From: Parafannyhessea umbonata
GTDB taxonomy: Bacteria; Actinomycetota; Coriobacteriia; Coriobacteriales; Atopobiaceae
NCBI RefSeq assembly: GCF_900111255.1
Contig: NZ_FOGP01000001.1
Coordinates: forward strand, 1 to 64,000
Direction of reading: 5' to 3'
Length of the DNA: 64,000 nucleotides
The notes under the pieces were generated by a model. It worked only from the letters and a program-made list of their open reading frames with translations, was not told the DNA's origin and ran no database searches. Below, piece by piece: positions 1-64,000 of this stretch (the first letter of the stretch is position 1; every line of letters starts with the position of its first letter). The position numbers were made by a program, and so were the translations under genes.

Positions 1-249
1 CTTCGTCATGCCCTCGTCGACGACGGCGCGCGCGGCGGCGACCTTGGTCTCATATGAGTAGACGGCGTATTTCTTTCCCATGTCTGTCAGCCCCTCGATG
101 CCGACGGATCTGTACGTGTCGATCCATTTTCTCACGGCCTCGTAGGGAACACCGATCAGGCTGGAGATGGCTTTGACACCGTTCCCCGCGTCGTAGAGCT
201 CGGCGGCTTTCGACCTCGTGGCGGCGTCGTACAAAGTTCTTCGGGTCAT
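1..249 (-). CDS. IS3-family OrfA-like transposase helix-turn-helix protein, partial
   Basis: The first 83 residues are visible, starting at ATG 249; the rest runs off the left edge. The sequence opens MTRRTLYDAATRSKAAELY and continues with a helix-turn-helix (about residues 22-45, around ISSLIGVPYEAVRKWID). This is the usual layout of OrfA of IS3/IS150-type elements, which binds the element ends before OrfAB catalysis. A good site (GGGAGG at 263-258) lies 8 nt before the ATG, but inside a perfect 13-bp hairpin. The catalytic DDE part is not in the window, so the family call rests on the N-terminus only. Confidence 0.65.
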   Translation of the reverse strand, partial: MTRRTLYDAATRSKAAELYDAGNGVKAISSLIGVPYEAVRKWIDTYRSVGIEGLTDMGKKYAVYSYETKVAAARAVVDEGMTK

Positions 250-256
250 GAAAGAA

Positions 257-290
257 GCCTCCCTTTTCTCATGTCCAAGAAAAGGGAGGC
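257..290 (-). promoter_or_regulatory. Hairpin enclosing the transposase ribosome binding site
   Basis: Positions 257-269 and 278-290 form a perfect 13-bp inverted repeat with an 8-nt loop. On the minus strand the 3' arm contains the GGGAGG ribosome binding site of the transposase. Folding of a transcript that enters from outside would hide this site. Such hairpins are known in several IS families as protection against impinging transcription. Here the role is inferred from position. Confidence 0.6.
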
Positions 291-333
291 GGTTCAAAGG
301 GGAGGGGGGCTGAGCCGTTGCCGTCTGTGAGGT

Positions 334-349
334 CAGGCGATGGCGCCTG
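334..349 (-). terminator. Weak hairpin downstream of pflB
   Basis: CAGGCG and CGCCTG (334-339 and 344-349) form a 6-bp stem with a 4-nt loop just after the pflB stop codon. There is no T-run, so this is at best a weak terminator or a 3' end protecting hairpin. Confidence 0.3.
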
Positions 350-354
350 GTTCC

Positions 355-2628
355 TTACATGCGGTCGTGGCAGGTACGGGCGATGACGTCAAGCTGCTGC
401 TCGTGCGTGAGGTCGATGAACTTCACGGCGTAGCCGGAGACGCGGATTGTGAAGTTGGCGTACTCGGGCTTCTCGGGGTGCTCCATCGCGTCCTTGAGCT
501 TCTCGATGCCGAAGACGTTGACGTTGAGGTGGTGGGCACCATTGGCGAAGTAGCCGTCCATGACGTTGACCAGGTTGGTGACGCGCTGGTCCTCGTCGTT
601 GCCCAGGGCGCTGGGGTTGATGGTCTGCGTGTTGGAGATGCCGTCGAGCGCGTACTCATAGGGGAGCTTGGCCACGGAGTTGAGGCTGGCGAGCAGGCCG
701 TTCTTCTCGGCTCCGTAGGCGGGGTTGGCACCAGGGGCGAACGGGGTGAAGGGCTTGCGGCCGTCGGGCATGCCGGCGGTTGCCTTGCCGTAGACCACGT
801 TGGAGGTGATGGTCAGGATCGAGGTGGTCGGCTCGGAGTTGCGATAGGTGTGGTGCTTCTTGATCTTGCTCATGAAGGTCTTCAGCAGCCAGACCGCAAT
901 CTCGTCGGCACGGTCGTCGTCGTTTCCATAGCGGGGGAAGTCACCCTCGGTCTCGAACTCGCCAGCGATGCCGTACTCGTCGCGGATGCACTTGACCTTG
1001 GCGTACTTGATGGCGCTCAGGGAGTCGACGACGTGGCTGAAGCCCGCGATGCCCGTGGCGAAGGTGCGACGGACGTCGGTGTCGATGAGGGCCATCTCGG
1101 CAGCCTCGTAGTAGTACTTGTCGTGCATGTACTGGATGAGGTTGAGGATGTTGACGTAGAGGTCAGCCAGCCAGTCCATCATGAGGTCGAACTTGTGCAT
1201 GACCTCGTCGTAGTCGAGGTACTCGGAGGTGATGGGGGCAAACTCGGGACCAACCTGCATGGGGAGGCCGGTCTTCTTGTCCTTGAACTTCGCGTCACGG
1301 CCGCCGTTGATGGCGTAGAGGAGGCACTTGGCCAGGTTGGCGCGAGCGCCGAAGAACTGCATCTCCTTGCCGGTCTGCGTTGCGGAGACGCAGCAGCAGA
1401 TGCTGTAGTCGTCACCCCAGACGGGACGCATGACGTCGTCGTTCTCGTACTGGATGGAAGACGTGTCGATGGAGATCTTGGCGGCGTAGTCGCGGAAGTT
1501 CTTGGGCAGGCGCTTGCTGTAGAGAACCGTGAGGTTGGGCTCGGGAGAGGGACCCATGTTCTCGAGCGTGTGCAGGAAGCGGTAGTCGTTCTTGGTGACC
1601 ATGTGACGGCCGTCCTGGCCAAGGCCAGCGACCTCGAGCGTTGCCCAGACGGGGTCGCCGGAGAAGAGCTCGTTGTAGGAGGGAATGCGCGCGAACTTGA
1701 CCATGCGGAACTTCAGGACCATGTGGTCGACGAGCTCCTGGGCCTCGGTCTCGGTAATCTTGCCGGCCTTGAGGTCACGCTCGATGTAGATGTCGAGGAA
1801 GGTGGAGATGCGGCCGACGGACATTGCGGCGCCGTTCTGCGTCTTGATTGCGGCAAGGTAGCCGAAGTACAGCCACTGGAAGGCCTCGTGCGCGTTGGTC
1901 GCAGGCTTGGAGATGTCGTAGCCGTAGACCTCGGCCATGGCCTTCATGCCCTGAAGGGCGCGGATCTGCTCGGCGATCTCCTCGCGCAGGCGAATGACGT
2001 CGTCGGTCATGGTGCCGTCGCCGCAGTTGAGCTTGTCCTGCTGCTTCTGGGCAATCAGACGATCGATGCCGTAGAGGGCAACGCGACGATAGTCGCCAAC
2101 GATGCGGCCACGGCCGTAGGTGTCGGGGAGGCCGGTGATGATGTGGGAGTGACGGGCGGCGCGCATCTCGGGCGTGTACGCATCGAAGACGGCCTGGTTG
2201 TGCGTCTTGTGGTACTCGTTGAAGATCTGGTTGAACTTGTCGTTGACGTGATAGCCGTAGTTCTCGGCAGCCTGTTGGGCCATCTTGATGCCGCCATAGG
2301 GCATGAACGCGCGCTTGAGGGGCTTGTCGGTCTGGAGGCCGACGACCTTCTCGAGGTCCTTCATCGACTCGTCAATGTAGCCGGGGCCATAGGCGGTCAG
2401 GCCAGAAACGACCTCGGTCTCACAGTCCAGGACGCCGCCCTTTGCGCGCTCCTGGGCCTGGAGCTCCTGCACCTTACCCCAGAGCTTGTCGGTTGCCTCA
2501 GTGGGACCGGCCAGGAAGGAGTCGTCGCCGTCATAGGCGGTGTAGTTCCTCTGGATGAAGTCTCGGACATTGATGTCGTCGACCCAGTGCCCACCAACAA
2601 AGCCGTTCCACTCATCACGTAGATCCAT
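355..2628 (-). CDS. pflB: Pyruvate formate-lyase (formate C-acetyltransferase)
   Basis: This cytoplasmic glycyl-radical enzyme splits pyruvate with CoA into acetyl-CoA and formate under anoxia. The 757-residue product has the expected full length. The catalytic cysteines lie in [18 protein letters not shown] (about residues 407-424), and the radical glycine is about G732 in RVSGYAVKF near the C-terminus. ATG 2628 is preferred over an in-frame upstream ATG at 2652 because AAGGAGG lies 5 nt before it. The gene follows pflA by 30 nt and must share its transcript. The Fnr box upstream of pflA therefore probably controls both. An IS end sits just downstream. Confidence 0.97.
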
Positions 2629-2658
2629 GCATGCCTCCTTGGCACTTGTCATGCGGAA

Positions 2659-3390
2659 CTAGTCTGCGCAGCCGCGCAGAATTGCCTCCGCGTTTTTCAC
2701 TCTATCTGCGGTGGGGGGCTCGACATCTTCCAGCGTGTAGGGGATGCCCAGCTCCTCCCACTTGTAGACGCCCAGCGTGTGGTATGGCAGGACCTCGATG
2801 CGCTCGACGTTCTCGAGCCCTGCTATGAAGTCCCTGGTTCGGTGCAGGTACTCGTCGACGTCGGTGATGCCGGGAACGAGCACGTGCCTGATCCAGACAG
2901 GCTTCTTGATGGAAGAGAGGTAGCGCAGGCAGTCAAGGATGTTGGCGTTGTCGTGGCCGGTGAGTGCCTTGTGCTCTGCGGGGTCGATGTGCTTGATGTC
3001 TGCCAGGATGAGGTCGGTGACCTCCATGAGCCGCTCGAACTTCGAGAAGAACGTGCCCTCGCGCGTGAAGGGGGCAAGCGAGCTGTCGAGGCAGGTGTTG
3101 ATTCCGCGCTCTTGGGCCTTTGAGAAGAGCTCGAGCACGAAGTCGATCTGCATGAGGGCCTCGCCGCCGCTGACGGTGATGCCGCCCTCGCTGCCCCAGT
3201 AGTTGCGATAGCGCTCGGCCGCATCGAGCAGCTCGTCGGCGCTCTTCATGTCACCCTTGTTGAAGCCCCAGCTGTCGACGTTGTGGCAGTAGCGGCAGCG
3301 CATGGGGCAGCCCTGCAGGAAGATGAGGTAGCGAACGCCGGGGCCATCGGCCGAGCCGAACGACTCTGTCGAATGGATCCTACCGAGCAT
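2659..3390 (-). CDS. pflA: Pyruvate formate-lyase activating enzyme
   Basis: This radical-SAM enzyme installs the glycyl radical on PflB. The 243-residue protein has the [4Fe-4S] motif C28-x3-C32-x2-C35 (GCPMRCRYCHN), and TVSGGEALMQ matches the SAM-binding GGE motif. I place the start at ATG 3390 (MLGRIHSTESFGSADGPG), which matches family N-termini and has AGAGGTG upstream; an in-frame start at 3417 lacks this support. It is the first gene of the pflA-pflB operon, the reverse of the E. coli order. The promoter region at 3391-3475 carries a perfect Fnr-type box. Confidence 0.96.
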   Translation of the reverse strand: MLGRIHSTESFGSADGPGVRYLIFLQGCPMRCRYCHNVDSWGFNKGDMKSADELLDAAERYRNYWGSEGGITVSGGEALMQIDFVLELFSKAQERGINTCLDSSLAPFTREGTFFSKFERLMEVTDLILADIKHIDPAEHKALTGHDNANILDCLRYLSSIKKPVWIRHVLVPGITDVDEYLHRTRDFIAGLENVERIEVLPYHTLGVYKWEELGIPYTLEDVEPPTADRVKNAEAILRGCAD

Positions 3391-3429
3391 GGGCGTCACC
3401 TCTTTCGGGCCGATCAATTTCCATTGGTC

Positions 3430-3435
3430 AATCTA
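3430..3435 (-). promoter_or_regulatory. Candidate -10 element of the pflAB promoter
   Basis: TAGATT on the minus strand at 3435-3430 resembles a -10 hexamer. It puts the transcription start near 3423, about 33 nt before the pflA start codon. That start would be 41.5 bp from the centre of the Fnr box, the classical class II spacing. The start site itself is inferred. Confidence 0.5.
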
Positions 3436-3457
3436 GCCTGAGGTGACGGGTAGTTCA

Positions 3458-3471
3458 TTGATTAGAATCAA
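3458..3471 (-). promoter_or_regulatory. Perfect Fnr-type box upstream of pflAB
   Basis: TTGATTAGAATCAA (3458-3471) is an exact match to the Fnr consensus TTGAT-N4-ATCAA. Its centre (3464.5) lies 74 bp from the pflA start codon and 41.5 bp from the inferred start site. The adjacent upstream gene encodes a Crp/Fnr-family regulator with the E-x-x-S-R recognition helix that reads TTGAT half-sites in E. coli Fnr. Anaerobic activation of pfl is the likely role, by inference. Confidence 0.8.
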
Positions 3472-3643
3472 GTAACGCTAACGATTCTTGAACGAGCAGC
3501 TCAGATGGGGTGCCCTTTGTGAGGAAGGCGCTGAGGGTTTGCCGTCTGCCGAAATCATACTTGCATTTCTAGTATGAATCGTCAGTACTGCGCGATGCGT
3601 CCGCAATCGCTCTCAACAGGCAATTCCTGGCTCTTCTCGGTGA

Positions 3644-4375
3644 CTAATCGCCGAGCATCGAGATGGACTTGAGCCCCTCTCGGTCGACGACTTTGAGGCG
3701 CCCGCGTCCAAGGCGGGTGACATAGCCCTCCTGCTCCAGTGCGCTGAAGTTGCGCGAGACCGTCTCGGGCCTGAGCCCGATGGAGCGCGCGATGTCGTCG
3801 AGCTTGAGCATGATCTCCGAGCCGATGCAGCGGGCGTCGCGGTGGAGGAGGTACTCGGCAAGGCGTTGCTTGGGATCGCGGATGCTGAGCATCGTGATCT
3901 TCTCCTCGGCGTCGTCGAGCTCGGTCTCGATCATGCGGATGAGTCCCATGGCGACGTCGGGATGACTGGCGATCATGGCCTCGAAGTCGGTGCGATGGAT
4001 GCTGCAGAGCTCGACCTTGCTCAGGCAGGCCACGGAGTAGTGGTAGCTGTGGTCCTTGAGGAACATGCCGTGCCAGATGGCCTGCCCCTCGTGGAGCACG
4101 TCGAGCACGTGTTCCTCGCCGGTCGCGTCGATGTGGAAGGTCTTGATGCGACCGGAGCGCAGGATGAGTATCGACTCGATGGGATCACCCTCGCGGACCA
4201 GGATGGAGCCATTGGGGTGCGTGGAGCGGCGCGCGTTGGAGATGAGCTCGTGCTTCGCCTCGAGAGGGAGGCCGGCGAACAGGCGGATGTTGCCCATGCA
4301 CGCCGTTGCGTCCACGGCGAACGGGCAGTGCGTGCTCTCTGCGCAGTGATGCATTGTCGAAGCGGATTTCGTCAT
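3644..4375 (-). CDS. Crp/Fnr-family regulator, probable oxygen sensor
   Basis: The 243-residue protein has a cyclic-nucleotide-binding-type beta-barrel (about residues 28-140), a dimerisation helix and a C-terminal Crp-type helix-turn-helix (about 192-215). The recognition helix reads RPETVSRNF: E204, S207 and R208 match E209, S212 and R213 of E. coli Fnr. The N-terminus has C11, C17 and C26, with C117 and C124 later, so a cluster is plausible, but the spacing is not that of E. coli Fnr. ATG 4375 lies 9 nt after a GGGAGGG site; ATG 4381 is an alternative but too close to it. The gene lies directly upstream of pflAB on the same strand and is the obvious candidate to bind the pfl box. Confidence 0.85.
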   Translation of the reverse strand: MTKSASTMHHCAESTHCPFAVDATACMGNIRLFAGLPLEAKHELISNARRSTHPNGSILVREGDPIESILILRSGRIKTFHIDATGEEHVLDVLHEGQAIWHGMFLKDHSYHYSVACLSKVELCSIHRTDFEAMIASHPDVAMGLIRMIETELDDAEEKITMLSIRDPKQRLAEYLLHRDARCIGSEIMLKLDDIARSIGLRPETVSRNFSALEQEGYVTRLGRGRLKVVDREGLKSISMLGD

Positions 4376-4436
4376 CGCCATCAACCCTCCCTGCGGCAGC
4401 GCGTTATGCAGGCTGCCACAGTTTCTAATGATAGCG

Positions 4437-4472
4437 GAGCCGACGTGGGGTGCGTGCCTTCCACGTCGGCTC
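4437..4472 (-). terminator. Hairpin between the membrane-protein gene and the Fnr-type gene
   Basis: GAGCCGACGTGG and CCACGTCGGCTC (4437-4448 and 4461-4472) form a perfect 12-bp stem with a 12-nt loop. It lies 37 nt after the stop codon of the membrane-protein gene. No T-run follows, so termination strength is uncertain. Confidence 0.5.
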
Positions 4473-4508
4473 TGTTGGGACATCTCGTATTCGGCCGGCT
4501 TCGCGCGA

Positions 4509-5075
4509 CTAGCCTTCCATCTCGCCAAGGCGAGCCCTTCGGCTGCGACGGGCCTTGAGGTACTCGAGATACATTGCGATGTAGCTCATGACGCCCACGA
4601 ATGCCGACAGGAAGGCGGCCGTCGAGGCGATGTCTGCCCAGGCGATTTTCTCCCATCCAACGACCTGGAACTCTGCCGCGGCTTCGGACAGGGTCAGGAG
4701 CGCGAAGAAGGCGATTGCGGACAGGAGGGCGAGAAGGGCAAAGTATGCGCGCGGGAACGTCTCGGTCTCGGCGAACCTGTTTCTGTCGACGTAGCCGGCC
4801 TTGGTGAATCGCGAGCAAGCCCAGGCTCCCGATAGTCCGGTGTAGACCAGAAGGACCATGCTGGGAATCAGGACCAGGGACACGCGTGGCCAGTCGTTCA
4901 TGAGGTTTGTCCGCGTGGCGAGTCCCTCGAGGTGGAGAGCGTAGTAGGCGAGACAGAGGTTGGCGATCATCAGGAACTTGCCCATCCTCGCGAAGACCTC
5001 GTTCTCGTGTGCCTTGATGCGCTCGTCGGTCGGTCCCACGTACGCGCGCCACTTGCTCTTGAGTGTGGTAATCAT
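4509..5075 (-). CDS. Small multi-pass membrane protein of an XRE-regulator pair
   Basis: I do not recognise the function. The 188-residue protein has a soluble N-terminus (MITTLKSKWRAYVGPTDERI) and about four hydrophobic segments: near residues 33-48, 60-80, 108-128 and 148-168. It ends in a basic tail (KARRSRRARLGEMEG). ATG 5075 lies 4 nt after the stop codon of the XRE regulator, and its ribosome binding site is inside that gene, so the two are translationally coupled. Pairs of a 65-70-residue XRE regulator and a DUF-type membrane protein are common in Firmicutes and Actinobacteria. The regulator probably controls the pair. Confidence 0.7.
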   Translation of the reverse strand: MITTLKSKWRAYVGPTDERIKAHENEVFARMGKFLMIANLCLAYYALHLEGLATRTNLMNDWPRVSLVLIPSMVLLVYTGLSGAWACSRFTKAGYVDRNRFAETETFPRAYFALLALLSAIAFFALLTLSEAAAEFQVVGWEKIAWADIASTAAFLSAFVGVMSYIAMYLEYLKARRSRRARLGEMEG

Positions 5076-5079
5076 TTCT

Positions 5080-5283
5080 CTAGTCCTCCCAAAACAGGTC
5101 GTTGAGCGTGACGTCCAACGCCTTGCAGATATCCGTGCACAGCTTGAGCGTGGGGTTGTAGCCCCCGGCCTCGATGAGCCCGATGGTCTGTCTGGTGACG
5201 CCGACGGCACGGGCGAGGTCGGCTTGCGACAGGTCCTTGGCCACGCGAGCGGCCCTCATGCGCAGGTTCTTCTTTCCCTCCAC
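5080..5283 (-). CDS. Short XRE-family transcriptional regulator
   Basis: The 67-residue protein is a single XRE/Cro helix-turn-helix domain of the compact YozG-like type: LSQADLARAVGVTRQTIG followed by IEAGGYNPTLKLC and ending DVTLNDLFWED. I use GTG 5283 because GGAGGT lies 6 nt upstream; a start at 5355 would add 24 residues not typical of the family and would cover the promoter. It is the first gene of a two-gene operon with the membrane protein. A 15-bp palindrome 28 bp upstream of the start is a likely autoregulatory operator. Confidence 0.85.
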   Translation of the reverse strand: MEGKKNLRMRAARVAKDLSQADLARAVGVTRQTIGLIEAGGYNPTLKLCTDICKALDVTLNDLFWED

Positions 5284-5310
5284 GTCTTCACCTCCAAACG
5301 CAATTGATAT

Positions 5311-5325
5311 CTTACGTGATGTAAG
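5311..5325 (-). promoter_or_regulatory. Palindromic operator candidate of the XRE operon
   Basis: CTTAC-GTGAT-GTAAG (5311-5325) is a perfect 5-5-5 inverted repeat in an AT-rich promoter-like stretch just upstream of the XRE gene. Small XRE regulators usually repress their own operon from such sites. Binding by this protein is inferred. Confidence 0.5.
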
Positions 5326-5443
5326 AAATATATTGCATCGATTGGTGTATGTCAACTATATCTTGCATTATGGAAAGAATGTCTGTCGCGCTTGTGACCT
5401 CGCGTTTGGGTTGGGGCACGCGGCATGCCGCTCGAAAGAACGT

Positions 5444-5476
5444 GGCCTGCCGACGCCAGGGGGGCGTCGGCAGGCC
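5444..5476 (-). terminator. Strong hairpin after the LUD-domain gene
   Basis: Positions 5444-5457 and 5463-5476 form a perfect 14-bp stem (GGCCTGCCGACGCC arm) with a 5-nt loop. It lies about 48 nt after the stop of the LUD-domain gene and also downstream of the start region of the XRE operon. It lacks a long T-run on either strand. Confidence 0.6.
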
Positions 5477-5523
5477 GTGGGCTGCGCCTATGAGGTCCGC
5501 CCGGGAGCGGTCCAATGGGCGGG

Positions 5524-6153
5524 CTAGTAGCCCAGCTCGTCGTTGACCAAGATGACGTTCATGCGACCGGTGTGGCGCGAGTGGCGCGTGATGAGGAAGT
5601 TGCAGCAGATGGTGTCCGCCGACTTGCAGTTGGCACAGGCTCCGGTCTTGCGACAGGGCGTGTCGAGGTCGAAGCGCTGGGCGTTGATGGGGGCGGCGAC
5701 GTTGCGGGCGCGCGCGACGGCGCTGTCGAGGTCGCCGCAGACCTTGTTCATGCCAACGACGAAGACGACCTTCCTGGGGCCTTGGGCGATCATCGAGACG
5801 CGGTTGGAGTTGCCGTCGATGTTGACCAGGATTCCGTCGCTGGTGAGGGCGTTGCAGCTGGCCAGAAAGACGTCGGCCGCATAGCCTGCGAGCATGGCCT
5901 CGCGCGGGTCGTCGTACTTGTCGCGGTCGATGAAGTGGTACTTCTCGCCTTGGACCGCGTCGACGAGGCCGATCTCGCGTGCGCTCATGCATCCGCCCAT
6001 GGTGATGGTGCTTCCCTCGGGTATGAGCTCGAGCGCCTTCTTGAGGGCCTCCTGGCGGTTGGCGGCGTAGAAGCCGCTGATGTTTCGGCGCTCGAGGCCC
6101 TTGATGACGGTCTGGGCCAAAAGCTCGTTGCGCTTGAACAGGTTCTGATCCAT
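5524..6153 (-). CDS. LUD-domain protein (LutC-like, DUF162)
   Basis: The 209-residue cytoplasmic protein belongs to the LUD/LutC (DUF162) superfamily, linked to lactate and other organic-acid use. The typical core is seen in GSTITMGGCMSAREIGLVDA and the NSNRVSMIAQGPRKVVFVVG region. The C-terminus has four clustered cysteines (about residues 161-178, CRKTGACANCKSADTICC), suggesting a metal or Fe-S site as in the anaerobe-type members. ATG 6153 follows GGGAGAGGAAACC. It stands alone, without LutA/LutB partners, between the CobW terminator and its own hairpin. The substrate is unknown. Confidence 0.8.
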   Translation of the reverse strand: MDQNLFKRNELLAQTVIKGLERRNISGFYAANRQEALKKALELIPEGSTITMGGCMSAREIGLVDAVQGEKYHFIDRDKYDDPREAMLAGYAADVFLASCNALTSDGILVNIDGNSNRVSMIAQGPRKVVFVVGMNKVCGDLDSAVARARNVAAPINAQRFDLDTPCRKTGACANCKSADTICCNFLITRHSRHTGRMNVILVNDELGY

Positions 6154-6228
6154 GGTTTCCTCTCCCTTGGATGCGCGTTGGACGGGCAAGGCGGCGCGGG
6201 GCCGCGTCTTCCTACGCTGGTTGTACCC

Positions 6229-6256
6229 AAAAAAGCCCCAGGCGCAAGCCCGGGGC
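6229..6256 (-). terminator. Intrinsic terminator of the CobW-family gene
   Basis: On the minus strand, a GC-rich hairpin (arms at 6235-6244 and 6247-6256, GCCCC/GGGGC core) is followed by six T residues (6234-6229). It starts 14 nt after the stop codon of the GTPase gene. Confidence 0.85.
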
Positions 6257-6269
6257 ATGACGTGGTGCG

Positions 6270-7415
6270 CTACTCGAAGTCCTCGTCGGGCACCCACTCG
6301 ACCAGGCAGTCGTCAAGGCCCTTGATGAGCGACTCCTTGTCCATGTGGCGGCCGATGAAGCAGAGCTTGGTCATGCGGTCTCCGCACTCGGGGTCCCAGT
6401 CCTTCAGGAGCTCGGGGTTCTCCCTGAGGATCCTCTCGCGCTCGCCGTCGGGTGCGGATGCGACGAACAGGCCGTTCTGCGTCAGGTGGACCTGGTGGCC
6501 CGCCTGCTCCAGGACGTAGCACATGTCCGGGTCTTGCTCGAACCAGCACATGCCCTTGGAACGAATGATGCTTTCCGGCCAAGTGCTGACGTAGTCGGAG
6601 AGCTTGTCGAGGTCAAACGGGGCGCGACGCTGGTAGATGAAGGTCTCGATGCCGTACTCGAGTACCTCGGGGTCGTCGTGCTCCTCCGGGTGCTCCATGG
6701 CGTCCATCCAGGCGGCGGAGTTGTAGGCACGGTTGAAGTCGAAGCGCCCGGTGTCAAGAAGCTCGCTCATGGGAACCTGCGCGTGTTCTGCCTCGACGAT
6801 GACGGCGTCCTTCTGAAGGCTGCGGACGATGGCCTTGAGCTCGGCGATCTGGTCCGGTGTGACAGTGTCGGTCTTGTTGAGGACGAGGGTTGTGCAGAAC
6901 TCGATCTGCTGGATCAGGAGCGACTCGATGTCGTCTTCGTCCACGTCCTTCTCGACGAGGTCCTTGCCGCCGTGGAACTCGTCGAACATGCGGGCGCAGT
7001 CGACGACGGCGACGATGTTGTCCAGGGCGAGCGGAGCCTGGCCTCCGCTCTTGCTTTGGTCGCAGAACGAGCTGATGGTGTATGCGATGGGGATTGGCTC
7101 GCAGATGCCCGAGGCCTCGATGATGATGTAGTCGAAGTCTCCGCTCTTCGCGATGCCGTCGAGCTGATTGGCGAGGTCTGCAGAGAGGGTGCAGCAGATG
7201 CATCCGTTGGTGAGGGGGATGAGCGAGTCGGTCTCGGACAGTCCGCCCTCGGCGATCAGGCTGGCGTCGACGTTGACCTCGCCGATGTCGTTGACGATCA
7301 CTGCAGCGCGGATGCCCTCGTCGTTGGCGAGGATGTTGTTGAGGAGCGTGGTCTTGCCTGCTCCCAGATAGCCGGTGAGCATGATGATCTTTACCGGCTG
7401 CTTGCTGTTGGGCAT
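6270..7415 (-). CDS. CobW/ZNG1-family GTPase, probable metal chaperone
   Basis: This 381-residue protein is a G3E-family GTPase. It has the P-loop GYLGAGKTTLL (about residues 15-25), the metal motif GCICC (71-75), a Walker B-like EASG, the base-recognition NKTD, and a C-terminal CobW_C domain (about 258-370). Members of this family pass zinc or other metals to client enzymes. It is divergent from an ArsR-type metal sensor and a ZIP transporter, so a role in zinc or related metal supply is likelier than cobalamin synthesis. A TATATA-like -10 (about 7451-7460) lies upstream. A strong terminator follows. Confidence 0.88.
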   Translation of the reverse strand: MPNSKQPVKIIMLTGYLGAGKTTLLNNILANDEGIRAAVIVNDIGEVNVDASLIAEGGLSETDSLIPLTNGCICCTLSADLANQLDGIAKSGDFDYIIIEASGICEPIPIAYTISSFCDQSKSGGQAPLALDNIVAVVDCARMFDEFHGGKDLVEKDVDEDDIESLLIQQIEFCTTLVLNKTDTVTPDQIAELKAIVRSLQKDAVIVEAEHAQVPMSELLDTGRFDFNRAYNSAAWMDAMEHPEEHDDPEVLEYGIETFIYQRRAPFDLDKLSDYVSTWPESIIRSKGMCWFEQDPDMCYVLEQAGHQVHLTQNGLFVASAPDGERERILRENPELLKDWDPECGDRMTKLCFIGRHMDKESLIKGLDDCLVEWVPDEDFE

Positions 7416-7550
7416 GCGCCCTCCTTTGCCTTGATGGTATTGCCGCGAACATATATAGCCCCTATCGCGCTCCCGTAGTCATCGCGGCGGAGCTTCTACA
7501 CGCTAACAGCGTTTGTCGATGTGCAGATTGTATCGAGGTAAACGGCATTT

Positions 7551-7568
7551 GTTGAACGCCTGCTCAAC
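7551..7568. promoter_or_regulatory. Upstream ArsR-type operator candidate
   Basis: GTTGA-N8-TCAAC (7551-7555 and 7564-7568) is an inverted repeat with the same spacer length as the stronger site 28 bp downstream. Its location between cobW and arsR would allow control of both directions. Confidence 0.5.
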
Positions 7569-7575
7569 CATTCGT

Positions 7576-7599
7576 ATAGTTGAGCGTCGATTCAACTAT
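7576..7599. promoter_or_regulatory. Main ArsR/SmtB-type operator upstream of arsR-zip
   Basis: ATAGTTGA-N8-TCAACTAT (7576-7583 and 7592-7599) is a perfect 8-8-8 inverted repeat that ends 15 nt before the arsR start codon. ArsR/SmtB proteins classically bind imperfect 12-2-12 repeats with TTGA/TCAA cores, which this resembles. It probably mediates autorepression of the regulator and transporter. Confidence 0.7.
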
Positions 7600-7614
7600 C
7601 AGGATGGGAGCCGC

Positions 7615-8013
7615 ATGTCCAAGGTGAGCGAGGTTCGAGGGCTGGTGCGGGAGGGATGCTGCCAGCCCGTGCATCCCGAGACCGTCGACTGCGTGCGCGC
7701 CGCGATGCCCTGCGACACGGTGCTTGACGGGCTCGAGCAGCTCTTCAACGTGTTGGGTGACCGCACGCGCATTCGCATCCTGCTTGCCGTCTCGCAGCGC
7801 GAGATGTGCGTGCAGGACGTCGCGGCGCTGCTGGGGATGACCAAGAGCGCCGTCAGCCACCAGCTTGCGAACCTCAAGGACGCACGCCTCATCTCGTGCA
7901 GGCGAGAAGGGCGCGTTGTCTACTACTTCAGCGCGGACGACCACGTGAATCGCCTGATCGAGCTGGGGCTCGAGCATGCTGCCGGCAGCTGCCATGCGCC
8001 GCGCGCCATCTAG
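7615..8013 (+). CDS. ArsR/SmtB-family metal-sensing repressor
   Basis: The 132-residue protein has a winged helix (about residues 37-112) with recognition helix TKSAVSHQLANLKDA. The last helix carries D108-x-H110-x10-H121. This matches three of the four alpha-5 zinc ligands of CzrA/SmtB (D84, H86, H97); the fourth may come from S-C126-H127. The N-terminus is cysteine-rich (C15, C16, C26, C33). ATG 7615 follows GGGAG. The gene is followed by a ZIP transporter after 27 nt, and two operator-like repeats lie in front. Zinc sensing is the most likely role; cobalt or cadmium cannot be excluded. Confidence 0.88.
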   Translation: MSKVSEVRGLVREGCCQPVHPETVDCVRAAMPCDTVLDGLEQLFNVLGDRTRIRILLAVSQREMCVQDVAALLGMTKSAVSHQLANLKDARLISCRREGRVVYYFSADDHVNRLIELGLEHAAGSCHAPRAI

Positions 8014-8040
8014 GGACAAGACGAAAGAGGAACTAATACC

Positions 8041-8778
8041 ATGGCACTTCTCATCACCTTCCTTGCGGGAATCTCTATGGCGGTTGGCGCCGTCGTGGTG
8101 AAGTTCTCGAACAATCCGGAACGCGTCAGCCACATGTCGGTTGCGGTCGCGCTTGGTGCCATGGGAGCTCTTGTGGTGCTCGACCTTGGCCCCGAGGCAA
8201 TCGAGGCGACGGCGTACCATGGCGCGGTTCCCGCGATTCTGGTGGTTATCGTTGGGGCCGCGTTTCTGCTGGCGCTCGACCGCTTCATTCCCGACCACGA
8301 CGACGAGGATGCCCACAGTCGCCATGCCTCGCAGGACGACATCGCCATCCACATCGGCATCATGACGGTCCTCGCCCTGGTCATCCACAACCTCGTCGAG
8401 GGCATGACCATCTACGCGCTGTCGAGCGCCGACGTCGCGCAGGGCGCGTCCTATGCGCTGGGCGTGGGTCTGCACAACGTGCCCATGGGCATGCTCGTTT
8501 TCTCGACGCTTCGCCACGAAAGGCGCCGCGCGAAGGCCATCGCGCTGAGCGGCGCAATGCTGTCGACGCTCTTGGGCGGGGCCGTCATGGCGCTCATGAG
8601 CCCCATCATGACCGAGCCCGTCAGGGGCATGCTCACCTGCCTGGCCCTGGGCATGATCCTCTACATCGCCCTTGCCGAGTTGCTTCCGCGCGTGCTCAAG
8701 AATCGTCCCGTCTGGCTTTCGGGCATAAGCCTCACCGTCGGGGTCGCCCTCGTCTTCCTGGCGACGCGCATCGCATAG
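8041..8778 (+). CDS. ZIP-family metal transporter
   Basis: This 245-residue membrane protein has about eight hydrophobic segments and the ZIP signature residues in the fourth and fifth segments (VIHNLVEGM near residue 120 and GLHNVPMGM near 142). A His/Asp-rich loop (DHDDEDAHSRH, about residues 84-94) lies between the third and fourth segments, as in many zinc ZIPs. The family imports Zn2+ or other divalent ions, or in some bacteria equilibrates them. It is co-transcribed with the ArsR regulator. Having a ZIP under an ArsR repressor is unusual, because ArsR proteins typically derepress exporters when metal is high. Confidence 0.88.
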   Translation: MALLITFLAGISMAVGAVVVKFSNNPERVSHMSVAVALGAMGALVVLDLGPEAIEATAYHGAVPAILVVIVGAAFLLALDRFIPDHDDEDAHSRHASQDDIAIHIGIMTVLALVIHNLVEGMTIYALSSADVAQGASYALGVGLHNVPMGMLVFSTLRHERRRAKAIALSGAMLSTLLGGAVMALMSPIMTEPVRGMLTCLALGMILYIALAELLPRVLKNRPVWLSGISLTVGVALVFLATRIA

Positions 8779-8856
8779 GAAACGCAACGGAACGCGCATC
8801 GCAATCGCTTGCGTGGTACCTTCTTCGTGTCGCACATCAACCGAAGGAAGGTATGT

Positions 8857-9810
8857 ATGAGCTACAGGAATTCCAAGGTGGTCATCGTCGGGGCGGGCAA
8901 GGTTGGCTCCACCACAGCGTTTAGCATCATTAGCCAGGGGCTTTGCGAGGACGTCTGCCTGATTGACGTCAACCGCGAGCATGCCGTGGGCGAGGCCCTC
9001 GATATGAGCGATTCCATCTTCTTCATGCACCGCAACGTGAGCGTCCACGCGGGTGACTACGACGACTGCGCCGATGCCGACATCGTCATCATCACGGCTG
9101 CGGCGCCCATGCCCAAGGACTCGACCGACCGTCTGGAGATGCTCAAGCCGTCTCTGGGCGTGGTGCGCGAGGTGGTCCAGAAGGTTATGGCATCCGGCTT
9201 CGGCGGCATCTTCCTCGTGGTGTCGAACCCCGTCGACATCATGACCTATTACACGTGGAAGGTCTCGGGCCTACCTGCCCAGCGCGTCATCGGCAGCGGA
9301 ACCTACCTGGACACTGCGCGCCTCTCCCGTGCGCTCTCCGAGATGTACGACCTGGCGCCCGCGAGCGTCGAGGCCTACGTCCTGGGCGAGCACGGCGACT
9401 CCGAGATCGTCAGCTGGAACAGCGCGACCATCGGCGGCAAGCGCGTGGACGCGGTCATGCGCGACAACGCCGACCGCACCGCCGGCGTGACCCGCGAGGG
9501 CCTTCGCAAGCGCACGGTGCAGGCGGGATGGGACATCTTCAGCCGCAAGGGCAACACCTGCTATGGCATCGCGGCCTCCGCGACGGCCATCTGCAAGACC
9601 ATCCTGTTCGACGAGAACCGCATCGTGCCCGTCTCGGTGTACGTCGAGGGCCAGTACGGCATCGACGGCATCTACCTTTCTGTGCCGACCATCGTCGACC
9701 ACACGGGTGCCAAGGAGATCGTTGAGATCGACCTCGAGAAGGACGAGCTCGACGCGCTGAGGAAGTCTGCGGACCTCCTTGGCGCGTTCTACGACCGGCT
9801 CGACGCCTAG
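8857..9810 (+). CDS. L-lactate/L-2-hydroxyisocaproate dehydrogenase-type enzyme
   Basis: This NAD-dependent 2-hydroxyacid dehydrogenase (317 residues) has the Rossmann motif VGAGKVGS, the NAD-selecting Asp in LIDVN, R156 in LDTAR, and catalytic H179 in GEHGDSE. The substrate loop (residues 82-92, AAPMPKDSTDR) lacks the Gln that marks lactate dehydrogenase and the Arg that marks malate dehydrogenase. It is closer to L-2-hydroxyisocaproate dehydrogenases, which accept branched 2-oxoacids. ATG 8857 has AAGGAAGG upstream. It stands alone and is convergent with the MATE gene. Pyruvate reduction remains possible. Confidence 0.85.
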   Translation: MSYRNSKVVIVGAGKVGSTTAFSIISQGLCEDVCLIDVNREHAVGEALDMSDSIFFMHRNVSVHAGDYDDCADADIVIITAAAPMPKDSTDRLEMLKPSLGVVREVVQKVMASGFGGIFLVVSNPVDIMTYYTWKVSGLPAQRVIGSGTYLDTARLSRALSEMYDLAPASVEAYVLGEHGDSEIVSWNSATIGGKRVDAVMRDNADRTAGVTREGLRKRTVQAGWDIFSRKGNTCYGIAASATAICKTILFDENRIVPVSVYVEGQYGIDGIYLSVPTIVDHTGAKEIVEIDLEKDELDALRKSADLLGAFYDRLDA

Positions 9811-9838
9811 CTGTGGACAACGTGGCCGCGAGGCCTCG

Positions 9839-11236
9839 TTACTTGGCCTCTGCCTCAGGCGCCTGGCTCTTCTCCAAGAAGGCCAGGTGCCTCTTTTCGT
9901 CTCCCGCTAGCTCGTGCAGAACCGAAGCGGCCATGGGTACGGTCACCAGTCCGGTGATGAGGTCGGTCACTGGCTGGGAGATCTGTACGCCGGTGAGTCC
10001 CAGCGCATGCGAGAGGACCAGGACGACGGGCCCCAGCACCAGGCCCAGCCTGCAGGCGCCCAGAATGGTCGCTCGCCACATCTTGCCTGAGGTCTGGAGC
10101 AGGAAGTTGGTGATCATGGCCGCGCCCGTCAGCGGCATGGTGAAGCTCACCAGACGCAGCGTGAGCGTTCCCACCCTGACGACCTCGGGGTCGTTGCGGA
10201 AGAACCAGATGAGCTCGGGCGCAAAGACGCAGGTGAGGGTGCCGATGCACAGCACCGTGCCGAAGGCCACCTTGAGCGAGAAGAAGTAGCCCTCGCGGAT
10301 GCGGTCGTACTTCCTCGCACCCAGATTGAAGCCGATGACTGGCTGGAAGCCCTGCCCGATGGCAATCTGGACGTAGTTGCCGAAGCCCGTGATGCGCTGA
10401 ACGATGGCGATTGCCGCTACGGCCGCGTCGCCGAAGGGCTTGGCCGCGTTGTTGAGCAAGGTGGTTGCGACACCTAGCATGACCTGTCGCACGAACGAGG
10501 GGAAGCCGCCGTTGAAGACCTCGCGCGCCAGCGCGGGCGTGAGCTGCACGTAGCGGGGCGAGAGCTTGGTCAGGCCGCTCTTGATCATGGCGCGCAGGAG
10601 CAGGCAGAAGCCTATGAACTCGCAGATGATGGTCGACAGGGCGCTGCCCGCGATGCCCAGGCCCACACCGAACACGAGGATGGGCGTCAGCAGCATGTTC
10701 AGCACGGCGCCGGTCATGATCGCGTACATGGAGTGGGATGCCTCGCCCTCGAAGCGCATCTGCATGTTGAGCATGAGCGACGCGCACATCCAGGGCGCGC
10801 CGATCAGGATGATGCCGATGAAGGTCTTCGCGTAGGGGAGGATCGTCTGGGTCGAGCCCGAGATCAGGCAGAGGGGCTCCAGGAAGACATGGCCAAGAAT
10901 CGCTATCAGGAGGCCAAGGAGAAGTGCCGCGGCCAGGCCCGTCGAGCTCATCACGTTCGCACGCTCGTTCTGCTTGGAGCCCAGGTAGCGCGAGATGGCG
11001 TTGCCGGTGCCCTGACCCAGGAAGAACCCGGCGGCCTGGATCGTGGTCATGGCCACGAAGGAGACCCCGACGGCGCCCGAGGCGGCCGTGTTGATGTGCC
11101 CCACGAAGAACGTGTCGGAGATGTTGTAGATGGCCGTCACGAGGTTTGACGCAAGGGCGGGAAGCGCAAGCGATATGACAAGGGGCTTTACGGGTCGCTC
11201 GGTCATTTCCTGATACTTGGTGCCGTACTTCTGCAT
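9839..11236 (-). CDS. MATE-family multidrug/cation efflux transporter
   Basis: The 465-residue integral membrane protein has about twelve hydrophobic helices in two homologous halves. The first opens with VISLALPALASNLVTAIYNISDTFFVGH, split here into its recognisable parts: LALPALASN and YNISDTFFVG. FLGQGTGNAISRYLGS and the second-half GFQPVIGFNLGARKYDR are typical of DinF/NorM-type pumps. These exchange drugs or organic cations for H+ or Na+. ATG 11236 has GAGGGATGC in front; an internal ATG at 11206 has a poorly spaced site. The substrate cannot be told from the sequence. Confidence 0.88.
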   Translation of the reverse strand: MQKYGTKYQEMTERPVKPLVISLALPALASNLVTAIYNISDTFFVGHINTAASGAVGVSFVAMTTIQAAGFFLGQGTGNAISRYLGSKQNERANVMSSTGLAAALLLGLLIAILGHVFLEPLCLISGSTQTILPYAKTFIGIILIGAPWMCASLMLNMQMRFEGEASHSMYAIMTGAVLNMLLTPILVFGVGLGIAGSALSTIICEFIGFCLLLRAMIKSGLTKLSPRYVQLTPALAREVFNGGFPSFVRQVMLGVATTLLNNAAKPFGDAAVAAIAIVQRITGFGNYVQIAIGQGFQPVIGFNLGARKYDRIREGYFFSLKVAFGTVLCIGTLTCVFAPELIWFFRNDPEVVRVGTLTLRLVSFTMPLTGAAMITNFLLQTSGKMWRATILGACRLGLVLGPVVLVLSHALGLTGVQISQPVTDLITGLVTVPMAASVLHELAGDEKRHLAFLEKSQAPEAEAK

Positions 11237-11476
11237 GCATCCCTCGGTTCTGTTCCGGCCTCACTCTCGCTTCGACTTATACACCACCCTTGTTCGAGGC
11301 GGCCTACGGCGCGAACGCCATGCACCTCTCGTCCACAATGCCGGTGGGCGCCGCCGCGCGCTTCTGGGGCGGAGGCGTTTTTTGGGAACGGGGTCTCGTG
11401 GCGGGGTTGGTGGGTACCCTAGTGGTTAGGGCCGCCTTTGCGGCGAAGAAACGCTCGCCACGGGAGGTTGCGGGTC

Positions 11477-12514
11477 ATGCCAGACAGAATCGTTACGCTC
11501 GCCTACATCGGCAACGGGAAGAGCACCAATCGCTACCACGCCCCGTTCGTCCTGGACAGGCCCGACGAGTTCCGCATTAAGACCATTCAGGCCAGGCACG
11601 TCGACCATTCCTCCTGGGATGCCTTGCCTGGCGTTCGCTACACCACCAACGTGGAGGACGTCCTGGGCGATCCCGAGGTGGACGTAGTCGAGGTGACCAC
11701 TCCCTCCGCCCTGCACTACGAGATGGCGAAGATGGTCCTTGAGGCCGGGAAGAGCGTCGTCGTCGACAAGCCCTTCGCCGCGAGCTACGACCAGGCGGCC
11801 GAGCTCTTCGAGCTGGCGAGCGAGCGCGGCCTCATGGTCCAGTGCTATCAGAACCGCCGCTTCGACTCGGACTACCTCACGGCGAGGGCGGTCGTTGCGT
11901 CGGGCAGGCTGGGGCGCGTCTTCGAGGTGGTGACGAGCTACGACTACTATCGCCCCTGGCAGAAGGAGGGGCAGCGTCTTGACGTGGTGACCAGCGCCGC
12001 CTTCGAGCATGCCACGCACTGCGTCGACCAGCTCATCGACTGGTTCGGGATTCCAGACCGCAGCCATGCCGACCTGCGCCAGCTGCAGGGCGCGGGCATG
12101 GCAAACGACTACTTCGACTTCGACCTGTACTACGACGACCGGGGCCTCAAGTGCACGGCCCACTCCAACTACCTGAGCGCAATCCAGCGGCCGAGCTTCG
12201 AGGTCTATGGGACTAAGGGCTGCTTCATCAAGGTTCAGAAAGACCAGCAGGAGCGTGACCTCAAGCACTTCTATCTGCCCGTTGGCCATGACGACTTTGG
12301 CTTGGACGCTCCAGAGCAGTACGGTCTGCTCCGCTGCTACGACGACGAGGGGGCCTTCCACGAGGAGCGCGTCCCCACGGTGCGCAGCAGCTATGCGCGC
12401 TGGTATGACGCCCTGTACCGGACCGTGGTCGAGGGTTCCCCGCAGCTCGTGAAGCCCGAGGAGACCTTGGCCCAGATGCGAATCCTGGAAGACGGCGTCA
12501 GCCGGTTGAGCTAA
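11477..12514 (+). CDS. Gfo/Idh/MocA-family oxidoreductase
   Basis: The 345-residue protein has an N-terminal NAD(P)-binding fold starting TLAYIGNGKSTNRYH. It carries the family motif GKSVVVDKPFA (E/D-K-P, about residues 90-100) and a C-terminal dimerisation domain. The N-terminal glycine motif is unusual (GNGKS rather than GxGxxG), as in the Gfo/Idh members of the YhhX/YdgJ type. Substrates are generally sugars or cyclitols. ATG 11477 follows GGGAGG. The gene is single, divergent from the MATE gene across about 240 bp in which I see no clear regulatory site. Confidence 0.82.
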   Translation: MPDRIVTLAYIGNGKSTNRYHAPFVLDRPDEFRIKTIQARHVDHSSWDALPGVRYTTNVEDVLGDPEVDVVEVTTPSALHYEMAKMVLEAGKSVVVDKPFAASYDQAAELFELASERGLMVQCYQNRRFDSDYLTARAVVASGRLGRVFEVVTSYDYYRPWQKEGQRLDVVTSAAFEHATHCVDQLIDWFGIPDRSHADLRQLQGAGMANDYFDFDLYYDDRGLKCTAHSNYLSAIQRPSFEVYGTKGCFIKVQKDQQERDLKHFYLPVGHDDFGLDAPEQYGLLRCYDDEGAFHEERVPTVRSSYARWYDALYRTVVEGSPQLVKPEETLAQMRILEDGVSRLS

Positions 12515-12526
12515 GGCGGAAGGGCC

Positions 12527-12564
12527 AAAAAAGGGGCCTCCCGAAGACCTCTTCGGGAGGCCCC
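12527..12564. terminator. Strong terminator of purH, also separating the convergent gene
   Basis: Positions 12533-12547 and 12550-12564 form a perfect 15-bp stem (GGGGCCTCCCGAAGA arm). On the minus strand it is followed by six T residues (12532-12527), so it is an intrinsic terminator for purH. It also sits 19 nt past the stop of the convergent oxidoreductase gene. Confidence 0.9.
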
Positions 12565-12590
12565 TGCCGTTCAGGCCTGCGGGCCCGCGA

Positions 12591-13769
12591 TTAGTGGTGG
12601 AAGAGACGCATGCCGGTGAAGGCCATGGCCATGCCGTACTTGTCGGCGGTCTCGATCACGTTGTCGTCGCGGATGGAGCCACCTGGCTCGGCGATGTACT
12701 TGACGCCGGACTTGTGGGCGCGCTCGACGTTGTCGCCGAAGGGGAAGAACGCGTCGGATCCCAGGGTGACGTCGTCGAGCTTGGCGATCCAGGCCTTCTT
12801 CTCGTCCATGGTGAGGACCTCGGGCTTGGTCGCGAACCACTTCTGCCACTCGCCCTCGGCCAGCACGTCGTCGTGCTCCTCCGAGATGTAGACGTCGATG
12901 GAGTTGTCGCGGTTGGCGCGGCGGATGCCGTCGACAAACTGCAGACCCAGCACCTTGGGGTGCTGGCGCAGCCACCAGGTGTCGGCCTTGTTGCCGGCGA
13001 GGCGGGTGCAGTGGACGCGGCTCTGCTGGCCGGCGCCGACGCCGATGGTCTGGCCGCCCTTCACGTAGCAGACGGAGTTGGACTGCGTGTACTTGAGGGT
13101 GATGAGGCTCACGATCATGTCGATCTTGGCGGACTCGGGGATCTCCTTGTTCTTGGTCACGACGTTGGAGAGGAGCTCGTCGTCGATCTTGAAGAAGTTA
13201 TGCCCCTGCTCGAAGGTGATGCCGAAGACATCCTTGGTCTCAATCTCGGCGCAGACGTAGTCGGGGTCGATCTGGACGACGTTGTACCTGCCGCCCTTCT
13301 TGGAGCGCAGGATCTCGAGCGCCTCGTCGGTGTAGCCCGGCGCGATGATGCCGTCGGAGACCTCGTGCTTGATGTAGCGGGCGACGCGTGCGTCGCAGAC
13401 GTCGGACAGGGCCGCCCAGTCGCCGTAGGAACTCATGCGGTCCGCGCCACGAGCGCGGATGTAGGCGCAGGCGATGGGGGAGAGCTCGCCCTCGTCGTCG
13501 ACGAAGTAGATCTTCTTGTCGGTCTCGGTCAGGGGCAGGCCGACTGCGGCGCCGGCGGGCGAGACGTGCTTGAAGGACGCGGCTGCGGGAAGGCCGGTGG
13601 CCTCCTTGAGCTCGCGCACCAGCTGCCAGGAGTTGAGGGCGTCCAGGAAGTTGATGTAGCCGGGCTTGCCGGACAGGACGGTGACAGGCAGGTCGGAGCC
13701 GTCCTTCATGAAGATGCGGGAGGGCTTCTGGTTGGGGTTGCATCCGTACTTGAGCTGAAGCTCGTTCAC
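12591..13769 (-). CDS. purH: AICAR transformylase (stand-alone PurH C-terminal domain)
   Basis: This 392-residue enzyme transfers a formyl group from 10-formyl-THF to AICAR to give FAICAR, the ninth step of purine synthesis. Only the transformylase half of bifunctional PurH is present. The catalytic Lys-His pair is K67-H68 in FKHVSPAG, and NSVCYVKGGQTIGVGAGQQSR holds the typical glycine-rich segment (motif GQTIGVGAGQQSR). The IMP cyclohydrolase half is missing and replaced by a separate PurO-type protein encoded 22 nt upstream. The start is GTG 13769 with AAAGGAGCC upstream. The operon lies behind a ZTP riboswitch. Confidence 0.93.
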   Translation of the reverse strand: MNELQLKYGCNPNQKPSRIFMKDGSDLPVTVLSGKPGYINFLDALNSWQLVRELKEATGLPAAASFKHVSPAGAAVGLPLTETDKKIYFVDDEGELSPIACAYIRARGADRMSSYGDWAALSDVCDARVARYIKHEVSDGIIAPGYTDEALEILRSKKGGRYNVVQIDPDYVCAEIETKDVFGITFEQGHNFFKIDDELLSNVVTKNKEIPESAKIDMIVSLITLKYTQSNSVCYVKGGQTIGVGAGQQSRVHCTRLAGNKADTWWLRQHPKVLGLQFVDGIRRANRDNSIDVYISEEHDDVLAEGEWQKWFATKPEVLTMDEKKAWIAKLDDVTLGSDAFFPFGDNVERAHKSGVKYIAEPGGSIRDDNVIETADKYGMAMAFTGMRLFHH

Positions 13770-13791
13770 GATGGCTCCTTTCGCGTGGGGG

Positions 13792-14433
13792 CTAGTCGCC
13801 CAGGTTCTTGTTGTAGATGCGGACGTCTTCGCCGACCTTGGCGTAGAGCGAGACCTTGTTGTCCTCGTTGAGCGCGGCCCAGACCTCGTCGGGCTCGGGC
13901 ATGCTCACCTCGACGGGCTCGCCGGCGAAGGTCGGCAGCGGGTTGCCGTCTCCCTGGTAGGTGCTGATGAAGTAGCCACGGTCCTTCTCGACGCCCTCGT
14001 AGGCGAAGAAGTTGCGCTGGCAGCGGTTGGAGCCGTCGTGCTGGTTCTTGAGGATGGAGATCTCGAACGAGCCGTCGGCGTTGATGATCGCGCTGATGCG
14101 CGGCGTCCAGTTGGGCTCGTCGGGCTCGTACTCGCGGGCCATGCAGCCGTCGCGGAAACTGCCCCTCTGGACGATGGTGTCGGTCTGGTCGCCGTTGGTC
14201 ACGACCAGCGCGTCGCCCATGGTGCGCACGGGGTGGTAGATAATGAGCGAGGGGTCCTCGAGCCTTGAGGGGTCGTGCGCCTCGGTCATGATGCCGTCCT
14301 CGGTCTTGGTGAAGACGCGGTTGCGGCTGTTTGCGCTGCGGCCCATGATCCAGTAGTAGACGCGGTCCTTGCCGACGACGATGCCGCGGCCGGGGTAGGG
14401 GTTGGTTCTCAAGAGCTCGATCAGGTCCTGCAT
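13792..14433 (-). CDS. purO: PurO-type IMP cyclohydrolase
   Basis: The 213-residue protein matches the archaeal-type IMP cyclohydrolase family, which closes FAICAR to IMP. Diagnostic segments are LLRTNPYPGRGIVVG, YWIMGRSANSRNRVF, DPSLIIYHPVR and VTNGDQTDTI. It lies in one operon with the stand-alone AICAR transformylase, so together they do the job of bifunctional PurH. ATG 14433 (MQDLIELL) has AAGGGAGACC upstream. This protein type is known from archaea and some anaerobic bacteria; its origin here by transfer is an inference. Confidence 0.9.
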   Translation of the reverse strand: MQDLIELLRTNPYPGRGIVVGKDRVYYWIMGRSANSRNRVFTKTEDGIMTEAHDPSRLEDPSLIIYHPVRTMGDALVVTNGDQTDTIVQRGSFRDGCMAREYEPDEPNWTPRISAIINADGSFEISILKNQHDGSNRCQRNFFAYEGVEKDRGYFISTYQGDGNPLPTFAGEPVEVSMPEPDEVWAALNEDNKVSLYAKVGEDVRIYNKNLGD

Positions 14434-14474
14434 GGTCTCCCTTTCCTGACGGCGCATTCCAGGAGTGCCTGCAT

Positions 14475-14585
14475 AAAAAGAGGCAAGGCACCTCTTGTGG
14501 ATGCGCTTGCCCAGACGGTCGGCGGTATGGTCTCACGCTGCTTCCCCGTGGTGATCCACGATTATCCGTCAGTAACAGCGCGTTC
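14475..14585 (-). ncRNA. ZTP (pfl-motif) riboswitch with terminator
   Basis: On the minus strand the leader of purO-purH has the parts of the ZTP aptamer: P1 arms CGCTG/CAGCG (14580-14576, 14540-14536), an internal TTACTGACGG segment, a CGTGG/CCACG hairpin followed by GGGGAAGC, and the conserved GCCGACCGTCTGGGCA block (14523-14508). The downstream terminator can use the aptamer's own GGGCAAG (14512-14506) paired with CTTGCC (14487-14482), followed by TCTTTTT; a competing AAGAGG/CCTCTT stem exists too. Binding of ZMP or ZTP would sequester GGGCA and turn the operon on. ZMP is AICAR, the substrate of PurH. Confidence 0.88.
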
Positions 14586-14658
14586 CTAACAACAAGACTT
14601 TAGCACGCCGGCGGCGTGCCGCTCCCCCCGAATGAGGGCGCGGCCACGAGCTCTCCAG

Positions 14659-14681
14659 GAACGGGCGGCTTTCGCCCGTTC
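14659..14681 (+). other. Perfect 9-bp hairpin before the ydjM-like promoter
   Basis: GAACGGGCG and CGCCCGTTC (14659-14667 and 14673-14681) form a perfect stem with a 5-nt loop. It lies just upstream of a TATACT -10 element (14696-14701) of the next gene. It could be an operator or a terminator remnant; nothing decides between these. Confidence 0.35.
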
Positions 14682-14787
14682 GACCATGCGCCCGCTATAC
14701 TTGCAGGGATTTGAGGACGGCATGGGCCGCCCGCCTCCGGCTCCGCCGGTGCGCGGGGCGAGGCAAAAACGGAGGAGAAGGGCCTGC

Positions 14788-15429
14788 ATGACGGGAAAGA
14801 CGCACATTATGGTCGGGACGGCTGCGGCGCTGGCACTCGTGCCGCTCTCGCAGCCCGTCGCCTCGTGTCTCCCCTTTGCGATCGGCGGCGTCATGGGCTC
14901 CCTGGCGCCGGACACCGACATCGGCACGAGCGAGGGGAGCCGAGAGCTTCGTCGCGTCTGGGCGGGACTGTTCGTGGTCCTGGCCTCCGCGCTCGTGGCC
15001 GACGCCGTGCTTGGCACGGGCGTCTGCGACTACGCCCGCACGCACGTGGGCCTCGAGCAGCTTGCTGGTCTGGCGACGCTCGTGGCCGTGTTCGCGCTGG
15101 GGCGTGCCTCGGGCCATCGCGGCTTCTCGCACTCCGTGGTGGCGCTCGCGGCGTCGACCCTCGCGCTCAGGCTCGCCTATCCGCTGCTTGCGACTCCCTT
15201 TGCGATGGGATATGCGTCCCATCTGCTGCTCGATCTGCTGAACAAGAAGGACCAGCGCCTGTTCTGGCCCCTGGGCCGCGGCGTCTCGCTGGGCGCGTGC
15301 AAGGCCAGCGGCGTCGCCGACGCGCTGCTGTGCCTGGCGGGCTTTCTTGTCTGCCTCGTGCTGGTGCTGCTGCACCTGGACATCCTGCCGGGGGCCCTGG
15401 GAAGCCTGGCTGGCCTGCGGCTGCGCTAG
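14788..15429 (+). CDS. YdjM-like membrane-bound metal-dependent hydrolase (DUF457)
   Basis: The 213-residue membrane protein has about five hydrophobic segments and the family's putative metal motifs: N-terminal GKTHIMVG, LAPDTDIG (about residues 36-43), GHRGFSHS (about 110-117) and YASHLLLDLLN (about 142-152). The family is called inner-membrane metal-dependent hydrolase; E. coli YdjM is LexA-regulated. No LexA box is seen here. ATG 14788 has a GGAGGAGAAGGG region upstream, and a TATACT -10 lies at 14696-14701. The substrate is unknown. It converges with the esterase gene after 2 bp. Confidence 0.82.
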   Translation: MTGKTHIMVGTAAALALVPLSQPVASCLPFAIGGVMGSLAPDTDIGTSEGSRELRRVWAGLFVVLASALVADAVLGTGVCDYARTHVGLEQLAGLATLVAVFALGRASGHRGFSHSVVALAASTLALRLAYPLLATPFAMGYASHLLLDLLNKKDQRLFWPLGRGVSLGACKASGVADALLCLAGFLVCLVLVLLHLDILPGALGSLAGLRLR

Positions 15430-15431
15430 GC

Positions 15432-16202
15432 CTACGCCCCGCGGAGGCCCGGAACATCTTCCTGGCGCAGCGTCCAGGCAAGCGCCTTGCGCATGCGCCG
15501 CGCAAAGCCCGTGAAGTGGTTTCCCGAGTTGAGGTCGAAGGTTGTCCGCACGCCGCGCTCCTCGACGAGCGATCGTATGCGGATCGTGTCGTCCTGCACC
15601 GAGCGCATCGTGCGATTGGGCACCTTCCTCTCGCGGTTTCCCACCGAGAAGTACATGCGCTCCACCGTCGACGCGAGCTCGTGGTCGCGCACGTAGTCGA
15701 CGAAGCCCGGGTACCAGAGCGACCCGGAGACGCTGGCCGTGCGCCTGAACAGGCTGGTGTTGAAGGCCGCCCAGGTGGCGAAGAGGCCTGCCAGGGAGTA
15801 GCCGGCGAGCACCAGCATCGGCCCGTCACCGGAATCCGCGGCGAGGGCCGCGAGCGCGCGCGGGACTACGTCCTCGGTCAGCAGCCTCAGGTGGTCGCGG
15901 GCTTCTCCGCCGTAGTCGGCCTGCCCCGCACGCGTGGCGGATGCGGGCCAGGGCGTGAGCTCGCGATCCCACGTAAGTCCGCTGACGGTCACGAGCGAGA
16001 AGGGCGCGCAACGTGGCAGGGGGTCGCCCCCGGTCCCGGGCTTGGCCGGGCTGCGACACGCGTTCCAGACGGTGGCACCATCGTCCTCGAACTCGTTCAG
16101 GAAGACGATGGGCACGCCCGGCGCGTCGGAGCGCCTGATCGTGACCGTCTTGTTCCCGCACGAAAACGCGTCGCTCACGTCGTTGCCTGCCATCGCCATC
16201 AT
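15432..16202 (-). CDS. Putative alpha/beta-hydrolase esterase
   Basis: The 256-residue protein resembles the putative esterase family (IroE/Fes-like fold). The nucleophile elbow is GYSLAGLFA (G-x-S-x-G), and FDLNSGNHFTGF supplies the likely catalytic His. There is no signal peptide, so it is probably cytoplasmic. The start is uncertain; ATG codons at 16202, 16199 and 16193 all lie behind a weak GGGACGG site, and I use the first. The segment ends 2 bp from the stop of the convergent ydjM-like gene. The substrate is not evident. Confidence 0.72.
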   Translation of the reverse strand: MMAMAGNDVSDAFSCGNKTVTIRRSDAPGVPIVFLNEFEDDGATVWNACRSPAKPGTGGDPLPRCAPFSLVTVSGLTWDRELTPWPASATRAGQADYGGEARDHLRLLTEDVVPRALAALAADSGDGPMLVLAGYSLAGLFATWAAFNTSLFRRTASVSGSLWYPGFVDYVRDHELASTVERMYFSVGNRERKVPNRTMRSVQDDTIRIRSLVEERGVRTTFDLNSGNHFTGFARRMRKALAWTLRQEDVPGLRGA

Positions 16203-16330
16203 CCGTCCCAATCGCCTGCGCCTGCGCGGGCGTGTCGGCCGCCCGCACGTCCATCACTGATAAGGTTGTGCTAGTTGGGGCGTCCGCGCAAGGGTGCGGC
16301 CGCAGTTTGCCATGACGGGAGGAGAAGGGC

Positions 16331-18367
16331 GTGGGGCAGTCTGCGACACGGGGGCCTTCGGGCCAAACGGGTTCGAGGCAGGCCGTCGTGGGCATGCTTG
16401 CCCACGTTGACGCGGGCAAGACCACGCTCGCCGAGGCCCTGCTGTACCGGGCGGGCGCCATTCGCAAGCTCGGGCGCGTCGACCATGGCGACTCGTTCCT
16501 GGACGCGAGCAGCATGGAGCGCGAGCGGGGGATCACGATCTTCTCGTCCCAGGCGGTGCTTGACCACGATGGGGTGCACCTCATGCTGGTCGACACGCCC
16601 GGCCACGTCGACTTTGGCGCCGAGGCCGAACGCACGCTCCAGGTGTTGGACTGCGCCGTGCTGGTGGTCGGCGCCAACGACGGCGTGCGGGGGCACACCC
16701 TCACGCTTTGGCGTCTGCTCGAGCGCTACGGCGTCCCCACCGTCATCTTCGTGAACAAGTGCGATCTGGAGAGCCCGGACCGCGAGGCGACCATGGTCTT
16801 GCTGCGCGACCGCCTGAGCCAGGGCTGCGTGGATTGCGCCTGCCTGTTTGATACCGAGGCGCAGGAGGCGATGGCCATCCTGGACGAGTCCGCGCTTGAC
16901 GAGTACCTGGATGCGGGCGTGCTCTCGGTCGCAACCGTGCGCAGGCTGGTGGCCGAGCGTAGGGCGCATCCCGTCTTCTTCGGGTCGGCCCTGCGTCTGG
17001 AGGGGGTTGACGAGTTTCTGGATGGCCTCTGCGGCCTGGTCGCGCCGCGGGAGCACCCCAAGGAGTTCGCAGCACGCGTGTACAAGGTCACCCACGAGGC
17101 GCGCGGCGAGCGTGTCTCGTGGCTCAAGGTGACGGGCGGCTGCCTGCGCACGCGCGACCTGGTAAAAGGTGTGGGCCGTCGCGACGGGCGATCGTGGGCA
17201 GACAAGGTCAGCCAGCTCAGGATCTACTCGGGCGCCAAGTTCGACTCCGTGGACCGTGTGGGGGCCGGTCAGGTGTGCGCTGCGTGCGGCCTGGTCCATG
17301 CACTGCCGGGCGACGCCCTGGGTGCGGAGCCCCAGGGGAGCGAGCCGACGCTCGCGCCGGTCCTTAGCTACAGCGTCGAGCCCGGCCAGGTCGAGGCCCA
17401 TCGCGTGCACGAGGCCCTTGCTCGGCTGGCGGAGGAGGACCCGCTTTTGGGCGTCGTCTGGAACGAGCAGCTCCAGGAGGTGCGTCTGCAGCTCATGGGG
17501 CCCATCCAGCTCGAGGTGGTGCGCCAGGAGCTGGAGGAGCGCTTTGGCATGAAGGTGGGCTTTGGGCCTGGCGGCATCATGTACCGCGAGACGATCGCCG
17601 AGGCCGTGCGGGGCGTGGGCCACTTCGAGCCGCTGCGCCACTACGCGGAGGTGCAGCTGCTGATCGAGCCCCTGCCGCGCGGGTCGGGCGTGGTCTTCGG
17701 CACGCGCGCCAGCGAGGACGACCTTGACCGAAACTGGCAGCGCCTCATCCTGACCAATGCGATGGAGCGGCCCCACCTGGGCGTCCTTACGGGTTCGCCC
17801 CTGACCGACGTGCGCGTCACGCTGCTGGGAGGCAGGGCCCACTCCAAGCACACCGAGGGAGGCGACTTCAGACAGGCGACCTATCGCGCCGTGCGCCAGG
17901 CCCTGATGGGCGCAAGGTCCGTGCTGCTGGAGCCTTGGTACCGCTTCTCTCTCGAGCTGCCGCAGGACCAGCTGGGGCGGGGCATGTCCGACCTGCAGCG
18001 CATGGGCGCGAGCTTCGGGGCGCCCGCGATGTGCGGGGGCTTCGCGGCCCTCGAGGGGCGCGTCCCCGCCTCGGAGTGCCAGGAGTACGCGATCCAGGTG
18101 AGCGCCTACAGTAGCGGACGCGGGCACTTCTCGCTCGCCTTTGACGGATACGACGAGTGCCACGACGCCGACCGCGTGGTCGAGGAGGCCTCCTACGATC
18201 CCGAGGCCGACCTTCCCAACACGCCGGACTCCGTCTTCTGCGCGCATGGGGCGGGCTACACCGTCAAGTGGCGCGACGTGCCCGAACACGCCCACGTGCA
18301 GATCGACCCCGCGCGACTCAGACCGTGGCGCGCGGCGGATGCCGCGTTCTTCTCGTCCGGCGCATAG
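16331..18367 (+). CDS. TetM/EF-G-like ribosome-associated GTPase
   Basis: This 678-residue translational GTPase resembles ribosomal protection proteins. It has G1 AHVDAGKTTL (about residues 24-33), G2 RERGITI, G3 VDTPGHVDF, G4 NKCD, then domains II-V with the TetM-like segment GPIQLEVVRQELEERFG and a C-terminal SAYSSGRGHFSLAFDGY. Classic Tet proteins release tetracycline from the ribosome. The tip loops that do so are not clearly conserved here, so a housekeeping or antibiotic-independent role is possible. The start is GTG 16331 with GGGAGGAG upstream. It is chromosomal with no mobile markers nearby. Confidence 0.8.
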   Translation: MGQSATRGPSGQTGSRQAVVGMLAHVDAGKTTLAEALLYRAGAIRKLGRVDHGDSFLDASSMERERGITIFSSQAVLDHDGVHLMLVDTPGHVDFGAEAERTLQVLDCAVLVVGANDGVRGHTLTLWRLLERYGVPTVIFVNKCDLESPDREATMVLLRDRLSQGCVDCACLFDTEAQEAMAILDESALDEYLDAGVLSVATVRRLVAERRAHPVFFGSALRLEGVDEFLDGLCGLVAPREHPKEFAARVYKVTHEARGERVSWLKVTGGCLRTRDLVKGVGRRDGRSWADKVSQLRIYSGAKFDSVDRVGAGQVCAACGLVHALPGDALGAEPQGSEPTLAPVLSYSVEPGQVEAHRVHEALARLAEEDPLLGVVWNEQLQEVRLQLMGPIQLEVVRQELEERFGMKVGFGPGGIMYRETIAEAVRGVGHFEPLRHYAEVQLLIEPLPRGSGVVFGTRASEDDLDRNWQRLILTNAMERPHLGVLTGSPLTDVRVTLLGGRAHSKHTEGGDFRQATYRAVRQALMGARSVLLEPWYRFSLELPQDQLGRGMSDLQRMGASFGAPAMCGGFAALEGRVPASECQEYAIQVSAYSSGRGHFSLAFDGYDECHDADRVVEEASYDPEADLPNTPDSVFCAHGAGYTVKWRDVPEHAHVQIDPARLRPWRAADAAFFSSGA

Positions 18368-18398
18368 CCACGGCGGAGAAGCGCCTGGCCCCTTGCTC

Positions 18399-19037
18399 CT
18401 ACCCGGCGTCCATCCCCGGGAAGCCAATCTGGCGAAGCGCCTCGTACAGCACGATGCCGGCGGAGTTCGCCAGGTTGAGCGCGCTGATGCGGTAGTCGTC
18501 GGGATCGACGAAGTTGCCACAGATGTCGCGCCGCATCAGGGCGTCGTGCCGAAGGACGCTCGAGCCTCCGCCCAGCGCGTCGGCTCGCTCGCTCCACTCC
18601 TCGCGGTTGGTGAGGGTCTGGTCGTCGGGAAGCATGGGTATGCGCTCGCAGCTGTCGGGCAGGTCGGCGAGCAGCCGTTCGGGCAGGCCTGCGCTCTCCT
18701 TTCCGAACACCAGGAAGTCACCCTCGCGGTATTGGGCCTGCACGTAGGTCTTGCGGGCCTTCTTGGTGAGTAGGTGCAGCCTGTGCGCCCCCTCAGCCGA
18801 GACGTCGCCTTCCCTGTCCGCGAGTCCGTTGCGCTGGAGGAAGTCCTGCCAGTTGTGGTAGGTGGTCACGTCGAGGCTCTCCCAGTAGGCGAGGCCGGCG
18901 CGCTTGAGCTTCTTGTCGTCCACGCTGAACCCCAGGGGCTCGATCAGGTGCAGGCGGGCCCCGGTCACCACGCAGGTGCGGCCGATGGCACCGGTGTTGG
19001 AGGGGATCTCGGGCTCGAAGAGGACGATGTTAAACAA
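18399..19037 (-). CDS. trmL: tRNA (cytidine/uridine-34-2'-O)-methyltransferase
   Basis: The 212-residue SPOUT-class enzyme methylates the wobble ribose of certain tRNALeu. The family signature is clear: FNIVLFEPEIPSNTGAIGR at the N-terminus, VFGKESAGLPERLL in the middle, and LNLANSAGIVLYEALRQ in the knotted C-terminal SAM site. The start is probably TTG 19037, directly before FNIVLF, as in homologues. An upstream ATG at 19103 has no ribosome binding site. A middle insertion (about residues 62-80, DREGDVSAEGAHR) is longer than in E. coli. It is divergent from the iminopeptidase gene. Confidence 0.88.
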   Translation of the reverse strand: MFNIVLFEPEIPSNTGAIGRTCVVTGARLHLIEPLGFSVDDKKLKRAGLAYWESLDVTTYHNWQDFLQRNGLADREGDVSAEGAHRLHLLTKKARKTYVQAQYREGDFLVFGKESAGLPERLLADLPDSCERIPMLPDDQTLTNREEWSERADALGGGSSVLRHDALMRRDICGNFVDPDDYRISALNLANSAGIVLYEALRQIGFPGMDAG

Positions 19038-19160
19038 CTTATCCAGCTTTCCAGAACATGCGCGCCGCGCGCGACTCCTGACGTATCGTATGCAGTATTG
19101 CATGAAATGGCCGCGACGCGGGCTGGGCCGGACGCGCGGCGCAAAAGACGAGGGGGCTAC

Positions 19161-20048
19161 GTGAGGAAAGTGACCGAGGGCTCCATTCCCTTTATGGACT
19201 ACCGGACCCACTATCGCATCGTGGGTGACCTGAAGGCCGGGCGGGCCCCGCTCGTGTGCCTGCACGGCGGGCCGGGCTCGACCCGCGCGTACTTTGAGCT
19301 GCTGGACGCGCTTGCCGACGACGGACGCGCCGTCATCTCGTACGACCAGCTGGGATGCGGAGAGTCCTACCTCGAGGGCCACCCCGAGCTCTGGTGTGCC
19401 CAGACCTGGCTTTCCGAGCTCGAGAACCTCATCGACTCGCTCGGCCTTGGCGAGTACCACCTGCTGGGCCAGTCGTGGGGTGGCATGATGGCCATCCAAT
19501 ATGCCGTCGAGAGGCGCCCGTGCCGCTGCCGCTCGATCGTCATCAGCAGCGGCCATCCCTCCTCCAGGCTCTGGAGCGACGAGGGGTGGCGCATGGCGCG
19601 CGAGCTTCCCGAAGACGAGTACGAGGCGCTTGTGCGCGCCAGCGAGAGCGGTGACTACGACGACGAGGGCTATCGTCGTGCCATCGCCCACTACATGCAG
19701 CTGCACTGTGCGGACCAGGTTCCTTCCGACGACGCCCCGGAGTGCCTGCGCCGCCCGAGCAGGAAGGGGGCCGAGTCGTACCTGGTGGCCTGGGGACCGG
19801 ACGAGCTGACGCCGACCGGCACCCTGCGCGATTGGGAGTATCGCGACCGCCTGGGCGAGGTCGACCTCCCCACGCTCATCGTCAGCGGCACGAGCGACCT
19901 CTGCACACCGCTTGTGGCCAAGACCATGTTCGACGGCATCCCGCATGCGCGCTGGGAGCTCATGGCAAACTGCCGCCACATGTGCTTTGCCGACGACAAC
20001 CCGCGCTATCTGGAACTTGTGGGAGCCTGGCTTTCCAAGCACGACTAA
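19161..20048 (+). CDS. Proline iminopeptidase-type alpha/beta hydrolase
   Basis: The 295-residue protein is an S33-type peptidase, likely removing N-terminal proline from peptides. It has the oxyanion motif LHGGPGSTRAYF (about residues 30-41), the elbow GQSWGGMMA with its catalytic Ser (about 106-114), the Asp in GTSDLCTP and the His in CRHMCF. The start is GTG 19161 with GAGGGGG upstream. It is divergent from trmL over 123 bp that contains the small palindrome ATGCA-GTAT-TGCAT (19090-19103). Tricorn-associated-factor-type aminopeptidases are an alternative subfamily. Confidence 0.86.
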   Translation: MRKVTEGSIPFMDYRTHYRIVGDLKAGRAPLVCLHGGPGSTRAYFELLDALADDGRAVISYDQLGCGESYLEGHPELWCAQTWLSELENLIDSLGLGEYHLLGQSWGGMMAIQYAVERRPCRCRSIVISSGHPSSRLWSDEGWRMARELPEDEYEALVRASESGDYDDEGYRRAIAHYMQLHCADQVPSDDAPECLRRPSRKGAESYLVAWGPDELTPTGTLRDWEYRDRLGEVDLPTLIVSGTSDLCTPLVAKTMFDGIPHARWELMANCRHMCFADDNPRYLELVGAWLSKHD

Positions 20049-20155
20049 GGCGCCCATGTCAGATAATGGGCAGTCGTGAGAGAGCGTGGCGCCGGCGAAG
20101 GCGGCGCTCGCGGAGTTGAGGCCCTACAAGTTGGCCCGGTCGAAAGGACTATCCC

Positions 20156-20575
20156 ATGATCAAGGATCTGGTTAAGGACGAGGCAATCCTCTCCCAGAAG
20201 TGCGAGAAGGCCACCGCAGAGGACGCCGAGCTCGCCCAGGATCTCGTGGACACCATGAAGTCGCTTGAGGATTGTGGCTGCCTTGCCGCCAATCAGATTG
20301 GCGTCGCCAAGGCCGTCGTCGCCTACCTGGACGAGAACGAGCAGGCGCACGTCATGTACAACCCCAGGATCATGATGGGCCTGGGTGCTCAGAAGGTCCA
20401 GGAGAGCTGCATGACCCTGGACGAGCCCTCCAAGGTGACTCGCTATGCGAAGGTGAAGGTCGCCTACGACGAGCTGGTCGACGGCGAGCTCAAGAGCAAG
20501 AAGCGTGACTTCATCGGCTGGACCGCGCAGATGATCCAGCACATGTGCGACCACTGCCGCGGCAAGCTGGTCTAA
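20156..20575 (+). CDS. Peptide deformylase-like protein lacking the catalytic glutamate
   Basis: The 139-residue protein has the deformylase fold with motif 1 GCLAANQIG (residues 41-49), motif 2 ESCMTL (metal Cys C85) and motif 3 QHMCDHCRG (128-136). The metal ligands C85, H129 and H133 are kept, but the essential Glu of HExxH is M130, so it reads HMCDH. Normal deformylation should be lost. Short deformylase-like proteins of this type occur in other bacteria; their function is unknown to me. ATG 20156 has AAAGGA upstream and a strong terminator follows, so it is a well-formed expressed gene. Confidence 0.8.
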   Translation: MIKDLVKDEAILSQKCEKATAEDAELAQDLVDTMKSLEDCGCLAANQIGVAKAVVAYLDENEQAHVMYNPRIMMGLGAQKVQESCMTLDEPSKVTRYAKVKVAYDELVDGELKSKKRDFIGWTAQMIQHMCDHCRGKLV

Positions 20576-20601
20576 GGACCAGACAGACAGATTGAACCTT
20601 T

Positions 20602-20625
20602 GGAGGCCTTCGGGTCTCCTTTTTT
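20602..20625 (+). terminator. Intrinsic terminator of the deformylase-like gene
   Basis: GGAGGCC and GGTCTCC (20602-20608 and 20613-20619) form a 7-bp stem with one G-U pair and a TTCG loop, followed by six T residues (20620-20625). Confidence 0.85.
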
Positions 20626-20626
20626 G

Positions 20627-21038
20627 TGTCGCGCGGCATAAGGCTGCGGGGGGGGTGCGGCCTCCTGCCGTCCTGGGGGGGCGACGTGCCGCAGTGGTGG
20701 AAAACGATGGCATGAGGTGGTCAAACGCTGAAATGGACGGAGGCGCCCCAGTTTCATCCGTGAACGGTAGCAATTATTTACATAGGTTGTTAAACGTAAA
20801 AGAACATGTCATATATGTATTAGAATTAATGAATAACGCGAGATGAGGTGCACGCAGCGAAAGAAATCGTTTTCAGAATTTATCGTCACGATAGTTTACC
20901 TATCGCTAGCTGCAGCGATAAGTTGTGGCGAAGATGCAGACGAGACGTGTAGGTCGCGTGTTCGAGGGAGACAGTAACGTGTTTTCGTGTAAAAATCTCT
21001 CACGACGCTTGAAATTGCTGGTTGCATTCTGACATTTA
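20627..21038 (+). other. AT-richer non-coding leader region
   Basis: About 410 bp have no credible gene. The second half is clearly less GC-rich than its neighbours. It holds short inverted repeats, for example TATCGCT/AGCGATA (20901-20907 and 20914-20920) and ATCGT-C-ACGAT (about 20882-20892), and ends in a terminator just before the next start codon. It could be a structured leader or a small RNA gene. I recognise no known riboswitch or tRNA in it. Confidence 0.4.
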
Positions 21039-21065
21039 CCCTGCGCTATTGCAGGGTTTCTTTTT
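21039..21065 (+). terminator. Intrinsic terminator immediately upstream of a ribosome binding site
   Basis: CCCTGC and GCAGGG (21039-21044 and 21051-21056) form a 6-bp stem followed by TTTCTTTTT. The site ends 4 nt before the AGGAGG of the next gene. The CCTGC arm could alternatively pair with GCAGG at 21066-21070, which overlaps the ribosome binding site. This is the layout of an attenuator or of the end of a small RNA. Confidence 0.65.
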
Positions 21066-21080
21066 GCAGGAGGAACATCC

Positions 21081-21896
21081 ATGGCTTTTGGTATGAATGG
21101 TCTAGGCAAGCGACCTGTGAGCTCATATATCAAGGAGGACCTCTGGTGCGCGCGTGGCAGCGAGCGCATTCACAGCGTTCTCTTCGCACCGCGCGCCATG
21201 AACGGGTGTGCGCCCGTCGTCGTCTGCGCGCACGCCTTTGGCGGCAGCTATCGTGACACTGTTGACTACGCCGAGAGCATGGCGCGCAACGGCTACGTCG
21301 CGGTCTCCATCGACCTCCGCGGTGGCTCCTCTCACTCCACCAGCGATGGCGATGTCATGAACGCCTCTGTCGCCACGATGGCGCAGGACATCGAGAGCGT
21401 CGTGCGCGCTCTTGTCATGCGCAGCGACGTCGACGTCGACAACATCTATCTGATGGGCCAGGGCGAGGGCGCCGTCGCCGCGACGCGCGTCGCCACCTCT
21501 GGTGCGGCTGACATCCGCGGCATGGTGCTTTGCTACCCCACCTTCAACCTCCAGGACCTCATGGTCAAGGCATTCGGTACCGCTAGCAAGATTCCCGAGA
21601 GCTTCGATCTCTGGCAGGTTGCCGGTCGTGCCTTCGGCCTCGACGCCATCAGCAACGATCCCTATGCCGGCATGGAGTCCTACGAGGGGCGCACGATCAT
21701 CTTCCACGGCGACAGGGACAAGATTGCGCCGTTTGCCTATTCCCACAAGGCTGCGAGGCTGCTACCCAACGCTCGCATCGAGGTCCTTTCCAAGGTCGCC
21801 CACGGGTTCTTCGGCATTGCCGCCCGCACCGTGGTCGAGGAGAGCCTGAACATGATTGAGGCTACGCGCGTCAGGAAGGCTTCCGCCGCTGCATAG
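21081..21896 (+). CDS. Alpha/beta-hydrolase fold protein without the nucleophile serine
   Basis: The 271-residue protein has the dienelactone hydrolase/serine aminopeptidase-like fold: VVVCAHAFGGSYRDT near the oxyanion hole, then the elbow. The elbow reads GQGEG (residues 126-130) where G-x-S-x-G is expected, so the nucleophile position is G128. Asp (HGDRDK, about 209-214) and His (VAHGFF, H241) of the triad are still present. It is therefore either inactive, non-hydrolytic, or uses another residue. The start at ATG 21081 has AGGAGG 7 nt upstream. A terminator sits in its leader and a strong hairpin follows. Confidence 0.78.
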   Translation: MAFGMNGLGKRPVSSYIKEDLWCARGSERIHSVLFAPRAMNGCAPVVVCAHAFGGSYRDTVDYAESMARNGYVAVSIDLRGGSSHSTSDGDVMNASVATMAQDIESVVRALVMRSDVDVDNIYLMGQGEGAVAATRVATSGAADIRGMVLCYPTFNLQDLMVKAFGTASKIPESFDLWQVAGRAFGLDAISNDPYAGMESYEGRTIIFHGDRDKIAPFAYSHKAARLLPNARIEVLSKVAHGFFGIAARTVVEESLNMIEATRVRKASAAA

Positions 21897-21929
21897 CGTT
21901 TGCTGACGCAAGAAATTGAACTGCTATCT

Positions 21930-21965
21930 ATATGGCACCCCATACGACGGCATGGGGTGCCATAT
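21930..21965 (+). terminator. Strong hairpin after the hydrolase-fold gene
   Basis: A perfect 14-bp stem, with the TATGGCACCCCAT arm at 21931-21943 pairing with 21952-21964, encloses an 8-nt loop and is followed by TTTGTAT. It lies 34 nt after the stop codon. Confidence 0.8.
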
Positions 21966-22416
21966 TTGTATCTGCTGCTGCTTCTTTTGATCGCTGGTCC
22001 TGCCATCCTGCATCATGTGAACAATCGTGGTGCCTTTAGAACGTCGCCGACGAGCGATGGTAGTGAACTTGTTCAATTTGTTCAATTTTGGTTTGAAGCA
22101 ACTGTGACAAGAGGTATGAATCAAATTCACTGCAAGTATATGTTGGCGCGTTGGTGTGATATTGGATGCGCCTTATCCTGCGACGACTTAGAATCAGCTA
22201 AGTTATCTGCGGAAATGCACACTATGACGATCGCTGCGGCGAGCATGTGGACAGATGCTGAGGCAATGCCAGGCTGCCTATCGTAAATGACCGTTCGCAA
22301 GGAACATTTGCACACAATTGAACTCAATGGGCTCCCGTGCGCTCTGGGCATGCTATTCTCAAATGAACTTGAACTGACTTTGAACTATCTCGGTTCCCGA
22401 CCTTTGGAGGGCGAAC
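21966..22416 (+). promoter_or_regulatory. AT-richer region with repeated TGAAC motifs before the XRE-aminotransferase gene
   Basis: This 450-bp stretch has no credible gene and a lower GC content than its surroundings. It holds the 12-bp palindrome TGAAC-TT-GTTCA (22064-22075), a second TTGTTCAA (22078-22085), TTGAACT at 22318-22324, and three tandem TGAACT copies (22364-22369, 22370-22375, 22381-22386) just upstream of the next ribosome binding site. A TATTCT -10-like element lies at 22354-22359. These are good operator candidates for the adjacent XRE-domain protein. Confidence 0.5.
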
Positions 22417-24060
22417 ATGGAGACGACGTTTGCAGACAGGCTCAGAAGTTCGATGGAGTCCAACGGCTTCAAGCAGATCGATCTGATTCGACTTGCCGAG
22501 GAGCGTGGGCAGAAGCTCGGAAAAAGCCAGATCAGTCAGTACCTAAGCGGAAAGACCGAGCCGCGTCCCGGAATCATGGAGCTGCTGGCCGACATTCTTT
22601 CCGTGAGCGAGGACTGGCTCGCGGGGGATGGCTACGGCTCCTCGTCTTACGCATCCTCTTCGTCGCTCTCCTATGCCACGCCGTCCATGGGGTCCGCGGG
22701 CGATGACGCCTCCCAGACCGACTCCGTCACGGGTTCGCAGGAAGGCGCCACGTCGAAGCCGAGTCCTTCTCCCGCGCCGCGTCCTCAGGCGCCCAGGCGC
22801 TCTCGCTCTCGCAGGGCATCCCGCCAACCCGAGATGGAGAACGGCGTGCGCATGTTCACCAAGTCTCACAAGCTCGACAACGTCTTGTACGACGTCCGCG
22901 GCCCCGTGCTCGACGAGGCGAATCGCATGGAGGACCAGGGCGTCCACGTGCTCAAGCTGAACATCGGCAACCCGGCGCCCTTTGGCTTCCGCACTCCCGA
23001 CGAGGTCGTAAAGGACATGCAGGACCAGCTGAGGGACTGCGAGGGCTATTCCGACAGCCGCGGCCTCTTCTCGGCGCGCAAGGCCATCATGCAGTACGAC
23101 CAGCTCAAGGGCATCCCCAACGTGGACGTGGAGGACATCTACACCGGAAACGGCGCCTCCGAGCTCATCAACCTTGCCATGTCGGCATTCCTGGACGACG
23201 GGGACGAGATCCTGATTCCCAGCCCCGACTACCCGCTGTGGACGGCTTCCGCGACGCTGGCCGGCGGTCGCGTGATCCACTACGTCTGCGACGAGCAGGC
23301 CAACTGGTACCCCGACATCGACGACATCCGCTCGAAGATCACCCCGCGTACCAAGGGCATCGTCATCATCAATCCTAACAACCCCACGGGCGCCCTGTAT
23401 CCCAAGGAGGTCCTCGAGGAGATCGTCCAGGTGGCGCGCGAGCACCAGCTGGTGATCTTCTCGGACGAGATCTACGATCGCCTGGTGATGGACGGCAAGG
23501 AGCACGTCTCCATCGCGAGCCTCGCGCCCGACCTGTTCTGCATCACGTTCAATGGCCTCTCCAAGAGCCACATGATCGCGGGCTACCGCATCGGCTGGAT
23601 GAGCCTCTCCGGCAACAAGCGCATCGCGAGGGACCTAATCGATGGCATCAACATGCTGTCGAACATGCGCCTGTGCTCTAACGTCCCCGCGCAGTCCGTC
23701 GTCCAGACCTGCCTGGGCGGCATCCAGCGCGCCAAGAACTATCTGGTTCCCGGTGGTCGCATCTACGACCAGCGCGAGTACGTCTACGATCGCCTGTCGC
23801 AGATGGAGGGCGTCACGGTCAACAAGCCGGACGCCGCGTTCTACATGTTCCCGCGCCTTGACCCCCAGAAGTTCAACATCCGCGACGACGACCAGTTCGC
23901 CCTCGATCTCCTCAAAGAGAAGCACGTCCTGATCGTGGGCGGCAAGGGGTTCAACTGGATGACGCCGGGCTACTTCCGCGTGGTCTACCTGCCGCGCATG
24001 CACACGCTCGAGGACGCGATGGACAACCTTGAGGACTTCCTGCGCTATTACAGGCAGTAG
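22417..24060 (+). CDS. XRE helix-turn-helix domain fused to AlaA-type aminotransferase
   Basis: The 547-residue protein has an XRE DNA-binding domain (about residues 1-70, with LGKSQISQYLSGKTEP), a low-complexity Ser/Pro/Arg linker (71-142, ending in the basic RRSRSRRASR), and a complete fold-type I aminotransferase (about 146-547). The aminotransferase resembles alanine transaminase AlaA/AlaT, with INPNNPTGALYPKEV and PLP lysine K383 in FNGLSKSHM. It may be a metabolic enzyme that also regulates transcription, like MocR proteins but built from XRE rather than GntR. ATG 22417 has GGAGGG upstream, behind repeated TGAACT motifs. Similar fusions are annotated in related actinobacteria; the role is not established as far as I know. 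Confidence 0.88.
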   Translation: METTFADRLRSSMESNGFKQIDLIRLAEERGQKLGKSQISQYLSGKTEPRPGIMELLADILSVSEDWLAGDGYGSSSYASSSSLSYATPSMGSAGDDASQTDSVTGSQEGATSKPSPSPAPRPQAPRRSRSRRASRQPEMENGVRMFTKSHKLDNVLYDVRGPVLDEANRMEDQGVHVLKLNIGNPAPFGFRTPDEVVKDMQDQLRDCEGYSDSRGLFSARKAIMQYDQLKGIPNVDVEDIYTGNGASELINLAMSAFLDDGDEILIPSPDYPLWTASATLAGGRVIHYVCDEQANWYPDIDDIRSKITPRTKGIVIINPNNPTGALYPKEVLEEIVQVAREHQLVIFSDEIYDRLVMDGKEHVSIASLAPDLFCITFNGLSKSHMIAGYRIGWMSLSGNKRIARDLIDGINMLSNMRLCSNVPAQSVVQTCLGGIQRAKNYLVPGGRIYDQREYVYDRLSQMEGVTVNKPDAAFYMFPRLDPQKFNIRDDDQFALDLLKEKHVLIVGGKGFNWMTPGYFRVVYLPRMHTLEDAMDNLEDFLRYYRQ

Positions 24061-24106
24061 GGACTCGCGCACGGCGAGAGCGAAGGCGGTTCCTCGGCAA
24101 TGAACG

Positions 24107-24143
24107 CACGCCCTTCTCCCCAAAATAGGGGGAGAAGGGCGTG
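24107..24143. terminator. Hairpin between the convergent aminotransferase and TIM-barrel genes
   Basis: Positions 24107-24121 and 24129-24143 form a perfect 15-bp stem (CACGCCCTTCTCCCC arm) with a 7-nt loop. It lies between two convergent stop codons, so it can serve both, although no long T-run follows. Confidence 0.75.
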
Positions 24144-24183
24144 TCGCGTTTGGCTTGAAAATTTCAGGAAGGCGTGCCTAGCG

Positions 24184-24960
24184 CTACTGCAGCGTGTCGC
24201 CGCCGGTCAGAATCTCGAGGAAGTCGCGCAGGGTATCCTGGTCGGTGTCGGTCGTCTTGAAGTTGAACTCGGGGTTCTTGGTCTTGAGCGCGCGGTACTG
24301 CGACATGAACTCCCCGATGATCTGTCCCGTGGTGGGTGGGGTGTAGACGATGGAGTTCGCGCCGGCTTCGATGGTGGCCAGGATCGATTCGTCGGAGTTG
24401 CCGCCCGTCGCGATGATGGGGACCTTGGGGAACTCCTCACGAATCTGACGGACGACCTCGGGGGTCTTGGCGCCGGCCGCGACGTTGAGGATCGAGACGC
24501 CGGCATCCAGGCGACCCTGGATGTCCTCGCCCTCGTCGGCGACGGTCGCGACGATGGGAATGTCGATCAGCCTGCGGATCAGGCGGATGTTCGAGTTGCT
24601 CATGGGCGTGTTCACCACGACGCCAAAGGCACCCTGGGCCTCGGCGTCCTGCGCGATGACGGCCGAGCGAACCCCCTTGGTCACGCCGCCTCCGACTCCC
24701 ACGAAGACGGGGGCCATGGCGGAGTTGATGACGGCCTGCGAGATGGTCTGCTGCGGGGTGAACGGGTAGACGGCCAGGACCGCGTCGGCGTTGCAGTTGC
24801 GGATGATGGCGACGTCGGTCGAGAAGATGATCGTCTTGATGCGACGACCCATGACGACCATGCCCTTTGCCTTGTAGATGGTCTCGGGAAGCCTGAGCGC
24901 GTGAGCGCGCAGCGTGCCGGAGATGCGAGGGATGTGGTCGTCGGTGTTGGGCGTGCCCAT
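24184..24960 (-). CDS. Uncharacterised TIM-barrel-like protein, often labelled hydrolase
   Basis: The 258-residue protein looks like a (beta/alpha)8 barrel. Repeating strand-Gly motifs include VFVGVGGGVTKG, GAFGVVVNTPMSN, IPIVATVADEGED and PIIATGGNSDES, the last typical of a phosphate-binding end. It begins with a conserved segment (RAHALRLPETIYKAKGMVV) shared with proteins of anaerobic Firmicutes and Actinobacteria that are automatically named hydrolase. No function is proven to my knowledge. AAGGAGG precedes ATG 24960. It is monocistronic and convergent with the XRE-aminotransferase gene. Confidence 0.7.
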   Translation of the reverse strand: MGTPNTDDHIPRISGTLRAHALRLPETIYKAKGMVVMGRRIKTIIFSTDVAIIRNCNADAVLAVYPFTPQQTISQAVINSAMAPVFVGVGGGVTKGVRSAVIAQDAEAQGAFGVVVNTPMSNSNIRLIRRLIDIPIVATVADEGEDIQGRLDAGVSILNVAAGAKTPEVVRQIREEFPKVPIIATGGNSDESILATIEAGANSIVYTPPTTGQIIGEFMSQYRALKTKNPEFNFKTTDTDQDTLRDFLEILTGGDTLQ

Positions 24961-25221
24961 TTAGGCCTCCTTAGTGACATGCGGGATACGGCTTCGTTTC
25001 GGCCCAAGAATGATAGTTCCCATTCGGCGGCGCTGTAAAGCCTTCTTTTACGACGATGTGCCAGACGCACAATGGCTCTGGTGGGAAGCGACGCCATCGG
25101 TGCGGCCCGCGGCGTGCGCCGCACGTGCGACGGGTGTGGGGTGGGGTATAAGGAACGAAGGAGACGCCGTCCCGTCGCCCGAATGGCGGGCGCGGGTCCA
25201 AATGCTTTGGAAGGGGAGCCC

Positions 25222-25854
25222 ATGAACGTCATCTTGGTCAACGGAAGCCCTCACAGGAGGGGATGCACCGCTCGCGCGCTGCAGGAGGTCGCCGTTCCGC
25301 TCAAGGATGCCGGCATCGACGTCGTTGACTTCTGGATAGGCTCGAGGGAGCTCGGCGGATGCAAGGCCTGTGGCTATTGCTCCACGGCCGGCAAGTGCGT
25401 CATGGAAGACAAGGTGAACGAGTTCAACGAGCTCGCCCTCGACGCCGACGGCTTCGTGTTCGGATCGCCCGTCTACTACGCCTCTATGGCCGGACAGATG
25501 CGCTCGTTCATGGATCGAGTATTCTATTCGTCCAACGACCCCCGTCGCTTTCACATGAAGCCTGCCGCCGGCATTTCGAACTCCCGTCGCGCGGGCAGCG
25601 TGACCACGTACGACCAGTTCAACAAGTACTTCGGAATCAGCAACATGCTCATCGTGTCCGGAAGCTACTGGAACGAGACGCACGGGTTCACTCCCGATGA
25701 CGTCGAGAAGGACATAGAGGGCTTGCGCACGATGCGCGCCATCGGATTGAACATGGCATACGTGCTGAGGGCGAAGGAGGCTGCGGCCGCCGCGGGCATC
25801 CAAGTGCCCGAGCGGCTGTCTGGTCCCAGCACAAGCTTTATGGATGGCAAGTAG
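25222..25854 (+). CDS. Iron-sulfur flavoprotein / NADPH-dependent FMN reductase family
   Basis: The 210-residue flavodoxin-fold protein has the FMN phosphate loop VNGSPHRRGCT (about residues 6-16), a cysteine motif C-x2-C-x2-C-x5-C in GCKACGYCSTAGKC (about 47-60), and GSPVYYASMAGQMRSFMDR near the isoalloxazine site. The cysteine spacing suggests a bound Fe-S cluster, as in iron-sulfur flavoproteins of anaerobes that reduce oxygen species or quinones. ATG 25222 has AAGGGGAG upstream. It converges with the Spx/ArsC-like gene after 8 bp. The electron donor and acceptor are unknown. Confidence 0.85.
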   Translation: MNVILVNGSPHRRGCTARALQEVAVPLKDAGIDVVDFWIGSRELGGCKACGYCSTAGKCVMEDKVNEFNELALDADGFVFGSPVYYASMAGQMRSFMDRVFYSSNDPRRFHMKPAAGISNSRRAGSVTTYDQFNKYFGISNMLIVSGSYWNETHGFTPDDVEKDIEGLRTMRAIGLNMAYVLRAKEAAAAAGIQVPERLSGPSTSFMDGK

Positions 25855-25862
25855 GAGCCGGC

Positions 25863-26204
25863 CTACTCCCAGGTCTTCCAGACGTCGGGCTCGAACCCCA
25901 CGGTCGCCTTCTTGCCGTTGCGTACGATGGGCGTGCGCATGACCTGCTGGTTCTCGAGCAGGACGTCGACAAGCATGGACTTCGGCGTGTGCTGCACCAG
26001 GGCGAGTGCATAGCCGTCCTTGCACTGTGGGTTCAGAAGCTGGGCGATTCCGCCGACGGCAGACGCGACGGAGTTCAGCTCTCCCTTCGAGAGCCCCTTT
26101 TCGCGCATGTCGATGTACTGGAACTTGATGCGGCGCTCTTTGAACCAGCGCTCGGCCTTCTTGGAGTCGTTGCTCTTCTTGCTGCCGAAAATCTGAACGT
26201 TCAT
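25863..26204 (-). CDS. ArsC/Spx-like protein without the active-site cysteine
   Basis: The 113-residue protein has the ArsC/Spx/YffB thioredoxin-like fold: MNVQIFGSKKSNDSKKAER at the N-terminus, then FQYIDMREKGLSKGEL and RTPIVRNGKKATVGFEPDVW at the C-terminus. The position of the redox Cys (C-x2-C or C-x2-S) reads KKSNDS, and the only cysteine is C62. It cannot act as an arsenate reductase in the usual way, and a non-catalytic or Spx-like binding role is possible. Its RBS GGAGT precedes ATG 26204. Confidence 0.75.
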   Translation of the reverse strand: MNVQIFGSKKSNDSKKAERWFKERRIKFQYIDMREKGLSKGELNSVASAVGGIAQLLNPQCKDGYALALVQHTPKSMLVDVLLENQQVMRTPIVRNGKKATVGFEPDVWKTWE

Positions 26205-26560
26205 CGTGACTCCAATCTTGTCTTGTGACCCGGTCGCGCGTCGGCTACCTGCGCCTGCTCTTGAACGTCTGGTCGAGGGCGACGTGGCCGCAGCTGCAAC
26301 GAGCCAGATAATCAGGCTGCGTCCCAGACTCCCGTGCAGAAGTCGACGCCAAGGCAGAGGGCGGTCGCGGCGATTCAGAGCACTGCCTTCCGGCCGTTGG
26401 CTTCGGTGGATGCCCTGCCCGCGCGGCTTTGGTCATCCTGCTCCAGAATCATGATGCACTCCTTGTTCGGCGCGCCTGCTACAAACGTATCAGACTATCC
26501 CCGTGTCGTGCGGGGCCGGCGCGCCGGGGCTCCCGTCTGGACACGAACGTAGCTCCCGGT
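26205..26560. other. Intergenic region without a convincing gene
   Basis: About 355 bp hold no ORF with coding character. On the minus strand, 26289-26233 could encode a C-terminal fragment, DYLARCSCGHVALDQTFKS, that looks like a zinc-ribbon end, with nothing coherent upstream. A good ribosome site and ATG (minus, about 26452) opens a reading frame of only 25 codons. Long imperfect repeats (CCGGCGCGCCGG core near 26517-26528 inside CGTGTC/GACACG) and a terminator at its end suggest a decayed gene or a structured RNA. Confidence 0.35.
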
Positions 26561-26595
26561 GCCCGGTTGCCGCCGCCAACCGGGCCCGACTTTTT
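26561..26595 (+). terminator. Orphan plus-strand terminator upstream of the threonine dehydratase-like gene
   Basis: GCCCGGTTG and CAACCGGGC (26561-26569 and 26577-26585) form a perfect 9-bp stem followed by CCGACTTTTT. No plus-strand gene ends within 700 bp upstream. It may end a small RNA or act as an attenuator for the gene starting at 26685. Confidence 0.7.
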
Positions 26596-26684
26596 GACAA
26601 CCAGCGGTTGCGTCCGTCAAAGTCGCAGCTAGATACCTATACTAGTGGCAAAGGCTTTAGCCTCGGATTAAGGGGTGGTGGCGC

Positions 26685-27683
26685 ATGCCGTTCGATTTCC
26701 AGGAGGTTTGGGAGGCTCGCGAGCGCATTCGCGGCTACGTGCGGAAGACCCCGCTCGAGGAATCCTATTACCTGGGAACGGGCCTGGGCGGCAGGTTCCC
26801 GAAGACCGGGCGCCGCTACTTCTTCAAGCTCGAGTGCCTTCAGCGCGCGAAGAGCTTCAAGATTCGTGGTGCCCTGAACAAGATGCTGACGCTCACGCCC
26901 GGGGAGGTCCGCCGCGGGGTGGCTGCGGTCTCGTCGGGAAACCACGGCAGCTCGGTCGCATACGCCGCGTCCATCTTGGGCATCAAGGCGCCCAAGATCA
27001 TCGTGCCCTCAACCACGCCTCAGTCGAAGCTGGACAAGATTCGCTACTTCGGCGGCGACGTCCTTCTGATGGGAGACAACTACGACGGCGCGCACGTTCA
27101 GGGGCTCGCCTACATCCGCGAGCATGGGCTTACGCTGATTGACTCGTGCGACGAGGATCCGAAGGTCTACGGCGGGCAGGGCACGGTGGGCCTCGAGATT
27201 ATGGAGCAGAACCCCGACATCGACACCATCATCTGTCCCATGGGTGGCGGAAGCCTGGCCACGGGTGTGGCGACGGCCGCCAAGCACGCAAGGCCCGGCG
27301 TGCGCGTCTTCGGCGTGCAGACGGAGGCCTCGCCAGCCTTCGTGGCATCGTATCGCGATGGCGTGATGTACGAGGAGTACCCGACCATTGGCGAGACCAT
27401 CTGTGACGCGACGGTTGGCGGCGTCGGCAGGCTTGCCTACGAGCTCGACCGCGATCTTCTGGACGGCATACTCGTTGAGCCGGAGGAGACCGTGCGCCGC
27501 GCGGTCGCGTTCATGGCACGGGGCGAGAAGTTCCTATGTGAGGGGGCTGGCTGCCTCGCCGTGGCTGCAGTCATGAACCATGCCGAACAGATTGGCGGAA
27601 GGAACGTCGCCCTGGTCGTGAGCGGCGGAAACATCGACGGAGATGCCCTCGCGCGCGTGCTGAACGAGTTCCCCGACGCCTAG
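26685..27683 (+). CDS. Threonine/serine dehydratase-type PLP enzyme
   Basis: The 332-residue fold-type II PLP enzyme lacks a C-terminal ACT regulatory domain, so it is the catabolic type. PLP lysine lies in RAKSFKIRGAL (about residue 65), SSGNHGSS (about 86-93) binds substrate, and MGGGSLATG (about 186-194) binds the phosphate. It deaminates threonine or serine to 2-oxobutyrate or pyruvate; 3-hydroxyaspartate ammonia-lyase is an alternative within the family. ATG 26685 has AAGGGGTGG upstream. A TATACT -10 lies at 26638-26643 and a terminator 90 nt upstream. Confidence 0.85.
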   Translation: MPFDFQEVWEARERIRGYVRKTPLEESYYLGTGLGGRFPKTGRRYFFKLECLQRAKSFKIRGALNKMLTLTPGEVRRGVAAVSSGNHGSSVAYAASILGIKAPKIIVPSTTPQSKLDKIRYFGGDVLLMGDNYDGAHVQGLAYIREHGLTLIDSCDEDPKVYGGQGTVGLEIMEQNPDIDTIICPMGGGSLATGVATAAKHARPGVRVFGVQTEASPAFVASYRDGVMYEEYPTIGETICDATVGGVGRLAYELDRDLLDGILVEPEETVRRAVAFMARGEKFLCEGAGCLAVAAVMNHAEQIGGRNVALVVSGGNIDGDALARVLNEFPDA

Positions 27684-27716
27684 TGGGATTCCCTGCGCAC
27701 GGAGCGTCACTGCCGG

Positions 27717-28655
27717 CTAGCCCCTCGGGGTGAAGATGGGAAGGCTTTCGACCTTTCGGTCTCCCGTGGGACGGCTGCGCATGGCCAGACCGCGCTCGTT
27801 CTCCTCCTCGCACATGAACTCCGGCATCCTGCCGTCCGCGGTGGCTCGGGCAATCTGTGCGATGGCGTCGGCCACGGCGTCGTCGGCCGACGCGCCGATG
27901 TGCCAGCGGGCGGCCCTTGCCACCTCGTCCGTCGCGTTCGCAACAGCCACGGAGTTGGGGTACAGGTCAATCAGCTCGAGGTCGTTCTCGGCATCGCCGA
28001 AGACCGCGACCTCCTCGGGCTCGAGCCCCAGGTGCCTGCGCAGGACCTCGGCGCCCATGGCCTTGCTCCAGTTTTCGGGGGCGATGTCGAGCAGGGGAAC
28101 CTGCGGGCCGGGCGAGAAGAACCTCAACCCCCCGACGTGCTCGCTCAGGCGCCGGCGCATGGCCTCCATGCGCTCGGGGTCCGCCAGGACGCGGATGTTC
28201 GCCTTTACGACGGGTGCGTCGGGCAGCGTGGTGCAGACGGTTATCTCGTCGCCGCCCTGCGAGACGGCGTGGCGCGCGTCCGTGGGGTCGGAGGAGATGA
28301 CGAACCTCTGGGCGTGCTCGCGCTCGACTCCCAAGGTGAGGCACATGACGAAGTCGGGCTCGTCCCTCAGGAGGTCGGCGACCTTCTGCAGGCCTGCCGG
28401 GTCAAGGGTCTCGCGATGCAGGATTTTGCCGTCCGCGCGCACGACCTGGCCGTTCGAGAAGGCTGCCGTTGCGCAGCAGCGCTCGTCTCCGTCGAACGCG
28501 CTGAGGACGCCCGCGAAGACGCGCCCGGTGATCGCCGAGAAGTGAACGCCCGCGTCAAGTGCCGCGTGGATGCCGTCTAGCGCGTGGTCGGTCGCGTGCT
28601 CCAGGCCAAAGTGGATGAGGGTCTCGTCTAGGTCGCTCAAGATGAGCTTGATCAC
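27717..28655 (-). CDS. Cof-type HAD-superfamily phosphatase
   Basis: The 312-residue protein has HAD motif I LSDLDETLIHFG (nucleophile Asp about residue 7), motif II Ser/Thr in SAITGR, a type IIB cap (about 85-200), motif III Lys in NWSKAMG, and motif IV GDAENDLELI. Cof-type members hydrolyse sugar phosphates, nucleotides or cofactors. The start is GTG 28655 with GAGGAG upstream. The C-terminus is about 40 residues longer than usual and ends in a basic, Pro-rich segment. It is divergent from the pseudo-esterase gene. Confidence 0.86.
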   Translation of the reverse strand: MIKLILSDLDETLIHFGLEHATDHALDGIHAALDAGVHFSAITGRVFAGVLSAFDGDERCCATAAFSNGQVVRADGKILHRETLDPAGLQKVADLLRDEPDFVMCLTLGVEREHAQRFVISSDPTDARHAVSQGGDEITVCTTLPDAPVVKANIRVLADPERMEAMRRRLSEHVGGLRFFSPGPQVPLLDIAPENWSKAMGAEVLRRHLGLEPEEVAVFGDAENDLELIDLYPNSVAVANATDEVARAARWHIGASADDAVADAIAQIARATADGRMPEFMCEEENERGLAMRSRPTGDRKVESLPIFTPRG

Positions 28656-28811
28656 GTTCTTCTCCTCTGCTTCTTCGGTGTGACGAGGCTCATTATGGGC
28701 GAAGATGAACTTTTGCCTCACGACAACGGCCTGCGTGCGCTATCTCCATGGACAGAACTATTAAAATGTCAGTCAAAACGTCAATTCCCCTGCCAGCAAA
28801 AGGAGAGTCGC

Positions 28812-30263
28812 ATGAAGGCTCAGATGTTCACCCTCGAGAGCAAGGACCTGCAGAAAAGCTTCGACGTCGCCGTGTTTGGTGAATCGGGCACGCCCGTGTT
28901 GGTCTTCCCGGAGGGGGATTCGTCGTTTGCCAGCTGGCAGGAGGCAGGCATGATCGACGGCCTTGCGAGCCTGATGGACGACGGCGCGGTCCAGCTGTTC
29001 TGCGTCGACTCCGCCGACGACCTTGGCTGGTACTCGCGCTTTGCCATCGACGAGTACCGCGTGGACAACATCGAGGGCTACCTCTCGTTCGTTAAGGACG
29101 GGCTCGTGCCGTTCGTCCGTGCGCACGCGGCCTCGCCTGCGGCGCCTGTCGCGCTTGGTGCCGGCATGGGCGCCCTCAATGCGACGCTCGCCGTGCTGCG
29201 TGACCCCGCGTCCTTTGGTGGCCTACTCGCGCTCTCCGGAAGCTACGACGTTCGCGCCTTCGTGAACGGTGAGCCCTCGGCCCTCTGGGAGAAGGTCTCG
29301 CCCCTCTCGCTGGTGGACGCTCTTGGACCGCGCGCCAAGGCGACTCAGGAGCTCAAGAGGCTTCGCCTGGCGTTCGTCTGCGGTCAGGAGCAGAGCGAGT
29401 CGGGCATCGCCTCCCAGAAGACGCTCGAGGAGGCGCTTGCCCAGAAGGGGGTCAAGGCGACCTTCGAGTACTGGGGTTATGACGTCTCGCACAGCTGGGG
29501 CTGGTGGCTCGAGGAGACTAGGCAGCTGCTTCCCGCGATCCTGAGCCCGGGTGGGCTGGAGGAGCGCAGGGTCTCGGCCCGCGTCGCATATGCGGCAAAC
29601 GAGGACGAGCATGCCCGTGCCGCGCTGACGGATGCGCGCGAGCGCCTGGCCGCAGCCCGCGACGCACTCAAGATTGCCATCAAGGACGCCGAGGCCACTG
29701 CGGCGCGCGTCCAGCGCGAGGACGCCTCTGTCGAGCAGAAGCGCGGGCGCGAGGCCGACCTGATGGCCAAGGCCGCGAAGCTCTGGGAGGAGCGCGACCG
29801 GGTGGCCGCCCTCCTTGCGGAGGCCGAGGGCAAGGCGCGTGACGTCCAGGGCCAGGCAGATGCTGCCGCACACGACCGCGCCGACGCCGAGTGGATTGCC
29901 GGCGAGGCGAAGGCCGCGGTCGAGCACGCAACCCAGAACAGGCTGTCCGCAGAGGCGAGGATCGCCGAGTGCGAGGCGGCCGTCGAAGCGGCCCAGGCGG
30001 CGAGTGCCGCTGCGGCCAGCGCGCTGAGCGCGGTCAGGGCCGAGGCGGACGCAGAGGTCGCCGCCGCGAAGAGGCCCGCGGCCAAGAAGGCCGCCACGAA
30101 GAGGCCCGCGGTCAAGAAGGCCGCCACGAAGAAGCCCGCGGCCAAGAAGGCCGCCTCGAAGAAGCCCGCGGCCAAGAAGGCCGCCACGACCAAGAAGACA
30201 ACCGGCACCTCGGGCGCCAAGGGCGGCAAGGCTTCGCCCAAGGCAGCCAGGGGCGCAAAGTAG
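28812..30263 (+). CDS. Pseudo-esterase with coiled coil and histone H1-like Lys/Ala/Pro tail
   Basis: The 483-residue protein has three parts. Residues 1-243 look like the COG4947 esterase fold, with YWGYDVSHSWGWW providing the usual His (H227). The elbow reads GAGMG (116-120) where G-x-S-x-G is expected, so the nucleophile is G118. Residues about 262-416 are an Ala/Glu/Lys/Arg-rich coiled coil. Residues 418-483 are a basic tail with four decapeptides like KRPAAKKAAT, as in histone H1-like Hc1/AlgP proteins. It is probably a non-catalytic scaffold that binds nucleic acid or another polyanion. ATG 28812 has AAAAGGAGAG upstream. The acetyltransferase gene follows by 27 nt. Confidence 0.82.
   Translation: MKAQMFTLESKDLQKSFDVAVFGESGTPVLVFPEGDSSFASWQEAGMIDGLASLMDDGAVQLFCVDSADDLGWYSRFAIDEYRVDNIEGYLSFVKDGLVPFVRAHAASPAAPVALGAGMGALNATLAVLRDPASFGGLLALSGSYDVRAFVNGEPSALWEKVSPLSLVDALGPRAKATQELKRLRLAFVCGQEQSESGIASQKTLEEALAQKGVKATFEYWGYDVSHSWGWWLEETRQLLPAILSPGGLEERRVSARVAYAANEDEHARAALTDARERLAAARDALKIAIKDAEATAARVQREDASVEQKRGREADLMAKAAKLWEERDRVAALLAEAEGKARDVQGQADAAAHDRADAEWIAGEAKAAVEHATQNRLSAEARIAECEAAVEAAQAASAAAASALSAVRAEADAEVAAAKRPAAKKAATKRPAVKKAATKKPAAKKAASKKPAAKKAATTKKTTGTSGAKGGKASPKAARGAK
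30061..30180 (+). repeat. Four tandem 30-bp repeats in the basic tail
   Basis: Four in-frame 30-bp units (30061-30090, 30091-30120, 30121-30150, 30151-30180) differ by one to three bases and encode the decapeptides of the Lys/Ala/Pro tail. Such near-identical units can change copy number by slippage, so tail length may vary between strains. Confidence 0.9.
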
Positions 30264-30290
30264 CGCGCCCGCTCGAGTGAGGAAGAGACG

Positions 30291-30878
30291 ATGCTGAGGC
30301 AAAAGAGGCTGCGACTCGTCTCCCGGAGCTTCCGGGACGTCTACCGCCTGCTGAGGGCGTCGTTTCCGGCGACCGAGATGCTGCCCTTCTGGCGGCTGCG
30401 GCTCAACACCATCCGAAGCTCGGTCCTCCTGCTTGCGTTCTACGAGGACGAGACGTTCGTGGGCTTCGTCTACCTGGTCAACTGCGACGACGGCATGTAC
30501 ATGCCCTACCTCGCGGTGAGCGACACCTGCAGGTCGCAGGGCTTTGGCAGGAAGATGATGACGCAGGTCAAGATGATCGCCTGCGAGAAGCCCGTGGTCG
30601 CTATTGTCGAGGAGCCCGACGAGGATGCGCGCAACTCGGAGCAGCGACGCAGGCGCAACGCGTTCTTCAGGAGAAACGGGATGCGAGACACCGGCATCAG
30701 GACCATCGAGCCGGACGGACTCCACTGCGTGATCTCGACCGATCCCGACCTGGCTCCCGACAGGGTGCGCCGGCTCATCCTGCTCCTGTCTGGCGGCCTC
30801 TACAGGCCGACCTTCGCGTGCCAGGACTCGGATTGGACGCTTCACCCTGAGGAGATGCATGCATCCGGTCGCCGATAG
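30291..30878 (+). CDS. GNAT-family N-acetyltransferase
   Basis: The 195-residue protein has the GNAT fold with motif A YLAVSDTCRSQGFGRKMM (about residues 73-90, Q/R-x-x-G-x-G/A acetyl-CoA loop as RSQGFG), and an Arg-rich segment (EQRRRRNAFFRRNG) before the final strand, as in many members. It uses acetyl-CoA to modify an unknown amine. The short spacing suggests co-transcription with the pseudo-esterase gene upstream. Acetylation of the Lys-rich tail of that protein would be an attractive idea, but there is no direct evidence. Confidence 0.82.
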   Translation: MLRQKRLRLVSRSFRDVYRLLRASFPATEMLPFWRLRLNTIRSSVLLLAFYEDETFVGFVYLVNCDDGMYMPYLAVSDTCRSQGFGRKMMTQVKMIACEKPVVAIVEEPDEDARNSEQRRRRNAFFRRNGMRDTGIRTIEPDGLHCVISTDPDLAPDRVRRLILLLSGGLYRPTFACQDSDWTLHPEEMHASGRR

Positions 30879-31010
30879 GGGGGCTGCCGTTTGGGGCGGT
30901 CATTTGACCGTCGCACAGACGCATTTGCCCTAAGGGGAGAGAAGTGCCCTCGAGGTGATAACATATCGTAGGGCGAGGCAGCTTCCCTTTGGAAACGAAA
31001 GAGGTGGACC

Positions 31011-31391
31011 ATGGCTGATGCGGTCGGGCAAGGCTACGTTGAGTTTCGCAACGGCAATCGTCCCAACAGGGCGGACCTGCCCTCGTGTCCTGTGCAGGTC
31101 TGCGCCCAGTTGATGGGAACGAAGTGGAAGATCCTCATTCTGCGTGACCTTCTGGAAGGTACGAAGCGCTTCGGCGAGCTGCGCAAGTCGGTGACAGGCA
31201 TCTCGCAGAAGGTGCTGACTGGCAACCTTCGCGAGCTTGAGGACGCGGGACTGGTCGCGCGGCGCGTGTACCCGGAGGTTCCGCCTCGCGTCGAGTATCT
31301 CCTTACCGAGACGGGCGAGAGCATCAGGCCCGTTATCGAGAGCATGCGTTTGTGGGGCGAGTCCTACCTCGCGTCGTCCTTGCGGGACTAG
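31011..31391 (+). CDS. HxlR-family transcriptional regulator
   Basis: The 126-residue winged-helix regulator carries the HxlR signature CPVQVCAQLMGTKWKILIL (about residues 26-44), then RFGELRKSV, ISQKVLTGNLRELED in the recognition helix and the wing RRVYPEVPPRVEY. The first Cys of the signature is the redox-type Cys of several members such as HypR. ATG 31011 has AAGAGGTGG upstream. The gene converges with the CPBP protease gene, and the two stop codons overlap by 4 bp. The target and inducer are unknown; the adjacent CPBP gene is a candidate by proximity only. Confidence 0.88.
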   Translation: MADAVGQGYVEFRNGNRPNRADLPSCPVQVCAQLMGTKWKILILRDLLEGTKRFGELRKSVTGISQKVLTGNLRELEDAGLVARRVYPEVPPRVEYLLTETGESIRPVIESMRLWGESYLASSLRD

Positions 31392-32188
31392 CTCCCGATC
31401 GGGCCGTTGGCCGCCGTGTCCGACCGGAGCTCCTGCGCCTCGGCGTGGCCGAGCAGCCAGAGGGACGTGACGACCAACACGATCAGGCCCAGTGCCAGCA
31501 TCTCGTTGGGGTTGAGACCGAAGAGCGACATGAAGGTGTTGATGGTGCCGTGGAGGATGGCGCAGTAGGTCGCCGAACCCGTCGTCGCGTACAGGGAGCA
31601 AAGCGGGAGCGACAGCGCTATTGCCATGAGGGCGAACGCCCAGAAGGGCGTCGAGAGGTGCGGGTCCCCTGGCGTGAACCAGAACGGCAGGTGCCAGATT
31701 GCCCAGGTGGCGCCCGTCCCCATGGTCGAGAGAAGCCACGATCCCGTTATGTGCTCGAGCAGGGGCTGCATGGTTGCCCTCCAGCCGACCTCCTCGTTTC
31801 CGCCCGCCCAGACCGTCGCCGCGAGCCAGATGAGGGGGAGCAGCGCGGGCGAGACGTTTGGGTTGATGCGAAACCCGGCGGAAAGGGCGAGCGTTGCGAC
31901 GATGATGACGGCGAACATGATGAGGCGGTTTGCCGTCTTGGGCCGCGCGCTAAAGAACAGCCTGTGAAGCGTCGACTTGTCGCGCCAGGGAAGGGCCGCG
32001 ATTGCGCCGATGGCGGGCCCGAACCCGCCTACAAGCCAGAGCGTGCTCGGCAGCGGGTCTGCTATGGATGCGACGCCGAGGTTCGAGATGATGGCCCTGA
32101 GGCCCCAGCACGACCAGGTTATGGCGAAGGAGGTGGCTATATAACGGGCTAGTCGCGCCGGGCTTTTGAGTTCGGGCGTGGAACGCAT
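31388..32188 (-). CDS. CPBP-family intramembrane metalloprotease
   Basis: The 266-residue polytopic protein (about seven to eight hydrophobic segments) carries all CPBP/Abi motifs: GGNEEVGWR (E132-E133, E-E-x3-R), TWAIWHLPFWF (H166 in W-x2-F/W-x2-H context) and CAILHGTINTF (His about residue 215). These motifs form the metal site of CAAX-type proteases and of bacteriocin-immunity proteins. ATG 32188 has GGAGAAG upstream. It ends inside the HxlR gene. No prenylated or bacteriocin target is visible nearby. Confidence 0.88.
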   Translation of the reverse strand: MRSTPELKSPARLARYIATSFAITWSCWGLRAIISNLGVASIADPLPSTLWLVGGFGPAIGAIAALPWRDKSTLHRLFFSARPKTANRLIMFAVIIVATLALSAGFRINPNVSPALLPLIWLAATVWAGGNEEVGWRATMQPLLEHITGSWLLSTMGTGATWAIWHLPFWFTPGDPHLSTPFWAFALMAIALSLPLCSLYATTGSATYCAILHGTINTFMSLFGLNPNEMLALGLIVLVVTSLWLLGHAEAQELRSDTAANGPIGS

Positions 32189-32216
32189 GCACTTCTCCGT
32201 GGTGATGGTTGGGGAC

Positions 32217-32816
32217 CTATGCGATTGACTTGATTGTCGGGAACGGCTTGAACTTGGGCGCGGGAATGACGTGGCGTGCGATGACGCGCTCCATCCAGAC
32301 CATGTCGTACCAGCGGCCGAACTTGTTCTGGCATCCGTCGAAGCGACCGACCATGCGGTATCCCATGCGCTCGTGGAAGCGGATACTCGCGTCGGTCAGG
32401 TATGGGTCGTCCTGCGCCTGGGTGGCAGAGATGCACGCGCACATGTTGGTGACGTTCATCGAGGTCAGAATCTTGACCAGCCTGTCGTGCAGCGCGCGTC
32501 CCACGCCCCTGCCGCGTGCATCCCGGCTGACGTAGATCGAGGTCTCTACCGACTGGTCGTACGCCGCCCTGGTATTGAGGGGGCTGACGTAGGAGTATCC
32601 CAGGATGCGTCCCTGACTGTCGACGCCTGCGAGATCAGATTCGTCAGAGACGGCGACGAGGTAGGGATAGCGCTCGAGCGTGTGGGCGATGCGCCCGCGG
32701 AACTCGTCTTCTGTGGGTACCTCGTACTCCGCCGTGATGGCCGTTCCCTCGACGTAGGGCGCATATATCGCTAGGAGCTCCGGCGCGTCATCCACCGTGG
32801 CGACTCTGATGTGCAT
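32217..32816 (-). CDS. GNAT acetyltransferase of the phosphinothricin (Pat) type
   Basis: The 199-residue protein resembles phosphinothricin/methionine sulfone acetyltransferases: IRVATVDDAPELLAIYAPYV at the start (seen as IRVATVDDAPELLAIY), then SIYVSRDARGRGVGRALHDRL with the acetyl-CoA loop RGRGVG. FHERMGYRMVGRFDGCQNKFGRWYDMVWM at the end is the FH-x2-GF-x4-GRWYD hallmark (motif FGRWYDMVWM). Such enzymes acetylate amino-acid analogues. ATG 32816 (MHIRVATVDD) has GGAGAAGA upstream. It lies 28 nt upstream of the CPBP gene on the same strand, so both may form an operon. Confidence 0.86.
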   Translation of the reverse strand: MHIRVATVDDAPELLAIYAPYVEGTAITAEYEVPTEDEFRGRIAHTLERYPYLVAVSDESDLAGVDSQGRILGYSYVSPLNTRAAYDQSVETSIYVSRDARGRGVGRALHDRLVKILTSMNVTNMCACISATQAQDDPYLTDASIRFHERMGYRMVGRFDGCQNKFGRWYDMVWMERVIARHVIPAPKFKPFPTIKSIA

Positions 32817-33020
32817 TCTTCTCCGATCGACAATAAGCAACCTACACATGATATGCCACGAGCGAAAGATTCGTGGGGATGCGCGTCGGGATGAAACAAA
32901 GGAGTCGGGTGCGGCGGGGGGCGGGAGGTGCGCGGTGCCGGCAGGCGCGGTCTCCCCACCTGTGTCATCATGTTGTTCGTTAGCTATGAACGTCGTCTTG
33001 TTCTCTTGGGAGGTGGGCCC

Positions 33021-33950
33021 ATGTTTTGGTCACTTGTCAGTCTCTTGCTCCTGGCTGCGGCCCTTAGGGTCATCTACAGCCTTATAAGGGCTTTCTTCGC
33101 GTGGCTTGGGCGTGGCAAGCCCATCGAGCGCGCCGCCGTGAACCGCGATTTGCCCGAAGACGTTCGCAAGGCGGCCGCCGGACTCGACTACTACTACCGC
33201 CTCAAGGGATACCGAGAAGAGATTGGCAAGCCCACCAGGCTTACGCGCGCGCAACTGAAGGTCATTGCCAGGGCCGAGCGCCTGGTCCGAAACGACCGCG
33301 TGAACCACATGATGATAGGCTGGTACCAGCTTGTCATACTGTTTCTGGTGGGATCGGTCGCGGGCCTCGCCCTGGAAGAGGTCTGGATGTTCATCACGAC
33401 GGGCCTCACCGAGGGGCGCTACGGTCTTGTGTGGGGGCCCTTCTCGCCTTTGTACGGAGTGGGCTGCGCGCTGCTGACCATCATCTCGCTCAAGCTGCGC
33501 CGCAGGAACGCGACGTGGTGGCAGACGTTTCTTGCCGCGATGATCGTCGGCGGGCTTCTGGAGCAGATCACGGGATGGGGAATGGAGACCCTCATGGGCG
33601 CCGTCTCGTGGGACTACTCGGCCGTGCCGGGCGCCATCACCAAGTGGGTGGCGGTGCCGTTCCTGTTGTTCTGGGGAATCCTGGGGCTGATCTGGGCCGA
33701 CGTCGTGACGCCGTGGCTGCTTGACCTGATTGGCGAGCCGACGACGAGGCGCCAGGTGGTGTTCGTGCTGATTCTTGCCGTCTACCTGGGTCTGGACGTG
33801 TTTATGACCACGGCGTGCTTTGCGAGGCGCGCGGCACGAGATCACGGCATCCCGCCGGCCAACGGGTTTGAGGTATGGATAGACACGCACTACTCGAACG
33901 AGTTCATGAGCAACCGCTTCGAGAACATGGTCATAGAGGGCGAGGACTAG
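33021..33950 (+). CDS. CmpB-type putative ABC transporter permease (PF06541-like)
   Basis: The 309-residue membrane protein has about five or six hydrophobic segments. It carries the family core LALEEVWMF followed by RYGLVWGPFSPLYGVGC, then GGLLEQITGWGMETLMGAVSWDYS. The family is called putative ABC-transporter type IV on the basis of old annotation; no ATPase is adjacent and transport is unproven. The N-terminal 90 residues are a membrane anchor plus a basic cytoplasmic segment not typical of short members. ATG 33021 has GGGAGGTGGG upstream. Confidence 0.78.
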   Translation: MFWSLVSLLLLAAALRVIYSLIRAFFAWLGRGKPIERAAVNRDLPEDVRKAAAGLDYYYRLKGYREEIGKPTRLTRAQLKVIARAERLVRNDRVNHMMIGWYQLVILFLVGSVAGLALEEVWMFITTGLTEGRYGLVWGPFSPLYGVGCALLTIISLKLRRRNATWWQTFLAAMIVGGLLEQITGWGMETLMGAVSWDYSAVPGAITKWVAVPFLLFWGILGLIWADVVTPWLLDLIGEPTTRRQVVFVLILAVYLGLDVFMTTACFARRAARDHGIPPANGFEVWIDTHYSNEFMSNRFENMVIEGED

Positions 33951-34160
33951 TCGGATGTCCCCCTCGTGCCCCGGGACGGTTTCTGCGAGTTGTCTCTGCC
34001 GATGCCGTAGTTTTGACATATGTTAAAAAACGTTTCCATTTAGGCGCGCGCCCAAGACTCAAGTGACCCGCGAGCTGCAATTTGGCTACTATTTTCATAT
34101 CGGAGTGTGCGAGTGGACGCCCCACGATCCGCTCGCCGTGTAGCGAGGAGTGGATTGAGT

Positions 34161-34391
34161 ATGCGCAAGACTAAGACTTTCGAGGGCAAGCGTCACGTGT
34201 ACGATACCGCCAAGGCCGAGGCCGTCGGAAACCGCTGCTTCGGAGAGTTCGGCGATCCGGCCGGCTATGAGGAGACGCTGTACAAGACCAAGGGCGGCCT
34301 GTACTTTATCGACGGTGTCGGCGGTCCCGATTCTCCGTATCCCCAGGAGGACATTCGTCCCCTGACCAAGGCGGAGGGCGAGTCCTTCTAG
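34161..34391 (+). CDS. Small conserved-looking protein of unknown function
   Basis: The 76-residue soluble protein (MRKTKTFEGKRHVYDTAKAE at the start) is charged, has one cysteine, and contains TLYKTKGGLYFIDGVGGPDS. I recognise no family. It is a real gene by several signs: codon use like its neighbours, a GAGGAG site upstream, and a textbook terminator 28 nt after the stop. It is transcribed alone, probably at a high level given the short leader and strong terminator. A possible -35 TTGACA lies at 34013-34018. Confidence 0.75.
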   Translation: MRKTKTFEGKRHVYDTAKAEAVGNRCFGEFGDPAGYEETLYKTKGGLYFIDGVGGPDSPYPQEDIRPLTKAEGESF

Positions 34392-34418
34392 CCGTTGGCC
34401 CCATGCTTTGACTGTCTA

Positions 34419-34452
34419 CGGACTGGGCGCCTGCCGCCCAGTCCGCGTTTTG
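34419..34452 (+). terminator. Intrinsic terminator of the small unknown gene
   Basis: CGGACTGGGCG and CGCCCAGTCCG (34419-34429 and 34435-34445) form a perfect 11-bp stem with a 5-nt loop, followed by CGTTTTG. Confidence 0.85.
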
Positions 34453-34553
34453 TATTATGGTTAGCTGCGAAACCGGCGCGTGCGAATCGACTGCCTCCGC
34501 CAGGCGGCGTGCGCTCGCGCGTATGGCGCGTCAGCAATAAGGAGCGAGCTTTC

Positions 34554-35033
34554 ATGGCAGACGAGCGCAGAGACGTTATCTCTTGGGACGAGTTCTTCAT
34601 GCGTGTCGCGATTGCGGCGCAGCTTCGCAGCAAGGATCCCAACACGCAGGTGGGGGCCTGCATCGCCGACACGGACCACCGCATCCTCACGGTCGGCTAC
34701 AACGGGACGCCTCACGCCATATCGGACGCCGAGTTCCCCTGGGGCACCACCGACGACCCCCTGAACGACAAGCACAGCTACGTCGTCCATGCCGAGGCGA
34801 ACGCCATCTTGAACTTTCGCGGCAGCCTGAAGGACATGCAGGACGCGACGGTCTATGTCACGCTGTTTCCCTGTCACGAGTGCGCGAAGCTCTTGGTTCA
34901 GGTGGGAATCGGCGAGGTCGTCTACCTGGATGACAAGTACGACGGAACGGTCGACAACCAGATCAGCAAGCGCGTTCTCGATTCCTGCGGCGTCAACTAT
35001 CGCAAGGTCGAGATGACCCACGGCCTTGGCTAG
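34554..35033 (+). CDS. dCMP deaminase family protein
   Basis: The 159-residue cytidine/deoxycytidylate deaminase-type enzyme has the zinc site H79-A-E81 in VVHAEANAIL and P106-C107-H-E-C110 in LFPCHEC. Length and the N-terminal SWDEFFMRVA and SKDPNTQVGACI match dCMP deaminases, which make dUMP for thymidylate synthesis; this would link functionally to tmk at 62.4 kb. ATG 34554 is preceded by AAGGAGCG. It starts just after the terminator of the small gene, with TATTAT (about 34452-34457) as possible -10. Confidence 0.9.
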   Translation: MADERRDVISWDEFFMRVAIAAQLRSKDPNTQVGACIADTDHRILTVGYNGTPHAISDAEFPWGTTDDPLNDKHSYVVHAEANAILNFRGSLKDMQDATVYVTLFPCHECAKLLVQVGIGEVVYLDDKYDGTVDNQISKRVLDSCGVNYRKVEMTHGLG

Positions 35034-35085
35034 GGACCCTTCTTCCGTTTGCGGCCTCGGTGCAGGTGAGGGGCGAGGTGCTATC

Positions 35086-35850
35086 ATGCGCGTGCTGATG
35101 CTGGGCAACAGCCTGACGACCGCCCATGACCTGCCTCGGCTGCTCTTGGCACGACTGTCAGAGCGCTGCGGCGCCAAGGTGGAGGTCGTCGTCCACGCGC
35201 GCGGGGGAGCGAGGCTGTCCGAGCACCTCAACCCGAAGACCAAAAACGGGGCGCGTACGCTTCGCGCGCTCGGTCGGCTGTGCGGCGAGCGGCAGGCTGG
35301 CCTTGACTTCGTGGTGCTCCAGGAGATGTCGCATGCCCCGGCGACGACGCCCGAGGCATATCTGCGCGCGGCGTCCGGGCTGTGCGAGCTGGCGCGATCT
35401 GCGGGTGCGCGTCCCGTCATCTATGGCACCTGGGCCTACGAGAGGGATTCTGCGGCGCTCGCGAGGCTGGTGGAAAGGCATCCGGAGGCCTGCGGGCGAG
35501 CCTGCATCCACTGCCCCCATAGCGACGTCCGCCGTGAGGGGCCTGGCGTCACGGACGGCTTTGCGCCCTGCATGGGGATGCACGGGCTGATGCACAGGGC
35601 CTTCGCTGCGGCCGCGCGTGAGGGCGGGGCGGTGCTGGCAGACGTTGGCTCTGCGTTTGTCGAGTACCATGGCGTCGGTTCGCCCTATTCGTCCGATGGG
35701 GTCCATCCCAGCGAGGTGGGGGCACTTCTTGCCGCGGACGTGATCGCGCGTGCGATTGCCGGCGCATGGCGCAACCCGCCGGCGTCTGGGGGGCTGTCCC
35801 AAGGGGCTTCGGAGCCGCTAAACGTTAAGAGGGGCCGCCGCACCAGGTGA
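35086..35850 (+). CDS. SGNH/GDSL-like hydrolase
   Basis: The 254-residue protein has an SGNH-hydrolase arrangement: block I MLGNSLTTAHD with the nucleophile Ser (about residue 9) at the very N-terminus, then VVLQEMSHAPA in place of the Gly/Asn blocks, and block V SSDGVHPSEVG with catalytic Asp and His (about 203-213). It lacks a signal peptide, so it acts in the cytoplasm. Possible substrates are esters or acetylated carbohydrates. The start ATG 35086 has GAGGGGCGAGG upstream. Its end overlaps a hairpin shared with the convergent enolase gene. Confidence 0.75.
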   Translation: MRVLMLGNSLTTAHDLPRLLLARLSERCGAKVEVVVHARGGARLSEHLNPKTKNGARTLRALGRLCGERQAGLDFVVLQEMSHAPATTPEAYLRAASGLCELARSAGARPVIYGTWAYERDSAALARLVERHPEACGRACIHCPHSDVRREGPGVTDGFAPCMGMHGLMHRAFAAAAREGGAVLADVGSAFVEYHGVGSPYSSDGVHPSEVGALLAADVIARAIAGAWRNPPASGGLSQGASEPLNVKRGRRTR

Positions 35851-35865
35851 TGCGACGGCCCGCTT
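35831..35865. terminator. Bidirectional hairpin between SGNH-hydrolase and enolase genes
   Basis: GGGCCG...CGGCCC with an inner GCA/TGC pairing (35832-35861) forms an interrupted stem between two convergent genes. CTTT follows on the plus strand. It overlaps the last codons of the hydrolase gene. Confidence 0.55.
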
Positions 35866-35890
35866 TGGCGCCTGGCGCGTTGCGTCGGGG

Positions 35891-37238
<1,348 letters not shown>

Positions 37239-37242
37239 CATA

Positions 37243-37248
37243 AGTATA
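37243..37248 (-). promoter_or_regulatory. -10 element of the enolase promoter
   Basis: TATACT on the minus strand, preceded by GGG, matches the TA(T/G)ACT pattern found before several genes in this window. The -35 region is not conserved. It lies about 63 nt before the eno start codon. Confidence 0.5.
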
Positions 37249-37361
37249 CCCAAGCTAACTTCCTTTCGCGCGCATGGAGAGAAATGCGTCCCGCGCGACC
37301 CAATGACCACGTTGCGGTAGACAATGGAGAAGGACGTACCGTGCGAGGTTGGGGAGGCGCG

Positions 37362-37616
37362 ATGGCTGAGCGAGAGCTGCAGGTGGGCAAGATCTACCGG
37401 CATTTCAAGGGAGACCACTACCTGGTAGAGGGAGTTGCGCGGCACAGCGAGACCGGCGAGGAGCTGGTGATCTACCGAAAGCTTTACGGCGACTGCTCGC
37501 TCTGGGTGCGCCCCAGGCAGATGTTCATGGGTGAGGTCGATCGCCAGAAGTACCCGGACGCCAGGCAGCGCTACCGCTTCGAGCTCCAGGAGATCCCGAG
37601 CGTCGCGGGACATTAG
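37362..37616 (+). CDS. DUF1653-type small protein
   Basis: The 84-residue protein matches the DUF1653 family: [29 protein letters not shown] with [14 protein letters not shown] in the middle (diagnostic parts KIYRHFKG and [10 protein letters not shown]). The fold is a small beta-barrel, and no biochemical role is established. ATG 37362 has GGGAGG upstream; an in-frame GTG at 37341 is an alternative. It converges with the M16C peptidase gene. Confidence 0.82.
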
Positions 37617-37618
37617 TT

Positions 37619-37642
37619 GGGGCCGGTCTTGCGGCCGGCCCC
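37619..37642. terminator. Hairpin between DUF1653 and peptidase genes
   Basis: GGGGCCGG and CCGGCCCC (37619-37626 and 37635-37642) form a perfect 8-bp stem with an 8-nt loop between two convergent stop codons. No T-run is present. Confidence 0.6.
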
Positions 37643-37658
37643 CATGGTCTGATCTGGG

Positions 37659-40622
37659 CTACTCGGAGTCCATCATGTCTCGAACGAGGAACTTCGTGCC
37701 CGACGCCTCGATCGCCTCGCGCGGCCCGAAGACCACCAGCGAGCGGGAGTCGTGCAGACCCGCTAGGGAGGCCGCGGCACCGCGAACGTCCTCGGCGCTC
37801 ACCGCAAGCTCCTGGTCGCGAACGTCGGCGCGCCAGGTCGCGGGCCTTCCGATGAAGTGCTCGCCGTCCTGCCTGCGGGCGATGGCTCGGCTCTTGGCCG
37901 GTGCGTCGTGCGCCGCGACAACGGACACGACGTAGCCGTCAAGCTCCGCCGGCGAGGGATTCCAGTCCCTGAGGTAGGACTCGGCGGCCTCGTAGCGGTC
38001 GAGCGTCGCGTCGACGTTGGGGTCGCGATACGACCAGAACTGGTCGAGCTGCGAGACGGTGTGACGGAAGCCCGTGCCGTAGGCGCCGCCCTTGACGCGA
38101 ACCTCGTTCCACAGGTAGTCGAACGAGAGGGCGCGCGCCGCGACCTGCCAAGTGCCCACGCTGGCCACCTTGGGCCGTGCGCCGGCGCCCTCGGCCACGT
38201 AGCTCACGTTCGAGGGGATGACGAACGCCTCGTCGTCGGCGACGGGCTCGGGAACCTGGAGCGAGCGCCTCTGCCCCTGGAAGGACTTGAGGCCCAGCGC
38301 GCCCGCGGACTTCCAGAACGCCTCGAGGTCCTCGCGCGACCCGGTGAAGCTGACCAGCACGTGGTCGCTGGTGAAGATGCGCCTCGAGAGGTCGTCGAGC
38401 CTTGCGCGCAGATCGTCCTTGCGCGCGTCCCAGTTGGCGAGCAGGTCCTTCAGGAAGAAGTAGAAGTCGATGCCACCAAGCGCCTCGGCCACGACGGCCG
38501 ACTTCGCGTAGTGCGCGGTCAGGCGCTTCATGGCGGCCGCGTGCCCGGAGCCGACGAAATACTGCGAGAGGGCGATGCGCTTCTGGGTCAGCAGGGCAAG
38601 CATGCGATCGGTGTCTGAGAACTGCGTGCTCGACCAGACCTCGCTAGGAATGGTCGCCGCGGAGCCGATGCGCTCCGAAAGCGCGCTGGTGCCGACCACG
38701 AGATAGGGACGGGCGTCATCCAGGTCATCGTCTACGGCGTAGGTCTCGCTGAAGAAGTCGAGGTTGCCCAGGTTCTTCTCGACCAGGGTGTCGAGCTCTG
38801 CGGCGCTGCGGGTTGCGGTGTCCAGGTTGCCCAGCAGCGCCGAGAGGACGCCGACGTAGGGAAGGTCCTCGAAGGCGAGGTCGTCCAGTCCGAAGTAGTG
38901 GTAGACATAGTCGATCTTGTGCGTGGGCAGGGCGTGGTAGAGGCAGGGGAGAGGTGCCTCGACCTTCGTCGCGTGCGCCTCCTCGGGTGCGTCCTCGATG
39001 TCGGCGACCGTGAGCTGGGGGAGCTTGGCGAGGTCCTCGGGAGAGTCGGGGGTCTCCTGCTCCGCGCGAAGCGCCGCGACCTCGCTCGCGACGTGGTCGA
39101 GCTCGGCCTCGCTCATGTGCGACCTGAGCTCGGCAAGCTCGGCCGCCTCTTCCGTCGCGGAGCCCTCCTGGACGGGCACCAGGTCGACGAGGGCGTTGTG
39201 GGAGCTCTCGCAAACGAGCTCGCGCAGGAGCCTCTCGAAGTACCCGTCGTCGAGCCCGGCGCGCATTGAGTCCATCGCGTCCTCGTAGCGCAGGTAGTCG
39301 ACGGGGCGTTCGTCGTCGTAGAGCCAGCTGGCCAGCGACTGCATCGAGAGGGCAACGCCGTCTCCGTACGAGCCCCAGTCGTTCTCGCGCAGGTTGAACT
39401 CGCACTGCGCGAGCGACGCGCTCAGGCGCTCGCGGTCGATGCCCGAGTCTGCCATCTGGGCGCAGGCCGACTCGACAAGCTCGCGGAACCGCTGCGCGAC
39501 GCCGGGCTTGGCGCCCTTGAGGACGAACAGGACCTGCGGCTGAAGCTCGCTGTCGATCAACGTCGCGCTGAAGTCGTCGCCCAGGCCGGAGTCGAGCACG
39601 ACGCGCTTGAGGGGAGACTCGTTGGAGCCGGCAAGCGTGTCCAGAAGGACGTCGGTGGCAAGCACGCGCTCGCGCTGGTCTGCGGTGCCGATGACATAGG
39701 CGAGCCCGACGCTGGCGTTCTCCGGCGCGGTCGCCATCTCGATCCGCTTGAGCGCGGGCGTGACGGGGCGCTGCAGGACCAGAGGGTTGGGCGCGCCCGC
39801 CGTACGGACGGGCGCCTGTGCGAAGCGCTCGCCGATAAAGGCGAGCTCCCGGTCGATGTCCAGGTTGCCGTACAGGATGGTGTAGCTGTTCGCCAGGTTG
39901 TAGTGGCGCGCATGCGCGTCGAGGAAGCCCTCGTAGCTCAGCGTGGGAATGGCACGTGGGTTACCGCCTGACTCGAAGCCGTATGCGCTGTCCGGGAACA
40001 GCTGGGAGCCGATTGCCTGGAACAGCACGTCGTCGGGATCGCTCAGGGCGCCCTTCATCTCGTTGAAGACGACGCCGTTGTAGCTCAGGGGACCGTACTT
40101 CTCGTCCGCTCCCTCCTCTGCGGGGGCGAGCTCAAGGTGCCAGCCCTCCTGCTCGAAGATGCGCGGGCGCTTGTAGATGGCGGGCTGCAGGACGGCGTCG
40201 AGGTAGACGTCCATGAGGTTCTCGAGGTCGGCCGTGTTCGTCGACGCCACGGGATACATTGTCTTGTCGGGGAAGGTCAGGGCGTTCAGGAAGGTCTGCA
40301 TCGAGGTCTTCAGCAGGTTCACGAATGGCTCCTTGACCGGGAAGCGCTCACTTCCGCAGAGCACCGAGTGCTCGAGGATGTGGAACACGCCGGTGTTATC
40401 CGCCGGGGGAGTCTTGAAGGCTATCGAGAAGGACTTGTTGTTGTCGTCGATGGCGAGCCACAGCGCGCGGGCCCCCGTCGCGTCGTGGCGCATGACATAG
40501 GCCATGCCGGAGAGCTCGGGCAGAGGCTCGACCTTGGTCACGGTGAAGCCGGCATGGTGCGTGCCGACGGCAAGCGCGGGGTCTGCTGCGGTGTAGGGAA
40601 CGGTCTGTGGGGTGTCGCTCAT
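37659..40622 (-). CDS. M16C-family zinc metallopeptidase (PreP/Cym1-like)
   Basis: The 987-residue protein has the inverted zinc motif H81-x2-E84-H85 in FHILEHSVLCGSERFPVKEPF (motif HILEHSVLCGSERFP), the distal Glu in YNGVVFNEMKG, and four M16 repeats with a central linker. RVKGGAYGTG near the C-terminus (about residues 847-856) supplies the conserved Arg/Tyr pair. PreP-type enzymes degrade free peptides of moderate length in a closed chamber. ATG 40622 has AAAGGAGCG upstream. There is no signal peptide, so it is cytoplasmic. It is transcribed alone. Confidence 0.92.
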   Translation of the reverse strand: MSDTPQTVPYTAADPALAVGTHHAGFTVTKVEPLPELSGMAYVMRHDATGARALWLAIDDNNKSFSIAFKTPPADNTGVFHILEHSVLCGSERFPVKEPFVNLLKTSMQTFLNALTFPDKTMYPVASTNTADLENLMDVYLDAVLQPAIYKRPRIFEQEGWHLELAPAEEGADEKYGPLSYNGVVFNEMKGALSDPDDVLFQAIGSQLFPDSAYGFESGGNPRAIPTLSYEGFLDAHARHYNLANSYTILYGNLDIDRELAFIGERFAQAPVRTAGAPNPLVLQRPVTPALKRIEMATAPENASVGLAYVIGTADQRERVLATDVLLDTLAGSNESPLKRVVLDSGLGDDFSATLIDSELQPQVLFVLKGAKPGVAQRFRELVESACAQMADSGIDRERLSASLAQCEFNLRENDWGSYGDGVALSMQSLASWLYDDERPVDYLRYEDAMDSMRAGLDDGYFERLLRELVCESSHNALVDLVPVQEGSATEEAAELAELRSHMSEAELDHVASEVAALRAEQETPDSPEDLAKLPQLTVADIEDAPEEAHATKVEAPLPCLYHALPTHKIDYVYHYFGLDDLAFEDLPYVGVLSALLGNLDTATRSAAELDTLVEKNLGNLDFFSETYAVDDDLDDARPYLVVGTSALSERIGSAATIPSEVWSSTQFSDTDRMLALLTQKRIALSQYFVGSGHAAAMKRLTAHYAKSAVVAEALGGIDFYFFLKDLLANWDARKDDLRARLDDLSRRIFTSDHVLVSFTGSREDLEAFWKSAGALGLKSFQGQRRSLQVPEPVADDEAFVIPSNVSYVAEGAGARPKVASVGTWQVAARALSFDYLWNEVRVKGGAYGTGFRHTVSQLDQFWSYRDPNVDATLDRYEAAESYLRDWNPSPAELDGYVVSVVAAHDAPAKSRAIARRQDGEHFIGRPATWRADVRDQELAVSAEDVRGAAASLAGLHDSRSLVVFGPREAIEASGTKFLVRDMMDSE

Positions 40623-40801
40623 GTGCGCTCCTTTGGGGCGGTGGTGTCATGTTCCAGGCACCAGATTCTGTGCCTCGTGTCGATTCGTTTCTGACGCTAA
40701 CTTTACCCGTCTTGTGTGATTCAATGCTCTGTGCATGACACATCGTACAAGTCCACAGAACGACCCATCCAACTGCGGATGGACAGGAGAGTTGGGTAAG
40801 A

Positions 40802-41800
40802 GTGAGCGAAACCGCCATCGTCGGGAAGACCGAAGTCGACAAAGATATTGATGCATCTTCGGATGTCTTGGGCGAGGCCGAAGGCACGCCTGCGGCAGAG
40901 TCTGCCGAAAAGCCTAGGAAGGTGTCCGACGGCCTGGTGCGTGGCATCGTCTTCACGGTCCTGGGCGGTGCGATGTGGGGCATGAACGGGACGATCTCAA
41001 AGGTCCTGATGGACGGCTACGGCGTGGCCCCGCTGTGGCTCGCCTGCGTGCGCGAGCTCTCGGCGTGCTGGCTCTTTCTGATCGCGGCGGGAGTCCACTC
41101 GCCCAATCGCCTCAGGGGCGCCCTCTCCGACGGCCGGTCGCTCCTGTCGATTCTGAGCATCGCGCTATTCTCGATCCTCTTCTCGCAGGTTGCCTATCTT
41201 GAGGCCATCCACTGGACCAACTCGGCGACGGCGACCATCCTGCAGAGCCTCGAGGTCGTGCTGGTCATGGTCTACGTGTGCCTCGTCAACCGCCGAAGCC
41301 CGCGAAAGAGGGAGATCGCCGGCCTGATGCTGGCGCTCGCCGGAACCTTCCTCGTTGCGACGGGCGGAGACCCCAGCAAACTCCAGCTTCCGGTCGAGGG
41401 ACTGGCGTGGGGCTTGGGCTGCGCCGCTGCGGCTGCCGTTTTGGCCATCCAGCCCATCCGCATGATCGACCGATGGGGCAACTTCACCGTAAACGGCCTG
41501 GCCTTCCTGTTCTCCGGCCTGATTCTTGCGGCGTTTGTCCAGCCATGGGCCAACGTGCCCCAGATCGATCCCACGGGCATCGCCCTTTTGTGCTGCTCCA
41601 TCCTGATGGGGACCTTCGGCGCCTATGCGCTGTTTCTGCAGGGGACCAAGATGGTAGGGTCCGTCCGCGGCTCTATGCTGGCGACCACCGAGCCCATGAT
41701 GGCGACGCTGAGCTCGATCGTCTGGTTGGGTGCGGTGTTCAGCCCTGCCGACCTCCTTGGATTTGCGATGATCATCGTGATGGTGTTCCTCACCGCATAG
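40802..41800 (+). CDS. EamA-family (DMT) metabolite transporter
   Basis: The 332-residue protein has a 45-residue acidic soluble N-terminus and then ten hydrophobic helices in two EamA repeats. FTVLGGAMWGMNGTISKVL opens the first repeat; AIHWTNSATATILQSLEVVL and QGTKMVGSVRGSMLATTEPM are the repeat-end signatures (ATATILQSLEVVL and RGSMLATTEPM). Members export amino acids or other metabolites. The start is GTG 40802 with GGAGAG upstream. The long N-terminal extension is unusual for the family. It is followed by a hairpin shared with the uspA gene. Confidence 0.86.
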   Translation: MSETAIVGKTEVDKDIDASSDVLGEAEGTPAAESAEKPRKVSDGLVRGIVFTVLGGAMWGMNGTISKVLMDGYGVAPLWLACVRELSACWLFLIAAGVHSPNRLRGALSDGRSLLSILSIALFSILFSQVAYLEAIHWTNSATATILQSLEVVLVMVYVCLVNRRSPRKREIAGLMLALAGTFLVATGGDPSKLQLPVEGLAWGLGCAAAAAVLAIQPIRMIDRWGNFTVNGLAFLFSGLILAAFVQPWANVPQIDPTGIALLCCSILMGTFGAYALFLQGTKMVGSVRGSMLATTEPMMATLSSIVWLGAVFSPADLLGFAMIIVMVFLTA

Positions 41801-41862
41801 CCCCCGCTCCGTCCGCCCCGCAGATGTCGGGCACGTGAGGCCGGCAAACATACGCTAAACGA

Positions 41863-41890
41863 GAAGGGCGACCCCAGCGGGCCGCCCTTC
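41863..41890. terminator. Hairpin between the EamA and uspA genes
   Basis: GAAGGGCG and CGCCCTTC (41863-41870 and 41883-41890) form an 8-bp stem, extended by an inner CC/GG pairing, between two convergent stop codons. Confidence 0.65.
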
Positions 41891-41924
41891 GTCATGCATG
41901 GACAAGGCGCTACGAGCTGCGTCG

Positions 41925-42374
41925 CTACTTGAGTACCAGCGTGTCGCACTTGGCGTTGCGCGTGAGGAAGGTCGAGATGGACCCCAGAAGTGCGTACTTG
42001 ATGGACGATAGCCCGCGCGCTCCGCAGATGATGAGCTCGGGCTTGATCTCATCGATCATCTCGTCCTTCAGGGTCTCGCGAATGCGGCCCGCCTTGACGA
42101 CCACCTCGATCTTGGGAATCTTGCCCGTTGCCTCTGCCCTGGAGATCTGGTCCTCAATCGAGGCGCGGAAGTCCTTCTCGAGCGAGGCGACAAGGTCCAT
42201 GGGGTAGGTGCCGGCGGTCTCGAGGGCCGTGGAGTCAATCACGTGTCCGACGTAGAGCTCCGCGTTGTTGTTGGCGGCAACGATGATTGCGCGGTCAAGA
42301 ACCTCATGCTGCGCGTCGGTTCCGTCGAGGGCGACGAAGATCTTGTCGTATCCCAGGTCCTGAAAGCTTGTCAT
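41925..42374 (-). CDS. Universal stress protein, UspA family
   Basis: The 149-residue protein has the Usp fold with KIFVALDGTDAQHEVLDRA at the N-terminus and the ATP-binding signature G-x2-G-x8-9-G-S in ICGARGLSSIKYALLGSIS (about residues 115-133), so it is probably the ATP-binding type. A longer family insertion is absent. GGAGGTGTCCCC precedes ATG 42374. A TAGACT -10 element (42424-42419) lies about 45 nt upstream, inside a 13-nt sequence shared exactly with the CDF-exporter promoter. Confidence 0.9.
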   Translation of the reverse strand: MTSFQDLGYDKIFVALDGTDAQHEVLDRAIIVAANNNAELYVGHVIDSTALETAGTYPMDLVASLEKDFRASIEDQISRAEATGKIPKIEVVVKAGRIRETLKDEMIDEIKPELIICGARGLSSIKYALLGSISTFLTRNAKCDTLVLK

Positions 42375-42415
42375 GGGGACACCTCCTGTTTCGGATGTAG
42401 GGTCACCGGCTTGGT

Positions 42416-42428
42416 TTGAGTCTACCCA
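42416..42428 (-). promoter_or_regulatory. uspA promoter element shared with the CDF gene
   Basis: TTGAGTCTACCCA (plus strand) at 42416-42428 is identical to 47271-47283. On the minus strand it reads TGGGTAGACTCAA, containing a TAGACT -10 element about 45 nt before the uspA start codon. No -35 consensus is visible. Confidence 0.5.
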
Positions 42429-42646
42429 TGACTCTGGCGACGTAGATGAGCAGCGCTTTATCTTTTTGTGAACGGTTTCTCACGCGAGCGTTGCGCGCGA
42501 TTGCCCCGCGCCTGCGACGGTTTTCTTGTGGGCCGAGCCCCCGTGATGGCGGACGCTCGCATAATGATGCAAGCACCGAATCGCAAGCACGCTGTCGTCC
42601 GGCCGTCGCACCGCGATGGCCGTCCGCTCGCTAGGAGGTTTTTGTT

Positions 42647-43588
42647 TTGGAACTCGTCGAGCTGCTCAAGGCCGCCCTGTACGGCCTGGTCGAGGGCATA
42701 ACCGAGTGGCTGCCCATCTCGAGCACCGGTCACATGCTGCTGCTGAAGCCCTTCGTCACTCTGGACGTCAGCAAGGACTTCTGGGATATGTTCCTGGTGG
42801 TCATACAGCTGGGCGCCATCCTCGCCGTGTGCGTGTTGTTCTTCTACCAGCTGAATCCCCTCTCGCCCGGGAAGACGCCGGACGAGCGCAGGGGCACCTG
42901 GGGGCTGTGGGCGAAGATCGTCGTCGCGTGCCTTCCCGCCGCCGCCATCGGCATCCCGCTGGATGACTGGATGGAGGACCACCTGGGCGGCCCCCTCGTC
43001 ATCGCGACGACGCTGATCGCCTACGGCGTGGCGTTCGTCGTTATCGAAAACCTGCGCTCCCGCAGGGCCCGGAGGGTGGCGCAGGAGATCTCTTCCGCGG
43101 CTGCCCCCAGGCACATGAGCGTGAGCTCCGCCGCGCCGGAACGCTCCCTGGCAGAGCTTGCCGACACCGACGCGCGCGTGCAGGACATATCGGAGCTCGA
43201 CTGGAAGACCGCCATCGGCATCGGCCTCTTCCAGGTGCTCTCGATGGTCCCGGGCACCTCGCGCTCCGGCTCGACTATCATCGGCGGCCTGATTCTGGGC
43301 TGTTCGCGCACGGTTGCGGCCGAGTTCACCTTCTACCTCGCCGTCCCCGTCATGGTCGGCGCCAGCGGACTTCGCCTGGTCAAGTTCTTCCTCAAGGGCA
43401 ATTCATTCACGGGGGCCGAGGCTGCCATTCTGGGCGTCGGCTGCCTGGTGGCCTTCCTGGTCTCGATTGCCGCCGTCCGCTTCCTCATGGGCTTCATCAA
43501 GAAGCATGACTTTAAGCCCTTCGGCTGGTACCGAATCCTCCTGGGCATCGCGGTCATCGTCTACTTCGCCCTGAATCCCATCGCCTAG
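42647..43588 (+). CDS. uppP: Undecaprenyl-diphosphatase
   Basis: The 313-residue membrane enzyme recycles the cell-wall lipid carrier by removing phosphate from undecaprenyl diphosphate; it also gives bacitracin tolerance. The two active-site signatures are clear: EGITEWLPISSTGHM (about residues 16-30) and VPGTSRSGSTI (about 201-211). A charged cytoplasmic insertion (about 135-180, with RSRRARRVAQE) is longer than in E. coli BacA. The start is TTG 42647 with AGGAGG 10 nt upstream. No better start is seen in the 270 bp upstream, where I find no gene. Confidence 0.93.
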   Translation: MELVELLKAALYGLVEGITEWLPISSTGHMLLLKPFVTLDVSKDFWDMFLVVIQLGAILAVCVLFFYQLNPLSPGKTPDERRGTWGLWAKIVVACLPAAAIGIPLDDWMEDHLGGPLVIATTLIAYGVAFVVIENLRSRRARRVAQEISSAAAPRHMSVSSAAPERSLAELADTDARVQDISELDWKTAIGIGLFQVLSMVPGTSRSGSTIIGGLILGCSRTVAAEFTFYLAVPVMVGASGLRLVKFFLKGNSFTGAEAAILGVGCLVAFLVSIAAVRFLMGFIKKHDFKPFGWYRILLGIAVIVYFALNPIA

Positions 43589-43663
43589 GGACCGCAGCGC
43601 ATGGCCTTGTTACGCCTTCGCCGCACTCTGGCCCGCAGACCCCTGCGAGTCCGCGTGCGGCGA

Positions 43664-43669
43664 TATACT
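43664..43669 (+). promoter_or_regulatory. -10 element upstream of the Nudix gene
   Basis: TATACT at 43664-43669 lies 31 nt before the start codon of the Nudix gene and matches the TA(T/G)ACT pattern. No -35 consensus is evident. Confidence 0.45.
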
Positions 43670-43700
43670 CTCACAAACCAATGAGTGGAGAAGAACACAG

Positions 43701-44228
43701 ATGGCCGAGCTCATAGACATCTACGACGACAACCGCCAGCCTACGGGCGAGCGCGTCGAGCGAAAGGGCGCCTTCCTGGGCGAGGGGCAGTACATGCTCT
43801 ATGTGCTTGCCATCCTTGAGGACCTCGACGGACGCGTGCTCATAACACGTCGCACGCTGGACAAGAAGTGGGCCGCCGGCTGGTGGGAGGTCACCGGCGG
43901 CGGCGTGAGTGCCGGCGAGACCTCGGCCCAGGCCATTGCGCGCGAGGTGCGCGAGGAGGTTGGCCTGAGCGTGGACGATCTCGTCAAAAAGCCCATACAC
44001 GGCTACAAGAACATCGATCTCCCGCGGGGCGACAACTACTTTGTCGATATCTATCACCTGCGCTTTGACTTCTCGCTAGCCGACGTTAGCCTGCAGGCGC
44101 GCGAGGCCATCGACGCGCGACTTGTGACATGGGACGAGATTGCGCAGCTTGACCAACAGGGAATATTCCTCCATTATCGACGGTTGCAAGATGCGCTGGC
44201 TGCCGAGAGGGAGGCTGCGCGCGCGTAG
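43701..44228 (+). CDS. Nudix hydrolase
   Basis: The 175-residue protein has a complete Nudix box GGGVSAGETSAQAIAREVREEVGL (residues about 66-89; G-x5-E-x7-REVREEVGL), which binds Mg2+ and cleaves nucleoside diphosphate linkages. MAELIDIYDDNRQPTGE at the start and AAGWWEVTGG resemble the isopentenyl-diphosphate isomerase/YfcD-like branch (motif WEVTGGG), so the natural substrate could be a non-nucleotide diphosphate. ATG 43701 has GGAGAAG upstream. Next is a small membrane protein 46 nt downstream on the same strand. Confidence 0.88.
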   Translation: MAELIDIYDDNRQPTGERVERKGAFLGEGQYMLYVLAILEDLDGRVLITRRTLDKKWAAGWWEVTGGGVSAGETSAQAIAREVREEVGLSVDDLVKKPIHGYKNIDLPRGDNYFVDIYHLRFDFSLADVSLQAREAIDARLVTWDEIAQLDQQGIFLHYRRLQDALAAEREAARA

Positions 44229-44274
44229 TGCCGGCGGTTGCCGGCGTCGATGGACGCGAGCGAGGATTTGGTTG

Positions 44275-44676
44275 ATGGAAGCATATCTGCCCATGGTGGT
44301 CATTCTTGCGGCGGGTCTCGCCGTTGCCGCCATGTACCTGATCATGGGCAGTACGGTCAGGCGCGCTAGGGCTGCCCGGGAGGAATACTCCGACTACGTC
44401 AGCAGAGAGCTCACGTTCTACAGCGGAGACATCCTCGAGCGCGGCATCACGCACGACCCCTGGGGCAGCCACGAGTACCTCGTGTACATCGACCGAGGCA
44501 ACGGCTCGGTTCATGTTTGCGCGGAGTGGCACCGCGGGCACGCGAAGGGACTCCTATCCTGTTTGGCGACCTATGAGGCAAAGCTGGCTTCCTCCGTCGA
44601 GTCGTATCGAAGCCTTGACCACCAGACTGTCGAGCGGTCTGCCTACAACGCCTGGGTGACGGGGGAGCGTTCGTAG
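44275..44676 (+). CDS. Small membrane-anchored protein of unknown function
   Basis: The 133-residue protein has one N-terminal membrane helix (about residues 6-26, MVVILAAGLAVAAMYLIMG) and a soluble domain with LTFYSGDILERGITHDPWG and LVYIDRGNGSVHVCAEWHRG. I do not recognise the family. It lies between the Nudix and phosphatase genes with small gaps and the same strand, so the three may be co-transcribed. ATG 44275 has GAGGATTT upstream, a modest site. Orientation of the soluble part cannot be decided from charge alone. Confidence 0.65.
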   Translation: MEAYLPMVVILAAGLAVAAMYLIMGSTVRRARAAREEYSDYVSRELTFYSGDILERGITHDPWGSHEYLVYIDRGNGSVHVCAEWHRGHAKGLLSCLATYEAKLASSVESYRSLDHQTVERSAYNAWVTGERS

Positions 44677-44694
44677 CACATGAGGGGGAACACC

Positions 44695-45210
44695 ATGGGT
44701 TGTACCAGCATTCTGTTCGTCTGCCACGGCAACATCTGCCGCTCGACCATGGCGGAGTTCGTCATGAGGCACCTTGTCGAGCAGGCTGGTCTTGCCGACT
44801 CCATTCGCGTCGACTCCGCGGCGACCAGCAAAGAGGAGTTGGGGAACGACGTGCACCCCGGCACGCGCGGCAAGCTCGGCCAGATGGGAGTTCCCTGTGG
44901 CCACCATGTCTCCCGACAGATGGGGCCGGCAGACTACGAGTCGTTCGACTACATCGTGGGCATGGACCAGGACAACATGGATGGCATCTACCGTCTCCTC
45001 CTGGGCGAGAAGGGCTACGGATGGAGCTGGGATCCGGTGTCCGGCGCCGAGATCTCTCGTGCCGATCCCGAGGAGAAGGTCTCGCGTCTTCTCTCGTGGG
45101 CGGGGGTCGACCGAGACGTTGCCGATCCGTGGTATACGGGCAACTTCGACGTTACCTACGACGACGTGCTTCTGGGCTGCACCGCATTGCTGAAGGAGAT
45201 AACGAATTAG
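44695..45210 (+). CDS. Low-molecular-weight protein-tyrosine phosphatase
   Basis: The 171-residue enzyme has the P-loop C10-x5-R16-S in FVCHGNICRS and the general-acid Asp in VADPWYTGNF (about residues 145-154). Such enzymes dephosphorylate tyrosine kinases of capsule synthesis, or act on arginine phosphate. ATG 44695 (MGCTSILFV) follows GAGGGGG at good spacing, so I use it rather than the ATG at 44680. A tyrosine kinase partner is not visible nearby. It is slightly longer than the usual 150-160 residues because of an insertion after residue 100 (YRLLLGEKGYGWSWDP). Confidence 0.91.
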   Translation: MGCTSILFVCHGNICRSTMAEFVMRHLVEQAGLADSIRVDSAATSKEELGNDVHPGTRGKLGQMGVPCGHHVSRQMGPADYESFDYIVGMDQDNMDGIYRLLLGEKGYGWSWDPVSGAEISRADPEEKVSRLLSWAGVDRDVADPWYTGNFDVTYDDVLLGCTALLKEITN

Positions 45211-45325
45211 GAGCGTAACGAAGTAGGAGCGGTGGCTTCGACTGTGCCCGCAACAGATGCCAAATGCAGGGAGCCTCCACACGGACTAATTCGGGGGAGG
45301 CCCTCTATTGATGGTCGCGCTGTCG

Positions 45326-45829
45326 TTACGCCTTGCTTGCGGCGGCCTGCACGTCGGCCGTCGGTTCCTCCTGCGGGGCCTCTACCCTGCGGAAGGCCAG
45401 GCGGAACGCGAGCCTGACTACGGGGCCGCACACCACGAACTGCCAGAGGAATGCGGCGGGCAGGTTCATGGCCCAGGTCTGCGCGAAGGTCGCCAGGCTG
45501 GGCTGCTTGAACAGGAACGTCGCGATGAGGCTCATGAGGGGGCACATGAGCGAGCAGATGCAGAACGAGATCGCGTAGGTGATGAACTGCGTTCGGTCGG
45601 ACGGACGCATGAACGAGAAGGCGAGCACGGGGGCGATGCGTCCCACGACGAAGAGCTCCAGCACGAAGGCGACGGGCCACATGATCTTGAGCTCTCCCAG
45701 GGCCACGACGAACACCTCGTTGGTCATGGCGCCAAGGTTGAGGGCGATGTTGTAGCAGATCATGCCGTACACCATCAGGAGTGCCATGAGCGCGGTGAAT
45801 ACTGCGTTTTCGAATTTGTTCTTCGGCAT
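45326..45829 (-). CDS. DUF2798-type membrane protein
   Basis: The 167-residue protein has four hydrophobic segments in two similar halves, as in DUF2798 proteins: FENAVFTALMALLMVYGMI begins the first (motif FTALMALLMVYGMICYN) and FITYAISFCICSLMCPLMSL the second. A charged tail with EAPQEEP follows. The function is unknown. ATG 45829 is preceded by AAAGGA at a long distance (12 nt), so the start is less certain; an upstream in-frame start is at 45871. It lies downstream of a strong terminator of the CDF gene. Confidence 0.75.
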   Translation of the reverse strand: MPKNKFENAVFTALMALLMVYGMICYNIALNLGAMTNEVFVVALGELKIMWPVAFVLELFVVGRIAPVLAFSFMRPSDRTQFITYAISFCICSLMCPLMSLIATFLFKQPSLATFAQTWAMNLPAAFLWQFVVCGPVVRLAFRLAFRRVEAPQEEPTADVQAAASKA

Positions 45830-45871
45830 TGCTTGAGCAGTCCTTTCTTTTGTCGCATGGAGCCTGGACAC

Positions 45872-45911
45872 AAAAAATGGCTGACCGAGAATCTTTCATC
45901 TCGATCAGCCA
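45872..45911 (-). terminator. Intrinsic terminator of the CDF exporter gene
   Basis: TGGCTGA and TCAGCCA (45878-45884 and 45905-45911) with an inner CGAGA/TCTCG pairing form an extended stem. On the minus strand it is followed by six T residues (45877-45872). It starts 103 nt after the CDF stop codon. Confidence 0.85.
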
Positions 45912-46014
45912 AGCTGTCTGCGACTACCAATAATTGAAGGAAACCCTAGCAGAGAAGTGCGCGTCTTCGTAAGCGCGTTCACAAATACGCGATAAGTGCC
46001 GGCGCCTCAAAGGC

Positions 46015-47190
46015 CTATTTCGAGCTGACGTAGCTTTGGTCGATGGTAATCACGCAGTTGTATGTGGGGTGCTTCTCGCGGACCATGCCGTTGATGGTGC
46101 CGCGCAGCTCGTCGTCGGACATCTCGAGCTCGTGGGGTCGGACGCAGTCGAAGATAACGTTGGTGTGCGTGGGACCGGGGACGGTGCGCAGGTCGTGGAT
46201 CGTGAGTTTGGGGTGAATCATCGTCACCTGCTGGGCGATCCAGTTCCTGAGATTCGTGACCTTGGGGTCGTCCGTTACGATGGGGTCATAGTGGAGGACG
46301 ACATGCAGGTTGTCCTGCGAGAGGAATTCCTGCTCGATGTTGTCGATGGTGTCGTGACTCTCCATGGGGTCGACCTCCGCAGCCATCTCGACGTGGGCGC
46401 TGGCGAACTGGCGACCGGGTCCGTAGTCGTGGACCATGAGGTCATGGGTTCCCAGCACGCCGGGGTAGCTCAGGATCTTGTCGTGGATGTGCCTGACGAG
46501 CGCCGGGTCCGGGGCCTCGCCCAGCAGCGGGTTCAGCGTGTCGCGAACCAGCCCCACGCCGCTTGCGACGATGAAGGCGCCGACCACCAGACCGGCCCAG
46601 CCATCGAGGTCGAATCCCGTCAGCGCCGAGACGACGGCCGCCCCCAGGACCGCCGCCGTGGTGATGACGTCGTTGCGCGAGTCGACCGACGTCGCCTCGA
46701 GCGCGACGGAGTCAATGCGTTGGGCGAGCACGTGGTTGAAGTGAGCCATCCAAAGCTTTACCAGCATCGACCCAATGAGGATCCCAACAATGACGGGGGA
46801 GAAGTCCGTTGGCGACGGCTCGGCAATCTTCTGGGCCGACGTCTTGATCAGCTCGATGCCGATGAACATGATCAGCACGCTCACTGCCACGCCGGCAAGG
46901 TACTCTATGCGCCCGTGGCCATAGGGGTGCTCCTCGTCTGCGGGCTTGCTGGCCAGGCGAAACCCAATCAGGCTGATGATGTTGCTGGAGGCGTCCGACA
47001 GGTTGTTGACGGCGTCGGCTACGATGGAGACCGAGCCGGACAGCACGCCGACGACCCCCTTGCCGACGCACAGCAAGACGTTGCAGACGATGCAGACGAT
47101 GCTGGCGAAGGTGCCGTACGAGTTGCGCACGGCGGGCAGCTCGGTCTGGTCCGCGTTTGGGACGAACGTGCGAATGAATGCCTCGAGCAT
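46015..47190 (-). CDS. CDF-family cation exporter, probably manganese type
   Basis: The 391-residue protein has six membrane helices followed by a long cytoplasmic domain (about residues 200-391). The metal motifs are DAVNNLSD in helix 2 and SVDSRNDV in helix 5, both of the D-x3-D type that marks the manganese-transporting CDF subgroup rather than the H-x3-D of zinc exporters. The C-terminal region is longer than the usual 80 residues and contains a second ferredoxin-like unit. ATG 47190 (MLEAFIRTF) has AAGGAAG upstream; a TTG at 47241 has no such support. It is divergent from pcrA. Confidence 0.86.
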   Translation of the reverse strand: MLEAFIRTFVPNADQTELPAVRNSYGTFASIVCIVCNVLLCVGKGVVGVLSGSVSIVADAVNNLSDASSNIISLIGFRLASKPADEEHPYGHGRIEYLAGVAVSVLIMFIGIELIKTSAQKIAEPSPTDFSPVIVGILIGSMLVKLWMAHFNHVLAQRIDSVALEATSVDSRNDVITTAAVLGAAVVSALTGFDLDGWAGLVVGAFIVASGVGLVRDTLNPLLGEAPDPALVRHIHDKILSYPGVLGTHDLMVHDYGPGRQFASAHVEMAAEVDPMESHDTIDNIEQEFLSQDNLHVVLHYDPIVTDDPKVTNLRNWIAQQVTMIHPKLTIHDLRTVPGPTHTNVIFDCVRPHELEMSDDELRGTINGMVREKHPTYNCVITIDQSYVSSK

Positions 47191-47270
47191 ACGAAGACTT
47201 CCTTCGGGCGGGTCCTCGGCGGACCCATTGGCGATGTTCAAATGCCGCTAGGGGAAAACCACTAGTGGGG

Positions 47271-47283
47271 TTGAGTCTACCCA
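47271..47283 (-). promoter_or_regulatory. CDF-gene promoter element shared with uspA
   Basis: TTGAGTCTACCCA at 47271-47283 is identical to the 13 nt at 42416-42428. On the minus strand it contains TAGACT (47279-47274), a likely -10 element 84 nt upstream of the CDF start codon. Confidence 0.5.
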
Positions 47284-47350
47284 CTTTTGGGTGCTTGCAC
47301 TCATCCTCTGGAACTCTCCCCGCGAGCGAGTAAGTGTCGGAAACCCGCGC

Positions 47351-47356
47351 TAGACT
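47351..47356 (+). promoter_or_regulatory. -10 element of pcrA
   Basis: TAGACT at 47351-47356 lies 33 nt before the pcrA start codon, followed by CTTG. The -35 region (about 47328-47333) is not conserved. It is divergent from the CDF promoter about 70 bp away. Confidence 0.5.
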
Positions 47357-47389
47357 CTTGTAGTCAAACACAAGCCCAGGGAGAAGTAC

Positions 47390-50056
47390 ATGCAATCTGA
47401 CCAGCAGCAACTGTTCTCGTTCGGCACCCCTGCTCAGGACCGCGAGCCTCAGGTCGCGACTGTGCCCGCGGCTCCCGCCGTCGAACCCGAAGCCGCGCCT
47501 GCGGCCGCGCCCGTGGTGGACCTCACCACGCTCAACCCGGCCCAGCGCCAGGCGGCCGAGTGCACGCACGGGCCGCTGCTGGTCTTGGCGGGCGCCGGCT
47601 CAGGCAAGACCCGCGTGCTCACCTACCGCATCGCGCACATGATCAACGACGAGGGCGTCCGTCCCTGGCAGATCCTGGCCATCACCTTCACCAACAAGGC
47701 CGCGGCCGAGATGCGCGAGCGTCTGGGCAAGATCCTTCCCGACGGCACGCGCGGCATGTGGATATGCACCTTCCACGCCATGTGCGTGAGGATGCTGCGC
47801 GAGGACGGCGAGCTTTTGGGCTACCAGGGCAACTTCACCATCTACGATGACGATGACTCGAAGCGCCTGGTCAAGTCCATCATGAGCGACCTCAACATCG
47901 ACCAGAAGCAGTGCCCCATCAACTCGATCCGCTCCAAGATCAGCCAGGCCAAGAACGGCCTCGTCTATCCGGACGAGATGGAGGGCTCCGCCAAGTCGCC
48001 CGTCGAGCACGCTGCCGCGCGCGTCTACCGTGCCCTCCAGCAGCGCCTCGAGCGCGCCAACGCCATGGACTTCGACGACCTGCTGGTCAAGACGTATGAA
48101 CTTCTCTCCAAGTACCCGGAGGTGCTTGACCACTACCAGGAGCGCTTCCGCCAGATCAGCGTCGACGAGTACCAGGACACCAACGGCGTTCAGTACGCCA
48201 TCACCAACCTGCTCGCGCGCAAGCACCAGAACCTCATGGTCGTCGGCGATGACGACCAGTCCATCTACAGCTGGCGTGGCGCCGACATCAAGAACATCCT
48301 GAGCTTCCGCAAGGACTATCCCAACGCGACGGTGGTCAAGCTCGAGCAGAACTACCGCTCGACCGGCCACATCCTCAACGCGGCCAACGCGGTCGTGCGC
48401 CACAACATGCGCCGCGAGGCGAAGCGCCTGTTCACCGATAGGGGAGACGGCGAGAAGGTCCAGCTCTTCCAGGCGGCGGACGAGCGCGACGAGGGGCGCT
48501 GGATTGGCTCCGAGATCGAGAAGCTGCACGACGCGGGCACCAGCTATGACGACATCGCGGTCTTCTACCGCACCAACGCGCAGTCCCGTACGCTCGAAGA
48601 CATGTTCCTGCGCGCGGGCGTCCCCTACAAGATCGTGGGCGGCACGCGATTCTTCGACCGCGCGGAGATCCGTGACGTGACGGCCTACCTCAAGCTGGTC
48701 GTCAACCCTGACGACGACGTGAGCGCGCTGCGCGTCATCAACACCCCGCGCCGCGGCATCGGCACCACCAGCGTCAACAAGATCCGAGACTACGCCGCCC
48801 AGGCGGGAATCTCGTTCTTCTCGGCCGCCCAGGCCTGCGCGACCGAGTCGGGGATCCTCTCGACCAAGTGCCGCAACGCGCTTGTCGAGTTCACCAACAC
48901 CATCGAGACCGCACGCCACATGGACGGCGAGCTCTCGCGCGTGGTCGAGGCCATCATCGACCGCACCGGCCTCATCAGGTCGCTCCAGGCGGAAAACTCG
49001 GTCGAGGCGGACAGCCGCGTCGAGAACATCCGAGAGTTCTTCAGCGTCGCGCAGGAGTTCGACGAGACGCACGACGACGTGGCCGAGACGCTCGAGAGTC
49101 TGCGACAGCTGCGCGAGGCCGGCATGGCCGACGCCCAGGCGGACGAGGTCCCCGAGGTCTCCGTGCCCCAGGGCTACTTTGCCGACGCGCTGGTGACTCC
49201 TCCCGCGGCCCCGGGCGCCCAGGCGAGCCTCGCCACGCCCGAGATGGCGCGCCCGGAGGTCGCCGCCGAGAAGCTCCCCGCCTTCATGGAGTGGCTCGCC
49301 CTGCGTTCCGACCTCGACTCCCTTGCGGGCCAGTCGAGCGCCATCACGATGATGACCATCCACTCCGCCAAGGGCCTCGAGTTCCCCGTCGTCTTCGTCG
49401 CCGGTATGGAGGAGGGCATCTTCCCGCACCGTGCGCACGAGGAGGACCCCGCCTCGATCGAGGAGGAAAGGCGCCTGGCCTACGTCGCCATCACGCGCGC
49501 CGAAAAGAAGCTCTACCTCACCTACGCGGTCACGCGCCGCATGTTCGGGTCGGCCCAGGCCAACCCGCGCAGTCGCTTCGTGAACGAGATTCCCGAGCAG
49601 GAGATCAACGCCATCGGCGTCGGGTCGTCGGGCTTCTCGGGCGTCGGCTGGGAAAAGCGCGGTGACCGCCACGGCACCTATGGCTCGGGTCGCGGCTCGG
49701 AGGTCTACGGTGGCCACGTCTTTGGCAGCCGCACGCGCTCCACCGGAGGCGCTCGCCCAAGTGCCGGTCGTCCCGCCTCGACGGGAACGGGGTTCCCCTC
49801 CTGGCCGGGAAGGCCCACCGGCTCCACGGCCACCCGTCCCTCCGCCGGCGCCTCGGGCGCGGCGAGTGCGCCCGTCAAGCGCGACCGCAGCAAGGAGGCC
49901 GAGTCCTTCTCGGCGGGGGACCGCGTCTCGCACAAGACGTTCGGTCCCGGCGTGGTCAAGGCGGCCTCGGGCGACACCATCGAGGTCTACTTCACGCGCA
50001 CGGGCAAGACCAAGAAGCTCATGAAGGGCTTTGCCCCCATCGTCAAGGTCCAGTAG
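47390..50056 (+). CDS. pcrA: ATP-dependent DNA helicase of the PcrA/UvrD type
   Basis: The 888-residue SF1A helicase unwinds DNA 3' to 5' in repair and replication restart. It has Walker A AGAGSGKTRVLTYRI (about residues 65-79), ITFTNKAAAEMRERL, DEYQDTN (Walker B), GDDDQSIYSWRGAD, and VFYRTNAQSRTLED, plus TIHSAKGLEFPVVFVAGMEEG in domain 2B. The C-terminus ends in the Tudor-like domain GDRVSHKTFGPGVVK that binds RNA polymerase in PcrA. A 45-residue Pro/Ala-rich N-terminal extension and a Gly/Ser/Arg-rich linker (about 740-840) are low-complexity additions. ATG 47390 has GGGAGAAG upstream. Confidence 0.95.
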   Translation: MQSDQQQLFSFGTPAQDREPQVATVPAAPAVEPEAAPAAAPVVDLTTLNPAQRQAAECTHGPLLVLAGAGSGKTRVLTYRIAHMINDEGVRPWQILAITFTNKAAAEMRERLGKILPDGTRGMWICTFHAMCVRMLREDGELLGYQGNFTIYDDDDSKRLVKSIMSDLNIDQKQCPINSIRSKISQAKNGLVYPDEMEGSAKSPVEHAAARVYRALQQRLERANAMDFDDLLVKTYELLSKYPEVLDHYQERFRQISVDEYQDTNGVQYAITNLLARKHQNLMVVGDDDQSIYSWRGADIKNILSFRKDYPNATVVKLEQNYRSTGHILNAANAVVRHNMRREAKRLFTDRGDGEKVQLFQAADERDEGRWIGSEIEKLHDAGTSYDDIAVFYRTNAQSRTLEDMFLRAGVPYKIVGGTRFFDRAEIRDVTAYLKLVVNPDDDVSALRVINTPRRGIGTTSVNKIRDYAAQAGISFFSAAQACATESGILSTKCRNALVEFTNTIETARHMDGELSRVVEAIIDRTGLIRSLQAENSVEADSRVENIREFFSVAQEFDETHDDVAETLESLRQLREAGMADAQADEVPEVSVPQGYFADALVTPPAAPGAQASLATPEMARPEVAAEKLPAFMEWLALRSDLDSLAGQSSAITMMTIHSAKGLEFPVVFVAGMEEGIFPHRAHEEDPASIEEERRLAYVAITRAEKKLYLTYAVTRRMFGSAQANPRSRFVNEIPEQEINAIGVGSSGFSGVGWEKRGDRHGTYGSGRGSEVYGGHVFGSRTRSTGGARPSAGRPASTGTGFPSWPGRPTGSTATRPSAGASGAASAPVKRDRSKEAESFSAGDRVSHKTFGPGVVKAASGDTIEVYFTRTGKTKKLMKGFAPIVKVQ

Positions 50057-50066
50057 GGAGAAGTGC

Positions 50067-50837
50067 ATGGACTTCCTAGGCTCAGAGATCGTCTGGAAGT
50101 GCGCGTTTCTGGCAGTCGTCGCGGTTGCGGCAGCGCTGGCCGCCCGCCTGCTCTCGAGGATGCTCAGGCGCATGCTCGACGCGTCACGGGTGCCCTCGGC
50201 GTCCATCTTCGTCAACCTGGCGAAGGGCGTCGTGTGGGCCTTCGCGCTCCTGGCGGTGCTCCAGCCCGTCTTCGGCGTCCAGCCGACCGCCTTCGTGACC
50301 GCCCTGGGCGTCTCGTCCGTCGTGATCTCGTTTGGCCTGCAGGACACGGTCTCCAACGTGGTTGGCGGACTCAATCTGATGGTCAGCAAGGCCGTCGTGC
50401 CTGACGACGTCGTGAGCGTCAACGGGGTGTCGGGCGTGGTGACCGACGTCAACTGGCGCGCCACGGTCGTGCGCACGCGCGGAGGCACCACCGTCGTAAT
50501 CCCCAACTCGGTGCTCAACAAGAACGCCGTCACCAAGCTCGTACCGTGGGACGCAAGTGACTGCGCGGTCAAGCTGGTCGTGTGCGCCGACGCGGACCTC
50601 GCCGAGGTCGAGCGCACCATCCACAGCAAAGCCCACAAGGCGCTGCGCGACGTCTTGGTTCCTGGACACACGGTGGAGGTCTACTTTACCGAGCTCACCT
50701 CGATGGGCATTCGTTGTACGGTACACCTGCACGTCAAGGGCGGTGTCGGCCTTGACGCGCAAAGGGACAAGCTGGTGCGCGCGCTTGCCGGAAGCAGCTG
50801 GCTGGCATCGGCTACGCTTGCCCTCGAAGAGGAATAG
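50067..50837 (+). CDS. MscS-family mechanosensitive channel
   Basis: The 256-residue channel has three predicted membrane helices: about residues 8-30, 47-70 and 78-100. The third is the pore helix ALGVSSVVISFGLQDTVSNVVGGL (pattern of Gly and Ala typical of MscS TM3; core FGLQDTVSNVVGGLNL). The beta domain VPDDVVSVNGVSGVV and the C-terminal alpha/beta domain follow. It opens on membrane tension and protects against osmotic downshock. The start is 11 nt after the pcrA stop with GGGAGAAG in between, so both genes are co-transcribed. Confidence 0.92.
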   Translation: MDFLGSEIVWKCAFLAVVAVAAALAARLLSRMLRRMLDASRVPSASIFVNLAKGVVWAFALLAVLQPVFGVQPTAFVTALGVSSVVISFGLQDTVSNVVGGLNLMVSKAVVPDDVVSVNGVSGVVTDVNWRATVVRTRGGTTVVIPNSVLNKNAVTKLVPWDASDCAVKLVVCADADLAEVERTIHSKAHKALRDVLVPGHTVEVYFTELTSMGIRCTVHLHVKGGVGLDAQRDKLVRALAGSSWLASATLALEEE

Positions 50838-50894
50838 CGCGTCCACAATCGTCGCGACTGGCTCGGCCGGCGCGGGATAGACGTAAGGAGGACC

Positions 50895-51614
50895 ATGAGG
50901 TTCACGCATACCAAGATCGGCATCATCGGCGCCATGGAGGTCGAGGTCGAATACCTCAAGGAGCAGCTTGAGGACGTTAGGGTCACCAAGCGCGCCAACA
51001 TGGAGTTCAACGAGGGCGTCCTCGGCGGCGTCCCCGTCGTCGTGGTCAAGTGCGGCATCGGCAAGATCAATGCCGGCATCTGCGCGCAGGTTCTCTGCGA
51101 CCTGTATGACGTCACGCACGTCATCAACACGGGCGTTGCGGGCTCGCTCGACAGTGCCATCAACATCGGCGACGTGGTCGTGTCTGTCGATGCCGTTCAC
51201 CACGACTTTGACCTGACCAACGTGGGCTACGAGCCGGGCCAGGTGCCTGACATCGACGTACTGGCGTTCCCGGCCGACCCCGAGCTCCGTGCGGCCGCCG
51301 TCGAGGCGGTGCGCAGCGCGGCTCCCGAGATCGGCGTGTTCGAGGGCCGCGTCGCGTCGGGGGACCAGTTCGTTCACACCGACGAGGAAAAGCGTCGCAT
51401 CGTCAGCGTCTTCGGCGGCCGCTGCTGCGAGATGGAGGGTGCCTCCATCGCCCATGCCTGCTACCTCAACGGCGTCCCGTTCGTAATCGTTCGCGCCATC
51501 TCCGACAAGGCCGATGGCAGCTCGAGCGTCGACTACCCCACGTTCGAGAAGGTCGCGGCGCGCCACTGCGCGCAGATCGTCGAGCACATGCTCGCGAAGT
51601 TCGTCCGGCGCTAG
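50895..51614 (+). CDS. mtnN: 5'-Methylthioadenosine/S-adenosylhomocysteine nucleosidase
   Basis: The 239-residue enzyme (Pfs) cleaves S-adenosylhomocysteine to S-ribosylhomocysteine and adenine, and methylthioadenosine likewise. It has IGIIGAMEVEVEYLKEQL at the N-terminus, INTGVAGSLD, CEMEGASIAHACYLNG with the nucleotide-contact Glu, and VRAISDKADG with catalytic Asp. The S-ribosylhomocysteine product is the substrate of LuxS, encoded 51 nt downstream on the same strand. AAGGAGGACC precedes ATG 50895. Confidence 0.95.
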   Translation: MRFTHTKIGIIGAMEVEVEYLKEQLEDVRVTKRANMEFNEGVLGGVPVVVVKCGIGKINAGICAQVLCDLYDVTHVINTGVAGSLDSAINIGDVVVSVDAVHHDFDLTNVGYEPGQVPDIDVLAFPADPELRAAAVEAVRSAAPEIGVFEGRVASGDQFVHTDEEKRRIVSVFGGRCCEMEGASIAHACYLNGVPFVIVRAISDKADGSSSVDYPTFEKVAARHCAQIVEHMLAKFVRR

Positions 51615-51665
51615 ACGCATGCTCTTCTCGCCCGGCGTTTCGTCTTCCAGAAGAAAGGGTCATCC

Positions 51666-52157
51666 ATGGAGAAGATCGCAAGCTTCACTATCGACCACAT
51701 CAAGCTCGAGCCTGGCGTCTACGTGAGCCGCATCGACAAGGATGCGGCGACCGGTGCCGTCGTGACCACCTTCGACCTGCGCATGACCGCTCCCAACCGC
51801 GAGCCGGTCATGAACACCGCCGAGCTGCATACCATCGAGCACCTCTGCGCGACGTTCCTCCGCAACGACGAGGAGTGGTCGAGCCGTGTGGTTTACTTTG
51901 GTCCCATGGGCTGCCGTACTGGCTGCTACCTCGTGCTCTTCGGCCAGTACGAGTCCAAGGACGTCATTGGTCTGGTGACGCGCATGTTCGAGTTCGTGCG
52001 CGACTTTGAGGGCGAGATTCCCGGCGCCAAGCCTGACGAGTGCGGGAACTACCTCGACCAGAACCTGGGCATGGCAAACTGGCTTGCCCGTCGCTACCTG
52101 GACAGCACGCTCTACGGCATCGACGAGGCACACATGACCTATCCGACCAAGGACTAG
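51666..52157 (+). CDS. luxS: S-ribosylhomocysteine lyase (AI-2 synthase)
   Basis: The 163-residue metalloenzyme cleaves S-ribosylhomocysteine to homocysteine and DPD, the AI-2 precursor. The metal site is H55-x3-H59 (LHTIEHL) and C126 (ECGNYLDQNLG); C83 in GPMGCRTG is the catalytic cysteine. With the adjacent mtnN it forms the complete Pfs-LuxS route of the activated methyl cycle. AAGAAAGGG precedes ATG 51666. No AI-2 receptor or transporter is in the window, so a signalling role is not shown. Confidence 0.96.
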   Translation: MEKIASFTIDHIKLEPGVYVSRIDKDAATGAVVTTFDLRMTAPNREPVMNTAELHTIEHLCATFLRNDEEWSSRVVYFGPMGCRTGCYLVLFGQYESKDVIGLVTRMFEFVRDFEGEIPGAKPDECGNYLDQNLGMANWLARRYLDSTLYGIDEAHMTYPTKD

Positions 52158-52179
52158 GTCGCCTCGCATTCACGCAAGC

Positions 52180-52232
52180 GCAAGCTAGGGGGCGCCGCCC
52201 GTCGACAGTGACGAGCGGCGCTCTGCTTGCGG
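52180..52232. terminator. Extended hairpin between luxS and degV genes
   Basis: CGCAAGC/GCTTGCG (52180-52186, 52226-52232) enclose GCGCCGC/GCGGCGC (52193-52199, 52216-52222), giving a long interrupted stem between two convergent genes. No T-run is present. Confidence 0.55.
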
Positions 52233-52249
52233 GCGATGGGGCCCGTTGG

Positions 52250-53119
52250 CTAGACGGCGGCGTTCTGCACGCCGACGCCCACGATGTTGGGGCCGGTGTG
52301 GACGACGAGGTCTGCCTTGATGTCGCGGGTGAACATCTGGGCCACGTGCGGAATCGCCTCGCGCAGGCGCTGCTCGAGCGGCTTGTAGAGGGCCTTGGTC
52401 GCGGTGGAGCAGCACAGGCCGATGCGCACGGACTCGTATTGGGCGGCGTTGTCGGCGACGAGCTTGACAATCGTGTCGAGGCAGCGGTCCCATCCGCGGG
52501 CCTTCTTGGCGATGGTGTAGTAGCCCTCCTCGTTGCAGGTGAGGACGGGCTTGATGTTGAGCGCGTTGCCGATGCGATAGATGTGCTTGTTGATGCGCCC
52601 GCCCCTGTACAGGTTGTCCAGCGACCTGACGCCGAAGTAGATGTCGGTCTGGGCGACCACGACCTGGAGGCGCGCGTCGAGCTCCTCGAAGGGGACTCCC
52701 CGCTCGATGTAGTCGACTGCGCGCTCGACCACCATGCCTGCGACGAGGCCGATCGAGCGGGTGTCGACTACCAAGGTGGGGATGACATCCGTCATCTGGT
52801 CGGCGATCATCTGGGCGGTCTGGTTGGTTGCCGATAGCGCGGATGCGATGGTGACGATGACGGCCCTCTGGTAGCCGTCCTCACGTGCCTGCTCGAGCGC
52901 GTTCTTGATCTGCTCGGGCGAGGGGAGAGAAGTGCGGGGGATCTCCTCCTCGAAGCGAGCGACGACCTCGTCCGCCGTGATGTCCACACCGCTTTGGAAC
53001 GACGAGCCGTCCGAGTAGTTGATGCGCAGCGGCACGACGCGGATGTCGTGCTCGACGCAGTACTCGCGGTCAAGGTCGGTACCCGAATCGGTGATGATGG
53101 CAATGCGCTGGTCGTTCAT
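52250..53119 (-). CDS. DegV-family fatty-acid-binding protein (FakB-like)
   Basis: The 289-residue protein has the DegV fold: IAIITDSGTDLDREYCVEHD at the start (motif ITDSGTDL), then RTSLPSPEQIKNALEQ with the TSxPS fatty-acid carboxylate-binding motif, and a C-terminal SLDNLYRGGRINK segment. DegV/FakB proteins present fatty acids to the kinase FakA for phospholipid synthesis. FakA is not in this window. ATG 53119 has GGAGGGGAAG upstream; longer reading frames to 53329 lack support. Confidence 0.9.
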   Translation of the reverse strand: MNDQRIAIITDSGTDLDREYCVEHDIRVVPLRINYSDGSSFQSGVDITADEVVARFEEEIPRTSLPSPEQIKNALEQAREDGYQRAVIVTIASALSATNQTAQMIADQMTDVIPTLVVDTRSIGLVAGMVVERAVDYIERGVPFEELDARLQVVVAQTDIYFGVRSLDNLYRGGRINKHIYRIGNALNIKPVLTCNEEGYYTIAKKARGWDRCLDTIVKLVADNAAQYESVRIGLCCSTATKALYKPLEQRLREAIPHVAQMFTRDIKADLVVHTGPNIVGVGVQNAAV

Positions 53120-53429
53120 GCTTCCCCTCCGAAGCCGTCTCATCCGTGATCGCGTGCGGCGACGCCTGAGGTATTGGTACCCCAAAAGCATCCGGGCCAC
53201 ACCTCCGAGGGGCCAGCGTCGCAAAAAGCATGTCGCACAGCGCCTGGCCAGGGCTCGAGCGCAACGCTTCCCCGGGTGGTCTGGTCCCCTTTGCGAAGGA
53301 GGCGTTGTTTGGGCGACGGAACACCGCATTGACCATGCCCATGCCGTATTCTCTTAGTAGGACAAAAGTGCCGCGGCCCAGCAGGTCACTTGGGGACCTG
53401 GCCGCGAGCTGGGAGGAGAGCATCGTAGC

Positions 53430-54962
53430 ATGAGCGAGGTACGAAAAAAGAAGATGGGCAAGCGCAGGCGGTATGGCCGTCGCAGCTCCAAGCAGACGAA
53501 GAAGTCCGCGATCATTCGCGAGGACGCCGTCGTCAGCAGGCTTGCGGTCAGGAGCGTCGTGTCGACCGTCACGTCGAACGGCACCATATCCGCGGCCGTA
53601 ATGGTGGGGGCCGCTCTCCTTGCGGTGGTGGTTGCGAACTCGCCTCTCTTTGAGCCGGTGCACCATTTCCTGTCGATGCCGCTCGGCCTCGACATCGGTT
53701 CCGTCCACATGGGAATCTCGCTCGAGGGCTTCGTGAACGACTTTCTGATGTCCATCTTCTTCCTGCTGGTGGGCATCGAGCTCAAGTACGAGATGACCGT
53801 GGGCCAGCTGCGCAAGCCTCGCCAGGCCGCGCTGCCCATGCTCGCGGCGGTCGGCGGCGTCGCCGTTCCCGCCCTCATCTTCCTGTTCTTCAACCATGCC
53901 GGAGCCGCCAACGGCTGGGCCATCCCCATCGCCACCGACATCGCCTTCGCCCTGGGCGTTATGTCCCTTCTGGGCGACCGTGTTGCCCCCGAGACCAAGG
54001 TGTTCTTCCAGACCCTGGCAATCGCCGACGACATCCTGGCCATCGTGGTCCTGGCGGTCTTCTACGGGCAGAGCCCCAACGTTGCGTGGTGCGCGCTCTC
54101 CCTGCTCGTGATCCTGGTGCTTGCCGGAATCCATCGCGCCCGCGTCTACACGGCAAAGTACTACGTGCTCATCGGTCTGGTGCTGTGGTTCTGCATGTAC
54201 AATTCGGGCATCCACGCCACGCTTGCCGGCGTCATCCTGGCGTTCTTCCTGCCTGCGAAGTCCGACGTGCGCCTGAGCAACCTGCGCGACTGGCTCAACA
54301 GCAAGGCGCGCGACCTCGAGGACGACTACGACGACACGGCGCACGTCCTGGGCCAGCACGACTTCACTGAGGCGGCCAACCAGGTCGAGCGCGTGATGCA
54401 TCACGTGACGCCGCCCCTGCAGCGCGTCGAGCGCTACATCGCGACCATGGTCAACTTCTTCATCCTCCCGGTGTTCGCCTTCGTGAACGCACAGGTTCGT
54501 CTGGTTGGCGCCGACCTGGGCATGATCGTGCACGACCCCGTCACCCAGGGCGCTTACCTCGGCGCGGTGGTCGGCAAGCCCATCGGCATCATCCTGGTGA
54601 CGCTGCTGCTGGTGAAGATCGGCTTTGCCAAGCTCCCGAGACACGTCACCTGGGACCAGATCATCGCGGTGGGCATCATGGGAGGCATGGGCTTCACCAT
54701 GTCCATCCTCATCGCGGGGCTCGCGTTCCCCAACCCGGCCGAGGTCATGGCTGCCAAGTGCGCCATCCTTGCGGGCTCCTTCACGGCGGCCCTCCTGGGC
54801 ATCCTGTTCGTACGCGTGCATGACCTCATAAAGGTTGGCGCGACGCCGAAGGGGCGGGCCCAGAAGGAGGCTTCCGGCGAGGGGGCCGCGGCCAAGCAGA
54901 CCGAGCTGCCCGCGCGCAAGGAGGTCGACCTTTCCCCGAACGACGACTTCTTCGACGAATAG
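53430..54962 (+). CDS. nhaA: NhaA-type Na+/H+ antiporter
   Basis: The 510-residue membrane protein has twelve helices of the NhaA family. Key segments are FFLLVGIELKYEMTVGQL in helix 2, PIATDIAFALGVMSLLGDR in helix 4 and ADDILAIVVLAVFYG in helix 5 with the ion-binding Asp pair (about residues 199-200). A conserved Lys of helix 10 is expected in GKPIGIIL. A 100-residue charged cytoplasmic insertion (about 285-330) and a basic N-terminus (KKKMGKRRRYGRRSSKQTKK) extend it beyond the 388 residues of E. coli NhaA. A strong terminator follows. Confidence 0.93.
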   Translation: MSEVRKKKMGKRRRYGRRSSKQTKKSAIIREDAVVSRLAVRSVVSTVTSNGTISAAVMVGAALLAVVVANSPLFEPVHHFLSMPLGLDIGSVHMGISLEGFVNDFLMSIFFLLVGIELKYEMTVGQLRKPRQAALPMLAAVGGVAVPALIFLFFNHAGAANGWAIPIATDIAFALGVMSLLGDRVAPETKVFFQTLAIADDILAIVVLAVFYGQSPNVAWCALSLLVILVLAGIHRARVYTAKYYVLIGLVLWFCMYNSGIHATLAGVILAFFLPAKSDVRLSNLRDWLNSKARDLEDDYDDTAHVLGQHDFTEAANQVERVMHHVTPPLQRVERYIATMVNFFILPVFAFVNAQVRLVGADLGMIVHDPVTQGAYLGAVVGKPIGIILVTLLLVKIGFAKLPRHVTWDQIIAVGIMGGMGFTMSILIAGLAFPNPAEVMAAKCAILAGSFTAALLGILFVRVHDLIKVGATPKGRAQKEASGEGAAAKQTELPARKEVDLSPNDDFFDE

Positions 54963-54964
54963 CG

Positions 54965-55004
54965 AAGAGGGCGAGAAGGACATGCGTCCTTCTCGCCCTC
55001 TTTT
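54965..55004 (+). terminator. Intrinsic terminator of nhaA
   Basis: A perfect 17-bp stem (arm start AAGAGGGCGAGAAGGAC, 54965-54981, pairing with 54986-55002) with a 4-nt loop runs into TTTT at 55001-55004. It starts 3 nt after the stop codon. Confidence 0.9.
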
Positions 55005-55037
55005 CCTATCCCGCGTTCTTGTCTTGCCCGCGGCCCC

Positions 55038-55316
55038 TCACTCTACGGTTCCGTAGACGTAGGCCCATCCGTGAGCCGTGATGATCGAGTTCATCTGGTC
55101 GCACAGGGTGGCGCGCTTGTATTTGCCGCCGGGCAGGAGGTCGATCACCTCGCGCAGGTCGTCGTTGAGGTCGTCGATCTCTGCGCGCTCGATGGCTTCG
55201 AGCTTGGTGACGTAGCCCGAGGGCTTGCGTGCGTAGAGCTCGTTCACGAGCGTCTGAAGGTCGCCGTACTCGGGCGCGGGCGTGCTGCCCGAGGGTGCGG
55301 GTGTCCTGGTGGCCAT
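55038..55316 (-). CDS. Small hypothetical protein
   Basis: The 92-residue protein starts MATRTPAPSGSTPAPEYGDL, with a low-complexity Pro/Ser/Thr N-terminus, then a helical charged region (LEAIERAEIDDLNDDLREVIDLLP) and a conserved-looking end AHGWAYVYGTVE. I recognise no domain. ATG 55316 has GGAAAG upstream. It stands alone on the minus strand between nhaA and the aminotransferase gene. Codon use is like the neighbours, so it is probably a real gene. Confidence 0.65.
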   Translation of the reverse strand: MATRTPAPSGSTPAPEYGDLQTLVNELYARKPSGYVTKLEAIERAEIDDLNDDLREVIDLLPGGKYKRATLCDQMNSIITAHGWAYVYGTVE

Positions 55317-55500
55317 GGCTTTCCAATCTCTCTGGGTACGCATTCGATTGTAGCGGGTCTGCGGCTACGTGCCTGCCCGCATGGGGCCACGAGCCGCCGC
55401 GCGCGGGCTGGGCGCGGCGGCTGAATGCGAGCTTTCCTGATGCTGCGCACCGGCGTGTTGCATATGCACCTTGATGCCTTGCCATCTGATTACCGTATGT

Positions 55501-55527
55501 TTGTTCGCGCGGGTATGGGGATATACT
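55501..55527 (+). promoter_or_regulatory. Promoter of the aminotransferase gene
   Basis: TTGTTC (55501-55506) and TATACT (55522-55527) resemble -35 and -10 hexamers with a short spacer of 15 bp. The start codon is at 55559, 31 nt after the -10. Confidence 0.5.
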
Positions 55528-55558
55528 CACTCATACAACTATGTAATCGGGAGGTAGC

Positions 55559-56845
55559 ATGGCTAACGTGTACGAAGACATGACGACTGAGGCGCTCGAT
55601 GCCGAGATCGAGCACCTTCAAAAGCAGGCTGACGAGATTCGCGCGCAGAACGTCTCGCTCGATATGGCTCGCGGCAAGCCGTCGGCAGAGCAGACGGCGC
55701 TCGCACGTCCGATGCTCGACCTCCTGACCTCCGAGACCAAGCTGGAAGACGGCGCGGCCATCGTCGACAACTACGGAACGCCCGACGGACTTCCCTCTGC
55801 CCGTGCCCTTGCGGCCCAGATTCTGGGCGTCGAACCCGCGAACATCGTGGTTTCAGGCTCGTCCAGCCTCAACCTCATGCACGACGTCGTGACCCATGGT
55901 TTCACGAACGGCGTCGCCGGCAACAAGCCCTGGTGCCAGCAGGGCCAGGTCAAGTGGCTGTGCCCGGCCCCCGGCTATGACCGCCACTTCACCGTGACGG
56001 CCCACCTGGGAATCAAGAACATCCCCGTCCCCATGCATGAGGACGGTCCCGACATGGACATGGTGCAGCGCCTTGTCGAGAGCGACCCCTCGGTCAAGGG
56101 CATCTGGTGCGTCCCCAAGTACGCCAACCCGACGGGCGTCACCTACTCTGACGAGGTGGTGCGTCGCTTCGCGTCGCTCAAGCCCGCCGCCCCCGACTTC
56201 CGCATCTACTGGGACAACGCCTACTGCGTCCATGGCTTCGGCGAGAAGGACGACGCGCTTCTGAACGTCTTTGACGCCCTGGCCGACGCCGGCGCGACCG
56301 ACCTCGTGTATGAGTTCGGCTCTACCGCAAAGGTGACCTTCCCCAGCTCCGGCATCGCGTTCGTCACCGCCTCCGCCTCTGACATGGCCGAGGTCCGCAA
56401 GGCCTTCGGCGTGTCGCGCGTCAGTCCCGAGAAGTTCTCGCAGCTCGCCCATGTCCTGTTCCTCAAGGACCTCGATGGCGTCAAGGCCCACATGGCAAAG
56501 CACGCGGCAATCGTCGCGCCTCGCTTCGCGCTGGTCGAGCAGAAGCTTACCGACGGTCTGGCCGACCTCGGCATCGCCAAGTGGACCCACCCCCACGGCG
56601 GCTACTTCGTGTCGTTTGACGGCCCCGAGGGCTCTGCCCGCAAGATCGTGGCCCTCATGTCCGAGCTTGGGGTAAAGCTCACGCCGGCGGGCGCCACTTG
56701 GCCCTATGGCGACGACCCGCACGACACCAACATCCGAATTGCCCCCACCTATCCGTCCCTCGAAGAGCTGGGGCAGGCGCTCGACATCTTCGTCATCGCG
56801 GTGAGGCTCGTCTCGGCCCGCCTCGCACGGGCTAAGCGCGCCTAG
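55559..56845 (+). CDS. Class I aminotransferase (PF12897 aspartate aminotransferase type)
   Basis: The 428-residue fold-type I PLP enzyme resembles the aspartate-aminotransferase family found in actinobacteria and mycobacteria. SLDMARGKPSAEQ and NYGTPDGLPSARALAAQILG are diagnostic of this subfamily (motif DMARGKP), CVPKYANPTGVTYSDEVV is the N-P-T-G segment, YWDNAYCVHGF holds the PLP-N1 Asp, and K in FGSTAKVTFP binds PLP. It probably makes aspartate/glutamate. ATG 55559 has GGGAGG upstream and a -10 TATACT at 55522-55527. Confidence 0.9.
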   Translation: MANVYEDMTTEALDAEIEHLQKQADEIRAQNVSLDMARGKPSAEQTALARPMLDLLTSETKLEDGAAIVDNYGTPDGLPSARALAAQILGVEPANIVVSGSSSLNLMHDVVTHGFTNGVAGNKPWCQQGQVKWLCPAPGYDRHFTVTAHLGIKNIPVPMHEDGPDMDMVQRLVESDPSVKGIWCVPKYANPTGVTYSDEVVRRFASLKPAAPDFRIYWDNAYCVHGFGEKDDALLNVFDALADAGATDLVYEFGSTAKVTFPSSGIAFVTASASDMAEVRKAFGVSRVSPEKFSQLAHVLFLKDLDGVKAHMAKHAAIVAPRFALVEQKLTDGLADLGIAKWTHPHGGYFVSFDGPEGSARKIVALMSELGVKLTPAGATWPYGDDPHDTNIRIAPTYPSLEELGQALDIFVIAVRLVSARLARAKRA

Positions 56846-56952
56846 CGCGGAGGGGTCAGTGCACATCTGCGCTCGCCCGAAGCGGAGCTTGACGCGCGAC
56901 GAGTTTTTGTAGAATGTGCAGCTGTGTGAATGGGTTAAGAAAGGTGTCTCTT

Positions 56953-57906
56953 ATGGCTAGCTCCAAAAACGGTCGCCGCGCGAAGTTCTCGTCCTCTGCC
57001 AAGGTCCTGCGCCCTGGCGAGAAGCGCCCCAAGAAGTCCGAGGCCAAGGCCAAGGCCAAGGGCGAGGGCAACAATGGCGTCAGCGTGTTCGACCTCGATG
57101 CCGGGGAACCTGCGTCTCGAAAGAAGCAGTCTTCCAAGCAGCGCTGGATGGCCGTTCTCGTTGTTGTGTTCGGCGTCGTGATGGCCATCTCGATGATGCT
57201 GCCGTCGCTGTCGGCCATCTTTGCGAACAGCGGGTCTACCGCGAGCCAGGAGCAGAGCCAGACCTCTGACGACGGCGGGTCGGATGATGGCTCCTCCAAG
57301 CAGTACGACACCAGCACCATGGATGGCCTCGACGCCGCCTTCACTGACGTCGCCAAGCCGCTCGAGGACAAGCTCGCGAGCGATCCCCAGAATCTTGCCG
57401 CCCTTCTCAACCTGGGTAACACCTATATGAACTGGGGCTACAACGCAAGCCAGCTCGCCGTGAAGAACGGCATCCCCACCGAGACCGACGCCAGGCACGT
57501 CCTGGACATCTTCGCGAAGGCCATCGGGTACTACGACCAGTACCTCGCCCTCAATGACTCCGCCTCGGTCAAGGTCAACCGCGCGTTGTGCGAGCTGTAC
57601 TCGGCCCAGTCCGACCAGGCCATCGCCGACCTCACCCAGACCACGATCGACAACCCAGACTACGGTCCCGCTTGGGCCAACCTTGGCCTTGCGTATGAGG
57701 CTACCGGAGACCAGGGCAAGGCGAAGGAGGCCTACGAGAAGGCCAAGGAGGTCGACGCCAACGACGAGTACGGCGCCAAGTCCTTCGCGGGCAAGAGGCT
57801 CGTCGCCATGCAGCAGAAGCAGAATCAGGAGACCGAGCAGACGCTCGGCATCGGCCAGACCTCGCAGGGTCTTTCCGACGCGCTCAATGGCGCCGGATCT
57901 CTCTAG
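56953..57906 (+). CDS. Membrane-anchored TPR protein
   Basis: The 317-residue protein has a basic N-terminus (residues 1-65, with KRPKKSEAKAKAKGEG), one membrane helix (about 66-88, AVLVVVFGVVMAISMMLPSL), a Ser/Gln/Asp-rich spacer, and then about three tetratricopeptide repeats (about 130-290, for example DYGPAWANLGLAYEATGDQG and AKEAYEKAKEVDAND). The basic end should stay in the cytoplasm and the repeats face outside. It may be a scaffold for envelope proteins. A STAS protein gene follows after 30 nt and then the Tat genes, on the same strand. Confidence 0.82.
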   Translation: MASSKNGRRAKFSSSAKVLRPGEKRPKKSEAKAKAKGEGNNGVSVFDLDAGEPASRKKQSSKQRWMAVLVVVFGVVMAISMMLPSLSAIFANSGSTASQEQSQTSDDGGSDDGSSKQYDTSTMDGLDAAFTDVAKPLEDKLASDPQNLAALLNLGNTYMNWGYNASQLAVKNGIPTETDARHVLDIFAKAIGYYDQYLALNDSASVKVNRALCELYSAQSDQAIADLTQTTIDNPDYGPAWANLGLAYEATGDQGKAKEAYEKAKEVDANDEYGAKSFAGKRLVAMQQKQNQETEQTLGIGQTSQGLSDALNGAGSL

Positions 57907-57936
57907 CGCGGCTCTGCCAATAGGAAAGCGAGAAGT

Positions 57937-58257
57937 ATGAGCATCAAGATCAACGCCGTCGAAAGCGGCAAGACCATTACCGTCCACGCCGAGGGAGAGG
58001 TCGACGTGTCCAACGCCTCCGAGCTCCGTGACGCGATCGATGCGGCGCTCAAGAAGGCGCCGGAGCGCATTGTGGTCGACCTCGCCGAGGTTCCCTATAT
58101 CGACTCCACCGGCATCGGCGTCCTTGTGGGCGCTGCCCACCACGGACGCGACGAGGGCGTGGCCCTCAGCGTCACCAACCAGCAGAAGAACGTCGCGCGC
58201 GTTCTGGGCATGCTGGGGGTCGAGGGCGAGCTGGGCGCAGGCGACTTTGCCGAGTAG
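57937..58257 (+). CDS. STAS-domain anti-sigma factor antagonist
   Basis: The 106-residue single-domain protein matches SpoIIAA/RsbV-type antagonists: TITVHAEGEVDVSNASELRDAI at the start (motif GEVDVSNASELR), and PYIDSTGIGVLVGA with the phosphorylatable Ser (about residue 56). Dephosphorylated antagonists bind anti-sigma kinases to free a sigma factor. No kinase or sigma factor gene is in the window, so its partner is encoded elsewhere or the domain has another use. AAAGCGAGAAG precedes ATG 57937. Confidence 0.87.
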   Translation: MSIKINAVESGKTITVHAEGEVDVSNASELRDAIDAALKKAPERIVVDLAEVPYIDSTGIGVLVGAAHHGRDEGVALSVTNQQKNVARVLGMLGVEGELGAGDFAE

Positions 58258-58318
58258 GCGTCCGGCGCAATTCGTTCATCGTTTGTAAGTAAGTGACTAC
58301 ACCGCGGGAGGTGTGCGC

Positions 58319-58918
58319 GTGTTTGGTATTGGCGAGACAGAGCTCGTGATCATCGTGGTCTTCGGCTTCTTGCTGTTCGGCCCCGACAAGCTTCCTGGCA
58401 TGGGCAGGACGATTGGGCGTATGCTCAGGCAGTTCAGGGAGGCACAGGAAGGCTTTACCGAGGTCGTTCAGACCGAGGTGATGGATCCTCTCAACCAGGC
58501 CATGAACGAGCCGCTCGATGACAAGCAGCGCGCACGTGCCAAGGCCCGCGCCGATGCGTTCGACGAGGATGCCGACCTCGACGACGACGCCGAGGAGACT
58601 TCCACCAAGAAGACCGAGACCTTCGCGGAGCGCAAGGCGCGCCTCGCAAAGGAGAAGGCCGAGCGCGAGGCGGCTGAGGCCGCCGCGGAGGCCAAGGATG
58701 CCGACGGCTCCGAGCAGGTGGGCTCCGACGGCGCTGACTCTGATGCCGACGCCGACGATGCCGCTCCCGCCGCAGAGGCTCCCGAGCCGGCAGAGCCCGC
58801 CAAGCCTGACACGAGCGCGGCCGCGCTCTACGCCATGATGCCGAAGGCGCACGCGCCCAAGGCCAAGGAGGATGAGGCTGACGCAGAGAGCCAGGACGCA
58901 GAGGGAGGCGAGCAGTAA
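58319..58918 (+). CDS. TatA/TatB-family protein with long acidic tail
   Basis: The 199-residue component of the twin-arginine translocase has the usual N-terminal membrane helix and amphipathic helix: IGETELVIIVVFGFLLFGPDKLPGMGRTIGR (parts FGIGETELVIIV and LFGPDKLPGMGR). The remainder is a long Ala/Glu/Asp-rich acidic tail (about residues 60-199), far more than the 30-60 residues of typical TatA. GTG 58319 lies 7 nt after GGGAGG; GTG 58313 is too close to it. It overlaps tatC by TAATG. With tatC it probably forms a two-component TatAC system, but another TatA/B gene could be elsewhere. Confidence 0.85.
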   Translation: MFGIGETELVIIVVFGFLLFGPDKLPGMGRTIGRMLRQFREAQEGFTEVVQTEVMDPLNQAMNEPLDDKQRARAKARADAFDEDADLDDDAEETSTKKTETFAERKARLAKEKAEREAAEAAAEAKDADGSEQVGSDGADSDADADDAAPAAEAPEPAEPAKPDTSAAALYAMMPKAHAPKAKEDEADAESQDAEGGEQ

Positions 58919-59721
58919 TGCCTATCGGACCAGCACGTATGCCCCTTATGGATCACCTTGGCGAGCTGAGGCGCCGCCTCACGATCATCGTGGTCTCACT
59001 GATTATCACGGCCGTAGTCGTCTATGCCGCTACGCCCACGCTGATCGACATCATGATCGACCCCATCCGCTCCTCGCTTCCCGAGGGCACCTCGCTCACG
59101 GTCCTGTCCGTCTTGGGCGGCTTCACGATCCGCTTCAAGGTCGCGCTCTTCTTCGGCATGATCATCTGCACGCCGATCATCATCTGGGAGGTCATGGCCT
59201 TCTTCCTTCCTGCGCTTAAGCCCAACGAGCGCAAGTGGGTCGTGCCCACGGTTGCGGCCATGGTCGCCCTGTTCTTCCTGGGTATGATCTTCTGCTACTT
59301 CATCATCCAGAACGCTGCGGTCGGCTGGATGATTGACCAGTCGACCGAGTTCGCCGGCGTCATCGCCGACGCCGTCGACTACCTAAACATCATGATGATG
59401 CTCGAGATTGGCTTCGGCCTTGCCTTCCAGCTTCCCCTTGTCATCTTCTACCTGTCCATTCTGCACCTGGTTCCGTACAAGACCTTCCGCTCCCAGTGGC
59501 GCTACATCTACGTCGGACTGATGATCCTCTCCGGCGTCGTCACCCCGGATGCCTCACCCGTGACCATGGTCCTCATGTTCGCGGCGCTCATCTCGCTCTA
59601 CGAGGTCGCGCTTGCGGTTGCGCGCTACGTGCTCATAGCACGCGATGGCAAGGAGTCGCTCAAGTGGACCAGAGAAGAGTACTCGGACCACAAGTACGAG
59701 CAGGAAATGGCAAACATGTAA
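58918..59721 (+). CDS. tatC: Sec-independent protein translocase TatC
   Basis: The 267-residue six-helix membrane protein is the receptor of twin-arginine signal peptides. It has MPLMDHLGELRRRL (motif I, with the signal-binding Glu) near residue 8, FGMIICTPIIIWEVMAFFLPAL, and YLNIMMMLEIGFGLAFQLPLV with the second conserved Glu (about 169), and ends in a charged tail. The ATG overlaps the tatA/B stop (TAATG at 58916-58920), showing translational coupling. A hairpin follows. Confidence 0.94.
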   Translation: MPIGPARMPLMDHLGELRRRLTIIVVSLIITAVVVYAATPTLIDIMIDPIRSSLPEGTSLTVLSVLGGFTIRFKVALFFGMIICTPIIIWEVMAFFLPALKPNERKWVVPTVAAMVALFFLGMIFCYFIIQNAAVGWMIDQSTEFAGVIADAVDYLNIMMMLEIGFGLAFQLPLVIFYLSILHLVPYKTFRSQWRYIYVGLMILSGVVTPDASPVTMVLMFAALISLYEVALAVARYVLIARDGKESLKWTREEYSDHKYEQEMANM

Positions 59722-59725
59722 GCTT

Positions 59726-59751
59726 CGATTGGCGCCGAGAGGCGCCAATCG
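59726..59751 (+). terminator. Hairpin after tatC
   Basis: CGATTGGCGCC and GGCGCCAATCG (59726-59736 and 59741-59751) form a perfect 11-bp stem with a GAGA loop. No T-run follows, so the topA gene may be partly co-transcribed. Confidence 0.55.
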
Positions 59752-59803
59752 GGTATAAGAGGAACCATAAGGAATTGATTCGACAAGAAGGTTTGGTGTC
59801 CCG

Positions 59804-62386
59804 TTGAAGCTTGTAGTCACCGAGAAGAACGATGCTGCCCAGCAGATTGCGAGGCTTCTTGCAAATGCAGGTAAGCCCAAGCAGGACAAGGTGTATGACA
59901 CCCCCGTCTATCGCTTTACGGTCGATGGCGAGGAGTGGGTCAACATCGGTCTGAGGGGTCACATCCTGGCTCCCGACTTTGCCCGCGAGCTTCACTACAG
60001 CAAGAAGGAAGGCTGGACCGCCGTTACCGCTGAGGGCGAGATTCTGCCCGCTAGCCTACCCGATACCCTGGCGCGTCCTCCCTACGACACCAAACGCAAG
60101 CCCTTCCTCAAGGATGGCGTTGACATCAAGGGATGGAAGGTCCCCAGCCTGCCGTATCTCATCTGGGCTCCCATCGAGAAGCAGCCAGCCGAGAAGGGCA
60201 TCATTCGCGCGCTCAAGAACCTTGCCAAGAAGGCGGACTCCATCGTTATCGCGACGGACTTCGACCGCGAGGGCGAGCTCATCGGATCCGACGCCCTGCG
60301 CCAGATGCGCGAGGTCGCGCCCGACACGCCCGTCTCGCGCGCCCGCTACTCCGCCTTCACCAAGCCTGAGATCGAGCATGCCTTCAACAATCTGGTCGAC
60401 CTCGACCAGAACCTCGCCGATGCCGGCGAGTCCCGCCAGTACATCGACCTCATCTGGGGCGCCGTCCTGACGCGCTACCTCACGATGGCCCGCTTCGGCG
60501 GCCTCGGCAACGTGCGCTCGGCAGGCCGCGTCCAGACGCCGACGCTTGCCATCGTGGTCGAGAAGGAGCGTGAGCGCAACGCGTTCGTCCCCGAGGACTA
60601 CTGGGTGCTCTCTGGCGCGCTCGCCCCCAAGGGCTCCGACGACGACGGCTTCAAAGTCACGCATGCCACGGCTCGCTTTACCGACGAGCAGAAGGCGAAC
60701 GCCGCCTTCGACCACGTGCGCGACGCAAAGGTTGCCACCGTCACCAATGTCGAGCGCAAGAGCCGCACCAACAAGCCGCCCGTGCCGTTCAACACCACGT
60801 CGCTGCAGACCGCCGCGGCAGCCGAGGGCATCAGCCCCGCACGCACCATGCGTCTTGCCGAGTCCCTCTACATGGACGGCCTCATCTCGTACCCGCGCGT
60901 CGACAACACGGTCTATCCCAAGTCGCTCGACCTCAAGGATGTTGTCAAGACGCTCTCGGCCGTGCCTCAGTACCGTCCCGTCTGCACGGACCTCCTGTCG
61001 AAGGAGAGCCTGACCGCAACCCGCGGTAAGCAGGAGACGACGGACCACCCGCCCATCTACCCCACCGGCGCAGCCGATCCCGACAAGCTCGAGGGTCCCG
61101 CCTGGAGGCTCTACAACCTGATTGCCCGCCGCTTCCTGGCGACGCTCTCCGAGCCGTCGGTCACCGAGAGCACCAAGTTCTCCTTCGACGTGGAAGGCGA
61201 GCCCTTCTCCGCTTCGGGCACCGTCCTCGTCAAGCCGGGATTCCGAGCGATCTACCCCTACGGAATGAAGAAGGACGAGCAGCTTCCTGCCCTCGAGGTG
61301 GGGGACTCCTGCGACGTTCGCAAGATGGACCTCGAGGCCAAGCAGACCGAGCCTCCGGCGCGCTACAGCCAGGGTCGTCTCATCGCCGAGATGGAGAAGA
61401 GGGGTCTGGGCACGAAGTCCACGCGTGCCTCCATCATCCAGCGACTCTACGATGTCAAGTACCTCAAGAACGACCCGTGCGAGCCCAGCCAGCTGGGCAT
61501 GGCCATCATCGACGCCCTCACGAAGTACGCGCCTCACATCACGAGCCCCGATATGACGGCCGTCCTCGAGTCTGACATGACCAGGGTGGCCGCCGGCGAG
61601 GACACGCAGGACGACGTCGTCAGGCACTCGCGCACGCTGCTGTCCGGCATGATCGACGCCCTCATCGAGCACAAGGACGACCTGGGCGACGCCATCGCCG
61701 ACGCCGTCACCGCCGACGCCAAGGTGGGCGTCTGTCCCAAGTGCGGCAGGGACCTCGTCATGAAGACCTCCGCCAAGAACCGCTCGAGCTTCATCGGCTG
61801 CATGGGCTGGCCCGACTGCGACGTGACCTATCCCGTCCCCAGCCGCGTGAAGGTCATCCCCATCGAAGGGGAGCAGGGTGTCTGCCCCGTCTGCGGCGCG
61901 CCCCGGATCAAGTGCCAGCCCTTCCGCAGCCGCGCGTACGAGATCTGCGTCAACCCCGCCTGCGAGACCAACCGCGAGCCCGACGTCAAGGTGGGCGAGT
62001 GTCCCGTCTGCGCCGCCGCCGGCAAGCACGGCGACCTCATCGCCCACAAGAGCGAGCGCACGGGCAAGCGCTTCATTCGCTGCGAGAACTACGACGTCTG
62101 CAGCGTCAGCTACCCGCTGCCCCAGCGCGGCGAGCTCCACGCTACGGGCGAGACGTGCCCGGATTGTGGTGCCCCCATCGTCGAGGTCGTCACCCAGCGT
62201 GGCCCGTGGCGCATCTGCGTTAACATGGACTGCCCCGGCAAGGAGAAGAAGGCCGCGGCCAAGGGCCGTGGCACGAGCCGCAAGACCAAGGGCGGCTCCA
62301 AGGGCACGGCCAAGAGTTCGTCGAAGAGCACCTCGAAGAGTGCCTCCAAGGGCGGCTCCAAGGGCGGCAAGCGCTCCTCCAAGTAG
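59804..62386 (+). CDS. topA: DNA topoisomerase I, archaeal type
   Basis: The 860-residue type IA topoisomerase relaxes negative supercoils. It starts with a Toprim domain (KLVVTEKNDAAQQIARLL, then ATDFDREGELIG at residues 150-161). The active-site Tyr is Y363 in LISYPRVDNTVYPKSLDL, matching the archaeal pattern (S-Y-P-R-T-D-N-T) rather than the bacterial one (T-Y-M-R-T-D-S). Four zinc motifs of the CPxC...C-x4-C type follow (about residues 640-810), and a Lys/Gly/Ser-rich tail ends it (about 816-860). The start is TTG 59804 with AAGAAGG upstream. It appears to be the main topoisomerase I locus. Confidence 0.9.
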   Translation: MKLVVTEKNDAAQQIARLLANAGKPKQDKVYDTPVYRFTVDGEEWVNIGLRGHILAPDFARELHYSKKEGWTAVTAEGEILPASLPDTLARPPYDTKRKPFLKDGVDIKGWKVPSLPYLIWAPIEKQPAEKGIIRALKNLAKKADSIVIATDFDREGELIGSDALRQMREVAPDTPVSRARYSAFTKPEIEHAFNNLVDLDQNLADAGESRQYIDLIWGAVLTRYLTMARFGGLGNVRSAGRVQTPTLAIVVEKERERNAFVPEDYWVLSGALAPKGSDDDGFKVTHATARFTDEQKANAAFDHVRDAKVATVTNVERKSRTNKPPVPFNTTSLQTAAAAEGISPARTMRLAESLYMDGLISYPRVDNTVYPKSLDLKDVVKTLSAVPQYRPVCTDLLSKESLTATRGKQETTDHPPIYPTGAADPDKLEGPAWRLYNLIARRFLATLSEPSVTESTKFSFDVEGEPFSASGTVLVKPGFRAIYPYGMKKDEQLPALEVGDSCDVRKMDLEAKQTEPPARYSQGRLIAEMEKRGLGTKSTRASIIQRLYDVKYLKNDPCEPSQLGMAIIDALTKYAPHITSPDMTAVLESDMTRVAAGEDTQDDVVRHSRTLLSGMIDALIEHKDDLGDAIADAVTADAKVGVCPKCGRDLVMKTSAKNRSSFIGCMGWPDCDVTYPVPSRVKVIPIEGEQGVCPVCGAPRIKCQPFRSRAYEICVNPACETNREPDVKVGECPVCAAAGKHGDLIAHKSERTGKRFIRCENYDVCSVSYPLPQRGELHATGETCPDCGAPIVEVVTQRGPWRICVNMDCPGKEKKAAAKGRGTSRKTKGGSKGTAKSSSKSTSKSASKGGSKGGKRSSK

Positions 62387-62409
62387 CCGGGTTCTGAGGG
62401 GAGAAGGAC

Positions 62410-63099
62410 TTGAGCTCTGCTGCTGACACAACCAGGGGTGCGTTCGTAACGCTCGAGGGCGTCGACGGTGCCGGGAAGACCACCCAGGCCGACGCGCTCG
62501 CACGCTCTCTCGAGGCCATGGGTCGCGAGGTGGTGCGCCTGCGAGAGCCTGGGGGAACGCCGATTTCCGAGAAGATCCGAGCCATCCTGCTCGACCCCGA
62601 CAACGTCGCCATGACGGACGAGTGCGAGCTTCTGCTCTATGAGGCTTCCCGCGCGCAGCTGGTGAGGCAAACCGTCGTGCCTGCCCTCAAGCGCGGTGCC
62701 GTCGTGCTGTGCGACAGGTTCTACGATTCCACCTATGCATACCAGGCAGGCGGGCGACAGCTTGACGAGACGCTGGTCGACCGCTGTAACGAGCTCGGCA
62801 GCTGCGGCGTCAAGCCCGACGCCACCGTCGTGTTCGACATCGATCCCGCCCGCGCCTTCGCACGAGCCACCAAGGACGGTGCCGATCGACTCGAGGAGGA
62901 GGGGCTCGCGTTCCAGCGTCGCGTTCGCGAGGCCTACCTGAGGCTCGCCGAGCGCGAGGGCGGGCGCCTGCGCGTGATCGACGCCTCGGGAAGCCCGGAT
63001 GAGGTCTTCTTGCGCCTGCGCGATGCGCTCTCGGATGTTCTTTTGGTGACAGACGACGCAAGGGGCGCCTTCGAAAGGGGTGTCGGCGATGTCCGCTAA
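62410..63099 (+). CDS. tmk: Thymidylate kinase
   Basis: The 229-residue enzyme phosphorylates dTMP to dTDP. It has the P-loop LEGVDGAGKTTQ (residues 15-26), the LREPGGTPISEKIR segment, and CDRFYDSTYAYQAGG (D-R-Y/F) for nucleotide specificity, and a lid region with REGADR-like KDGADRLE. The start is TTG 62410 with GGAGAAGGAC upstream. It follows topA by 23 nt and overlaps the delta' gene by 11 nt, so topA-tmk-holB is an operon for DNA topology, dTTP supply and replication. Confidence 0.94.
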   Translation: MSSAADTTRGAFVTLEGVDGAGKTTQADALARSLEAMGREVVRLREPGGTPISEKIRAILLDPDNVAMTDECELLLYEASRAQLVRQTVVPALKRGAVVLCDRFYDSTYAYQAGGRQLDETLVDRCNELGSCGVKPDATVVFDIDPARAFARATKDGADRLEEEGLAFQRRVREAYLRLAEREGGRLRVIDASGSPDEVFLRLRDALSDVLLVTDDARGAFERGVGDVR

Positions 63100-64000
63100 C
63101 GTCTCTGCGGCCGCGGCCCCCAAGGCCCTCGAGGCCCTGGCACAGCAGCCCCGCGTACAGAGGTTCTTCTCGGCTGCGGTGGCCGAGGGGCGCCTGAGCC
63201 ACGCCTACCTGTTCGTCGGTGCGCCGGGCTCGGGCATGAAGGAGTCGGCCTGCGCCATCGCGCAGTGCGTGGTCTGCCCCAATGGCGGAGACGCCAGCTG
63301 CGACGAGTGCATTCGTGTCGCGCACCGCACGCACCCCGACGTCCGATGGCTCTCCCCGCAGAGCGTCTCGGGCTATCTGGTCTCGCAGGTGCGTGATCTC
63401 ATCGAGGACGTCTCGCTGGCGCCCGTGCGTGCATCGTCGAAGGTCTACGTTCTCGACGACGTTGGCATGCTTCGGGGGACGGCTGCAAACGCCCTGCTCA
63501 AGACTATTGAGGAGCCGCCGGCGGGCGTCGTGTTCATCCTCATTGCGCGTACCGTGGCGAGCGTCCTGCCCACCATCGTCTCGCGCTGCCAGGTCATTCC
63601 CTTCTCGATCGTTTCGCCGGACGCGGCCGAGAAGGCCGTCGAGCTCGCCTGTGGCGCGACGGCCACCGAGGCCAGGATCGCGCTCTCCGTGGCGCAGACC
63701 CCGGAGCGTGCGGCGGAGTTCCTGAAGTCGATGGATCGCCGACAGGTCCGCAGGATCGTCGTCAGGGTCCTGGGCGAGCTTGAGCGTGACGACTCCTGGG
63801 ACGTGCTCAAGGCGGCCAAGGAGATAGTCGAGGCAGTTCGCGTTCCGCTTGGCGACCTGAGGGACGCTCAGGAGAAGGCTCTCGACGAGAACTCCGACTA
63901 CCTTGCCAAGTCGGCCATGAAGCGAATCGAGGACGCGAACAAGCGCGAGCTAACCGCGCGCGAGCGTTCGGGTATGATGGAGGCGCTTGCGGCCGCGGAC
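63089..64000 (+). CDS. holB: DNA polymerase III delta' subunit, partial at right edge
   Basis: The visible 304 residues are the clamp-loader delta' subunit; the gene continues past 64000. It has RLSHAYLFVGAPGSGMKESA (P-loop-like, with Met where Lys is expected after GxxGxG, consistent with the non-hydrolysing delta' subunit), a zinc module CVVCPNGGDASCDECIR, KVYVLDDVGMLRGTAANALLK and the sensor-1 motif TIVSRCQVIPF. It forms the clamp loader with delta and tau/gamma. The ATG lies inside the tmk end (63089-63099 overlap), so translation is coupled. Confidence 0.88.
   Translation, partial: MSANVSAAAAPKALEALAQQPRVQRFFSAAVAEGRLSHAYLFVGAPGSGMKESACAIAQCVVCPNGGDASCDECIRVAHRTHPDVRWLSPQSVSGYLVSQVRDLIEDVSLAPVRASSKVYVLDDVGMLRGTAANALLKTIEEPPAGVVFILIARTVASVLPTIVSRCQVIPFSIVSPDAAEKAVELACGATATEARIALSVAQTPERAAEFLKSMDRRQVRRIVVRVLGELERDDSWDVLKAAKEIVEAVRVPLGDLRDAQEKALDENSDYLAKSAMKRIEDANKRELTARERSGMMEALAAAD

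Follow-up and report, generated by a model that had tools for sequence, protein, structure and literature searches.

Type A gene and its product

The window, which is the whole stretch of 64,000 nucleotides of Parafannyhessea umbonata DNA that was analysed, carries on its forward strand a gene for a protein, here called type A, in which an alpha/beta-hydrolase domain is followed by a helical region and a basic repeat tail (Table 1). The coding sequence starts with the ATG at 28812, ends with the stop codon at 30261-30263 and has an AGGAG motif at 28801-28805, just 5' of the start. The gene is considered real because orthologues are found in many genera and because the hydrolase domain is constrained among them (pairwise dN/dS of 0.05-0.22). 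Weak NCBIfam matches to valyl-tRNA ligase and SMC were judged to be low-complexity and coiled-coil artefacts. A role in anti-phage defence was dropped, since no PADLOC family matched type A at E<=0.001.

Table 1. Features of the type A gene, and related loci inside and outside the window.
Feature	Position	Strand	Basis
Type A CDS, pseudo-esterase by sequence, 483 aa	28812..30263	+	open frame; PF00756 1.8e-8; orthologues
Alpha/beta-hydrolase domain, residues 1-245	28812..29546	+	AlphaFold2; Foldseek
Degenerate nucleophile elbow GAGMG (G116-G120), Gly118 at the Ser position	29157..29171	+	residue comparison
His227, equivalent of the catalytic His	29490..29492	+	residue comparison
Predicted hairpin helix 1, residues 248-331	29553..29804	+	AlphaFold2; 3.50-residue hydrophobic period
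Conserved tip of the predicted hairpin, residues 321-370, turn 332-338	29772..29921	+	conservation; dN/dS
Predicted hairpin helix 2, residues 339-427	29826..30092	+	AlphaFold2
Basic tail, predicted disordered, residues 418-483, net +23	30063..30260	+	pLDDT; composition
Four decapeptide repeats, 30-bp tandem repeat	30069..30188	+	TRF
Archaeal-type DNA topoisomerase I, Lys/Ser/Gly-rich basic C-terminal tail	window 59804-62386	+	
Type B esterase paralogue, P. umbonata genome	L031:5155-6561, G000:C3	-	PF00756 4.6e-10
P. umbonata GlgB, 105-aa basic K/A/T/P tail, 32 K/R, 4 D/E	L274:12824-15061, G000:C5	-	
Tailed GlgA loci	L205:1262-3598 and L206	-	

Hydrolase domain and nucleophile position

Residues 70-234 match the Pfam Esterase family PF00756 with an E of 1.8e-8 and 34.9 bits, for a family cut-off of 22. 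The AlphaFold2 model, built with an alignment of 55 sequences, has a mean pLDDT of 86.4, with the hydrolase domain mostly above 90. Foldseek groups this domain with feruloyl esterases, S-formylglutathione hydrolases and antigen 85, and the top PDB match is the ferulic acid esterase 5vol (E 5.8e-11, probability 1.00, TMt 0.72). The fold, the Pfam membership, the His and several pocket residues are common to type A and the CE1-type hydrolases of PF00756, whereas the Gly at the nucleophile position, the added hairpin and the basic tail set type A apart.

The nucleophile elbow reads G116-A-G118-M-G120 and not GxSxG. Position 118 is Gly in 32 of the 33 distinct type A sequences, whereas it is Ser in 16/18 sequences of the paralogue type B and in 48/51 wider homologues. 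The presence of Ser in the paralogue family and in the wider homologues indicates that the loss of the nucleophile is specific to the type A clade. An earlier note on this DNA had described a hydrolase fold without nucleophile (G118), which the PF00756 match and the prevalence of Gly bear out; it had also named Ser in homologues as a point against this description, and such a Ser does occur outside type A but is nearly absent within it. The sole type A sequence with Ser at position 118 (L070) lacks His227. The catalytic His of an active PF00756 esterase is present as H227, which is conserved in 30/33 type A sequences (replaced by P twice and by Y once), in 18/18 type B and in 51/51 wider homologues. 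A second change is linked to that at position 118, since residue 123 is Asn in 32/33 type A sequences and His in 65 of the 69 others; residues E196, D224, W229 and W232 are kept in all 33, and a conserved PEGDS loop at 33-37 is peculiar to type A.

The constraint on the fold after the loss of the nucleophile implies that the fold is under selection and that type A is, as judged from its sequence, a pseudoenzyme. The Foldseek matches of the type A hydrolase include PDB 1r88, the MPT51/FbpC1 protein of Mycobacterium tuberculosis, a pseudoenzyme of the same fold that lacks the catalytic Ser. MPT51/FbpC1 belongs to the antigen 85 group and, unlike type A, has neither hairpin nor tail.

In homologues from Selenomonadaceae and Veillonellaceae (L079, L080 and L081) the Ser nucleophile is replaced by Asp (GIDLG, GCDLG), which reads as a separate loss or switch.

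Helical hairpin

The coiled coil that the earlier note had placed after the hydrolase is borne out, with the difference that the structure prediction gives two long helices around a seven-residue turn, and not one rod. The pLDDT of this region is mostly above 90, and from the helix lengths and the turn the two helices are predicted to pack antiparallel. Both helices have a hydrophobic period of 3.50 residues when Ala is counted (shuffle p of 0.0055 and 0.001); helix 2 does not have it when large hydrophobic residues alone are counted. The same arrangement is predicted for L075, a distant and nearly tailless orthologue (pLDDT 90.0). A search of the PDB with the hairpin profile gave nothing better than E 0.05, with tropomyosin as the best match (E 0.051).

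Within the added region, conservation is highest at the tip. Its mean top-residue frequency is 0.58-0.79, versus about 0.4-0.5 in the stalk (10-residue blocks), and it contains 12 invariant columns across 18 orthologues. The pairwise dN/dS of the tip (0.00-0.13), together with that of the hydrolase domain, points to a maintained protein. Among 140 Atopobiaceae genomes, the tip profile matched 33 at E 6e-23 to 7e-15, every one of them positive for type A, and gave two marginal matches at 0.002 beyond these. The type A hydrolase and the hairpin travel together, and the hairpin is found on no other protein. The two occur in the same 33/140 genomes.

Basic repeat tail

The four Lys/Ala/Pro decapeptides reported from the sequence (KRPAAKKAAT, KRPAVKKAAT, KKPAAKKAAS and KKPAAKKAAT) are confirmed at the DNA level by TRF, which detects at 30060-30189 a repeat of period 30 with 4.3 copies, 94% matches and a score of 225. 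The tail contains 23 K/R and no D/E in 66 residues, and against the composition of the remaining protein the K/R count has a p of ~1e-7 and the absence of D/E a p of ~1e-5. Most of 435-483 has a pLDDT below 50, and the tail is predicted to be disordered. The remainder of the protein is acidic (pI 4.75; hydrolase -13, tip -5), which would leave type A with no other obvious DNA-binding surface.

If the rule for calling a tail is 25 or more residues past position 410 with a net charge of +10 or higher, 20/31 type A orthologues have one, with net charges of +10 to +33, and in 11/31 it is absent or too short. A quick tree of the orthologues requires at least five gains or losses. The tail is also the fastest-evolving part of the protein (dN/dS 0.21-0.76). 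Absence of the tail in relatives, which had been named beforehand as a point against the proposed architecture, holds for the 11 orthologues but not for the other 20. The basic tail is optional, and the hairpin, not the tail, is the defining part of type A.

Distribution, neighbours and the type B paralogue

The family search was done with a profile built from 13 relatives; a single-sequence scan of the genome contigs gave no relatives, whereas the alignment-based scan did. Type A is strong in 33 of the 140 Atopobiaceae genomes (353-437 bits), followed by a gap and then by type B from 267 bits, in counts that are inflated by close relatives among the sampled species. The named type A loci belong to Olsenella, Parafannyhessea, Tractidigestivibacter, Olegusella, Atopobium and relatives. 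A branch with support 100/100 separates type A from the rest of the tree; since this branch is long, the exact point at which it joins type B and the clostridial homologues is uncertain.

Conservation of the genes around type A does not extend past close relatives, and a divergent HAD-hydrolase gene beside it is common to close species only; the operon context was consequently set aside as a guide to function. In L067/L082 type A has a divergent branching-enzyme gene as its neighbour, and in L066 its distance to malQ-glgP is 2.3 kb. Glycogen or maltodextrin genes are near type A in only about two lineages, a proximity estimated to be little above chance.

Type B belongs to the same PF00756 family as type A and also has a basic repeat tail, but differs in its intact Ser (GCSLG) and His and in having no hairpin. 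Its KPAA tail, of roughly 200 aa, is longer than that of type A in the P. umbonata genome. The Ser of type B is intact in most genomes. In several Atopobiaceae type B adjoins an ATP-grasp ligase gene, which was searched for and not found in the P. umbonata genome. In Oscillospiraceae, the homologues recur in a cluster of three genes, two for PF00756 esterases and one for an ATP-grasp ligase (e.g. L090:6167-8966, + strand), for which no NCBIfam model scored above its cut-off. The ATP-grasp ligase was rejected as a partner of type A, because it goes with type B and the clostridial homologues.

Tails of the same kind on other proteins

A tail-protein search of the P. umbonata genome (99.8% complete) returned type A alone and missed the tail of type B, and motif patterns were used instead. 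DNA coding for KPAAK occurs nine times in the whole genome: twice in type A, six times in type B and once in a PRC-barrel protein. In 12 relatives, clustered KPAAK outside types A and B is found in GlgB (G001, G030, G005 and G014), in GlgA (G014 and G031) and in a TatA-like protein and a cytidylate-kinase fusion (G033), and single matches fall mostly in short or antisense ORFs. A strict search for basic tails in 704 kb of Atopobiaceae loci, fetched around types A and B and partly overlapping, detected only type A, type B and topoisomerase I.

GlgB is found in 130/140 Atopobiaceae genomes. All 30 of the best-scoring GlgB loci, ranked among the matches of the 130 genomes by similarity to one GlgB and with the P. 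umbonata locus among them, encode a basic K/A/P/T tail, 30-203 aa long, and G030, G005 and G014 have a tailed GlgB beside these. Tailed GlgB also occurs in genomes without type A. The glg operon of P. umbonata is complete (GlgB, GlgP, GlgC, GlgD, GlgA and GH13-GH77) and, besides that of GlgB, none of its products has a tail that passes the rule. GlgA is tailed in two genomes: in G014 the KPAA tail is C-terminal and holds 18 KPAAK, and in G031 it is N-terminal. Type A lies outside the glg operon, which is on another contig in P. umbonata, and no domain for glycogen binding was detected in type A. The sharing of tails is a low-complexity compositional resemblance and not homology, and it gives no proof of a common origin or function.

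Known proteins with comparable tails

The KPAA-repeat tail of AlgP from Pseudomonas aeruginosa binds DNA, and AlgP is associated with storage granules (PMC9239181). The phasin PhaF from Pseudomonas putida combines a granule-binding part, a coiled coil and a Lys/Ala/Pro histone-like DNA-binding tail (PMC3574117). HbhA (HBHA) from Mycobacterium tuberculosis, formed by a coiled coil and a Lys/Ala/Pro tail, binds DNA independently of sequence (PMC10665949). The order of coiled coil and Lys/Ala/Pro tail is the same in PhaF and type A, but the N-terminus of PhaF is an amphipathic PHA-binding helix and that of type A an alpha/beta hydrolase, and a PHA synthase was not found here. AlgP shares the KPAA-repeat tail, but its N-terminus is helical, it has no hydrolase domain, and polyphosphate kinases were not found in P. 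umbonata. HbhA resembles type A in the architecture of the C-terminal half and lacks the hydrolase domain; Pfam gave no HbhA family for type A, and the likeness seen is one of architecture. The likening of the tail to those of nucleoid-binding or polyanion-binding proteins, made in the earlier note, is supported for tails of the PhaF, AlgP and HBHA kind. No published description of type A or of a tailed GlgB was found in the open-access literature; as far as this literature shows, type A is undescribed and would be a variant of the KPAA-tail tether placed on a predicted inactive esterase fold.

Proposed function and alternatives

The preferred explanation has four steps and, taken as a whole, is given a probability of about one in three. 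In the first step, which is well supported, the type A copy of a serine esterase would have lost its nucleophile in Atopobiaceae and kept a constrained fold and pocket, which suggests that type A now binds rather than cuts. In the second step, supported by structure prediction and conservation, a long antiparallel hairpin would project from the hydrolase and its conserved tip would dock one specific putative partner. A non-catalytic scaffold with a hairpin, as described by these two steps alone, is likely. In the third step the disordered tail, where present, would be a multivalent tether that holds type A electrostatically to a polyanion, with DNA or RNA as the most likely one. This role is probable, though less so than the scaffold, by analogy with the KPAA/Lys tails of AlgP, PhaF and HbhA that bind DNA; the 11/31 orthologues with no countable tail indicate that tethering is not universal. 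The fourth step, the least certain, makes type A part of a glycogen-granule or glycogen-enzyme assembly, as PhaF is for PHA and AlgP for polyphosphate. It is put forward tentatively from the presence of the same type of tail on GlgB and sometimes on GlgA. The position of type A outside the glg operon, the tailed GlgB of genomes without type A and the failure to find a glycogen-binding domain in type A count against it. A broader version, in which histone-H1-like tails tether the glycogen of Atopobiaceae to the nucleoid, with a tailed GlgB and type A as dedicated scaffold of a glycogen 'organelle', is speculative and rather unlikely.

The alternatives differ mainly in what they make of the tail. 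Type A might be an architectural protein of the nucleoid without a role in glycogen, its hairpin self-associating or docking a nucleoid protein and its tail binding DNA non-specifically. HbhA, whose DNA binding depends on the C-terminal domain (PMC10665949), gives a precedent, P. umbonata topoisomerase I, a DNA enzyme, is basic-tailed too, and the lysine repeats of actinobacterial TopA raise processivity (PMC7398561). The 11 tailless orthologues and the acidity of the remaining protein speak against such a function, which also leaves the sharing of the tail by GlgB and GlgA unexplained, and we regard it as somewhat unlikely. A less likely case is that the core alone holds the function, as a scaffold or regulator acting through pocket and tip, and that the tail arose when GC-rich Lys/Ala codons expanded almost neutrally into low-complexity sequence. 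The tail does come and go among orthologues and evolves fastest, its 30-bp repeats are prone to slippage, and the most conserved added part is the tip. On the other hand, a strong positive charge with few acidic residues is kept in 20/31 orthologues, tails are also present on paralogue B and on all 30 best-scoring GlgB loci, and such tails are rare on other proteins.

Type A could also have remained an enzyme that works with another nucleophile or with a metal, or it could act as a regulatory subunit for the Ser-intact paralogue B. The retention of His227 and of the four invariant residues E196, D224, W229 and W232, its own PEGDS loop and the intact Ser of B in most genomes agree with this; the His is gone in three sequences, type A occurs with no detected B in the near-complete genomes G008, G026, G027 and G029, and no alternative nucleophile special to type A stood out, so that we consider it improbable. 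The tails closest to that of type A among those described are the ones of AlgP and PhaF (PMC9239181, PMC3574117), and a polyphosphate- or PHA-granule protein might be expected from them. The PPK1, PPK2 and PhaC_N families were searched for and not found in the 99.8% complete P. umbonata genome, with control genomes positive. The failure to find PPK1 and PPK2 makes polyphosphate unlikely as the ligand, against the polyphosphate binding suggested in the earlier note; P. umbonata seems to make neither polyphosphate nor PHA, while its glycogen operon is complete, and a granule protein of either kind is hardly credible.

Significance

Conserved type A proteins are carried by Olsenella-type gut and mouth bacteria. 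Independently of the tail, type A would show clearly how an enzyme fold can become a scaffold when its nucleophile is lost and a helical arm is added. KPAA tails were previously known from the granule proteins of PHA and polyphosphate in Pseudomonas. The tailed GlgB and the esterase-fold pair lead to a testable rule, namely that storage granules are anchored to the chromosome by tails of this kind. If this is true, the tailed glycogen assembly would be the glycogen counterpart of PhaF for PHA and of AlgP for polyphosphate.
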